A DNA stretch of 39,725 nucleotides, from the IMG/VR virus record IMGVR_UViG_3300017987_000181, positions 1-39,725 of that record. One strand, written 5' to 3'. The notes under the pieces are model-generated. The model was not told the origin of the DNA and did not search any database. It was given only the letters and a program-made list of their open reading frames with translations. The DNA is from a virus. Position numbers and translations under genes: made by a program. Below are positions 1 through 39,725 of this stretch, piece after piece (position 1 is the stretch's first letter; every line of letters starts with the position of its first letter).

Positions 1-2
1 AC

Positions 3-2057
3 ATGAGCCTAATCACTTCACAGACACTACCTGTTTTAACTATCAGAGAAAATGGAGAATTATGTACTGGTAATTCTGCGATGGAGTCTCTATATCTTCA
101 TAGTTATGTGGCTCCATCTGGCAACATGACAGTCACTGATAGCAGTAATTCTTCTATCAATGGTGAGTACACTCCAAATGGAACACATGGTGGAGAGACT
201 GCTTACGAAGGTGACAATGGGTGGATTTACTACGCTGAAGGTCTTTGGTGTTGGAATGCAACTCAAACAGACTATTCACATGAGGCCGCTTACCTTGCCA
301 CAAATCGCTTAGCTACTTATCGTCAAGTGGATGGAACAGATTACTTTTATGCTAAGCAAGATGGAGACTCTGACCAATCTATTCTAAGTGATACAGCCTA
401 TCTTGAAGAATTTCTAACTGACACTATTCAAGTTGGTTCCAATCTTCTAAAAGGTTCCGATGCCACAATAATTCAGCATATTGGGACAGACAGTGATTCA
501 TTACAGTTGAGTCATAATGGTGAGAGCAAAGTCGCTTGGCCGCAAGCAGATAAAGCTCTAGCTATCAATTCTGCTATCTCGTCCTACACAACGATCAACA
601 GTCTCGATCTAGTTAATGAGACAGACTTCGCTGATGCTGGTTCCTGGACTCCAAATGGCTTGGTGCATGTCAAGACTGACTCTAAAACTCCTGATACCTA
701 TACCAATAATGTAGTAGGTGTCACCAGTGCTAATACAGTCAACATCTGTGACTGGGAAGTAACAAGCCCGTCTGAAGCTTCAAGGTACCCTACAACTGAG
801 CCTGCAAGTCCAAAGGACTATGAGTTATGGGTTGATCCTGATGAGATGAATCTAAAAATCTATGTCCCAGATTCATTGACAGATGGAACTGTCTACAATA
901 ATACTTGGCAGCGAATCAGCTATAATTTTCCATCGTTCAAACCAATGAACAATGATGCATATAATGCTGGTTACAAGTTAGCTCTGTCACGAACTGCGGG
1001 AGACTTAAAAGATTACCCCTTAAACAATATCACTGTTAATGCTGTTACGCTAAACGGCTCAGCTAGTGCTCAGCTACACAGTGGGGCAGGTTTCACAGTC
1101 AACAACAAGATCGTTCTGACTGGTTTTGAAGATTCTGGAGCAGGTGGTAATTGTGCTGTTATTGATCTATCTGACAACAGTTATACCTCTATTGATCAAA
1201 CTTCTTGGAACACCAGCAATGGTGTTGTTGGGTATGACGGTAAAACAATCTTTCTGGCAACAAATATTGGTGGCTGTCAATACTTTGAACCGAATCCAAC
1301 TTCTAATAGTGATATAACAGGAGTTGATGCTAATGGAACAGCCAACAATGCGTGGATGGCTATTACCTGTGGGCCAACAGCAACAAATACAGTCTATGGT
1401 CTACTATATAATAGTTCAGCGAATGAGTCATATGTTGTAAGGCAAGGAACATACCCAAGTGCATCTGATACTAGTGCTTCCTATACATTAAACACTTCAA
1501 CTGGACAGCTTTGGACTTCTCTATCGCTAACGTATACTGGAAACATTTATGGGTTACCGGCTACAGAGAACGGTTTTGTTCTAAAGATTGACACAACTGA
1601 TGATTCAGTTGAAACAATCAACTGTGGAAACTGCCCTGCTGTGCGGCAAACCATTCTAGCACCTAATGGTCTCTTGTATGGTTTTCCTGATGATTTTTCG
1701 GCTAATGTTATTCGCTTCGACCCATCGACAGAAGAGATTACTCTTCTAGACGCGGTTGGAACAACTAATGAAACCCGTTACCAAGGATTCTGTGGCGCAG
1801 ATGGAAAACTTTATATATTTCCAGATGACCTATCTTCTGGTGCTGAAACAATTATCTTTGATCCCGCCACAGACACTGCGTCAATTGTAGAGCTACCAAA
1901 TGAAACAACAGAAGCCTATTTGACAATCCTTCCTGGTCCCCCTGGAGTGTTCTACCGATTAGACAACCAAGGGAAGTATATGCACATCATAAAATTCTAT
2001 CATACTTTTTGCGAGTATGATGAGTACTGGAAATACACCCACTTTAACTCACGGTAA
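3..2057 (+). CDS. Putative virion protein with C-terminal beta-propeller, copy 1 (5' end may be cut)
   Basis: The 684-residue product is probably a virion adhesin or fibre-like protein. The N-terminal ~120 residues carry an NG-Y/AYEG-x-GW motif and Trp/Tyr-rich sequence of a kind seen in phage fibre proteins. The C-terminal half (about residues 310-680) repeats a blade-like pattern ending in FDP-(S/A)T-(E/D) followed by a beta strand, for example near RFDPSTEEITLL and IFDPATDTASIV, which suggests a propeller fold. The protein is Gly/Asn/Thr/Ser-rich, with no signal peptide or membrane segment. The ATG is at base 3 and no ribosome binding site can be seen, so the true start may lie before the window. 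The next gene is a diverged paralogue three bases downstream. Placement just before the portal gene is unusual for a receptor-binding protein. The propeller fold is inferred from repeats, and receptor binding is only a suggestion. Confidence 0.6.
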   Translation: MSLITSQTLPVLTIRENGELCTGNSAMESLYLHSYVAPSGNMTVTDSSNSSINGEYTPNGTHGGETAYEGDNGWIYYAEGLWCWNATQTDYSHEAAYLATNRLATYRQVDGTDYFYAKQDGDSDQSILSDTAYLEEFLTDTIQVGSNLLKGSDATIIQHIGTDSDSLQLSHNGESKVAWPQADKALAINSAISSYTTINSLDLVNETDFADAGSWTPNGLVHVKTDSKTPDTYTNNVVGVTSANTVNICDWEVTSPSEASRYPTTEPASPKDYELWVDPDEMNLKIYVPDSLTDGTVYNNTWQRISYNFPSFKPMNNDAYNAGYKLALSRTAGDLKDYPLNNITVNAVTLNGSASAQLHSGAGFTVNNKIVLTGFEDSGAGGNCAVIDLSDNSYTSIDQTSWNTSNGVVGYDGKTIFLATNIGGCQYFEPNPTSNSDITGVDANGTANNAWMAITCGPTATNTVYGLLYNSSANESYVVRQGTYPSASDTSASYTLNTSTGQLWTSLSLTYTGNIYGLPATENGFVLKIDTTDDSVETINCGNCPAVRQTILAPNGLLYGFPDDFSANVIRFDPSTEEITLLDAVGTTNETRYQGFCGADGKLYIFPDDLSSGAETIIFDPATDTASIVELPNETTEAYLTILPGPPGVFYRLDNQGKYMHIIKFYHTFCEYDEYWKYTHFNSR

Positions 2058-2060
2058 GCT

Positions 2061-4064
2061 ATGAGCAGCATATTAGTTTTAAGTTCCCGTATGCAGGGCC
2101 TTCAATTAGAAGACACACTTGAGATTACATCTCCAGAGTGGACTCCTACTGCTGTGTATGAAACTGACACAACTCAGAATGGTACATATAATTCAGAGCC
2201 AGCTTATGAAGGTAGCGGCTATTGGATTTTCAAGTCTGATAAGTATTGGTGCAAGTCTACAGCTAAGACAAATAATTACTGGGAAGCCGATGTAGTCTCT
2301 CTTCAGCTTGGTGGACATGGAGGTAACTTAGGTGATGGAACTGTTTTCGATATTGTAACAACAGACGGCACACATAATTACTGTGACAGTATCCACTTCA
2401 ATCAAACCGCTTCCTTTGATGATATTGACTGTGATGAATGTTACATCCTACCTTACTTAATTATTGACAGTACTACCAATACTCTTGAGTTCAACACGTT
2501 CGGAGATATTGCATCTAGTCTAACTGTTTTCGTTGGTAGAGATTGTAAAATTGCTTTCCCTTCTACAGGAAATCAAATTAAATCTGAATACGGTTTTCTA
2601 ATTGGTGGAAACACGACCAACTACTCAGTGTCAATGAACTATGCAGATAATGATTTTGCAAGTGGAACAAGATTGGGTGTTGCAGGTAACTGCCAAACTC
2701 TTAATGCTATTGGACAAGCTAACTCTGTTTGTCAGCTTCAAGCGGATTACATTACACCTTCAAGTGGCACAAGCGTAAATGCCGATGAAGTTGTCTATGA
2801 TAATAACTATGTTCGAACCGGTGTCGAACATGGTATCTCTTCTTTTATGTCAACTGCTGAAGGGCTCTTTCCTGCCAGCCCGAATACAGGTGATCTGTAT
2901 TATGAAGAAGGTCGAAGAGCGTTACTTGTTTATGGTGGTGACCAATGGTTAGTACCAACTGAAGCTTTTCCTAAGTATGGTAGTGGTGACTGGGACTCTT
3001 TCAAATTAGCTTGGGGTAAAGTTCTGCCTAGATATGCTAGTGTTCAATTTGCTGAACCAAAGATAAGTGAACTCAGTGGGACCTACGGGTCTGCTTCTAG
3101 TATAAGGTGGCAATGTCATTTAACACTTTCAGATGGTAAAGTACTATCTCTTCCGCTTAATGAAACAGAAGCATTGCTAATTGACCCTGACGACGATTCA
3201 GTTTCCACTATAAATTTCTCCGGTAACCAAACAGTTAGAGCCGCTGCATTGTATGAGGATTGTGTTTATGCTTACAGTGAAACAGCTTCGGAAATAATAA
3301 AATTTGACCCCAGTGATAACTCCGTTGTACAATGTACTAGTAATATGAGTGGAACATATTACGGCGGGATTTTATTTAATGCTCATATTTACTTTACACA
3401 AGAGACGCCAACTCATGTAATTAAATTTGATCCAAATGATAATTCAACTGAGACTATAAACTATAGTGGTAATACTTTTTCACCTAACACAACTGTAAAT
3501 ATGTGCTTAGCAGCAGACAACTGTATGTACATATTGCCATACAGAACAAATGACTTCATTATAAAATTCGACCCAAGTGATGAGTCTTTTGAAGAAATTG
3601 ATATTGACTTATCTTCTGTCAATACGGCGGATAAACATTGGGGTGGTTTTCTTAATGGGCCAGATGGAGTTATGTATATTACTCCTACAACTAGTGGCCA
3701 TGAAGGTGCATATTATAATCCATTTACCGGGGAGTGGGGTGAATTAACTGGGAACACCGCTCCTACAAATGACGGATACGTTATGGGTGTATCTCATCCA
3801 AGCGGAAAATTACTATATGGTCCAGGCGGCGATAATGATGCTATTTTTATTATTGATCCAAATACTAAAGTAGGTGAAACAATTGTTAAGCCAGCTGGTC
3901 TTACGGCTGCTCAGCGGCAAATTCAACTGGCCGGTAATGGACATATATACGGAATACCAGCATGGCACGGCAACACTGACCCATTAACTATCTGGAAAAT
4001 AGAACTTGGCGAACCAATGCCACTTGATTATAACTTTTCAACCTCTATCTATATAGACGCATAA
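2061..4064 (+). CDS. Putative virion protein with C-terminal beta-propeller, copy 2
   Basis: The 667-residue product is a paralogue of the preceding gene. Both share the NG-T/Y...AYEG...YW motif in the first 80 residues and a linker motif (GDLYYEEGRRALLVYGGDQW here) before the repeat domain. The propeller-like repeats are clearer in this copy: I-x-KFDPSDNS, VIKFDPNDNSTETI and IIKFDPSDESFEEI recur about every 45-55 residues from about residue 370 to 640. Such repeats are typical of six- or seven-bladed propellers that bind sugars or proteins. The gene ends on TAATG, sharing bases with the portal start, so the two are translationally coupled. Function in host attachment is inferred from fold and composition only; the central part (about residues 100-280) is unrecognised. 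Confidence 0.62.
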   Translation: MSSILVLSSRMQGLQLEDTLEITSPEWTPTAVYETDTTQNGTYNSEPAYEGSGYWIFKSDKYWCKSTAKTNNYWEADVVSLQLGGHGGNLGDGTVFDIVTTDGTHNYCDSIHFNQTASFDDIDCDECYILPYLIIDSTTNTLEFNTFGDIASSLTVFVGRDCKIAFPSTGNQIKSEYGFLIGGNTTNYSVSMNYADNDFASGTRLGVAGNCQTLNAIGQANSVCQLQADYITPSSGTSVNADEVVYDNNYVRTGVEHGISSFMSTAEGLFPASPNTGDLYYEEGRRALLVYGGDQWLVPTEAFPKYGSGDWDSFKLAWGKVLPRYASVQFAEPKISELSGTYGSASSIRWQCHLTLSDGKVLSLPLNETEALLIDPDDDSVSTINFSGNQTVRAAALYEDCVYAYSETASEIIKFDPSDNSVVQCTSNMSGTYYGGILFNAHIYFTQETPTHVIKFDPNDNSTETINYSGNTFSPNTTVNMCLAADNCMYILPYRTNDFIIKFDPSDESFEEIDIDLSSVNTADKHWGGFLNGPDGVMYITPTTSGHEGAYYNPFTGEWGELTGNTAPTNDGYVMGVSHPSGKLLYGPGGDNDAIFIIDPNTKVGETIVKPAGLTAAQRQIQLAGNGHIYGIPAWHGNTDPLTIWKIELGEPMPLDYNFSTSIYIDA

Positions 4065-5875
4065 TGGAAAAATTAAACATAACCCAAATTAGGCACCCTT
4101 CTGTTTCCACAATGTCACAGACATGGTGGGATTGGCGTCGTTGCTATGAGGGTGGAGATGAATATGTTTCTTTCTACCTAAAGAAATTTACAGCAAGAGA
4201 GGAGCTTTCTGATTATAATACACGGAAAGATGTTACTCCTATTCCAGCCTTTGCTAAAGCTGCTGTGAATGACATTAGAAATTCCATTTTTCAGCGGATG
4301 TCTGACATAGTTCGAAAAGGTGGATCGAAGTCTTACAAGAAAGCTATTTTAGGTCAAGACGGAGGTGTAGACCTTAAAGGCACACCTATGAATGCCTTTA
4401 TGGGTATTGACGTCTTAACAGAACTTCTTGTAATGGGTAAGGTAGGTGTTTATGTAGACATGCCTAAAATAGTGGGACCGACTCTGGCTGATACAGTCGG
4501 GGCTAGACCTTACTTGTACTCGTATAAACGTGAAGATATTCTGTCTTGGGAGGAATCAAGGCCAGGAGAACTCGGTCAATTTCGCGCAATCCTTCTACGA
4601 GACTACGCAACAGAATATAAAAGTGTATATAGAGGTCTCTCGTTGCCTTGTGATGGTTTTGAGAGGTTTAGGTTAGTTTGGAGAAGTGATGAAGACGACT
4701 TAATTTATTACCACTTCTACAACAAAGAAGGCGATCCAGTAGACGAAAAGGGAAATCCAGCTACTTTCGAACCTGTTCCACTTAACTTGCCAGAGATACC
4801 CTTCACTATTTTAGATATTGGAGACTCACTACTTACAGATGTGTATAAGCATCAAATAGCTCTTCTTAATCTTACTTCAAGCGATATTGCTTATGCTTTA
4901 AAGGCTAATTTTCCATTCTATGTTGAGCAAAGAGACTTTAATAGAATTGCCCCCAGCCATCTAAAGCCTAGTACAAATCCCGATAACCAAGGAATGGCAG
5001 GTGACCAACGAGCTAGTGATGCTGAGATCAAAGTAGGCGCTTCACATGGCAGAGCTTATGATATCAAGGCCCAAGCTCCAGAATTCATTCATCCTAGTTC
5101 TGAACCACTTAAAGCATCAATGCAGCTTCAGGAAAAGCTGGAAGATGAAATTCGAAAGCTAGTCAACTTAGCAGTAGCTAACAAAGTAGGCCACCGCGCT
5201 AAAAGTGCTGAGGCTATGAAACTTTCTGACCAGGGTCTTGAAGCTGGCTTATCTTATATTGGCTTGGTTCTTGAAGGTGCAGAGCAAAAAATTACAAAAT
5301 ACTGGGCTGCATACGAAAATGTTAATGTTTCTAAGCAAGAAATTGCCCTCGTCAAATATCCAGACCGATACTCTTTAAAAGATGATAAAGATCGAATTGA
5401 CGAATCTGAAAAATTAGCAGAACTTGCATACACAATTCCTGGAGAGACTTCAAAACGAGAACTATACAAGATCATAGCTAATAAATTACTGGGTGGGAAA
5501 ATTGATTTAGATCAATTGGAGAAAATATATGCGGAAATAGACAAAGCCGCGTACACAACGTCCGACCCACAAGTCATCATTCAAGCTGTTCAAGCTGGCC
5601 TCTGTGGGGAAAAGGTTGGGTCAATGGCTTTAGGGTTTGGAGAAAACGAGTATAAACAAGCGAGAAAGGACCACGCCGCAAGAATCGCAAGAATCCAAGA
5701 AGCTCAAATGTCTCCTGACGAAAAGAATCCTGCTGCCCGTGGTGTGCCTGATCTTGACCCTGACCCAGAATCAGGTAAAAAAGAGCGAGAGGCGGCAACT
5801 GAGACAACTATGAAAGAAACAACCCAACCTCCTGTAAGAGGAGAAGGAAAAGAAAAAAAAGGAGAAAATGACTAA
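4064..5875 (+). CDS. Portal protein
   Basis: The 603-residue product looks like the portal, the dodecameric ring at the capsid vertex through which DNA is packaged and to which the tail connects. The N-terminus has the WxxWRRCYEGGDEYVSFYL pattern followed by PIPAFAKAAVNDIRNSIFQR, typical of the DUF4055-type portal family, and the length fits. The long helical segment around residues 355-420 (EKLEDEIRKL...KSAEAMKLSDQGLEAGLSYIG) matches the stem/crown helices expected in portals. The last ~50 residues are charged, Pro- and Glu/Lys-rich and probably disordered. The start overlaps the stop of the previous gene (TAATG), and the stop overlaps the next small gene by 8 bases. Scaffold and coat genes follow, which supports the call. 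Confidence 0.85.
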   Translation: MEKLNITQIRHPSVSTMSQTWWDWRRCYEGGDEYVSFYLKKFTAREELSDYNTRKDVTPIPAFAKAAVNDIRNSIFQRMSDIVRKGGSKSYKKAILGQDGGVDLKGTPMNAFMGIDVLTELLVMGKVGVYVDMPKIVGPTLADTVGARPYLYSYKREDILSWEESRPGELGQFRAILLRDYATEYKSVYRGLSLPCDGFERFRLVWRSDEDDLIYYHFYNKEGDPVDEKGNPATFEPVPLNLPEIPFTILDIGDSLLTDVYKHQIALLNLTSSDIAYALKANFPFYVEQRDFNRIAPSHLKPSTNPDNQGMAGDQRASDAEIKVGASHGRAYDIKAQAPEFIHPSSEPLKASMQLQEKLEDEIRKLVNLAVANKVGHRAKSAEAMKLSDQGLEAGLSYIGLVLEGAEQKITKYWAAYENVNVSKQEIALVKYPDRYSLKDDKDRIDESEKLAELAYTIPGETSKRELYKIIANKLLGGKIDLDQLEKIYAEIDKAAYTTSDPQVIIQAVQAGLCGEKVGSMALGFGENEYKQARKDHAARIARIQEAQMSPDEKNPAARGVPDLDPDPESGKKEREAATETTMKETTQPPVRGEGKEKKGEND

Positions 5876-6047
5876 AAAGAAAAAGAAAAAGTGGATTCAG
5901 GACGCCAATATCAAGAAGGGAGCCCTTACGGAGCAAGCGAAAAGAGCTGGCTTTACTAGTTGGGAAGCGTTTTGTGCTCAGCCTAACCTCTCACCTTTGG
6001 CGCAAAAGCGGTGTAACTTGGCAAAAACTTTTAAAAAGATGAAGTAG
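5868..6047 (+). CDS. Small basic protein (59 aa) between portal and connector genes
   Basis: A 59-residue ORF starts at ATG 5868, eight bases inside the portal gene's end, with a good GGAG (5861-5864) just upstream. It fills exactly the gap to the next ATG at 6049. The product begins MTKKKKKKW, has a GALTEQAKRAGFT segment and ends with a basic helix (QKRCNLAKTFKKMK). From general knowledge, small Lys-rich proteins with an N-terminal KKKW..A..KKGAL and a C-terminal L.L AKT.KK pattern are frequent in tailed phages, without a firm function. It could bind DNA or help head assembly. The overlap, the ribosome binding site and the fully used gap make it a real gene. Confidence 0.8.
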   Translation: MTKKKKKKWIQDANIKKGALTEQAKRAGFTSWEAFCAQPNLSPLAQKRCNLAKTFKKMK

Positions 6048-6048
6048 T

Positions 6049-6354
6049 ATGTGGCAAGCAGAAACTAAACGACTTATTATCGACAAAGTATGGTTGGGAA
6101 GTGGCTCTACCAATAGTTTAACCGGAGTTACGATCAACACAAGTACCGGAATCACTTTGGTGGAGGGTATCACAATTAAAGCTGATGCCTCTAATAACGA
6201 CGCTATGTTTATTTATTCAACCGCTAATCAGGGCGGTGGAGGAAACTATTCTCTTAGTGCTGGAGAAAAGGTTTTTCTTCCGATCTCCACCCCAAACACA
6301 ATTAACGTAGCAGCGGAAGCAAATACAGTTAATTACTCATTCGTAGCGTGGTAA
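6049..6354 (+). CDS. Small putative capsid-associated beta protein (101 aa)
   Basis: The 101-residue product is almost entirely beta-type sequence: a TGVTI...GI.IKADASNNDAMFIYS section, a Gly-rich turn, then SLSAGEKVFLPI and a final strand ending NYSFVAW. This pattern (a strand pair, then an L-S-A-G-E-x-V-F-L-P motif) recurs in small phage structural proteins encoded near portal or connector genes, so a head decoration or connector role is plausible but not shown. The ATG lies one base after the previous stop, indicating coupled translation. No signal peptide or membrane segment is present. Confidence 0.6.
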   Translation: MWQAETKRLIIDKVWLGSGSTNSLTGVTINTSTGITLVEGITIKADASNNDAMFIYSTANQGGGGNYSLSAGEKVFLPISTPNTINVAAEANTVNYSFVAW

Positions 6355-6388
6355 ATACCACTAGTGGCCAAACTAAAGCTAGTATTTA
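6352..6388 (+). other. Weak stem-loop in 46-bp gap
   Basis: TAAATAC (6352-6358) can pair with GTATTTA (6382-6388). A perfect 10-bp palindrome CCACTAGTGG (6358-6367) lies inside. There is no following T-run, so this is not a convincing terminator. It may help set translation of the TTG-started gene behind it. Confidence 0.3.
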
Positions 6389-6400
6389 GGAATTAGAGAC

Positions 6401-6931
6401 TTGTACACGTATTATGGGACAGTAGACGAAGCAAATACCTATTTTGATAATAGGCTGTTTTCAACAACTTGGACAAGCGCCAATGCCACTGAACGCGAAC
6501 AAGCTCTAATTGGTGCGACCCAAATCATCGATAGATTAAATTTTTCCGGGGAAAAAGCGGCAGTCTATGCTATTCTTTATGATAGCGATGGTGACTTGGT
6601 GGACCCGGCACCAACCAAAGCAGAAATTCGGGCCGCTTATCTTTCTCAGGAGCTAGAATTTCCTCGTGGGACGGACACAAACGTTCCAGATGATATAAAG
6701 ATAGCTTGCTGGGAAGTAGCTTACGCACTTCTGGATGGTATCGATCCTGACATGGAAGCAGAGAACTTAGCAGTAATAGGACAAACAATCTCTTCCGTCA
6801 GAACAACTTACGACAGAAATAACGTAAGCATGGAACATATTGCCAATGGCGTACCTAGTGCCAAGGCATGGCGACTCTTGAGGCCTTTCTTACGGGATAG
6901 CCACTTGTTTAAAATGAGTCGTGTGACATAA
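6401..6931 (+). CDS. DnaT-like head-tail connector protein
   Basis: The 176-residue product opens with YTYYGTVDEANTYFDNRLF and contains a helix-rich section (ATEREQALIGATQIID) and P-x-DIKIACWEVAYALLDG. This is the usual pattern of the phage protein group annotated as DnaT-like and generally believed to be a head-tail connector or adaptor binding the portal. The start is TTG at 6401, chosen because the first residues match the family start; AGGA lies 5' of it (about 6388). The gene sits between the decoration-like gene and the scaffold gene, the usual region for connectors. Despite the family label, a replication role is unlikely given the context. Confidence 0.7.
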   Translation: MYTYYGTVDEANTYFDNRLFSTTWTSANATEREQALIGATQIIDRLNFSGEKAAVYAILYDSDGDLVDPAPTKAEIRAAYLSQELEFPRGTDTNVPDDIKIACWEVAYALLDGIDPDMEAENLAVIGQTISSVRTTYDRNNVSMEHIANGVPSAKAWRLLRPFLRDSHLFKMSRVT

Positions 6932-6965
6932 TCTAGGGTGTAAATTACTCAATGTAGAGGTAAAA

Positions 6966-7823
6966 ATGCTTAAAGACGGCTATATTTATTTTATGTTTTT
7001 CGATAATGAAGGCAGTGTAGAAGGTGGTCAAGAAGGTGGCCAAGAGACTGAAGCTGGCTGGGATAAAGGAGAGTTAAGCGGACAGAGTCAAGAAGATAAT
7101 GGCGGAGATTCAGTTAGTTCCAACTTTACACAAGATGATGTAAATAGGTTCCTGGCTGATGACCGCAGGAAGCATCAAGAAAGATACAAGAAGCTTGAAG
7201 CCTCCTATCAGAAGATGCTAAAAGAAGGTAATCTCCATAAAGAACAGCGTCATAAGATGCAACAGGAGCTAGAAGACCTTCAGAAGGCGTTCCGAACAAA
7301 AGAGCAACAAGCTGAGTACGAGAGAAAACAACAAGCTGAAAAGTACAAGAATGACCTTGCCCAAGCAACAGAATCTGCTGTCAAGTGGGAAGGAATGTAT
7401 AAGAGTTCAGTGATCGATCGATCATTGCAGGACGCGGCTGTCTCCGCGGATGCTTTTAACCCGGGACAAATCATGTCTCTTCTTCGACCGATGACCAAAA
7501 TGGTTGAACTTACCGATTCGGAAGGAATTCCGACTGGTGGAATGACGCCAAAGGTTGACTTTGAAGATATTGATGAAAAAACCGGGGAACGAATTACAAC
7601 ACTTAGAACCCCTGAAGAAGCTGTAAAACGGATGCGTGAGTTGCCTAATCTTTATGGTAATTTGTTCAAGAGCAACGTTGTTAGTGGTATCGGGACTGGT
7701 TCCGCCACCGGAGGCGCTGCTCCGGGTAAGGGTAGTATTGATGTATCACGATTGACACCTGAGCAATATAGGCGGCTTAGAAAAGAAGACCCAGCCTTGC
7801 TCGGCCTCCGAGGAAAAAAATAA
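6966..7823 (+). CDS. Capsid scaffolding protein
   Basis: The 285-residue product has the composition of a phage scaffold: an acidic Gly/Gln/Glu-rich disordered N-terminus, a long coiled coil (about residues 50-150, rich in Lys, Gln, Glu and Ala) and a C-terminal part ending in LTPEQYRRLRKEDPALLGLRGKK. That basic C-terminal helical tail is typical for scaffolds that contact the coat protein. It directly precedes the major capsid gene (9-bp gap containing AAGGAG), the standard order. It should act inside the procapsid and leave, or be degraded, before packaging. No protease domain is seen. An AGAGG-type ribosome binding site lies before ATG 6966. Confidence 0.82.
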   Translation: MLKDGYIYFMFFDNEGSVEGGQEGGQETEAGWDKGELSGQSQEDNGGDSVSSNFTQDDVNRFLADDRRKHQERYKKLEASYQKMLKEGNLHKEQRHKMQQELEDLQKAFRTKEQQAEYERKQQAEKYKNDLAQATESAVKWEGMYKSSVIDRSLQDAAVSADAFNPGQIMSLLRPMTKMVELTDSEGIPTGGMTPKVDFEDIDEKTGERITTLRTPEEAVKRMRELPNLYGNLFKSNVVSGIGTGSATGGAAPGKGSIDVSRLTPEQYRRLRKEDPALLGLRGKK

Positions 7824-7832
7824 GGAGCAAAA

Positions 7833-9230
7833 ATGCTTAATTTTCGATTTTATGCTAACGACAATGATGCCTTGGTCCCTGAGATTTGGGCACAAGAAGG
7901 TCTAATCCAGTTAGAAGAGAACATGGTTATGTCTCGACTGGTTTACCGGGATTTTGAAATGGATGTTGCCAACTATGGTGATGTTGTAAATACTAGAGTT
8001 CCCGGTGATTTCAAGTTCTACCGTAAGGCTCAAAGCGATACGGTTACATCGCAAGATGCAAGCCTGACAAATGTTGCTGTTCCTCTTGACCAGCATATGT
8101 ATGTCAACTTTATTATTAAGGACGAGGAAGCATCTAAGTCTTTCCAAGACCTTGTTGATGTCCATATCACTCCTGCTGCCAGGGCAATGGCTCGCGGAAT
8201 TGATCGTGTTCTCATTGGTCAGACGCCTCAATTCCTTACCAACTATGCCGGAAAGCTTGAAACGATGAATAGCACGTTGGCTAAGGGTTACATGCTCGAC
8301 GCCCGCGAAAAGCTTAACAACAACAACGTTCCAATGGAGAATCGCAATTTGGTTCTCTGCCCAAGTGCGGAAACGCACATGCTTAATACGGAACTCTTTA
8401 CCGCAGCCAATCAACGTGGTGACGACGGTACGGCTCTTGAAGAAGCGATGCTCGGACGTGTTCTTGGCTTCAATACATACATGGACCAAAACACTGGTGA
8501 TGTTAGCTTGGGTTCGGCCGACTATCAATCTGGCAATATTGATGCAGCGCAGGCCGCAGGTAACGGTTCTGTGAACTTTGCCATTAACACTGACGCTAAC
8601 TATGAAGCAACCGCCGGAGAGTATATCTGGATTGCTGGTGAAGGCCACGCAATGACGCTCAACAGTGTTGCAACCGGTAACAGCACGACTGAAGGTATCA
8701 CGGTAAGCCCGAACTTTGTTCATGGCTGTGATGCAAACGCTGTTTGCCGAATCTTTAAGAAGTGTGCAGTTCAGGGCGATTTCACTTCTGGTTACGATAA
8801 AGCCCTCACTTTCGATGGCTACAACAAACCGCCACAAGCTGGGCAAATTGTTTCATTTGGTACTGGTTCTAGTCGCCATACATACACGATTATTCAGACA
8901 TATGTGAATTCTTCTAATGCAAGCGCTTACGATGTCTGGCTTGATCGTCCGCTTTCGGCAAATGTTTCTGATAATGACGATGCCTTTATGGGCCCATCTG
9001 GTGGTCACAACCTTGCATTCCATCCGCATGCTATGGCTCTTGTTTGTCGTCCACTAGCACTTCCTGGAAACGCACTTGGTGTGCAATCCGGCTTGGCCGC
9101 TTACAACGATCTCGCGATGCGTGCAACGATGCAGTACGACATTAGCTATCAGGGTACTCGGGTTACGCTCGACCTGCTTGCCGGTGTCAAGGTTCTTAAT
9201 ACAAGCCTTGGCTGTATTCTCTGGAGCTAA
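7833..9230 (+). CDS. Major capsid (coat) protein, P22-like HK97 fold
   Basis: The 465-residue product matches P22 coat-type proteins. It opens with a short N-arm and PEIWAQEGLIQLEENMVMSRLVYRDF, then GDVVNTRVPGDFKFYRK, a VDVHITPAARAMARGIDR spine-helix region, and a C-terminal GLAAYNDLAMRATMQYDIS...TLDLLAGVKVLN segment typical of this family. The section around residues 240-330 probably forms the insertion domain. Codon choice differs from the neighbours (many CGT/CGC, AAC and GAC codons), as expected for the most abundant protein of the particle. A strong AAGGAG lies 5 bases before the ATG, and a perfect 11-bp hairpin terminator follows. Together with scaffold and portal it forms the shell. 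Confidence 0.9.
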   Translation: MLNFRFYANDNDALVPEIWAQEGLIQLEENMVMSRLVYRDFEMDVANYGDVVNTRVPGDFKFYRKAQSDTVTSQDASLTNVAVPLDQHMYVNFIIKDEEASKSFQDLVDVHITPAARAMARGIDRVLIGQTPQFLTNYAGKLETMNSTLAKGYMLDAREKLNNNNVPMENRNLVLCPSAETHMLNTELFTAANQRGDDGTALEEAMLGRVLGFNTYMDQNTGDVSLGSADYQSGNIDAAQAAGNGSVNFAINTDANYEATAGEYIWIAGEGHAMTLNSVATGNSTTEGITVSPNFVHGCDANAVCRIFKKCAVQGDFTSGYDKALTFDGYNKPPQAGQIVSFGTGSSRHTYTIIQTYVNSSNASAYDVWLDRPLSANVSDNDDAFMGPSGGHNLAFHPHAMALVCRPLALPGNALGVQSGLAAYNDLAMRATMQYDISYQGTRVTLDLLAGVKVLNTSLGCILWS

Positions 9231-9253
9231 ACACTCCTAAAAACTGAAACCCA

Positions 9254-9286
9254 AAAGCCCGCCCATACGGGCGGGCTTTATTTTTT
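9254..9286 (+). terminator. Rho-independent terminator after capsid gene
   Basis: A perfect 11-bp stem pairs AAAGCCCGCCC (9254-9264) with GGGCGGGCTTT (9269-9279) around an ATAC loop. It is followed by ATTTTTT. It lies 23 bp after the capsid stop and 10 bp before the next gene. It likely ends or attenuates transcription and protects the capsid mRNA from 3' decay. Confidence 0.93.
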
Positions 9287-9296
9287 AGGAGGTAGC

Positions 9297-9557
9297 ATGA
9301 ATTGGGATGGTACTACTTGGCTACAAATTTTCCAGGGATTAGGACCGGTCTTAGGTCTTTTGCTATTTTTCATTTGGCGTGATTGGCGTAGAGAAGATTT
9401 ATTATCACAAAAACTAGAAAAAATGGAAGACTATCAAAGAGAGACGCTAGCAGCTTTAGTTGAGAGAACAACTGACGTTCTTGCGCAAAATACACAACAA
9501 CTAAAGTTCACTAATCAGCTTTTTGATCAGATCGTAAAAGGAAAATTAAGTGAATAG
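9297..9557 (+). CDS. Small single-pass membrane protein with coiled coil
   Basis: The 86-residue product has one membrane segment (about residues 10-27, FQGLGPVLGLLLFFIWRD) followed by a charged amphipathic coiled coil (about 35-80). The N-terminus is short and lacks a cleavable signal. This arrangement resembles BhlA/UviB-type holin-like proteins and other small phage membrane proteins, so a lysis or injection role is possible. The position between capsid and neck genes, however, is not a normal lysis site and no endolysin is adjacent. AGGAGG (9287-9292) precedes the ATG with ideal spacing. The stop overlaps the next gene's GTG. Confidence 0.6.
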   Translation: MNWDGTTWLQIFQGLGPVLGLLLFFIWRDWRREDLLSQKLEKMEDYQRETLAALVERTTDVLAQNTQQLKFTNQLFDQIVKGKLSE

Positions 9558-10167
9558 AAATCTCCAAAGAACATATCGACAAGTTCTTTATAGCTTGAAA
9601 AAGCAATATGGAGATACAATAACAGTGTGCCAAAATATAACTGCAAGCACCAACTACATAACAGGCGCGAAAAGTTATACTTGCTCTAGAACAAAAATAA
9701 ACAAAGCTATTCTTCTTCCTACAAATATTGGCAGGAAGACTGACTACAAACTACCTATGATGTCAGCTAATAAAATGTTTATTTTTGGTGCAACTTTTGA
9801 CGTGGGCTCTAAAATAATTGTGATTGATATTAGAGATGTGCCCACATACTTTGAGCTGTCAATGGATGATTGGATTCTCATTGAGAATGAGCGATATGAA
9901 ATTACCGGAGTCGAAGAGCTTGAATATCACGCTGGTTGGGTTTTAGGGTTGAAAAGAATAATTGGCGCGTCTGCTGATTTAGAAGTAGCTTTAAGTACAT
10001 CTGATTCAATGTCTATTAGTGGCGACGGGTCAGAAAACAAAGAGGCAGAAAGAACTATTACTAGTTCTATCGTTCTCTCTGATTCTGAGTCCGAAAATAA
10101 AGAGGCTGAAAGAACTGTCACTAGTTCTCTTGGTATCTCTGACGCTAACTCTTATGAGAAAATATAA
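9550..10167 (+). CDS. Putative neck/head-closure protein with C-terminal tandem repeats
   Basis: The 205-residue product starts at GTG 9550, inside the end of the previous gene, with AAAAGGA upstream. Residues 1-135 look like a beta-rich head-closure or head-tail joining protein (KAILLPTNIGRK...IDIRDVP.YFELSMDDWILIENERYEIT), consistent with its position between capsid and tail-terminator genes. The last ~65 residues are different: two near-identical 20-residue repeats (about 160-199, SENKEAERT(I/V)TSS...SD) preceded by a degenerate third copy. The same kind of unit, ending in L-x-x-SD, recurs many times in the 18888-20867 tail protein. The repeats are encoded by 60-bp direct repeats. The neck function is inferred from position and the N-terminal pattern. 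Confidence 0.6.
   Translation: MNRNLQRTYRQVLYSLKKQYGDTITVCQNITASTNYITGAKSYTCSRTKINKAILLPTNIGRKTDYKLPMMSANKMFIFGATFDVGSKIIVIDIRDVPTYFELSMDDWILIENERYEITGVEELEYHAGWVLGLKRIIGASADLEVALSTSDSMSISGDGSENKEAERTITSSIVLSDSESENKEAERTVTSSLGISDANSYEKI
10021..10140 (+). repeat. Two 60-bp tandem repeats inside neck gene
   Basis: Bases 10021-10080 and 10081-10140 align without gaps at a 60-bp period. The best conserved core is GAAAA(C/T)AAAGAGGC(A/T)GAAA, then AGAACT and CTAGTTCT. The preceding 60 bp (9961-10020) is a degenerate third copy at the protein level. The period is a multiple of three, so copy number can change without breaking the frame. Confidence 0.85.
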
Positions 10168-10649
10168 TGTCAAGTGTTTCCGCGAATTTAGTTAAATGGG
10201 TAAGGGCGTCGCTAATTAAATATTTTACTGATATTGCTAACGCCAACTCAATTCCAATGTTTGTTGAAGCAGTGGACGAGCGTAAAGATGCCACCATGCA
10301 GGCAAATCATTCGGAGCTAAGAATTCAAGGACCATATATACGTCAAACAAGCAAAGGGACGTGGAAATTAACTGTAATCGTTAATATTTTGTTGACCGAC
10401 TTTATGGAAATGAATGGGGATGCATATACATTGAACGAATGGGGCGGCTTGTTTATGAATGCAATGGACACCCCAATAAATATTTATAAGTATGGTGATG
10501 ATGGGAGTTTTATTGATTGTCTTAGGGTCAAGTTAGATCGGAACAATGAGATAAAATTCTTTGATTTTGGAACAGCACTAAATGAAACGCGTGTGCATCA
10601 AGCTGAGATTGATGCCACTTTTGAGATGACAACAACACTAGGAGAATAA
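10167..10649 (+). CDS. Putative tail terminator / tail completion protein
   Basis: The 160-residue product follows the neck gene (TAATG overlap) and directly precedes the tail tube gene, the standard position of the siphovirus tail terminator that caps the tube and joins it to the head. The sequence shows an N-terminal helix (SANLVKWVRASLIKYFTDIAN) and then beta strands (SELRIQGPYIRQTSKGTWKLTVIVNILLTDF), compatible with the alpha/beta fold of lambda gpU-type proteins. No signature motif is unique enough to prove it, so the call rests on size, fold pattern and gene order. Confidence 0.55.
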   Translation: MSSVSANLVKWVRASLIKYFTDIANANSIPMFVEAVDERKDATMQANHSELRIQGPYIRQTSKGTWKLTVIVNILLTDFMEMNGDAYTLNEWGGLFMNAMDTPINIYKYGDDGSFIDCLRVKLDRNNEIKFFDFGTALNETRVHQAEIDATFEMTTTLGE

Positions 10650-10650
10650 A

Positions 10651-11406
10651 ATGGCAGCTATTGAACTGCGAGATACCACTATCTATTTTCGAGATGGTAC
10701 AACTGGTAATGCTGTAATTGAGACAGCAGCACCGGATGCCAACGATACTACGGTCAATATTAACACAGTAAACATCCCAGAAGCAACAACAACTAATTTG
10801 GTTCCTGTCGGTGCTCGGTTTACTGTCAACACGGCAAACAACTCAACCACGTATACAGTTACTGGTCGTGATCCCGCTTCGACTGGCCCTACTACTTGTA
10901 TTACATTCACGCCCGCTTGGACGGCTAATGCACCGGCCACGGATGACGTGATTACCTTTACCTCGCAGCAAGTTGAAGTTAAGGTTGGCGAAGGAAACCT
11001 AACTTGGACTGAAGCTAAAGAATACGAGTATGTTCTCGACCGAGGAAACTTGGACACTGTTCGAGAAGGTGACGAGCAGCCTGTTGAAATTTCTCTAGAC
11101 TTCATGTTTGAACATGTCACGGCTGGAACAGGTGAAGATATCACCGTCGGTGATGCTTTGCGAAAAACTGGTAATGCGTCTGAATGGATCACGTCCTCAG
11201 AGGACACATGTGAACCATACGCTGTTGACTTAGTTGTTTACCGTTGCCAGTCTTGCGGAACAACTGAGGACGATGTATTTATGTTCAACGATTTCCGATG
11301 GGAATCGCTTGAGTATAATGTTGGCGACGCAACTATTTCCGTATCTGGTCGCTGTAACATTAGCACAGTTAATGCCACACGAAGTGACGCTGACGAGTGC
11401 TCGTAA
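10651..11406 (+). CDS. Major tail tube protein
   Basis: The 251-residue product is predicted to be the tail tube subunit. It is Thr/Val/Ala-rich beta protein, with a central KVGEGNLTWTEAKEYEYVLDRGNLDTVREGDEQPVEISLDF segment and a C-terminal strand-rich part. The stretch from RGNLDTVREGDEQPVEI onward matches tube proteins of long-tailed phages, where such strands line the lumen. The codon choice resembles the capsid gene, and a terminator hairpin follows, both signs of very high expression. It lies between tail terminator and chaperone genes, the canonical location. Residues 30-100 may be an added surface-exposed segment. Confidence 0.78.
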   Translation: MAAIELRDTTIYFRDGTTGNAVIETAAPDANDTTVNINTVNIPEATTTNLVPVGARFTVNTANNSTTYTVTGRDPASTGPTTCITFTPAWTANAPATDDVITFTSQQVEVKVGEGNLTWTEAKEYEYVLDRGNLDTVREGDEQPVEISLDFMFEHVTAGTGEDITVGDALRKTGNASEWITSSEDTCEPYAVDLVVYRCQSCGTTEDDVFMFNDFRWESLEYNVGDATISVSGRCNISTVNATRSDADECS

Positions 11407-11417
11407 ACTTAATAACC

Positions 11418-11450
11418 GTGCCCTCTAACAGAGGGCACATTTCTTCTTAT
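11418..11450 (+). terminator. Rho-independent terminator after tail tube gene
   Basis: A perfect 9-bp stem pairs GTGCCCTCT (11418-11426) with AGAGGGCAC (11430-11438) around a 3-base loop. A pyrimidine-rich tract (ATTTCTTCTT) follows. It lies 11 bp after the tail tube stop. The tract is not pure T, so partial termination is likely, letting some transcripts reach the chaperone and tape measure genes. Confidence 0.85.
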
Positions 11451-11470
11451 TTTAAAAGGAACAGAGTAGA

Positions 11471-11998
11471 ATGCGTATCAATGGTATCGAAGTTAATGGA
11501 CCTAATGAGGAAATTCTTGTTCTTCCTCGAAAGGATCAAAACATTGTCTTTCGGGCAACAGCCCTAAAATCTTTCGATGAATTCGACGCTTTGGTGCCCC
11601 TACCTAAGGCACCTGGTTATAGAACGAAAGATGGTTTTAAGGAGAATGAAAACGATCCAACTTATCGCCAAGCAAAAGAACAGTATGACCAAAAACGTTT
11701 TGCTTACTTGGTTGTTGTCTCGTTGGAGCCGAGCGAGATTGAATGGTCTGAAGTGGATATCAACAATCCGCGAACTTGGATGAAATGGCAAGATGAATTT
11801 AAGGAGGCTGGGTTCAGTGAATTTGAACTCGGACGTATCCAGCAACTTGTACTGCAAGCTAATGCCCTCGACGAAACAAAACTTGAGGAGGCGCGAAAAA
11901 GTTTTTTGCTTGGGGAGGAGCAGGCGCTGCAAGAAAATACTTATTCCCAAAGTTCAGAACAGGAGAGTACGCCATCTGGCGCGCCTGCGAACGACTAG
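11471..11998 (+). CDS. Tail assembly chaperone, short form (gpG-like)
   Basis: The 175-residue product sits between tail tube and tape measure, where long-tailed phages encode chaperones that coat the tape measure during tail assembly. It is acidic, with helical segments (PRTWMKWQDEFKEAGFSEFELGRIQQLVLQANALD). The section ending ...ARKSFLLGEEQ carries a T TTT TTG slippery heptamer at 11902-11908. Normal decoding goes on to a low-complexity tail (QENTYSQSSEQESTPSGAPAND). A -1 slip instead produces the long form described separately. AAAGGA precedes the ATG. The arrangement parallels lambda G/GT, but the protein itself was recognised by context, not sequence identity. Confidence 0.8.
   Translation: MRINGIEVNGPNEEILVLPRKDQNIVFRATALKSFDEFDALVPLPKAPGYRTKDGFKENENDPTYRQAKEQYDQKRFAYLVVVSLEPSEIEWSEVDINNPRTWMKWQDEFKEAGFSEFELGRIQQLVLQANALDETKLEEARKSFLLGEEQALQENTYSQSSEQESTPSGAPAND
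11902..11908 (+). promoter_or_regulatory. Programmed -1 ribosomal frameshift site T TTT TTG
   Basis: The heptamer fits X XXY YYZ and is in phase with the chaperone reading frame (AGT TTT TTG CTT). After a -1 slip the ribosome reads GCT TGG GGA and continues for 78 codons. A small GCAG-GCG-CTGC hairpin (11920-11930) lies 11 bases downstream; it is weak, so stimulation of slippage may depend on a larger structure. Confidence 0.85.
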
Positions 11999-12144
11999 GA
12001 ATAAAACCCCCAGGAGTAAAAGATTCCTGGGACTCATGCCCTGTTCATATACAGGCAAAAATTTTAGCTTTTGACCAAGTAAGAGTACACGATGAAAGTG
12101 ACGTGCCTACTGGAAGCGCCAAAACTGGACGCAAACAGGTATAA
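11908..12144 (+). CDS. Tail assembly chaperone -1 frameshift extension (gpT-like part of GT fusion)
   Basis: This reading frame has no start of its own. It is reached by a -1 slip at 11902-11908 and runs 78 codons to TAA at 12142-12144, giving a fusion of about 224 residues (146 shared plus 78). The extension reads AWGGAGAARKYLFPKFRTGE, then YAIWRACERLGIKPPGVKD, then SWDSCPVHIQAKILAFDQVR. The pattern of LGI-PPGV.D.W...Q..ILAFDQVR resembles the second part of tail chaperones of other siphoviruses. Its last 53 bases overlap the next gene in a different frame. The short form supplies chaperone copies; the long form is thought to bind the tube protein. Confidence 0.82.
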   Translation, partial: AWGGAGAARKYLFPKFRTGEYAIWRACERLGIKPPGVKDSWDSCPVHIQAKILAFDQVRVHDESDVPTGSAKTGRKQV

Positions 12145-12616
12145 GAAAGAGCTTGCCAAATATATGACAGCAAAGCTCAAAGAGGCTATTCGAGCTTGGC
12201 TAAAAGCTTCTATTGAAGTTGTTCCAACTTGGTCTGGTGCTTCCAGAGCTACTTTTGAAAAACTTGCCAGATTAGGAGATATGGTTATTGAATATGGCCC
12301 GCAAAAATCTTACAAGAATAGAAAACCTCTAGGTAGAAAAGAAAGTTCGGCCAAAGTATCAATAAACGAAAGTTCTGGCAAGTTTTATTTTGAATGGGGT
12401 ACAAGTTTACAGTATTTCATCATAAATAATTTTGGAGCTCAGCAATATATCCCAAGAGAACAGGCTCCGGCTAATAATAATATTATTAGTCCAAAAGGCT
12501 TGAAAAATCCAGGGCCATACCGAATCGAAGATAGAGGTAAAAAAGCAGTGGAAGAACTAAAAATCACTTTACCAAATCCATCGATAGCTATGACCGCTAG
12601 ACGGATAAAGGTCTAA
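12092..12616 (+). CDS. HK97-gp10-like tail/neck component (putative)
   Basis: The 174-residue basic product resembles HK97 gp10-like putative tail components. The pattern includes LKEAIRAWLKASIEVVPTWSGASRATFEKLA, then VIEYGP, FYFEWGTSLQYFIINNFG and a C-terminal GKKAVEEL helix. These proteins are usually found among connector and tail completion genes. Here it lies between chaperone and tape measure, and its first 53 bases overlap the frameshift extension. The ATG at 12092 has only a weak ribosome binding site (AAGAG), so translation may depend on ribosomes ending the GT fusion at 12144 or restarting nearby. A later start cannot be excluded. Confidence 0.55.
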   Translation: MKVTCLLEAPKLDANRYKKELAKYMTAKLKEAIRAWLKASIEVVPTWSGASRATFEKLARLGDMVIEYGPQKSYKNRKPLGRKESSAKVSINESSGKFYFEWGTSLQYFIINNFGAQQYIPREQAPANNNIISPKGLKNPGPYRIEDRGKKAVEELKITLPNPSIAMTARRIKV

Positions 12617-12618
12617 TT

Positions 12619-15600
12619 ATGGATTTTTCACAAAAATTCAATTTTGATGCTTCTCAAGCTATCGCAACTATCAATAAGCTAAATAAGTCTTTAAAAAGTT
12701 GCGCTGTTGCTCTCGATAAGCTAGCTGCTTCTGCCAAAAGAGTTAATGCCGCGCTTCAAAGTGGTGCTCTTGCTTCTTATGCTGCTAATGCCAATAAAGC
12801 AAGCCAAGCTACAAAATCAATCGGAAGTAATTCTGCTAGAGCAGAACAATCTGTAAGCAGATTAAAAACCCGTGTCGATACGGCACATAAAAGTCTTGGC
12901 CATATGCACGGTTCAGCAGGAAAAGCTTCAAAAGGCATATCAGCCTTAGGCAAGGCCGCAACACTTGTTGGTGGTATACTAGTTGGACAATTAGCTTTCC
13001 GAGCTGTAAGTGCTGTTATATCTGCTTTTCGAGAAGCTTTTACATCCGCCGTCGAACTAGGAAACGCCTTGGCCGAAGTTCAAACTATCGGGCAAAATAT
13101 GCTTGGAAGCTATGATGCATTAACCTCAAAAGTCATAGAATTATCTAATGCGTTTGGAAAATCAGCACAGGTCACTGCTGAAGGTCTATATCAAACACTA
13201 TCTAACCAAGTAGTCGAAGCAGGCGAATCTTTTGAATTTCTAGCCACTGCGCAAGGTCTAGCCACTGTTACAGCCTCCTCAACAGGTGATGCTGTAAATG
13301 CTCTTTCATCAGTATTAAATGTTTATGGCCAAGAAGCTGGAACAGCATATGAGATCTCTAGCAAACTGGCCAAAACTGTTGAACTCGGTCGATTACGTCT
13401 TGGCGAAATGGCTAATAGCCTTGGTAAAGTCTATCCATTGGCCCATGCTTTAGGTATCTCTTTTGAAGAGGTGATGGCCGCTCTCGCTACAATGACGAGA
13501 CAAGGTACAAAAGCCAACGTTTCAATAACTCAGCTACGCGGTGTCTTCTTGAAATTGGTAAAACCATCTGAAGAGATGGAAGCAATCTTTCGCAAATGGG
13601 GCGTTGAAACTGGTCAGCAGGCTATTGAAACTTTTGGTGGTCTTGGTGGTGTCATCCAAAAGCTTACCGAAGAAACGGGCGGTTCGTCGGTCGAGATGGC
13701 AAAATTGTTCACCCGAGTCCGTTCTATGGCGGGTGCTCTTGCCATCAACACAAAAGAAGGACGAATGTATGCAGAAACTCTTAAAGCTATCAGGGACGAA
13801 GCTGATTTCTTAAATGAAGCATTAGATAAAATGTCTCAATCTCCAGCGAGACAATTATCTTTGGCTTACAATGAAATGAAAAACTCTATGATAGCCCTGG
13901 CTAAAGAGTTTATTCCATTTGTAACCGCTTTAGTAAAAGGTTTCACTAGTGTTGTTGAAGTCATCAACAACATGATATCGGCCCTTGAAAAGGGGTACGG
14001 CTATTTTCAAAAAATTAAACGGGAAGCGTCCGAAATGTCCGTAGACGCTTTGTCTGCGACAATAGAAAATACCAAGGGCGCAATAGAATCTCTTTCTACT
14101 TCTTGGAGTAGCTTCGTAGATTCGGTTCCACTAGTAGAAAAAGCTTTAAATGTTGTATCTGGAACATTTGAAGCAGTTTGGGTCACAATGAAAGCTGGCG
14201 TTATGTCTGTATATAATGCCTTTGTATCCCTACACGATTATTTAATGCAGTTCAAGTCGGCAGCATTCGTCATAAAAACTGTTGCAACTGCTATGAATAT
14301 TCTTTTGACTGGAAGTAAGAGAGTGGTTCTAGCCATAGCTGGAATAGCTCATGGTATATACACAATTCTAAAACCGGCGTTAGAATTTGTTGCTGATTAT
14401 TTATGGGCGATTGCGCCAGGAATTAAAATAGTGGTGGAGATTGTCCGCTTTTTTGAGAAAGCTTCTTCAGATGCAGCTAGTAGCTTAACTGGATTCAATG
14501 CTGAATTGCAGCAATTCCAAAGAACTCAGGAGGAAATAACGAGAGCAAGACAATGGAAACAATATTGGGCTTCATTTAAATCAGAAACAGAGTCTAGTTT
14601 ACAAATAATTGCGGCTTGGTCAAGAGCATGGGATGCTGCGCCGGACAGTGTCGGCAGAGCAATCAATGAAATTGTAATAGAAGTAGAAAGTCTTGAAGGC
14701 TCTGTTTCAGGTGAAGCTAAATCAATGCAGGAAGCTTTAACTGAAGCTTTTGAAAGGCCGAAGACAGCGTTGGAAAAACTTAATGGTATGATGCAAAAAG
14801 GCAAGGATGCCATGGTAGAATATCAAAGGTCTCTTGAACTTTCAAAATTAGATGGGTGGCGAAAAACACAATTAGAGGCAAGCTACGCCTTAAAGGATTT
14901 CAATGATGCTGTTGATGAATTTAATTCGAATCCACCAGACTCTAAAGCGGCTGAAGAGGCGTATTCAAAAGGTATTTCAAGTTTTAAAAAATTAACCCGT
15001 GAAACAATAAAACTTCAAGACCAAGGAAAAACCAACTTGGCAAAAAGTTTTCAATCGCAAGCTGTTAGACTTCATGGAGAGTTGCAAAATTCTGCCAAAG
15101 TATTTGAAACTTCCGCGCAAAACACACAGAAAACTTTAAACAGTGTTGCCGGTAAAATGGCGACATTAGACTATAAAAAGCTTATAGCTGCGGCGGATGC
15201 AGTGAAAAAGAACTCCATCGAAGCTATTCAAGAGCTTGGGGATATGTCAAAAACTCAACGTGATGCCGCGATAGAGAGCATTACAAGGGAGTTAGACGAT
15301 GTTATACGTCAAATAGATAGTATATCCCAAAAAGAGTGGGAGCTGCTATTTAAAGTGAATCCAGACTTAGTGTACGCTGCTCTAAATAAGAGAGACTACC
15401 TAATAGAAGTAAGAACATTCTTGGAAGAACAAGCTGGGAAAAAAATAGATGCGAGCATAAAAAAGCAAATCGGAGATGCCTATAGATTAATAGTTGAAAT
15501 GGAGGGTGAAAAAGCTGGACAGGATTTCATAGCTTTTATTAGAAAATTAGAGTCTCAAGGAATTATCACCAGTGAACTAGACCTTAGTGCGGATTCACTA

Positions 15601-17313
15601 AGAGCCGCGTTTACGGAATATAATAACTTCCAGAAAAAAATCGCTGAAAATAAGCAATTAACACAATCTCTTGAGACACAATTCAAAGAGGTCCGTAGCA
15701 AATGGAATGAAACTCTTGCTGGGTTGAATAATTTGCCCGCCATTAAATTAAATGTAGATTATGGCAACTTTGACCAAATAGCCATAAAAGGAAAAGAGAA
15801 CATAGATCAACTTATGGCTATGGCTCAAGAGGCATCAATGCGGATTCAAGCTTCTCTTAGAAGCGGAGAGCCAATAAAACTATTTGATCTTAAAGTCTTA
15901 GAAAAATCTGTGACTCATTTAAGGTTAAGTGGGCAGCTAACAAGCGAGGAATATGAAAAACTTAAAGCTGTAACTACACAAGCTAATCTGCTAGCAGGTG
16001 CGCAGAATAATTATAACGGCTCCGTGCAAGCTGGTTTGCATTTACAACAACAACAACAAGACAAAATTCAAGGTTTAACTACTGGAACGCAACAAGCTAC
16101 TACTACAACTACTGCGCTGAATAGTGGCTTCACTCAAGTTAGTACTAGTCTCGATGGTGTGAATAGTAAAATAGGAGTACTACCCGGTAAAGTAGACCAA
16201 GTGAATAGTCGGTTGAATACAACAGCAACGACAAATATAAGTCAGCCACTTGACAATTTTTCCAACGCCACGACAAACACAAAAACACAACTCGGCAATT
16301 TAAAATCCGGTCTACAAACTGTAAATCAGACAAATATTTCTCAGCCACTAGTAAACTTTGCAACTCAGTCAAGAGCAGCTATTGGTAGTGTGTCTATTGT
16401 TATGTCTGAATTAAATAGCCAGATCACTGCAATAGTTTCTGGTCCTTTAGCTGGTTTGGTTCAAGGAATAGCATCTATAAATCCAACTGGGATTGTTACT
16501 TTCACACAAGCGGCAATTCAATTAAGCACACTTCTGCCTGTTGTTGCCGAAAGCTTGTACTCAATGTCAGAAACTTCAGGGTTACTGGCAGATAACTTTC
16601 AACGGGTTGGAGAATTTCAACCACCAGATTTATCTAATTTAAGTGAACAAATTAGTCAAATAGCTACAAAAATAGGAGAAGCATCCACTGCTTTAATAGA
16701 TCGCTTCATCCCTAATATAAATAAAGTTCCGCCAGAAGTTAAAAAAATAGGGGATGCTTTCAACCCAGTTAAGGATAAAATAACTGAAACTGCAACATCA
16801 CTCGCTAGTAATTTCTCAAAGGCAATAAGCTCGGTTTTAAGAAATTTTGGGACCATGATGGGTGCAATAGGATCAGTCGCAAGAGCAATTGGCTCTTGGC
16901 CGAGAGCTGTGGCCACTATTTATCCTGCTATTCGAACAGCTATTGGCTTAATGAAGCAATTAAAAGGGGCCGCTGAAGAAGCTTTGCTGGCAGCACAACA
17001 GGCATCAGCCGCATCTAAAGCTAGATATGGTAAATATTTCGCGGCGGGCGGCTCTAATCGTGGACAAGACACGATACCTGCTCAGCTATCAAAGGGTGAA
17101 TTTGTAGTAAATGCCGATGCCACTAGAAAGTTTTATTCCGAATTGGTCGCCATGAATTCTGGTGCCAAACCTTCTTACCACAGTGAAGGTGGAAACACAA
17201 CAATCGGTGACATACACGTACATGTAAATCAACAAGAAACTGAAAGACAAACGGTGCGAAGTATCGCGTCAGAACTAAAACGAGAAATTAGAAGAGGTAC
17301 AATTAAACTATGA
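12619..17313 (+). CDS. Tail tape measure protein
   Basis: The 1564-residue product sets tail length and is injected with DNA. An N-terminal helical region (1-110) with Lys/Ala/Ser-rich repeats is followed by a TP901-type core (about 130-400) with AFREAFTSAVELGNALAEVQTIG and TRQGTKANVSITQLRGVFLKLVKPSEEM. A long helical middle follows, with hydrophobic segments around 500-610. Residues 1130-1260 are Thr/Gln/Asn-rich, with a QQQQQ run and repeated TNISQPLxNF motifs. The C-terminus has AAGGSNRGQDTIPAQLSKGEFVVN, a hallmark of tape measure proteins. By the usual 1.5 Angstrom per residue rule, the tail would be roughly 230 nm. No peptidase motif is apparent. Its stop overlaps the next ATG (ATGA). 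Confidence 0.95.
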   Translation: MDFSQKFNFDASQAIATINKLNKSLKSCAVALDKLAASAKRVNAALQSGALASYAANANKASQATKSIGSNSARAEQSVSRLKTRVDTAHKSLGHMHGSAGKASKGISALGKAATLVGGILVGQLAFRAVSAVISAFREAFTSAVELGNALAEVQTIGQNMLGSYDALTSKVIELSNAFGKSAQVTAEGLYQTLSNQVVEAGESFEFLATAQGLATVTASSTGDAVNALSSVLNVYGQEAGTAYEISSKLAKTVELGRLRLGEMANSLGKVYPLAHALGISFEEVMAALATMTRQGTKANVSITQLRGVFLKLVKPSEEMEAIFRKWGVETGQQAIETFGGLGGVIQKLTEETGGSSVEMAKLFTRVRSMAGALAINTKEGRMYAETLKAIRDEADFLNEALDKMSQSPARQLSLAYNEMKNSMIALAKEFIPFVTALVKGFTSVVEVINNMISALEKGYGYFQKIKREASEMSVDALSATIENTKGAIESLSTSWSSFVDSVPLVEKALNVVSGTFEAVWVTMKAGVMSVYNAFVSLHDYLMQFKSAAFVIKTVATAMNILLTGSKRVVLAIAGIAHGIYTILKPALEFVADYLWAIAPGIKIVVEIVRFFEKASSDAASSLTGFNAELQQFQRTQEEITRARQWKQYWASFKSETESSLQIIAAWSRAWDAAPDSVGRAINEIVIEVESLEGSVSGEAKSMQEALTEAFERPKTALEKLNGMMQKGKDAMVEYQRSLELSKLDGWRKTQLEASYALKDFNDAVDEFNSNPPDSKAAEEAYSKGISSFKKLTRETIKLQDQGKTNLAKSFQSQAVRLHGELQNSAKVFETSAQNTQKTLNSVAGKMATLDYKKLIAAADAVKKNSIEAIQELGDMSKTQRDAAIESITRELDDVIRQIDSISQKEWELLFKVNPDLVYAALNKRDYLIEVRTFLEEQAGKKIDASIKKQIGDAYRLIVEMEGEKAGQDFIAFIRKLESQGIITSELDLSADSLRAAFTEYNNFQKKIAENKQLTQSLETQFKEVRSKWNETLAGLNNLPAIKLNVDYGNFDQIAIKGKENIDQLMAMAQEASMRIQASLRSGEPIKLFDLKVLEKSVTHLRLSGQLTSEEYEKLKAVTTQANLLAGAQNNYNGSVQAGLHLQQQQQDKIQGLTTGTQQATTTTTALNSGFTQVSTSLDGVNSKIGVLPGKVDQVNSRLNTTATTNISQPLDNFSNATTNTKTQLGNLKSGLQTVNQTNISQPLVNFATQSRAAIGSVSIVMSELNSQITAIVSGPLAGLVQGIASINPTGIVTFTQAAIQLSTLLPVVAESLYSMSETSGLLADNFQRVGEFQPPDLSNLSEQISQIATKIGEASTALIDRFIPNINKVPPEVKKIGDAFNPVKDKITETATSLASNFSKAISSVLRNFGTMMGAIGSVARAIGSWPRAVATIYPAIRTAIGLMKQLKGAAEEALLAAQQASAASKARYGKYFAAGGSNRGQDTIPAQLSKGEFVVNADATRKFYSELVAMNSGAKPSYHSEGGNTTIGDIHVHVNQQETERQTVRSIASELKREIRRGTIKL

Positions 17314-17795
17314 AGACAAACGTAAAAGGTTTTTTCACCGTAGAACATTACAACAAAAACGGTGAGCAGATTGGGACGTATGAATTTCCGAACGGTATCG
17401 TTGACGAGGGTATGGAATATCTTCTTGATGCCGGTTTTAACGGAAGTTCGCAAACATCTACATGGTATATGGGCCTTGTGGACAACTCTGGTTGGACCGA
17501 GTTTAGTAACGACGACACGATGTCAAGCCACTCTGGTTGGAGTGAATGTAATGTTTATACTGAATCTGGTAGACCTGAATGGGATGCTGGATCGGCTGCT
17601 TCTCGACAAGTAACAAATGCTAACACTACCAATTTTAGTATTAACGACACGGCCACATTGAAAGGTATCTTCGTTTGTACCAATAACACAAAGGATGGTA
17701 CTTCAGGAACGCTCTGGTCAACCGCAGCTTTCTCAAGCACAGTTTCAACATCTAATGGTGACACAATCAAGGTGACATATACTGTCTCTGGTTAA
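17310..17795 (+). CDS. Abundant-type virion structural protein (161 aa)
   Basis: The 161-residue beta-rich product matches a widespread phage structural family whose function is not firmly known. It opens KGFFTVEHYNKNGEQIGTYEFPNGIVDEGMEYLLDAGF, then WYMGLVDNSGWTEFSNDDTMSSHSGWSE, a P-x-W-x-x-G-S-A-A-S-R pattern and a C-terminal GDTIKVTYTVSG strand. Codon choice resembles the capsid and tail tube genes, and a strong terminator follows directly, so high copy number is likely. It might decorate the tail tube or the head. It overlaps the tape measure stop (ATGA). There is no signal peptide. Confidence 0.68.
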   Translation: MKTNVKGFFTVEHYNKNGEQIGTYEFPNGIVDEGMEYLLDAGFNGSSQTSTWYMGLVDNSGWTEFSNDDTMSSHSGWSECNVYTESGRPEWDAGSAASRQVTNANTTNFSINDTATLKGIFVCTNNTKDGTSGTLWSTAAFSSTVSTSNGDTIKVTYTVSG

Positions 17796-17810
17796 TATTC
17801 CTCTGTCCCT

Positions 17811-17848
17811 GACTAAGTGTGGAGAGGAGCTTCACACTTAGTCTTCTT
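17811..17848 (+). terminator. Strong hairpin terminator after 161-aa structural gene
   Basis: GACTAAGTGTG (17811-17821) pairs perfectly with CACACTTAGTC (17833-17843). GAG and CTT extend the stem to 14 bp (one G-U pair), leaving an AGGAG loop. TTCTT follows. It lies 16 bp after the stop and 20 bp before the next gene. Confidence 0.9.
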
Positions 17849-17862
17849 ATTAAGGTTATATC

Positions 17863-18891
17863 ATGTCATTACTCTGGACTGATGGTTTTGATCTATATGG
17901 AGCCACCGATGCTGCTATTGGAGACTCATTGTCGGCTAGGGGTTACTCTGTTGGAAACCTTCTCATGGATGATGATACAGGTAGATTATCTGGAAACTCG
18001 CTTAAAATCACAACTGCATATGAGCCAATTACTTCTCCAGCGCTAGATACAACCAACGACACGCTAATTTGCGGAATAGCTTTCAAAACAGACGATATTT
18101 CCCCTATGGCAAATGATGATGGTGCTATTATAGCTTTTAATAATGGAAGCGATATTATAGGCCTAGAAGTCACACCCAATAGTAATCTTACAATCAATGT
18201 TGGTGGTTCAACTCTTGATACAAGCAGCAATACTTTTTTGGCCGATACCTGGTACTTTATAGAATGGAAGTTTACAGTCGGGGCTAATGAAGCCTACACA
18301 GTAAAGGTGAACGGGGATGTCTGGATTAGCGGGAACGGCGACACACAAGATGGAAGTGCTACTTATTACAATCAGTTCAAACTTAGAAACGTGGGTGGTT
18401 ACAGTACGCCGGATTTTTGGTTTGATGATCTGTATATAATGGACGCAACCGGTAATGTTAATAATGACTTTATTGGCGATGCCAAGATTATAACAATCCA
18501 ACCAGACGGAGATGACTCCTGCAATTTTGCAACTTTGAGTACGGGTAATGATCACTATGCTTTGGTCGATGACGCCCCATTTGATGGTGATTCAACTTAT
18601 GTAGAAGACAGTACTTCTGGTAATCGTGACTTATTTACTTATGATAATACATCTGATGCAAACACTATTCGTGGATTGAGTATAATAACAGCTGCTAAAA
18701 AAACAGATACAAACTCTATTGATATTAGGACAGTGGTAGATTCAAATGGGACAGTGGAGACAGGTGCAAATTATACTCTTGGGGCAGTCTATAATTCAGG
18801 CCTGGAAATTCTAGAAGAGGACCCAGATACATCTAGCGCTTGGACTCAGTCAGGTGTTAATTCTGCTAAATTTGGGTTTGAAATAGTATGA
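17863..18891 (+). CDS. Lectin-like (LamG/concanavalin type) tail protein
   Basis: The 342-residue product has the sequence layout of laminin-G/concanavalin-type beta sandwich proteins common in phage tails: an opening LLWTDGFDLY, a central DTWYFIEWKFTVGANEAYTVKVNGD section and the FWFDDLYIMDATGNVNNDFIGDAKI motif near residue 185. The second half (200-342) belongs to a conserved companion domain (DGDDSCNFATLSTGNDHYALVDDAPFDGDSTYV) seen after this motif in phage proteins. It may bind host surface glycans or be a side structure of the tail. Its last four bases overlap the next gene. Receptor binding is inferred. Confidence 0.68.
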   Translation: MSLLWTDGFDLYGATDAAIGDSLSARGYSVGNLLMDDDTGRLSGNSLKITTAYEPITSPALDTTNDTLICGIAFKTDDISPMANDDGAIIAFNNGSDIIGLEVTPNSNLTINVGGSTLDTSSNTFLADTWYFIEWKFTVGANEAYTVKVNGDVWISGNGDTQDGSATYYNQFKLRNVGGYSTPDFWFDDLYIMDATGNVNNDFIGDAKIITIQPDGDDSCNFATLSTGNDHYALVDDAPFDGDSTYVEDSTSGNRDLFTYDNTSDANTIRGLSIITAAKKTDTNSIDIRTVVDSNGTVETGANYTLGAVYNSGLEILEEDPDTSSAWTQSGVNSAKFGFEIV

Positions 18892-20867
18892 GTAATGCTC
18901 GCGTTTCTCAACAGTATATTGAAATTTTAGCACAGAATCCTAGTAAGGCTAGGGTTAGCCAGCAATATATTGAGCTACTTACAGCTAATTCAAGTGGCAC
19001 CGATATTGAGAAAACTGTAAACTCTACTCTTAATCTTTCAGACTCATATCTCTTTGAATATGAGACAAGTGTAACTGATAGTCTTAATATATCAGATAGT
19101 AACACTGTTGAAAAAATCAACCCTGCTAGTAGTTCTATAAATCTTTCACAAGGGTTGAATTTTGAACTTGAGACTTCAATTACTGATACGTTAGGTATTG
19201 CGGATGCGACACAAAAAGATGTCCCGTTCAATTACCACTCTATCTCTTCTCTTGAATTGAGTACAAATGTATCACACCAAAAAGAAAGAAGTTTCTCAGC
19301 GTCAAGCACAATAAATTTAACAGATTCTATTGTGGCTTTGTATGAATTCAACATATCCAGTACGATCAATATAGGTCAATCTGCTGTAGTAGAACAAGTT
19401 CGTGGCGGGATTCCAATGGGAAGCGTCATGACTTTGACGGATCAAGCTCTTTTTGATCTTGGAACAAAAAGATTTCCAGGGACTGATTTAAATTTAACTG
19501 ATAATGTTGAAATTCGTTACCCTTATAGAGGAACAGTTGGCCACTATATTCGTTTCGACTCTGATGTTTTTGTACAACACGCAGTTCAAAATTATTCAGT
19601 AGAAACTGAATTAGACCTACGCTCTGGAACTCCAATTGAGCCTAGTTTCACTGACACTCTTAATCTTACTGACGAGGCAGTTAGACGCTGGTGGCCAATA
19701 ACAAATTTAGGTCTAACGCATAACGTCATAGGAGCTAAGGCGAAGAATGCGTCTAATGAATTAGGGTTGCAGCAGACAATTTCAGCTAATTTTACTTTCA
19801 ATAGAAGCCTAACTTCAGAAATTGAAAATTTAAGTGCCTTAACATTTTACACACCAAATAAGTCTTGCGTTCTAAGAGAATACAACCCTTTCTGTGGTGA
19901 GGACGCAACCAATCCTTTTAGATTAACTATTAAGCCACTACAGAGAGATGCTAGTAGCAACCGTGTAGTTCTAGCTTGGCCGAATATTGAATACCCTCTA
20001 AATCAAATAGTTCTTCGGGCGCCAGAAATAGATGATATTTCTAGATATACTTGTACTAGGTCATATAAGGAGACAAGAGGTGGGTCTATTTCTGTCTACG
20101 CTAATGAAATATGGCCAAAGATTCAAACTCTTGTTGTGACTTTTATTGGTCTTTCAGCTACTGAAGCTGACGCCTTTCAAGATTTTGTCTATGAAACAAT
20201 GGGCAAAGAAATAAATTTAGGTGACTGGAACGGATACATCTGGAGAGGGTTGATAACTAACCCTGAAGAACCAGTAATAGAAGACGGTAGAAGGGGATAT
20301 ACGGTCTCATTTCAATTTGAAGGAGAAAAGAGAGGTGACTCTGCCTCTGTTCAATCCGTAGCATTAACTGAATCAACTGATTACGAAATAGCAAAGTGGA
20401 TTCTAGACACTGTAAATATAACAGATGAAGTAACAGTCACACGAGACTTGGCTAGGTCTGCAATCTCATATGTCACAATTATATCAGATAGATACGATTT
20501 GACGCTTGATGAAGAAAGTAGTTCAACTGTTAATTTGTCAGAAGAAATTGAAGTATTAAGAGTAAGATTAGTCGACAATGACGCCAATATAACAGATGAA
20601 GTAAGCACAATTATAGATCATGGCCGTTCAATAAATCAAGATTTGAACATGGCCAGTGATCCTAGTACTATAATTGACCGCGGCCCAGAATCTACCTCTA
20701 CAGCAAATATACTCGATGAAACAAATATAACACTAGATGCAGTTAGAAGCGTCTCTGATACTATTGACTTATCTGATGAAGTCACATCCTTGCTGCATCC
20801 GATGCTAATCGAACAACTAGGTATAGAACAAGAACTAATTCTAACGGTATATCAAATACCGACATAA
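18888..20867 (+). CDS. Repeat-rich tail protein with central Dit-like domain
   Basis: The 659-residue product starts with two copies of ARVSQQYIE(I/L)L (residues 4-32). It then carries many short repeats of the form T-x-x-L-N-(L/I)-(S/T)-D-x-x-x-x-E in residues 40-300 and again in 490-650. The middle (about 320-480) is a different, globular domain ending IQTLVVTFIGLSATEADAF...GKEINLGDWNGYIWRG...YTVSFQFEGE. It resembles the following 125-residue protein and phage distal-tail (Dit-like) domains. The repeats probably form an extended array of beta or linker units on either side of the globular core. The same repeat type occurs at the end of the 9550-10167 protein. Tail-tip location is inferred from position between tape measure and hub genes. 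Confidence 0.62.
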   Translation: MSNARVSQQYIEILAQNPSKARVSQQYIELLTANSSGTDIEKTVNSTLNLSDSYLFEYETSVTDSLNISDSNTVEKINPASSSINLSQGLNFELETSITDTLGIADATQKDVPFNYHSISSLELSTNVSHQKERSFSASSTINLTDSIVALYEFNISSTINIGQSAVVEQVRGGIPMGSVMTLTDQALFDLGTKRFPGTDLNLTDNVEIRYPYRGTVGHYIRFDSDVFVQHAVQNYSVETELDLRSGTPIEPSFTDTLNLTDEAVRRWWPITNLGLTHNVIGAKAKNASNELGLQQTISANFTFNRSLTSEIENLSALTFYTPNKSCVLREYNPFCGEDATNPFRLTIKPLQRDASSNRVVLAWPNIEYPLNQIVLRAPEIDDISRYTCTRSYKETRGGSISVYANEIWPKIQTLVVTFIGLSATEADAFQDFVYETMGKEINLGDWNGYIWRGLITNPEEPVIEDGRRGYTVSFQFEGEKRGDSASVQSVALTESTDYEIAKWILDTVNITDEVTVTRDLARSAISYVTIISDRYDLTLDEESSSTVNLSEEIEVLRVRLVDNDANITDEVSTIIDHGRSINQDLNMASDPSTIIDRGPESTSTANILDETNITLDAVRSVSDTIDLSDEVTSLLHPMLIEQLGIEQELILTVYQIPT

Positions 20868-20870
20868 ATT

Positions 20871-21248
20871 ATGGTAAGACTAGTAGCACCTTTTCTTCTG
20901 CCTAAAACAACTATTTTGCTTCCTAATCCACGATTTAGTGATTCTAAACGTCTTAGGGCAGAGATGCAATCTTTCCGTTCTCTAGATGGTACGCTCTATA
21001 CTTTTGTTAAAAAGAAAGATAAGAAAAAACTTTATCTTTGGGATTTTCATTTAACTAGAAATAAAAGTATGGAGTTGTTAGAATTTTATAGGCACTATTC
21101 AACAGGAAAAATAAAAGCTTATTGGGGTGATCTCGAAATTATAGGGTACTTGAGAAACAACCCGTTTGAATTTTCTACAATAGGCGCCGCACATGGTTCT
21201 CCAGGAAATGAATATGTGCAAGCTACAGTTGAGATAGAGGAAATATAA
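20871..21248 (+). CDS. Short Dit-like tail protein
   Basis: The 125-residue product reads LYTFVKKKDKKKLYLWDFHLTR.KSMELLEFYRHYSTGKIKAYWGDLEIIGYLRNNPFEF and ends ATVEIEEI. The order of a strand, a helix (SMELLEFYRHY), G-K-x-K-x-Y-W, I-x-G-Y-L-x-N-N-P and a final EIEE strand matches residues 400-480 of the preceding 659-residue protein. The two thus seem to share a distal-tail-like fold. It sits immediately before the large hub gene, with which it overlaps by one base. It likely forms a ring at the tube end linking tube to hub; this is inference. Confidence 0.58.
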   Translation: MVRLVAPFLLPKTTILLPNPRFSDSKRLRAEMQSFRSLDGTLYTFVKKKDKKKLYLWDFHLTRNKSMELLEFYRHYSTGKIKAYWGDLEIIGYLRNNPFEFSTIGAAHGSPGNEYVQATVEIEEI

Positions 21249-24220
21249 TGCGAAATGTAACAGACACAATGAATAGGTATCTGCACTCCAAACAAAGTTC
21301 AGAACCAGTCATAGTTATTGGAGTATTCCTGGCCGGTAGAGAAGTCCTATTCGCCGACAAAAATATTCCTGGTGTTAGGCCCAATATTTTATCGGTTAGT
21401 GGTCTAAGTGATTACACTAAAACAGTTGGGTCTGGAAGTGCAAAATCTCTCACTGTAACATTCGATGATGCCTCAGAGGAATTTAAGCATCACCTAGACA
21501 ATACAAACTTTTATTTATGTAAGTGCAATGTATATCAATGTTTTAGTAAAGTTTCAGTAAACGATAAATTTTTAATCTTCTCTGGAAACTTGTCGGCTCC
21601 TATTGAGTACGATACAACACAGAAAACTTTGACCGTCCAGATTATGACGGACGTCAAAAAAGAGCCTGTTGGATTTACAACAGATGAAGGATATTTTGGG
21701 GACTTGACAGGTAATCAATCCGGCCAATTTTGGCCAATGATGTTTGGAAGTGTATGTCGAGAAAAAACAATCGCCCTACGTTGTCCATTATATGGTGTAC
21801 TAGAAACTAAGGCAACAATACCTGACCCTTCTCTGTATAGAAGACTAGAGCAAGCTAAAAATCTCTTATGTCCTAAAACGCTAGTGGCTGAAAGTGTTGT
21901 CACAAAAAAAGTAGAGGCCTTACCAGAGGTCCCGGACGAATCTGTATACATTTCTCCATCTTGGGGTGCTTTGACAAGTAACACGGACTCAGTTGCTATG
22001 TATTCCCCAAACCCAACTTGTGTTGAGAAAAGATACAAGGAAATCTGTTCCATTATGACAGATATAGCGGAACAAGAAGAAAATCTCACCGACACATTAA
22101 CTGTATACAATGGCATAAAATTCACACAAAGATCGGTATTATCTTTTAGAATCCGGGATGCTATTTTTAATGGCTGGTTTTCAGGAAACACATTCCATAT
22201 AACAAATAGAATTCACCCCAAAACTGAACTTCTTACTAGTGATCCCATATATAGTTTTGCAGGAGAGGCTTTAGTATACAAAGGTGTGCAAGGTTTAGAT
22301 GCGGGTAATAGTGCTTTGCCAGTTTCTTCAACGGTATGTTCATGCAATCTTTCCGCAACCTTACCAGGAGACTATAATTGCGAAGATAAGACCAGCGATA
22401 TTTCTGCCACATATGGGTTTGGCGGAGGTTCAGAAGACTCATGGAGATACTTTTACTCGATGAACAGAGGGTCTGAATTCGTGGCCGACCCAGGTGAATT
22501 TGTTTTATCTACGACCAAAAGTGATTTAATATACATAGTGAGTATCGTTCCTGGTACGGTGGACGCCGTGTTGGCTTATAAACACTATAATGCTGCTAAT
22601 ACAGATAAGTTAGTAGAAGTTCCAGAAAGTTACTATGAAATACAAGAAACCGATTATGGAGCTTTCACTGCTGTTGAAATCAAAATGCCTCGAAAGCTAA
22701 GCGAAATAAGTCAGATTTGGAAAGACGATATATTTGTATCTTTTACTTCAGATATTGGTCCACATGCTATAGATGTTATAGAGTGGTTGGTTGAAAACTT
22801 CTCAAGCTACGAAATCGACGAAGACTCATTCTCTTTTGTGCGTCCTTACTTAGATAACTATCCAGTAAACTTTGCGTTGCAGTCTCAAAAAGATCTGTGG
22901 ACCCTCCTCAGCGATATAGCCTATCAAGTTAGGTGTGAAATAATGCTCAAAGGGAATAAACTATACATAACTTATCTCCCTCTAAAACCTAACCCAGTGG
23001 TGACAATAGACTCTAGCAAGGTTAAAACAGACTCTTTAATTATTGGCTTAATAGATACCAATGATTTGATAACAGATTATACTGTCAATTGGGCATATGA
23101 AGATGCCTCATTTGATTTGGCATCAAACTACGTTACTGGAACGGACCGTCCTACGTATAATCCAGCATCTGGAACCCAGTTAAATTTCACGTTAAAACAT
23201 AATTTATCGACGTATGGGCCATATCCGGAGTCTTTTGATTACTATGTATTAAATGATTTTCAATCATGCTTAAAAACATCTACTTTTTGGTTAATCCGAA
23301 AAGCAAATGTTTATAAGACATTAAAATTCAAAGGTCCGATTGAATTCCTACTACTTGAACATGGAGACAGTGTTCTTGTAAACTTGAAGGATTTTAGCGA
23401 AGACGAAATCATCTGCATCGTTGAAAACACAGTATTTGACTATGAAAATAATGAAGTAGAAGTGGAGTTAAGGACCCCGGTAAAAGAAGGCGAATCATCT
23501 GAATATTATTGGTACTGGCCATCAAACAAACCAGCTAAGGCAAGATTCCCATTAGAAGGGGAAGATGCTGGCTCAACAATAGATATTAGTGTTCCAGAAA
23601 CACATATTTTCTACGACTCTGGGTCATCTTTCATACTTTCTCACGGCGATCCATATCCATCAGATATAGGCGACGCCTACCCTGAAATAACTTGCTATTA
23701 TGCTGGATCAACCTATGCCACGCCGATAAATTATGCAAGCATAGTGGCATCATTTGCTACTGAGTCTTTTGTCAATAGTATGAAACCAAATATCCCTAAT
23801 TTATATGCCTACAAGCAGCTAATTCAGAATAAACCTAATTCTCCTGGTGTTGGAGTTCCAATAGATAACTTACCTTGTACTTTTGACGTAAGAGTTAATT
23901 ATATTGTACCGTCACAAGTTGCAAAACCGGGTCAAGCCTGTAAGACAACAGGAACTGGGATGCCCTGTGAAGGTACTGAGTATTCATTTTGCCATAAGTT
24001 TATGAACTTAAAAGGTGCTGAATATTTTATAACTAAAAGAAAACAAGAAATAGATAACTTGAAATTGGACGGCGGTCGCTATGAGATAGGCGTATTTCAA
24101 CCTGTAGCAATTGATGCTTCTCCAACTATTCTAAATAATCGAGACGGGGTGGACTGTAGTGATCCTGATTCAACCGAAGCTTATTATTTTTATGAAGCAA
24201 CAAAGGCCTTATTGATATGA
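21248..24220 (+). CDS. Tail hub-like protein, paralogue A
   Basis: The 990-residue product appears to be a large tail-tip protein. Residues 1-200 contain strand-rich hub-like sequence with FWPMMFGSVCREK and LEQAKNLLCP. A middle section has FNGWFSGNTFHITNRIHP. A region around residues 500-620 has VDVIEWLVENFSSYEIDEDSF and LWTLLSDIAYQVRCEIMLKGNKLYI, reminiscent of the hub proteins that hold the tail tip together. All three recur in the 1335-residue protein at 25005-29012, so the genes arose by duplication. A third shared segment is YYWYWPSNKPAK versus YYWAWPANKSEN. The C-terminus (about 780-990) is specific to this copy. It starts and ends on 1- and 4-base overlaps. Confidence 0.62.
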   Translation: MRNVTDTMNRYLHSKQSSEPVIVIGVFLAGREVLFADKNIPGVRPNILSVSGLSDYTKTVGSGSAKSLTVTFDDASEEFKHHLDNTNFYLCKCNVYQCFSKVSVNDKFLIFSGNLSAPIEYDTTQKTLTVQIMTDVKKEPVGFTTDEGYFGDLTGNQSGQFWPMMFGSVCREKTIALRCPLYGVLETKATIPDPSLYRRLEQAKNLLCPKTLVAESVVTKKVEALPEVPDESVYISPSWGALTSNTDSVAMYSPNPTCVEKRYKEICSIMTDIAEQEENLTDTLTVYNGIKFTQRSVLSFRIRDAIFNGWFSGNTFHITNRIHPKTELLTSDPIYSFAGEALVYKGVQGLDAGNSALPVSSTVCSCNLSATLPGDYNCEDKTSDISATYGFGGGSEDSWRYFYSMNRGSEFVADPGEFVLSTTKSDLIYIVSIVPGTVDAVLAYKHYNAANTDKLVEVPESYYEIQETDYGAFTAVEIKMPRKLSEISQIWKDDIFVSFTSDIGPHAIDVIEWLVENFSSYEIDEDSFSFVRPYLDNYPVNFALQSQKDLWTLLSDIAYQVRCEIMLKGNKLYITYLPLKPNPVVTIDSSKVKTDSLIIGLIDTNDLITDYTVNWAYEDASFDLASNYVTGTDRPTYNPASGTQLNFTLKHNLSTYGPYPESFDYYVLNDFQSCLKTSTFWLIRKANVYKTLKFKGPIEFLLLEHGDSVLVNLKDFSEDEIICIVENTVFDYENNEVEVELRTPVKEGESSEYYWYWPSNKPAKARFPLEGEDAGSTIDISVPETHIFYDSGSSFILSHGDPYPSDIGDAYPEITCYYAGSTYATPINYASIVASFATESFVNSMKPNIPNLYAYKQLIQNKPNSPGVGVPIDNLPCTFDVRVNYIVPSQVAKPGQACKTTGTGMPCEGTEYSFCHKFMNLKGAEYFITKRKQEIDNLKLDGGRYEIGVFQPVAIDASPTILNNRDGVDCSDPDSTEAYYFYEATKALLI

Positions 24221-25005
24221 ATTGTACTAAACGACAAAAAATCACAAAACATACAAAGGGTGAAATCTACACTTTTTTTAAATGTACAAACTGTTTATGT
24301 GATAATTACAGAAAAGAAGTGACCGAAGACGACTGCTCGAACTGCCCATTAAAACAAATGAGACGGGAAACAAATTGTAGGCGTCAAAAACCTTGTTCAG
24401 TCAAAATGGAGCAAGGCCTTCTTGTTTATGGTGGTCCTTGTCCAGAAGGCTTTCAGGAGACTGAAAAAGGTTTCAAAAATATTTGGCCTGAATGCCCTCA
24501 AGCTTTTACTAATAACACCATAAGAAGAGACGGTGTTTTCGCTCCTATAGTTTTCTGCGGCGAAAAAAATAAGCAAGTCACATATGAAGAGTGCGCGAAA
24601 TGTTTTAAGCAACTGGAAAAAATCAATAATGAAGCTGCTGACAAAGAAATAAAAAAAGAAGAAGTCCTGGAAAAAATTAGGGACGAGCAATCAAAAGAGT
24701 TAGAGAAGAAAACTAACGAACTCAGAGAAAAGCTCAAACAAGAAAATGAGAAGGTTCCAGAATCTTTTCCATCTCTGGATTCACAGGTTAAAAATTATTC
24801 GAAAGCCTTATATAAGTGGGTGACAGGCGGAATGGACTCTCGACCAAAAGAAGAAGTGGAAAGAATTTTTGATATATGTAAATCCTGTGAATTCTTTAAA
24901 GACGGGCGATGCCTAGTTTGTGGTTGTCGGCTGGCAAACAAAGGTGTGGCTGTTACGAATAAAATAAAAATGGCCACCGAACACTGCCCCAAAGGAAAGT
25001 GGTAA
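24217..25005 (+). CDS. Cysteine-rich tail-tip protein, possible metal/Fe-S binder
   Basis: The 262-residue product has 19 cysteines. The N-terminal part has CTNCLC (23-28) and CSNC (40-43), then spaced single cysteines to 129. Residues 130-180 are a Lys/Glu-rich coiled coil. The C-terminal module (about 205-262) reads ICKSCEFFKDGRCLVCGCRLANK (C221, C224, C232, C235, C237) and ends ATEHCPKGKW (C257), a pattern familiar from phage tail-region proteins. It lies between the two hub paralogues, where lambda has gpL, a tail-tip protein with a [4Fe-4S] cluster. Zinc or iron-sulphur binding is likely from the Cys clusters; which one is unknown. Both ends overlap the neighbours. Confidence 0.62.
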   Translation: MNCTKRQKITKHTKGEIYTFFKCTNCLCDNYRKEVTEDDCSNCPLKQMRRETNCRRQKPCSVKMEQGLLVYGGPCPEGFQETEKGFKNIWPECPQAFTNNTIRRDGVFAPIVFCGEKNKQVTYEECAKCFKQLEKINNEAADKEIKKEEVLEKIRDEQSKELEKKTNELREKLKQENEKVPESFPSLDSQVKNYSKALYKWVTGGMDSRPKEEVERIFDICKSCEFFKDGRCLVCGCRLANKGVAVTNKIKMATEHCPKGKW

Positions 25006-28000
25006 TGAGACCTCTATCTTCTGATTTCGAACGATACATAAGTAAAAAGCAAGCCTTAGATGTAAGTTATGCTTTTGATATTCACTGGGACGATGGGGTG
25101 ACTTCATACAGCGACTCGGATTTTGTGTCAGAAATTAGGGTGGATTGGGTTGAAAATGATATCATACCGGGTGGAAGTTTCTCTTGTGATATTTCATTGA
25201 ACCTTGAACCAGATTTTTTCCGAGACAGAAAGATTATCGGCGCAAGAGTTGACTTGTATCTAAAAGTTAAAGATCAGAGAGAATTTATTGGCACTGGAAA
25301 AATATCGTCACCAATTGAGTATAGAAACAAGGTTCTAAATTTCACTGTTTTCTCACAGTATGATGACCACATAATTGACCCCTCTGCTGTTGATATTTTT
25401 CCTGAAATAAAGAATTCCAAACTTGATAAATTTTGGCCATTGATATTCGGCACAGTAAGTGGCAGCCCCTGTGTTAAATTAAGTAGTTCAATAATAGGCA
25501 TATTGGAATCTGACGAAGCTATAGCTGATTATACTTTAGAACCGAGAATGGAGCAGGTTAAAGAAATTGCCTGTCCCTATGTTCAAACACGCGCCTATGG
25601 AGAAGGAACAATGGCTTCTTTAGACGTAGCGTGTTTAGAGGCCAGAGAAAATGAATACTGTAAGCTTGAATACTCTTTACAAGAGCAAAAAAGTCAAGAG
25701 CATAAAAGTTTTGAAGTTACCAATGGTCAGAATTTTCCACAAAACACTCCCTATGAAATAAACATAGAAGGTGGAATATTTCAAGGATACTTCTCTGGGA
25801 ATACATTCACTATTCAGGGGCGAGTACATCCGCTTAAAAATTACCTTGGTGAAGTTCAAAGTAAAGAACTGCCTCCAGTCGAAGTTCAATTTGTTGATCC
25901 TTTTGATCTTGAAAAGGGGTGTGAAGTAGAAGTACCACAAGCTTACACCTACTATGGAACCGAATACCAAAAAGCCAATAAACTAATTTCAGACATTTAT
26001 GACTTTTGTCAAGACTCTAATGATTGCTGGATGACAGAGACAAAAAATTCATATCTTCTTAATTTAGATACCGGAAAACCAAACTATAATTATGTACTTC
26101 CTAAAGTAACAGATGACTTGGAGGCGCTTGGAGTCTACTACCAGTTAGTAGAATCGGTGAATCACCATAATTTAATTACGCAAATTCTAGCTGCTGATAG
26201 AACTGTAACTGAATATTACAATATGAAAATAGCAGGTCGGTTTACTGCGCCGGCTGGTAGTTCTTTTTCACTAGCTGGTGCTGGACCTATCTTTCTGGCG
26301 AGTCTGGTGCCAGGAGTTGTTTTCCGTGTTCTTGGGTATAAAAAATCAACTTGCTCACACCCTGGAAAATTGGTAGAAATACCAGACAGTAATTATGAGA
26401 TAAGGGAAGTTGATTATGGTGATTTTACAGGTGTTGAAATACATTTTAACAAGCCTTTGGAACAAATAAGTGAATGTTTAGGAGATGAAGTCTGTGTTGA
26501 CTTTGAATCTGATGTCGGACCGAATCCTGTTGATGTTATAGAATGGATTATAAATCTGTACACAGACCTGAATATAGATGAAGAAAGTTTTGCATATGTA
26601 AAAAGTAAGCTGGAAAAATACCCAATTGGTTTCACGCTTCAAGAAAAAATCTCAGCATTCCAGTTAATAAAAGACATAGCTTATCAATCTAGGTGCGCAT
26701 TAAATATATGGGATAACACTTTTTACATTCATTATCTCTCTGAAAAGCCCTCCTCTTGTCTTACAATTGATAGTTCTAAGATATATCAAGGCTATAACAT
26801 AACTACCAGCGATGTAGTGAGTACAAAAGAAATAGTTACATGGAAAAATACGTATGCGCCAAGAAAAGATACAGACCCAAAAGAGAATAAATTCTTTATA
26901 GAGCAGAATGTTGACGAGTATGGTCTTATCCCGCATGAAAGCAAATACAGTTGCTTAAATTTAAAGAACAATGTACAAAAGAGTGCAACTTTTTGGTTTA
27001 TACGGGACTCTAACGCGTGGAAATTTGTCACTTTCAAGGGACCTCTTTCGCTCCTAAAGCTTAATATATATGACGGAGTGTATTTTGAACCGTTAGATGT
27101 TATCTGTGTTGTAACAAACATAAGTGTAGAAGTTGATGGTATCACACTAACTTTATGGACTCCAATACGGTTTGGTGAAAATGAAGAATACTACTGGGCA
27201 TGGCCAGCAAATAAGTCTGAAAATAAAATCTTTGATTTAAATTACACACCTTTATTAGTTCCTCCTTCGACACACCCATTTTTTATAAGTGGGAATTATG
27301 CTCGGGATTATGATCGGGATTATGATTGGGATAGATATCCATCAGATCGAGGAGATAGCATACAAGAGTGGAAATTTTTCTTTTATGACTTTGACGACGT
27401 AGATTGTTGGATAGGAGGAGAAGGATATTGGGAGGGCGATGAAACTGATCCAGATGGTTACGACTATGAGGACAATCCATTTGATATACCGCATGGAGGT
27501 TATAACGACGGGGGTGGCGACACGAATGATGAGGAGCTAGTTGACAGCGGTAATAATGTATTCGGCCGCCCATATGTGCCATATGTAGATGACCAACAAG
27601 CTCAATATAGGCGCCCAGAAGACGATATTGAAGATAGGGAACAAGAACTTGAACAATCTGGTGATTGCTGGTTCTGGCACTATGTGTTTAAAGTTACCTG
27701 TGATTATCCATACTGTTTTCAAAAAGGTCCTTGTGAGAAACAAAACTGTCTGTGTGGGCCAATGTGCTGTATATATTCTGATGACTTAATTTGTGAAGTT
27801 GAAATGTTTTCAGACTGTCAAACAAATATGAGTCAATGGCTTAGTAATCATTATAACTCTGGGGCACTAGCCGCTAAATGTAAGGGGCAGCAAGCTATTC
27901 TAGATGTTCAGCCAACTCCAAGCGAGAGTACACAAAGTTGTTGTGACTTACCACACATGATGTGGAAAACAACTGATACTTGTACAAGTTTAAGTGGGCA

Positions 28001-29012
28001 AAAATATAACTGTGATGAAACCGGCCAAGAAATAAGCTGCGACTATTACTGTAAGGGAGTTCAAAGTGGCTCAAGAAGCGTGACCCAAACTATTATGAGC
28101 GGGTTTAAAAATTTCTCCAACCATAGAACGGCTCTTCCTGGAATGTGCTCTGGAGATGGAAAAGAAGTAAGAGACTACTTGACAAGCACGGGTCAAATGA
28201 GTTTTGGTGGCACCACAACATTTGACGTTAAGGTAAATAAGACAACAGGTGAAGTAAAAGTTAAGCTAAAACTTTTCCCTGAAACATTCAAAGAACTTTA
28301 TGATAATGTTCAAGATGCATATGCCACAACAGCGTTTCAAGATGCACTAGTGGCAAAATATGGCTACCATAAAGCTGTTGAAATTTTCACACAGAACAAG
28401 TATTCTACTCAAGTAATGCCTGATGGTGCGATTGTTTATATGTATAATGGAGACATAATCTACAGAGATACAAGCTTAATTTGGATGGGGGCTATGTGGA
28501 ATGTTAAAGAGTACTACGATTACTACGGCTCTCCAAGAACTGATCCAATGATATCTGAGTTGCAGGCCACAGAAACTACTTACTATATTAAGAACCCACA
28601 AGACCCAGAGTCAGAATGGAAGTACAGCATGACTCCTGGCCCAAATTACAGAGAAGCGGTTGATTATGAGAATCAATTATATTATGTCTGGAACCCACAT
28701 GACCCAGTTGATCAATGGGTTGTTCATTCAAGCCCCCCTCCTGGAACAAGTGATCACTATTATGATGTGTCTGGAAGCAGGCTTCTTACGAAAGATAACA
28801 ACTCGTCAGCTTTTATGGGCGAGGTCACTAGTGAGCTTGGTGAAGGAGCAGTGAGTAATGTATATGTGTCATCAAGTCACCCAATTCAATATGCAATTGT
28901 CGAGATGCCAGTTGATATAAATAGTAAAGTGTTCAAAGACCCAAGAACATCTTTTTCCGTTGGTGTGGGTTTAACAGATTTAGTAATCCCAACAAGTCCC
29001 TATCAATACTAA
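25005..29012 (+). CDS. Tail hub-like protein, paralogue B, with Cys-rich C-terminal half
   Basis: The product is 1335 residues from ATG 25005, preferred over GTG 24999 because AAAGGA (24991-24996) is then at normal spacing and the start overlaps the previous stop as TAATG. Residues 1-740 are paralogous to the 21248-24220 protein: FWPLIFGTVSG, GGIFQGYFSGNTFTIQGRVHP, LVPGVVFRVLGYK, VDVIEWIINLYTDLNIDEESF and IKDIAYQSRCALNIWDNTFYIHYL. A 12-bp DNA repeat then gives an Asp-rich RDYDRDYDWDRY run. A section around residues 885-1050 has about 25 cysteines. The C-terminal ~280 residues are a separate unrecognised module. A central tail spike or host-contact protein is likely. Confidence 0.62.
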   Translation: MRPLSSDFERYISKKQALDVSYAFDIHWDDGVTSYSDSDFVSEIRVDWVENDIIPGGSFSCDISLNLEPDFFRDRKIIGARVDLYLKVKDQREFIGTGKISSPIEYRNKVLNFTVFSQYDDHIIDPSAVDIFPEIKNSKLDKFWPLIFGTVSGSPCVKLSSSIIGILESDEAIADYTLEPRMEQVKEIACPYVQTRAYGEGTMASLDVACLEARENEYCKLEYSLQEQKSQEHKSFEVTNGQNFPQNTPYEINIEGGIFQGYFSGNTFTIQGRVHPLKNYLGEVQSKELPPVEVQFVDPFDLEKGCEVEVPQAYTYYGTEYQKANKLISDIYDFCQDSNDCWMTETKNSYLLNLDTGKPNYNYVLPKVTDDLEALGVYYQLVESVNHHNLITQILAADRTVTEYYNMKIAGRFTAPAGSSFSLAGAGPIFLASLVPGVVFRVLGYKKSTCSHPGKLVEIPDSNYEIREVDYGDFTGVEIHFNKPLEQISECLGDEVCVDFESDVGPNPVDVIEWIINLYTDLNIDEESFAYVKSKLEKYPIGFTLQEKISAFQLIKDIAYQSRCALNIWDNTFYIHYLSEKPSSCLTIDSSKIYQGYNITTSDVVSTKEIVTWKNTYAPRKDTDPKENKFFIEQNVDEYGLIPHESKYSCLNLKNNVQKSATFWFIRDSNAWKFVTFKGPLSLLKLNIYDGVYFEPLDVICVVTNISVEVDGITLTLWTPIRFGENEEYYWAWPANKSENKIFDLNYTPLLVPPSTHPFFISGNYARDYDRDYDWDRYPSDRGDSIQEWKFFFYDFDDVDCWIGGEGYWEGDETDPDGYDYEDNPFDIPHGGYNDGGGDTNDEELVDSGNNVFGRPYVPYVDDQQAQYRRPEDDIEDREQELEQSGDCWFWHYVFKVTCDYPYCFQKGPCEKQNCLCGPMCCIYSDDLICEVEMFSDCQTNMSQWLSNHYNSGALAAKCKGQQAILDVQPTPSESTQSCCDLPHMMWKTTDTCTSLSGQKYNCDETGQEISCDYYCKGVQSGSRSVTQTIMSGFKNFSNHRTALPGMCSGDGKEVRDYLTSTGQMSFGGTTTFDVKVNKTTGEVKVKLKLFPETFKELYDNVQDAYATTAFQDALVAKYGYHKAVEIFTQNKYSTQVMPDGAIVYMYNGDIIYRDTSLIWMGAMWNVKEYYDYYGSPRTDPMISELQATETTYYIKNPQDPESEWKYSMTPGPNYREAVDYENQLYYVWNPHDPVDQWVVHSSPPPGTSDHYYDVSGSRLLTKDNNSSAFMGEVTSELGEGAVSNVYVSSSHPIQYAIVEMPVDINSKVFKDPRTSFSVGVGLTDLVIPTSPYQY
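27303..27338 (+). repeat. 12-bp tandem repeat in hub gene B
   Basis: CGGGATTATGAT is present twice in a row (27303-27314 and 27315-27326), followed by a degenerate third unit. It encodes RDYD RDYD WDRY just before a YPSD-x-GD motif shared with hub paralogue A, so the repeat was added at the edge of a conserved segment. Confidence 0.8.
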
Positions 29013-29557
29013 TGTTTGACCTTTTATCCCAAATTTTTCAGGCTGTTTTATCGGTAATTCCTCGGTTACTAATTGTTAGGGCTACTCATAGGGGAATTAA
29101 GTGGCGTAGAGGCCATACAGCGGTCGAGATGGCCCCAGGACTGCATGTATACTGGCCATTGGTATCAGAAGTCGAAATGGTTGTTGTGGCCCGCCAGACG
29201 GTAAATCCGTCCTCTCAGTCACTACTTACTTTGGATCATAAGCAAGTAACTGTTAGTGGGGTAGTAGTCTATAGAATAAATAACGCAGTTCTAGCTTATG
29301 GTGAAAAGAACTGGGATGTCGACACAACTATTGGAGATATAACGCAAGCGGCCATCGTAAGAATTGTTTCAAAATGGCCTTTAGAATATTTACTAAAAAA
29401 CCTCTGCGATGCGGTCGAAAAGGAACTCACGGAAGAGTGCCGAAAAGAATTGCGGCCCTTTGGACTATTAGTCCAAAGAGCCGCTTTTACTGACTTCACT
29501 ACCTGCAAAATGTTGAAAATATTTACAGAAGGTGGTTTCTCAGTGGGGGAAGATTAA
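29012..29557 (+). CDS. SPFH/band-7 domain membrane-associated protein
   Basis: The 181-residue product resembles the SPFH (stomatin/prohibitin/flotillin/HflK-C) domain. A hydrophobic N-terminus (1-22) is followed by RGIKWRRGHTAVEMAPGLHVYWPLV, a VVARQTVNPSSQSLLTLDHKQVTVSGVVVYRI strand series and a D-x-T-I-G-D-ITQAAI...KWPLEYLLKNL...EKELTEECRKELRPFGLLVQRAAFTDF helix-strand end. Typical band-7 proteins have this G-x-H-x-x-W-P and D-x-V-x-V-x-x-x-V-x-Y pattern. It lacks the long C-terminal coiled coil of cellular forms. Such proteins form rings or rafts on membranes; host versions control the FtsH protease. It is the last gene of the plus-strand virion block and ends convergently with a minus-strand gene. 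Confidence 0.72.
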   Translation: MFDLLSQIFQAVLSVIPRLLIVRATHRGIKWRRGHTAVEMAPGLHVYWPLVSEVEMVVVARQTVNPSSQSLLTLDHKQVTVSGVVVYRINNAVLAYGEKNWDVDTTIGDITQAAIVRIVSKWPLEYLLKNLCDAVEKELTEECRKELRPFGLLVQRAAFTDFTTCKMLKIFTEGGFSVGED

Positions 29558-30030
29558 GCTTTAGGTAGAGCAAGAATATACTTACTATTGTGATTTTTGT
29601 CGCCGGAAACAAGAACCGAGTTTCCAACAGTTCTAATTTTCAATGCTGTTGGAAAATTCCTAGCACAAGGCTCAGATGTTATAATTTCTGCTGACTCAAT
29701 ATCAAACGTAGCGATACCAAGTTCCTTAACGTGCCAACTTACAAACTCCAAAAGATCGGTTGGGCACTTATCAATAGACTCAACGAGCTTGTCTACATTA
29801 TTTAAAAAGACACCAATTACAACCTCGTCACCAAATAATCTGCTCTTCTTAATTCGCAATGGAGTTGAGAATAGGCGCAGAAACAAGTAATAATATTGTG
29901 ACTGGCTAAGGTTAGGGACTTTATTAGTTATTTCATAAGCTGAATAAGTTGACAGATAGGTACTAGCACCTTCATAAGTTACACCAGCTTCTTTTACAAA
30001 ATTTTTGCTTAAATACTCACGTAAATTCAT
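29554..30030 (-). CDS. Unrecognised protein, 158 aa (last minus-strand gene)
   Basis: I do not recognise this product. It is a mixed alpha/beta, soluble-looking protein with a Tyr/Ser-rich N-terminal helix region (residues 15-55) and a strand-rich C-terminus (EIITSEPCARNFPTALKIRTVGNSVLVSGDKN). No membrane segment, metal motif or nucleotide-binding motif is evident. Its stop overlaps the stop of the SPFH gene (convergent, 3 bases). Its start is 12 bases from the divergent plus-strand gene at 30043. It is probably part of the minus-strand operon, though the plus-strand 30043 gene breaks the spacing pattern. Confidence 0.6.
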   Translation of the reverse strand: MNLREYLSKNFVKEAGVTYEGASTYLSTYSAYEITNKVPNLSQSQYYYLFLRLFSTPLRIKKSRLFGDEVVIGVFLNNVDKLVESIDKCPTDLLEFVSWHVKELGIATFDIESAEIITSEPCARNFPTALKIRTVGNSVLVSGDKNHNSKYILALPKA

Positions 30031-30042
30031 AGGAGAACTCTC

Positions 30043-30309
30043 ATGGCTAAAAAATGTTGTGGTAAAAAATTAGGGATTGACTATTCAGGAATCAACCGTA
30101 TTCCTTACTTTGCAAAACGGAAAGATAGAGATGCATGGCTGAGAAGTCAGAAGGTCAAGGCTCGACAAGTTCAAGAGGAAGAGAAAGTCGAATCGCCGGA
30201 ACCTGAAGAGGTAGATCAAATTGATCAATCCATCGAGAATCAGAGAGAGTATCTTGAAGTTGAACCCCAAGAGGAAGAGACCGAGCATCCTGAAGCTCCT
30301 GAAGATTAA
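30043..30309 (+). CDS. Small acidic-tailed protein on opposite strand, 88 aa
   Basis: The 88-residue product has a basic N-terminal half (MAKKCCGKK...FAKRKDRDAWLRSQKVKARQ) and an acidic tail rich in Glu and Pro (residues 45-88). It has a good TAGGAG (30029-30034) before ATG 30043. It overlaps the distal 155 bases of the minus-strand gene 30155-30634 and sits between two minus-strand genes. No promoter is visible just upstream, so it may be read by transcripts leaving the virion block and running antisense across 29554-30030. Basic head plus acidic tail could bind nucleic acid or a partner protein; no function is assigned. Confidence 0.6.
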   Translation: MAKKCCGKKLGIDYSGINRIPYFAKRKDRDAWLRSQKVKARQVQEEEKVESPEPEEVDQIDQSIENQREYLEVEPQEEETEHPEAPED

Positions 30310-30634
30310 CAATATCACATTTATATGGAAAGGATAGCACCTCATATAAGTAATAATCAAAAGAAATATGTTCGGGATGGCGATTTAGAGCCGCAATAGA
30401 TTTTAATGTTACGGACTTTAAAAATACTTGGTCGTCATAGAGAAATGTTTTACTTTCTAGATTTGAATCCTGAAAAATTCCTTCACGAAATAAAACTCTA
30501 GCATATGCGTATGCGTCTAATACATTGTCGAATATAGACTGGTAAAGTCTAACAAAATTATAACATTGCATCTCTGGAGTTGCGGCCCAGATGATGTTTT
30601 TTCGTATATCTTTACTCAGTATTCGTTTAAGCAT
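30155..30634 (-). CDS. Unrecognised protein, 159 aa
   Basis: I do not recognise this product. The N-terminal two thirds look like a well-formed soluble helical protein (NFVRLYQSIFDNVLDAYAYARVLFREGIF). The section ISFDYYLYEVLSFPYKCDIVNLQ continues the pattern. The last ~50 residues are encoded across the plus-strand gene 30043-30309 and are Leu/Asp/Pro-rich (SLPLGVQLQDTLSDSRW). This tail could be constrained by the other strand or be a poorly conserved read-on. The start overlaps the end of the next upstream operon gene by 19 bases. Confidence 0.6.
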   Translation of the reverse strand: MLKRILSKDIRKNIIWAATPEMQCYNFVRLYQSIFDNVLDAYAYARVLFREGIFQDSNLESKTFLYDDQVFLKSVTLKSIAALNRHPEHISFDYYLYEVLSFPYKCDIVNLQELQDARSLPLGVQLQDTLSDSRWIDQFDLPLQVPAIRLSLPLELVEP

Positions 30635-31107
30635 GCTGGTCTCGTTTCAAATGTTACTCGTATATCTTTTCCAGTTGTTTTAAACCTTACTTTATTCTCC
30701 CTTACGGAAAACTTAGTGCAAGTAAGGGCGTCTAAAGTTACGTCATAAGGCATCCAACGGCTTTTTACTTCTTGGAGATTTATATCGTTAAATAAAAAGA
30801 GAGCGTCTTTATATCTTTTATCATACAGAGAAAGAGCACAGCTTAGAAGCTTTGACCCTTTACACTTGCAGAGTTCTTTTAACTTTTCTTTAAAACCGTC
30901 AGAATACTCTAAAATAAAATCTTCACCCCGTCCTTTTTTTATCTCACAGTTATACTTCTGCATTAAAAGATATAAACAAAAAGCTTCAACATCTGATAGG
31001 CCAACAAGTTGTTTAACTCTTGCAAGTATCGTCAGATTACTGCTTCTTCTGCTTATATCTAGATGTTTTAAATCTGCCATCAAAATTTCAGCAGCATCTA
31101 TTAACAT
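30616..31107 (-). CDS. Unrecognised protein, 163 aa
   Basis: I do not recognise this product. The N-terminal half is helical and Leu/Cys-rich (LARVKQLVGLSDVEAFCLYLLMQKYNC...LKELCKCKGSKLLSCALSLYDKRYKDALFLF). The C-terminal third looks like beta strands (TCTKFSVRENKVRFKTTGKDIRVTFETRP). Five cysteines are scattered, with only one C-K-C pair. The gene overlaps the deaminase-like gene by 7 bases and the 159-aa gene by 19, so it is in the minus-strand operon. A nucleotide-pool or replication accessory role would be guessed only from neighbours. Confidence 0.6.
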   Translation of the reverse strand: MLIDAAEILMADLKHLDISRRSSNLTILARVKQLVGLSDVEAFCLYLLMQKYNCEIKKGRGEDFILEYSDGFKEKLKELCKCKGSKLLSCALSLYDKRYKDALFLFNDINLQEVKSRWMPYDVTLDALTCTKFSVRENKVRFKTTGKDIRVTFETRPACLNEY

Positions 31108-31475
31108 AGTTCCAAAACCTCAAAACCATTCTCTGTTGTATAATAAACTCTCTCAACACCATGATCCTCTAGCATTTTTTGACATTGCGGACAAGGTTTA
31201 GATAGGCCAACATTCCCATTTTTCTTAATCCTGACATTCACTACTTTACACTTGTCAAGAGAATCTCTGGCTTTAATCAGAGCGTCAAGTTCACTATGAA
31301 TGCAGTTAAACAAATGCCCATATTTTTTAGCTAAAGGGTGTGTCTTCTTAACCTTATTGTATCCCCAGGAAACAATTCTTGACCCGTCCATTATATAAGT
31401 AAAATGACACTGATTTGCAGAATACTTACAGGGCAACTCAACATGCTCGCGGGCGTGTTTAATCAAATTAGTCAA
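31101..31475 (-). CDS. Cytidine deaminase-fold enzyme (dCMP/nucleoside deaminase-like)
   Basis: The 124-residue product carries zinc-dependent deaminase motifs: H-S-E (H60, E62) in NCIHSELDALIKA, and P-C-P-Q-C (C95, C98) in LSKPCPQCQKMLEDHGVERVYYTT. H60, C95 and C98 would bind zinc and E62 would act as proton shuttle. The V-x-Y-x-T end after the second motif is usual for the fold. Size and family give a free nucleotide or nucleoside deaminase (for example dCMP to dUMP for dTMP supply), but single-stranded DNA or other substrates are not excluded. The start is TTG, overlapping the exonuclease stop (TTGA). It belongs to the replication operon. Confidence 0.75.
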   Translation of the reverse strand: MTNLIKHAREHVELPCKYSANQCHFTYIMDGSRIVSWGYNKVKKTHPLAKKYGHLFNCIHSELDALIKARDSLDKCKVVNVRIKKNGNVGLSKPCPQCQKMLEDHGVERVYYTTENGFEVLELC

Positions 31476-32116
31476 TTCAACAAATGCCTTAAAAAATTAA
31501 GTTCTAGTGGGTATACTTTAGAGGCAGCAAGAGCATCTTCCAAAGCATCATGTGACTCAGGGCTATATGTCACACCAAAAAAACTGCAAAGTGATTTTAG
31601 GTTGTATGCGTTGAAAGGTATCCTACTACCTCCCATTGCATGTAAATCAGCTATGATTAAAGCAAGCTCCATTGTATCTCTATAGTGTGGGGCAAAAATC
31701 TCTCCAAACAAATCTGGACCCAACCAACTATTTAGGAAACTATAATCAAAAGGCCAATTTTGCGCTAGCGGCAATAAACGCCTACTGCTACTCAGTTTCA
31801 ACGAATTATACCAGTCGATCAACAAGTCATGGCATTTCTCTTGAGAGACGCCAAATCTTTTCAGGTTCTCCAAGTCCATTCCGTTCACTTGAAGTGCTTT
31901 TCTAGTGGCCCTTTCAGGGTAGTCCGGTTTGAGGTACACATAGAAAGGTAGGATGTTTTCATACGGCTTGAAATTTTCATCTAATGGTTGAATAGCTAAC
32001 TGAAGAATCTCATGGTATCCAGCTTCAGTTCCAGATGTCTCACAGTCAATAGCACACAATAAATTGCTGCTAGCTGATCTTATACCATGGTAGTTTATAA
32101 TTTCAGGAAACTTCAT
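31472..32116 (-). CDS. DnaQ-like DEDDh 3'-5' exonuclease
   Basis: The 214-residue product has the motifs of DEDDh exonucleases (RNase T/DnaQ fold). ExoI is IDCETSGT (D24, E26), ExoII is the NWPFDYSFL region (D124), and ExoIII is SHDALEDAL (H189, D194). The two-metal active site residues are thus all present. The sequence also has a Q-V-N-G-M helix start (QVNGMD) seen in this family. A proofreading or nucleotide-recycling exonuclease acting with the primase-helicase and a polymerase elsewhere is likely. A separate polymerase is not in the window. It overlaps both neighbours (14 and 3 bases). Confidence 0.85.
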   Translation of the reverse strand: MKFPEIINYHGIRSASSNLLCAIDCETSGTEAGYHEILQLAIQPLDENFKPYENILPFYVYLKPDYPERATRKALQVNGMDLENLKRFGVSQEKCHDLLIDWYNSLKLSSSRRLLPLAQNWPFDYSFLNSWLGPDLFGEIFAPHYRDTMELALIIADLHAMGGSRIPFNAYNLKSLCSFFGVTYSPESHDALEDALAASKVYPLELNFLRHLLN

Positions 32117-32495
32117 TATCTAACTCCAATTCAGACACGCTGATAAACTTAGCAAAAGGTAGATCAGCTAACTCAGGAGGAAGCGTACCTTTATTCACTC
32201 TAATAGCTGTTGTCAATAGACAAAGAATATTCCAAGCTGCCATAGCTAGATGTGGTTCATCTACCCAACCTAATTGAAATTTGACCAAATGACGTATTCC
32301 TGAATCTAAGAACGCGGAGTAATTTATACCTTTCTCCCAGTTTCTGGCTGAATATTTATTAGCGCCCTTTTCGAAAACCTTTGAAAGTTCCCACAAAGAA
32401 TCCCAAGGTAGTAAGTCGAAACGACCTTTACCCTCTTGTGCGTCTCGCACAGCTCCATTTGTGAATTCACGTCGTGTTCCTGAATCTTTTAACAT
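32103..32495 (-). CDS. dATP/dGTP diphosphohydrolase-like protein (DUF5664 family, MazZ-related)
   Basis: The 130-residue product matches the family once called DUF5664, now dATP/dGTP diphosphohydrolase N-terminal. It has GAVRDAQEGKGRFDLLPWDSLWELSKVFEKGANKYSARNWEKGI, then RHLVKFQLGWVDEP-HLAMAAWNILCLL. The helical pattern with E, H and D residues (for example R68-H69, D79-E80, H82) is that of MazG-like all-alpha nucleotide pyrophosphohydrolases. The best-known relative, MazZ of Z-genome phages, makes dGMP from dGTP for diaminopurine synthesis; many other phages carry the family without that pathway. The gene starts on the helicase stop (TAATG). It probably shapes the dNTP pool. Confidence 0.75.
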   Translation of the reverse strand: MLKDSGTRREFTNGAVRDAQEGKGRFDLLPWDSLWELSKVFEKGANKYSARNWEKGINYSAFLDSGIRHLVKFQLGWVDEPHLAMAAWNILCLLTTAIRVNKGTLPPELADLPFAKFISVSELELDNEVS

Positions 32496-35209
32496 TATTC
32501 CTCTTTCAAAATTAAACCTTTAATAGTTGCTGAATTGCCAGAGCCTTCAACAGCAATATGATTATTTAAAAGTTCTCGTTTCACCTTACTAGTAGACCAA
32601 GAACCCTCATGAACATCAGAAGGAGATTTCTCCATGAACTTAGTATAAAATGTACCAAAAGACGTGTATTTAGTTCTTTTTTCCAGACAGTTTTCACGAA
32701 CAAAAGTCATTAGTTCATTACTTAATGTCTCAATAACTTGACATTTACTCTGGGTCTTAACAACAGGTATCCTTAGCCTTCCTTCCATAGGAGGAAGACG
32801 CCGATGCGCTCGTTTTAATGTGACCATAAAATTCGGCGCCTCATCTCGTAACCTTTGATCACGCGTATTTGTGGGAATCTTTTCTCCTTCTATCGGTGGA
32901 ACCAATAAAGCTGTCACTCTGGTATCATCTTGATCAATAGGGCAAGCACTAACTTGATTGGCAACCTGAACAAAATGCAAATAGTTTTTGACAAAATATG
33001 GTGGTCGATACATGTGCCTTAGAGATAGATAAGGGCTAACTGTCCAGTCCTTGATCCTTTCATACGCTATATTCTGCTGTTGCTTTTTTCTTGACAAATC
33101 TATTTCCTCGATATATACTAAAACAGTTCCTTCTAGTTGCCCATTGAAAGAGCTTGTGTTGGTTAAGGGCCGCGACCCCTCTTCAACACCTCCCTGTATC
33201 AAAAGACGTATGGCTTCGTGAAAAGAAGATTTTCCTGTCTCTTGGTTGCCATGAAGAAATAGATACGGTAGTTTTTTGTCTGGTTCGAATAGCATACAAG
33301 CAGTCCAAGCTGTTAGATATTCTTTACCTGTATGGAGTCCCCAGCGACCATACCATGGTTGGTCTTTTAAAACTTCATCTAGCTCTTGACCACAATGCGA
33401 AAAAATCTTATCCCAAGTAGGATGGGTTGCTTGCTCACAATCATCCAAATTGGCTGGCTTAAAAACTAACTTTGGGGCACTCATATTCCACTGCTTAGCT
33501 CTGCTATACTCAGGTTGAAATGGTACACAAGTTATGAGCCATGGGTTTTTTATCAAATCACCACAAATAATCTTAGCGGTTTCTACAGACATTCCTGGAT
33601 ATTCAGACTGTAGAACTTTTACAACATCATTATCACCTCTAACTCTACAAAATCTATGTCCTTCTCCAGGAATATCTGAGCCAACCCACCATTGACCCTC
33701 TTGAGTTGAGTCTACTCCATAAATGGCCTGTTGTTTTGTGTGCCTAGCTATATGTTCCAAGCCTTCAACTTCAATAATTTGATCATCTTTGAGGAGAGCG
33801 TCGCGATCCTTTTTATTATCTTTATAGACACCAAATCTGTTGTGTTTGTATTTCAAAACCTTAGATTTGAAATGCCCTCTTGAGTATTCCTGAAATCCAC
33901 GATTTTTAATCGCTTCCTTATATTGTGAATCAACACAAATTTTCAGTGAATCAGAAGTGGTAGGAACCAATTCAATATAAAACTTGTCTACAAACTCCTT
34001 AATACTTTCATCTAGGAAATGGTCACAGCCCAGAAATTTAAGAGCATCGATAAGAGACTCAAAACAATCAGCGCAGAATCTCTCCTTCCTGGAACTATGT
34101 TTGGGTTGATGCTCTAAATTAAAGTGTAGAAAGGTCTCAACTGGGTCCATAGGACTGTTGAACATACAATAGCAGTTTTTGTTTTTAGATTCCTTCCATG
34201 GAAAATCTTCTTTAACATTGCCAAAACGAAAAACAGTGAACCCGCCATTATCCACTGGAAACATGAAACAATTCTGCTTTGTGTCCGCTCCGGTTGATTT
34301 TGTAGTGAAGGCCCCTACGAAATTATCCATACTCTTAGATAATTCTTGCAGCGCTTTTGTATGGGTTGTTATACGTTTTTCAGACTGGTCATATGCAAAA
34401 CTATAGCCGCTTTTAGAAAGAGCATTGGCAATTTTTGTATGCTCTTTACTGAGATTGGCAGAACCGAAATAAGAGGTTATGATTCTCTTTGTGGTGTACG
34501 GAGTTTTCACCACCTCAGCTTTTTCTTTCCAGCCGTCGACAAAATCTTCATCATATCGGAGTAAACGTGTTGCGGAGCTAAGATGTTGGTAGCTTTTATC
34601 TGTCATTCTTCTGGACCAAATCCAGAAAATGTTACCGCAGACATCAAGTTTAGCTATTAGATTATCGCCTATATCCTGCTTCAGCTTACTAAGAACATAA
34701 TGAGCTACTGTCTTGTGTTCAACTCTATTGGCAGACGGCGGTAAACTTTCAGGGTCAAAGCGAACATAATAATGAATACCTTTCCCACTAGTGGAAGAGA
34801 AAACATCTACATAATCACAGGCTGCGCCCTTTTCTATGAATTCATTAAGCTCTGAATCTGAGAGTCCTTCTGCGTGGTTTTCGACACTATCCAGATCAAA
34901 GCACACAAATTCGCTTGTGTGGTCTTCCCAATTCCACCCAGATGTCCCAATAGATTCAGCGTACTTAGAGAGATCAAATGTTTGAGTCTTAGGCTTCCAA
35001 GTAGGAGTAGTCTTTCCATTTTTAGGCCAACGAATATGCCACCAAGTGTCGCCATCTTTGGTGAATCCGCCAAAGTCAGTTTTCTCACCAGTATTACTTA
35101 GAACTTGAACCTGGGTTTCAAGTTCAGGGTGCCACCAGCTAACTAGAGTCTTATTCTGGTCAGCAGTATTTCTCAAAAAATTAGCAACAGCTTCGCGAAT
35201 TTTTAACAA
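32495..35209 (-). CDS. Primase-helicase (AEP-like primase + SF3/D5-type helicase)
   Basis: The product is 904 residues from TTG at 35209. The reading frame stays open upstream to 35317, but that part contains the promoter; AAGGAG lies 7 bases before the TTG. An N-terminal archaeo-eukaryotic primase-like region has FVCFDLDSVE (D105, D107) and SSTSGKGIHYYVRF (near 138-150). A Cys-rich stretch (FCADC) follows. The C-terminus is an ATPase: Walker A HGNQETGKSSF (near 654-661), Walker B VLVYIEEIDL (near 696), sensor VQVANQ, and Arg in DDTRVT (near 764), the SF3/D5 order. It would prime and unwind DNA in phage replication. It is the first gene of the minus-strand operon. Confidence 0.82.
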   Translation of the reverse strand: MLKIREAVANFLRNTADQNKTLVSWWHPELETQVQVLSNTGEKTDFGGFTKDGDTWWHIRWPKNGKTTPTWKPKTQTFDLSKYAESIGTSGWNWEDHTSEFVCFDLDSVENHAEGLSDSELNEFIEKGAACDYVDVFSSTSGKGIHYYVRFDPESLPPSANRVEHKTVAHYVLSKLKQDIGDNLIAKLDVCGNIFWIWSRRMTDKSYQHLSSATRLLRYDEDFVDGWKEKAEVVKTPYTTKRIITSYFGSANLSKEHTKIANALSKSGYSFAYDQSEKRITTHTKALQELSKSMDNFVGAFTTKSTGADTKQNCFMFPVDNGGFTVFRFGNVKEDFPWKESKNKNCYCMFNSPMDPVETFLHFNLEHQPKHSSRKERFCADCFESLIDALKFLGCDHFLDESIKEFVDKFYIELVPTTSDSLKICVDSQYKEAIKNRGFQEYSRGHFKSKVLKYKHNRFGVYKDNKKDRDALLKDDQIIEVEGLEHIARHTKQQAIYGVDSTQEGQWWVGSDIPGEGHRFCRVRGDNDVVKVLQSEYPGMSVETAKIICGDLIKNPWLITCVPFQPEYSRAKQWNMSAPKLVFKPANLDDCEQATHPTWDKIFSHCGQELDEVLKDQPWYGRWGLHTGKEYLTAWTACMLFEPDKKLPYLFLHGNQETGKSSFHEAIRLLIQGGVEEGSRPLTNTSSFNGQLEGTVLVYIEEIDLSRKKQQQNIAYERIKDWTVSPYLSLRHMYRPPYFVKNYLHFVQVANQVSACPIDQDDTRVTALLVPPIEGEKIPTNTRDQRLRDEAPNFMVTLKRAHRRLPPMEGRLRIPVVKTQSKCQVIETLSNELMTFVRENCLEKRTKYTSFGTFYTKFMEKSPSDVHEGSWSTSKVKRELLNNHIAVEGSGNSATIKGLILKEE

Positions 35210-35242
35210 AACATATCTCCTTAGTTTGCAAATAATACCACA

Positions 35243-35271
35243 ATTATATAATGAGAAGGATGGTTTGTCAA
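35243..35271 (-). promoter_or_regulatory. Sigma70-like promoter of minus-strand replication operon
   Basis: On the minus strand, TTGACA (35271-35266), 17 bases, then TATAAT (35248-35243) forms a perfect consensus promoter. A second TATTAT follows. The start of transcription would be near 35236, giving a ~27-base leader with AAGGAG (35222-35217) before the TTG start at 35209. No other strong promoter is seen for this operon. Confidence 0.88.
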
Positions 35272-35509
35272 GAGTAAAAAGACAAAACGGGATGGAAAAG
35301 AGCAAAAAACATGTCATTTGAAGCTCAACAAACCCCCCGAAAAATGACGAAAAATGCCCAAAAAAGGCCGGTTTTGTTTTTTAACTCCTTTGAGGGGTGC
35401 GCGAATAAGTGCCCCACCTATGAGGTACTAGTTGAATGAAAAAGAGAAAACAAAAAAAATGACTTTCCCCTTCTAGTGGAGGTGTGAGGTAAAAAAAGAG
35501 AGAAAGATA

Positions 35510-35550
35510 AATTGACGTAAGTTCTTGTGTGGTAAGATCTTACGTCAATT
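35510..35550. repeat. Nested inverted repeat, candidate operator/parS-like site
   Basis: AATTGACGTAAG (35510-35521) and CTTACGTCAATT (35539-35550) are perfect 12-bp inverted arms around 17 bases. Overlapping the right arm is a perfect 12-bp palindrome, GTAAGATCTTAC (35532-35543). GTAAG thus occurs in three orientations within 41 bp. This is typical of a dimeric protein binding cluster; the ParB-like product of the adjacent gene is an obvious candidate. Confidence 0.7.
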
Positions 35551-35555
35551 GGAGT

Positions 35556-35588
35556 ACCCCTCTTTAATCTTTTTCAAACCCCTCTTTA
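35556..35588. repeat. Two direct repeats ACCCCTCTTTA, 22-bp spacing
   Basis: Identical 11-mers at 35556-35566 and 35578-35588 are phased by 22 bp, about two helical turns, so bound proteins would sit on the same face. Iteron-like, but only two perfect copies are present. Confidence 0.6.
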
Positions 35589-35672
35589 GTAGTTATTACT
35601 TATTATAGGGGGTTTGTTGAAAAAATAGAAAAGTTACATATGTGAGAAAAGTAAATAAAAAGAAAAGTGAAG

Positions 35673-35692
35673 AAACTCTATATAGAGAGTTT
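35673..35692. other. Short hairpin/palindrome
   Basis: AAACTCT (35673-35679) pairs with AGAGTTT (35686-35692). The centre also holds the palindrome CTCTATATAGAG. There is no T-run directly after it; it may be another binding site. Confidence 0.45.
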
Positions 35693-35762
35693 GCGGCGTA
35701 TTTTTAACGTGCCCCCAATTTTGGTTAGTTAAAAAAATTTTTTTTCCTACCTGTTTTTAGTA

Positions 35763-35790
35763 TTGACTTTTTCAGGGTTTTTGTTATAAT
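35763..35790 (+). promoter_or_regulatory. Sigma70-like promoter of ParB-like gene
   Basis: TTGACT (35763-35768), 16 bases, then a perfect TATAAT (35785-35790). The ATG is at 35797, just six bases after the -10 box, so the mRNA would begin at or next to the start codon and lacks a ribosome binding site. Confidence 0.82.
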
Positions 35791-35796
35791 ACTAGC

Positions 35797-36669
35797 ATGA
35801 ACATTGACCGCAAATTGATAGACCAACCTAAAGTTCTTCTTCGCCCAGTGAAAACTTGGAGCATAGATTTTCTTGCCCTAAGGGATTCTATCAAGGACAG
35901 CGGTATTTTGCAAGATTTAATCGTCAGGAAAAAAGGAGCCCGGTTCGAATTAGTTGACGGAATGCACCGACTAGAGTGTGCCGTACAACTTAATTTAAAG
36001 GAGGTTCCATGTAAGGTGCTTGATCTTACGGACTCTGACTGCTTGATAATGCAGATAAAAATGAACTCTTCTTTTATTCCTACAAGTAAATATGAATTCG
36101 CCAAACACTTAAAATTGCTTTTGTTAAAAGACCCATCTCTTGACTTATATCGTCTCGCTTCAGCAATATCAAAGCCAGTAGATTGGGTACGTAAAATTCT
36201 TTCTTTAAACAGACTAGACGAGGAGGTAGCCGAGCGTATAAGTAAAACATCACTAAAATCTCAATTGGCAATGGCTAAATTACCCGTTGAGGTTCAAAAA
36301 GAGTGTGTCGATTTCTGCTTAGAATATAGCACACAAGAATTTCAAAGTTATGTAGATCGCAAACTAAAACTAATTAGCGAAGCCCTGCTATTTGAAACTA
36401 ATGAAAAAATCCAAACTGAATTCAAGTTAAAGCCCTCACTAAGATCACTCCGTCAAATTTTACGTGAACGTGAAACTGGAGTCGCGGGCCGACTTCTAAT
36501 TTTAGACGAAGATACACCTGAAGACATTTGGAACAAGGCACTAGACTGGGTGACACATCAAGATAGTGTCTCTCAAAAAGAGTATGTTGAAAAAGTGAAA
36601 AAATCCCTAGCTAGAAAAAAAGAAAACCTAAATAAGGGAAAACTTAGAAAAAGGAAAACTTATGAGTAA
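35797..36669 (+). CDS. ParB-like DNA-binding protein
   Basis: The 290-residue product has a ParB/Srx-type N-terminal domain: LALRDSIKDSGILQDLIVRKKGARFELVDGMHRLECAVQLNLKEVPCKVL (28-75), with GILQDLIVR as box I and DGMHRL in place of the GxRR CTP-binding motif. A helix-turn-helix follows (LYRLASAISKPVDWVRKILSL, 117-137), as in KorB/ParB proteins. The last ~40 residues are a Lys-rich tail. Family members bind inverted repeats and either partition DNA or regulate transcription; some phage versions have nuclease activity. The adjacent inverted repeats fit. The promoter puts the transcript start at the ATG, so translation is probably leaderless. No ParA is seen in the window. Confidence 0.78.
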   Translation: MNIDRKLIDQPKVLLRPVKTWSIDFLALRDSIKDSGILQDLIVRKKGARFELVDGMHRLECAVQLNLKEVPCKVLDLTDSDCLIMQIKMNSSFIPTSKYEFAKHLKLLLLKDPSLDLYRLASAISKPVDWVRKILSLNRLDEEVAERISKTSLKSQLAMAKLPVEVQKECVDFCLEYSTQEFQSYVDRKLKLISEALLFETNEKIQTEFKLKPSLRSLRQILRERETGVAGRLLILDEDTPEDIWNKALDWVTHQDSVSQKEYVEKVKKSLARKKENLNKGKLRKRKTYE

Positions 36670-37354
36670 CGAACTTGTTAAGAACGATTACACCTCTCTT
36701 CCCTGTACGACTGTTTCGCCTTCTGAACTACAGCAAATTTCCAAGGTTGGAGATTTTCTTGGGCGTATTCAACTGTATACAAAAGGACGATTCATTGATA
36801 CCGGAGCCGTTGCTCCTGGTCATTATGGCATTCCTCAAGCAGGGGACGAAATTGTTGACCTAGGTGATGAGATTGATATTCTTGTCTTTGCCATGAGGGC
36901 TAAGGCTATGGATGTTACTGATTCTGAGAATGTTGTTGTCAGCACTGATATGCACTCGGAGGAATATAAGGACATCGTATCTCGCGGCGATAAGGGAGAA
37001 ATGGGGTGCCTCTATGGCCCCTCTTTCCTGGTCTATGAGCGGACTACGTGTCAGTTTTACGAGATGTTCTTCTGTAATAAATCTGCTCGTAAAATTGGCC
37101 CGACTCTTTATCCGTATTTGCCGCTCAACGCTGAAGCAGCCGAGCAACAGGGAACTGATCCACATGGACCTATTCCTGCAACGCTAGGTGTTCGATACGC
37201 CAAGAATAAGAAGGGAAGCTGGCATGTGTCCGTTGTAAAGGAGTGCAAGGCCCCGTTCACGACTGAACCATCTGTCGAAGAAGTCATAAAGCGTGTGACA
37301 AAATTCCTCAGTCCGGACGATACAGAGGAAGATACTCGCGGACGTGAGCGTTAA
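36662..37354 (+). CDS. Unrecognised protein with conserved phage-type pattern, 230 aa
   Basis: The 230-residue product has GRFIDTGAVAPGHYGIPQAGDEIVDLGDEIDILVFAMRAKAMDVTD, then CLYGPSFLVYERTTCQFYEMFFCNKSARK and a C-terminal TLGVRYAKNKKGSWHVSVVKECKAPF. I have the impression of similar patterns in other phages' early or replication-region proteins, but cannot name a function. Codon choice (CGT/CGC, GAC, GGT-rich) is like the structural genes, which suggests high expression; single-stranded DNA binding is one possible guess. AAAGGA precedes the ATG, which overlaps the ParB-like stop by 8 bases. The C-terminus (DDTEEDTRGRER) is charged, with an acidic patch. Confidence 0.7.
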   Translation: MSNELVKNDYTSLPCTTVSPSELQQISKVGDFLGRIQLYTKGRFIDTGAVAPGHYGIPQAGDEIVDLGDEIDILVFAMRAKAMDVTDSENVVVSTDMHSEEYKDIVSRGDKGEMGCLYGPSFLVYERTTCQFYEMFFCNKSARKIGPTLYPYLPLNAEAAEQQGTDPHGPIPATLGVRYAKNKKGSWHVSVVKECKAPFTTEPSVEEVIKRVTKFLSPDDTEEDTRGRER

Positions 37355-37359
37355 ACAAA

Positions 37360-37379
37360 GAGACCCGGTAATGGGTCTC
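37360..37379 (+). other. Hairpin between 230-aa gene and tRNAs
   Basis: GAGACCC (37360-37366) pairs with GGGTCTC (37373-37379) around a 6-base loop, 6 bp after the stop. No T-run follows, so it is more likely an mRNA 3' stabiliser or tRNA processing signal than a full terminator. Confidence 0.5.
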
Positions 37380-37383
37380 ATAT

Positions 37384-37452
37384 CGCGGGTGAGCCGGTGC
37401 TCACCGGAGTTTCATAAGCTCTGGATGATGGGATCAACACCCATACCCGCCA
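37384..37452 (+). tRNA. tRNA-Met(CAU)-like gene with shrunken D arm
   Basis: The 69-base element folds like a tRNA. An acceptor stem pairs 37385-37390 with 37445-37450, plus a C-C mismatch at the first pair (37384/37451). The D arm is GAGC-CGGT-GCTC (37391-37402), with only four loop bases and no linker bases before it. The anticodon arm 37404-37424 has loop TTCATAA, reading CAU. The T arm 37428-37444 has loop ATCAACA. Discriminator is A37452 and CCA is not encoded. The unpaired 1-72 position is a feature of bacterial initiator tRNAs. It lies 4 bases before a clear tRNA-Pro. The small D arm makes it uncertain whether it is functional. Confidence 0.55.
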
Positions 37453-37456
37453 TTTT

Positions 37457-37531
37457 CTGTGTGTAGCTCAGCTTGGCTAGAGCGCGGCGTTTGGGGCGCT
37501 GAGGTCGGAGGTTCGAATCCTCTCACACAGA
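37457..37531 (+). tRNA. tRNA-Pro(UGG)
   Basis: The 75-base cloverleaf has acceptor CTGTGTG/CACACAG (37457-37463/37524-37530), T8-A9, D stem GCTC/GAGC, and anticodon stem CGGCG/CGCTG around TTTGGGG with anticodon TGG at 37492-37494. The T arm contains GGTTCGAATCC. Discriminator is A37531 and CCA is not encoded, so host CCA addition is needed. The UGG anticodon serves CCA/CCG/CCT codons. Confidence 0.95.
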
Positions 37532-37538
37532 CTAAATT

Positions 37539-37634
37539 GTGATAACCAAGCAATTTCATACCGCTGAGTCAGTGGAAATTAACGCTCGTGGAGTTGGTAA
37601 GGTTACAAGCAATATTGCTGGTGGCCGACGTTGA
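37539..37634 (+). CDS. Possible short ORF (31 aa) or leader RNA after tRNAs
   Basis: In the 133-base gap between tRNA-Pro and the TTG-started gene at 37665, a frame from GTG 37539 to TGA 37632-37634 encodes a peptide ending INARGVGKVTSNIAGGRR. Codon choice (GCT CGT GGA GTT GGT) is like that of well expressed genes here, but no ribosome binding site precedes the GTG. The span may instead be a structured RNA: CCGCT/AGTGG and AGCA/TGCT hairpins are present. Confidence 0.25.
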   Translation: MITKQFHTAESVEINARGVGKVTSNIAGGRR

Positions 37635-37664
37635 AACGAGAACTAACATTAAGGAGTTAGAGAC

Positions 37665-37994
37665 TTGGAAGATAAAGCTGTTGAAATTACTAGAAACATG
37701 TTCAAGGACATTGTTGATTCCCGAGACCATGAAGAAGCAATTGCAGAATTACGTGATGATGTAGTCGAAGAACTGGAACTTACTCGTAAAGAAACAACGC
37801 AACTTGACAACTTGCTAAATGATAAAAAAGTGACCTTTCTCCAAGCAATGAATCTTCTTGGCAAAGCTTTGGATAACGGTTATTATCTAATGGATGACGA
37901 GATTGAGCCTTTTGATTTTATCTTTGAGGAGAAATACAACAGGAAGTTCCGAAAGGTTAAACAGTTTATCCGGGATTGGAGGAAATTTAATTGA
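37665..37994 (+). CDS. Unrecognised acidic helical protein, 109 aa
   Basis: I do not recognise this product. It starts at TTG 37665 with AAGGAG (37651-37656) at normal spacing. It is very acidic and helical in residues 1-60 (EEAIAELRDDVVEELELTRKE), then has a Lys/Phe/Tyr-rich C-terminus (EEKYNRKFRKVKQFIRDWRKFN). No membrane segment or catalytic motif is seen. The stop overlaps the next start (TTGA). The four small genes from here to 38935 are one coupled group. Confidence 0.7.
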   Translation: MEDKAVEITRNMFKDIVDSRDHEEAIAELRDDVVEELELTRKETTQLDNLLNDKKVTFLQAMNLLGKALDNGYYLMDDEIEPFDFIFEEKYNRKFRKVKQFIRDWRKFN

Positions 37995-38269
37995 GATTCG
38001 AAGGAGTTGTTAATAGTGTCAAGACTAAATATGCGGATTGTATGCTATATGATCTCGACGATCCATCTCAACCTATTGAATTTGCTGCTATAGCCTTATC
38101 TAAGTTCCCAGAACCTGTTTATGAAGGTGTGGCATTTCAATGGTCCATTAAAGATGGCGATTCTAAAATAACTATTAATAAAGCACCATTACGCTCAGAA
38201 GAAGAGCAACGTGATATAGAACAAAAAGCTGAAAAGCTGGCAAAATTACTAGGAGTAAATTATGGATGA
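37991..38269 (+). CDS. Unrecognised protein, 92 aa
   Basis: I do not recognise this product. It starts at TTG 37991, overlapping the previous stop, with GGAGG about 8 bases upstream (within ATTGGAGGAAAT). Residues 1-60 look like a small beta-rich domain (FEGVVNSVKTKYADCMLYDL...YEGVAFQWSIKDGDSKITINK). A helical Glu/Lys-rich C-terminus (SEEEQRDIEQKAEKLAKLLG) follows. It overlaps the next gene by 8 bases. Confidence 0.7.
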   Translation: MRFEGVVNSVKTKYADCMLYDLDDPSQPIEFAAIALSKFPEPVYEGVAFQWSIKDGDSKITINKAPLRSEEEQRDIEQKAEKLAKLLGVNYG

Positions 38270-38540
38270 AGCATTGATAGAAGCTAAACTAGAAACTGAA
38301 AAATTACGCCAGGCCATCCTGTTTCAAAGACTTCGTCCAGCTAATCTATACAGGTCCTTCATTTATTTTGATGGCGACCAATGGGCTTGTGTTGGTGGTT
38401 TAGAGGATGAAAAAGTTGCGCAAGATATCTTTGAAGAAGATATAGTTGCCCGAATTTATGGTTACGGGGAAAGCCCAGAAAGAGCTATGGAAGATTTTGA
38501 CAGGGCCTGGGAAACAGGTGACTTTCAGGTGAAGCTTTGA
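38262..38540 (+). CDS. Unrecognised protein, 92 aa
   Basis: I do not recognise this product. An N-terminal helix (EALIEAKLETEKLRQAILFQ) is followed by a small beta domain with SFIYFDGDQWACVGGLED, ARIYGYGESPERAMEDFDRAW. The G-x-G-x-S-P-E-x-A-M-x-D-F pattern is often seen in small phage or host proteins that pair a strand and a helix like this, but no activity is known to me. It overlaps both neighbours by a few bases. Confidence 0.7.
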   Translation: MDEALIEAKLETEKLRQAILFQRLRPANLYRSFIYFDGDQWACVGGLEDEKVAQDIFEEDIVARIYGYGESPERAMEDFDRAWETGDFQVKL

Positions 38541-38935
38541 GTGTGGCGGTCATTACACATCCTATCGTAGACCTCAAGACATTGGCAGAAGTGTTTGAAC
38601 AATGTCTCGATAAGAGCCCACTGCGAGATGTTGATGGGTCTATCGGTTCTTTGAAGCATTACACATCTCTGGTTGATAAACTAAAACCTGGATATGCTGA
38701 TGTCTTGACTCATATTGGCGTTCTAGTTGCAATGGATGAGCTGGATATGGTCGAACTCATCGAAGTTTTGGGGGTTCCACATATTTCAATTGAAACCAAG
38801 TTTCGTGGCGTGAGTCTGGTTTACTTTGTAGGAAGCAAACGAGATTTTCACGGTGCCTTTACTAAAGCATGTAGTGAAGAAGTCAAGAAAACCTTACAGG
38901 AAATCAGCTACCGAATTGGTGGAGGAAGAATTTGA
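38537..38935 (+). CDS. Unrecognised protein, 132 aa
   Basis: I do not recognise this product. It starts at TTG 38537 with AGGTGA just upstream, overlapping the previous stop. It is mostly helical with hydrophobic helices (YADVLTHIGVLVAMDELDMVELIEVLGV) and a strand-like IETKFRGVSLVYFVGSKRDF segment. It ends in a Gly/Arg tail and overlaps the helicase start (TGATG). Confidence 0.7.
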   Translation: MSVAVITHPIVDLKTLAEVFEQCLDKSPLRDVDGSIGSLKHYTSLVDKLKPGYADVLTHIGVLVAMDELDMVELIEVLGVPHISIETKFRGVSLVYFVGSKRDFHGAFTKACSEEVKKTLQEISYRIGGGRI

Positions 38936-39725
38936 TGTATCCTAAGTATGCTAATCTCACCCTAAAGGTTCCTAATAAGCGCGGCAAGCTTGTTAAGATG
39001 CCTGTGAAGCTAAAGGTCACTGAGAATCACATTGAATTTATTAGTAGTCCTTTTGCACTAAAGGATGAAATTAAATGTCTAAAAGGTGCAAAATGGCTTG
39101 GATTCGATGACCCTCCGAAGAAATGTTGGCGAGTTGATAATTGCCGACGCAATACTATTCAATTACGCTACCTGATGGGCGAAAATATCTTTGAGTGGTT
39201 TGACCTTCCGCTGATTAGGCATGAGTATCCTCGTTCGTTGTATGAGCATCAGAAGGATTTAGCTGACCATATTCTTACCTATCGAACGGTTATTTTGGCC
39301 GCTTCGATGGGGGTCGGCAAGAGCTTGTCTGCCATTTCTGCAATGGAGCTTTCTGACGCCAAGAATTGGTTCTGGGTTGGTCCGCGTTCTGGTTTGAATG
39401 CAGTAGAGCGTGAATTTATTAAGTGGGAAATTGATCCAAGTCTGAATGTCGAGATGCTCACTTACCAAGGTCTTGTTAAGCGTATGAAGACTTGGACTCC
39501 AGGTGATCCGGCTCCACAAGGCGTCGTGTTCGATGAATCATCTCGCGTTAAGTCTCCTAATGCACAACGCACTAAGGCCGCTCAGGCTCTTGCTGACGCT
39601 ATTAGGGAGGAACATGGGCAAGATGGTTACATTGTTCTAATGTCTGGTACTGTTGCTCCTAAGAGTCCTTGCGAGTGGTGGAGCCAAGCAGAAGTAACTT
39701 TTCCGGGCTTTCTGAGAGAAGGAAG
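38935..39725 (+). CDS. SF2 (SNF2-like) helicase, 3' end cut by window
   Basis: The frame from ATG 38935 stays open to the window end (263 codons seen). It overlaps the previous stop (TGATG) and has GGAGGA upstream. After an N-terminal ~95-residue domain the superfamily 2 order is visible: a Q-like LYEHQKDLADHIL, Walker A AASMGVGKSLSA, Walker B-type VVFDESSRVKSP, then motif III LMSGTVAP. The FDESSRVKSP-x-x-x-R pattern is like SNF2-type phage helicases, which remodel or unwind DNA at forks or in recombination. The second ATPase lobe lies beyond the window. Codon use is close to that of other well expressed genes here. Confidence 0.85.
   Translation, partial: MYPKYANLTLKVPNKRGKLVKMPVKLKVTENHIEFISSPFALKDEIKCLKGAKWLGFDDPPKKCWRVDNCRRNTIQLRYLMGENIFEWFDLPLIRHEYPRSLYEHQKDLADHILTYRTVILAASMGVGKSLSAISAMELSDAKNWFWVGPRSGLNAVEREFIKWEIDPSLNVEMLTYQGLVKRMKTWTPGDPAPQGVVFDESSRVKSPNAQRTKAAQALADAIREEHGQDGYIVLMSGTVAPKSPCEWWSQAEVTFPGFLREG

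Follow-up and report, generated by a model that had tools for sequence, protein, structure and literature searches.

In phage lambda, the genes for a tail protein, G, T and the tape measure protein follow one another in this order, and a −1 frameshift near the end of G leads from gpG to gpGT, with T being made only as part of the fusion (PMC5009743). Single-tetramer sites of the Z_ZZN type, including U_UU.U and U_UU.C, are also shift-prone in E. coli and are exploited by insertion sequence (IS) elements (PMC4066793; reviewed in PMC5009743); in E. coli, such tetramers required a downstream pseudoknot for measurable shifting (PMC4066793). The stretch of viral DNA analysed here (39,725 nucleotides, the window from now on) contains a locus that is very probably a tail assembly chaperone pair of the lambda G/GT type joined by a −1 frameshift. 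This reading, already put forward in the earlier note, is based on the constant −1 relation between the two frames, the phase of the putative shift site, selection acting on both frames, the lack of an independent start for T, the gene order and a distant homology with a gene pair of the Slashviruses and of the phage MaeS.

The G-type open reading frame (11471–11998, plus strand, 175 residues) starts with the ATG at 11471 and ends with the TAG at 11996–11998. The heptamer TTTTTTG at 11902–11908, the T_TTT core of which occupies positions 11902–11905, is in the correct X XXY YYZ phase relative to that ATG and is separated from the G stop codon by 29 sense codons, in line with the approximately 30 codons previously indicated. 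In the −1 frame, stop codons are absent from 11887 to 12141, and the TAA is found at 12142–12144. The T extension (11908–12144 with its stop codon, plus strand) comprises the 78 codons from 11908 to 12141, which would add to 146 residues of G in a fusion of 224, and the T frame overlaps by 53 nucleotides the gene starting at 12092. All these coordinates and lengths, as first reported, were confirmed on the sequence. Most ribosomes would read the 0 frame and produce the 175-residue G protein, while a minority may slip by −1 on T TTT TTG, where tRNA-Phe is predicted to re-pair perfectly on the overlapping TTT, to yield the 224-residue G−T fusion. The heptamer T TTT TTG is not one of the strongest bacterial ones. 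If the two parts act as in lambda, the tape measure protein would be bound by the G part and the major tail protein recruited by the T part, which would make the G : GT ratio important for tail assembly.

The position of the pair, between the genes for the probable major tail protein and for the tape measure protein, fits this assignment. The upstream gene (10651–11406, plus strand), a homologue of which precedes G in 66/66 other loci, is considered to encode the major tail protein from its position and size and from a weak match with a tail PHROG (E 0.0027). The tape measure gene (12619–17313, plus strand) was recognized through matches with PF10145 (E 1e-24) and with several PHROGs of tape measure proteins, and its homologue lies downstream of T in 58 of the 66 loci. 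The locus is similar to that of lambda in its gene order, in the −1 overlap near the end of G and in a T that lacks a start of its own. It differs in that T TTT TTG is not lambda's site, in that no sequence similarity to the G/GT proteins of lambda and N15 could be detected, nor any significant fold match (N15 GT, E 0.35), and in the presence of an extra gene between T and the tape measure gene (12092–12616, plus strand), which lambda-like phages do not have. A homologue of this gene follows T in 30 of the 66 loci, as determined by tblastn. Its 174-residue product, which gave no match in Pfam and PHROG, belongs to an unnamed, fast-evolving family (alignment A3) with invariant P45, G81, N112 and P142 among 18 sequences. 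Elsewhere in the window, a P22-type coat protein is encoded at 7833–9230 (PF11651, E 1e-24), alongside a long-tail module with a tape measure gene, and a single phage-encoded tRNA-Pro(tgg) is found at 37457–37532.

How often such an arrangement would occur by chance was estimated from the −1 frame of 18 further genes on the plus strand of the window (9,115 codons), in which 10.9% of the codons are stops. The longest open run in this background is of 74 codons and none reaches 85 (0 in 9,115 codons); the probability that the −1 frame stays open for 47 codons past the G stop is approximately 0.005, and for 85 codons approximately 6e-5. The heptamer alone is weak evidence, because one in the correct phase is expected 0.16 times per 37-codon overlap, i.e. 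about once in six, and it is conservation that decides.

When the T product was used in tblastn searches of IMG/VR, 99 relatives were found, and 80 of them, along with a further locus (L002), were read for the relation between frames. A −1 frame left unconserved in related genomes, which the earlier note had indicated as the observation that would speak against a frameshift, was not encountered: T is conserved, each of the 80 relatives read has its T frame at −1 to an open G frame that lies upstream, and the position of the shift aligns across them. A repeated scan of the viral sequences with a T profile returned an almost identical set of contigs, while the G protein as the query detected two viral loci, one near-identical to the window and the other being L002 (57% identical). 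No relative was found by tblastn with P0001 and P0002 among 50,697 cultured phage records. A scan of genomes placed the G/T pair on one contig, in an Anaerolinea MAG (L084), with GTT TTT CTA as the site; the contig may represent either a prophage or a phage binned together with the MAG. After the shift site, G ends either 6–10 or 27–36 codons on, with nothing in between, and both length classes are found across the family.

The shift site was analysed in 61 non-redundant loci, with the codon use of each locus as the expectation. The base preceding the Phe codon is T in 61/61 loci (21.9 expected; z 10.8, a value that, like the other z-scores, overstates the independence of loci sharing ancestry, with no effect on the contrast with neighbouring codons), even if the amino acid encoded there varies. 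The Phe codon itself is TTT in 59 loci (27.1 expected), with T_TTC in the other two, and none of the codons from −45 to −2 exceeds a z of 3.8. Coding in the T frame does not explain these biases, because both sites are synonymous and lie 5′ of the shift. It is this constraint on synonymous sites, at the same place in all the loci, that locates the predicted shift on T_TTT.

A tandem-slippage heptamer of the X_XXY_YYZ type is not kept family-wide, being found in phase in 37/61 distinct loci and absent in 24 (approximately 40%). In 34 loci, it takes the canonical T_TTT_TTN form, with TTA, TTG or TTT as the next codon, and in three more it is an A AAT TTN one codon earlier. In the 24 loci that lack it, the next codon is CTA, CTT, ATA, ATG or GTA, or the Phe codon and its neighbour read TTC TTA, and T TTT (in one case T TTC) is retained before an NTN codon. 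The slip site indicated in the earlier note is present and in phase in the window, but the exact heptamer is not universal, and what the family conserves is T TTT with an NTN codon after it. A Z_ZZN tetramer, on the other hand, is found at the shift site of 61/61 loci, where slippage by one tRNA alone may be sufficient. For the heptamer-less loci, the sequences suggest single-tRNA slippage on U_UUU, which is the simplest reading because in most of them a −1 step would leave the A-site tRNA poorly paired. The family members with CTN, ATN or GTA carry just the kind of core that is known from the Z_ZZN shifting of IS elements; they differ from the latter in that the gene is that of a phage tail chaperone and the codon that follows is mostly NTA.

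At the third position of the A-site codon, A is found in 54 of 60 cases (14.3 expected). The bias cannot be considered purely mechanistic, because this position is at the same time the first of a T-frame codon specifying a small residue, so that mechanism and coding are confounded. In the loci with CTA, this codon makes up approximately 9% of the Leu codons, but 18 of the 21 CTN choices at the site, which partly supports an explanation in terms of rare codons. In a phylogenetic tree, the window and L002, both with the heptamer (SH-aLRT 99), are placed within a lineage that is mostly CTN, and the distribution of the heptamer entails at least three changes, on a tree with weak deep branches. From this pattern it may be proposed, tentatively and as somewhat less than an even choice, that the obligate element is slippage of tRNA-Phe on U_UUU rather than the tandem heptamer, that the following NUA codon (UUA, CUA, AUA or GUA) is selected as an A-site codon that is read slowly or bound weakly, and that lineages would have switched between tetramer and heptamer with the GT fusion being kept.

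Two types of stimulators were considered. In the window, a Shine−Dalgarno-like GAGGAGG (11885–11891, plus strand) ends 10 nucleotides 5′ of the heptamer, with a calculated duplex energy of −12.2 kcal/mol versus the −6.4 kcal/mol expected from synonymous shuffles, and may act as a stimulator in this phage only. As a conserved feature such an element was rejected, the family mean being −5.75 kcal/mol versus −5.17 kcal/mol in synonymous shuffles (mean p 0.48). Conserved structure downstream of the site was also discarded, since mean z values of −0.85 to −1.45, compared with −0.2 to −0.5 in controls, are too small to name one.

The run of T residues raises the question whether the two frames are joined by the RNA polymerase, through transcriptional slippage, rather than by the ribosome. 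A run of six T's is indeed found in the window, as in 34 of the 61 loci; however, many relatives have just four or five (as in ACT TTT CTA and GAT TTT CTA) and keep the same T frame. Moreover, RNA polymerase would require neither the constant codon phase of the run nor the bias in the third A-site base, both of which are observed, so that transcriptional slippage is regarded as very unlikely.

That T is translated as a separate gene, from a start codon of its own inside or after G, would agree with the fact that the T frame is a conserved coding frame and that overlapping genes are common in this genome. In the stretch that belongs to T only, the T frame is under purifying selection, with a dN/dS of 0.184 (one pooled estimate from 36 moderately diverged pairs that share sequences and are not 36 independent values) and an excess of changes in third positions. 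The same stretch read in the other two frames gave values of 1.3 and 1.65. The value for G (0.183), a protein for which 64 sequences were aligned (A2), is equal to that of T, and both frames are under selection at the protein level. The earlier description of the −1 frame as protein-like is borne out by this comparison of codon positions in the two frames. However, neither the window nor 60 of 67 distinct loci have an ATG, GTG or TTG in the T frame 5′ of the conserved core, and therefore T must come from a fusion. An independent T gene would also not explain why the shift site, which lies 5′ of T, is constrained, and its existence appears extremely improbable.

It is hardly credible that the coding content of 11999–12091 resides in a +1-frame ORF instead of T. 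The stretch had been described as left non-coding by simple gene calls, which is not strictly correct since a mechanical ORF caller lists there a 93-residue ORF with an ATG in the +1 frame (11793–12074), but this frame is not kept open in relatives, in most of which stop codons interrupt it within a few tens of codons, and frames other than T show dN/dS values greater than 1 in this region. Finally, that a single chaperone gene was split by an indel or a sequencing error, as the single −1 offset joining both halves might indicate, has a negligible probability, given that the 80 relatives read, many of them less than 70% identical, all share this offset at an equivalent position of the alignment, and that the same sequence recurs on a second contig belonging to the window's phage.

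With the G/GT-type frameshift as the preferred reading, the relation of the two proteins to known families was considered. Pfam, PHROG and PDB were searched with single proteins, with members of the family and with profiles, and no significant match emerged, nor was any significant sequence or fold match obtained with proteins named tail chaperone, several insignificant fold matches bearing the name tail assembly chaperone. A Foldseek search of predicted viral structures with the AlphaFold2 model of G (pLDDT 89.7) led to one significant match, the uncharacterized U5Q195 of Bacillus phage Staley (E 9e-4, 152 residues), while a fold search with the T model found no match. U5Q195 is taken to be Staley_49, because, between the two 152-codon Staley ORFs in the region, it alone aligned with the G profile. 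Staley_49 is a member of phrog_16455, also the only, weak, PHROG match of the window's G (E 0.11), and the out-of-frame ORF that follows it belongs to phrog_17856, also a weak match of one member of the T family (E 0.012). Comparison of the profiles with the Slashvirus/MaeS pair by hhalign gave E values of about 1e-3 and 5e-4. These scores are modest, but the homology is credible because the G and T halves separately point to the same gene pair.

The similarity to this phrog_16455/phrog_17856 gene pair of the Bacillus phages Staley, Slash, Stahl and Stills and of Microcystis phage MaeS consists in the fold match and motif of G and the motif of T. In those that were checked (Staley, Stills and MaeS), an in-phase heptamer, A AAA AAC, is followed by an unannotated T continuation in the −1 frame, of the type YxxYIxLDICExYxxNP, which aligns with YAIWRACERxGIRPP of the present family. 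The Slashvirus/MaeS pair differs in being distant, in the A-type heptamer and in its annotation as hypothetical, and in Staley several genes separate it from the tape measure gene. The homologous pair, annotated as hypothetical, is found at 28120–28769 of the Staley record (L165), 1001–1650 of that of Stills (L167) and 4001–4644 of that of MaeS (L166). In the Stills record, the label ‘tape measure chaperone ... frameshifted product’ has been given to a different pair (from 2135 of L167; homologues of Staley_52/53) and may be misassigned. The interpretation in the earlier note is supported by the conservation of the −1 frame and by a gene position that fits a tail chaperone. For the resemblance of T to known second chaperone halves, as originally suggested, no match with a named family was obtained, and the nearest cultured relatives are labelled hypothetical.

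The phage G/GT frameshift is of a kind already known, while the protein family described here is not, and has no Pfam or PHROG assignment. Frameshift finders that rely on heptamers only would miss approximately 40% of its members. The 61 natural shift sites, with an invariant U_UU but differing A-site codons, are well suited to asking whether one or two tRNAs re-pair in the frameshifting of bacterial tail chaperones. A likely function is now available for two families of proteins without annotation, which occur in at least 67 distinct loci of uncultured phages and, by distant homology, in the Slashviruses and a cyanophage.
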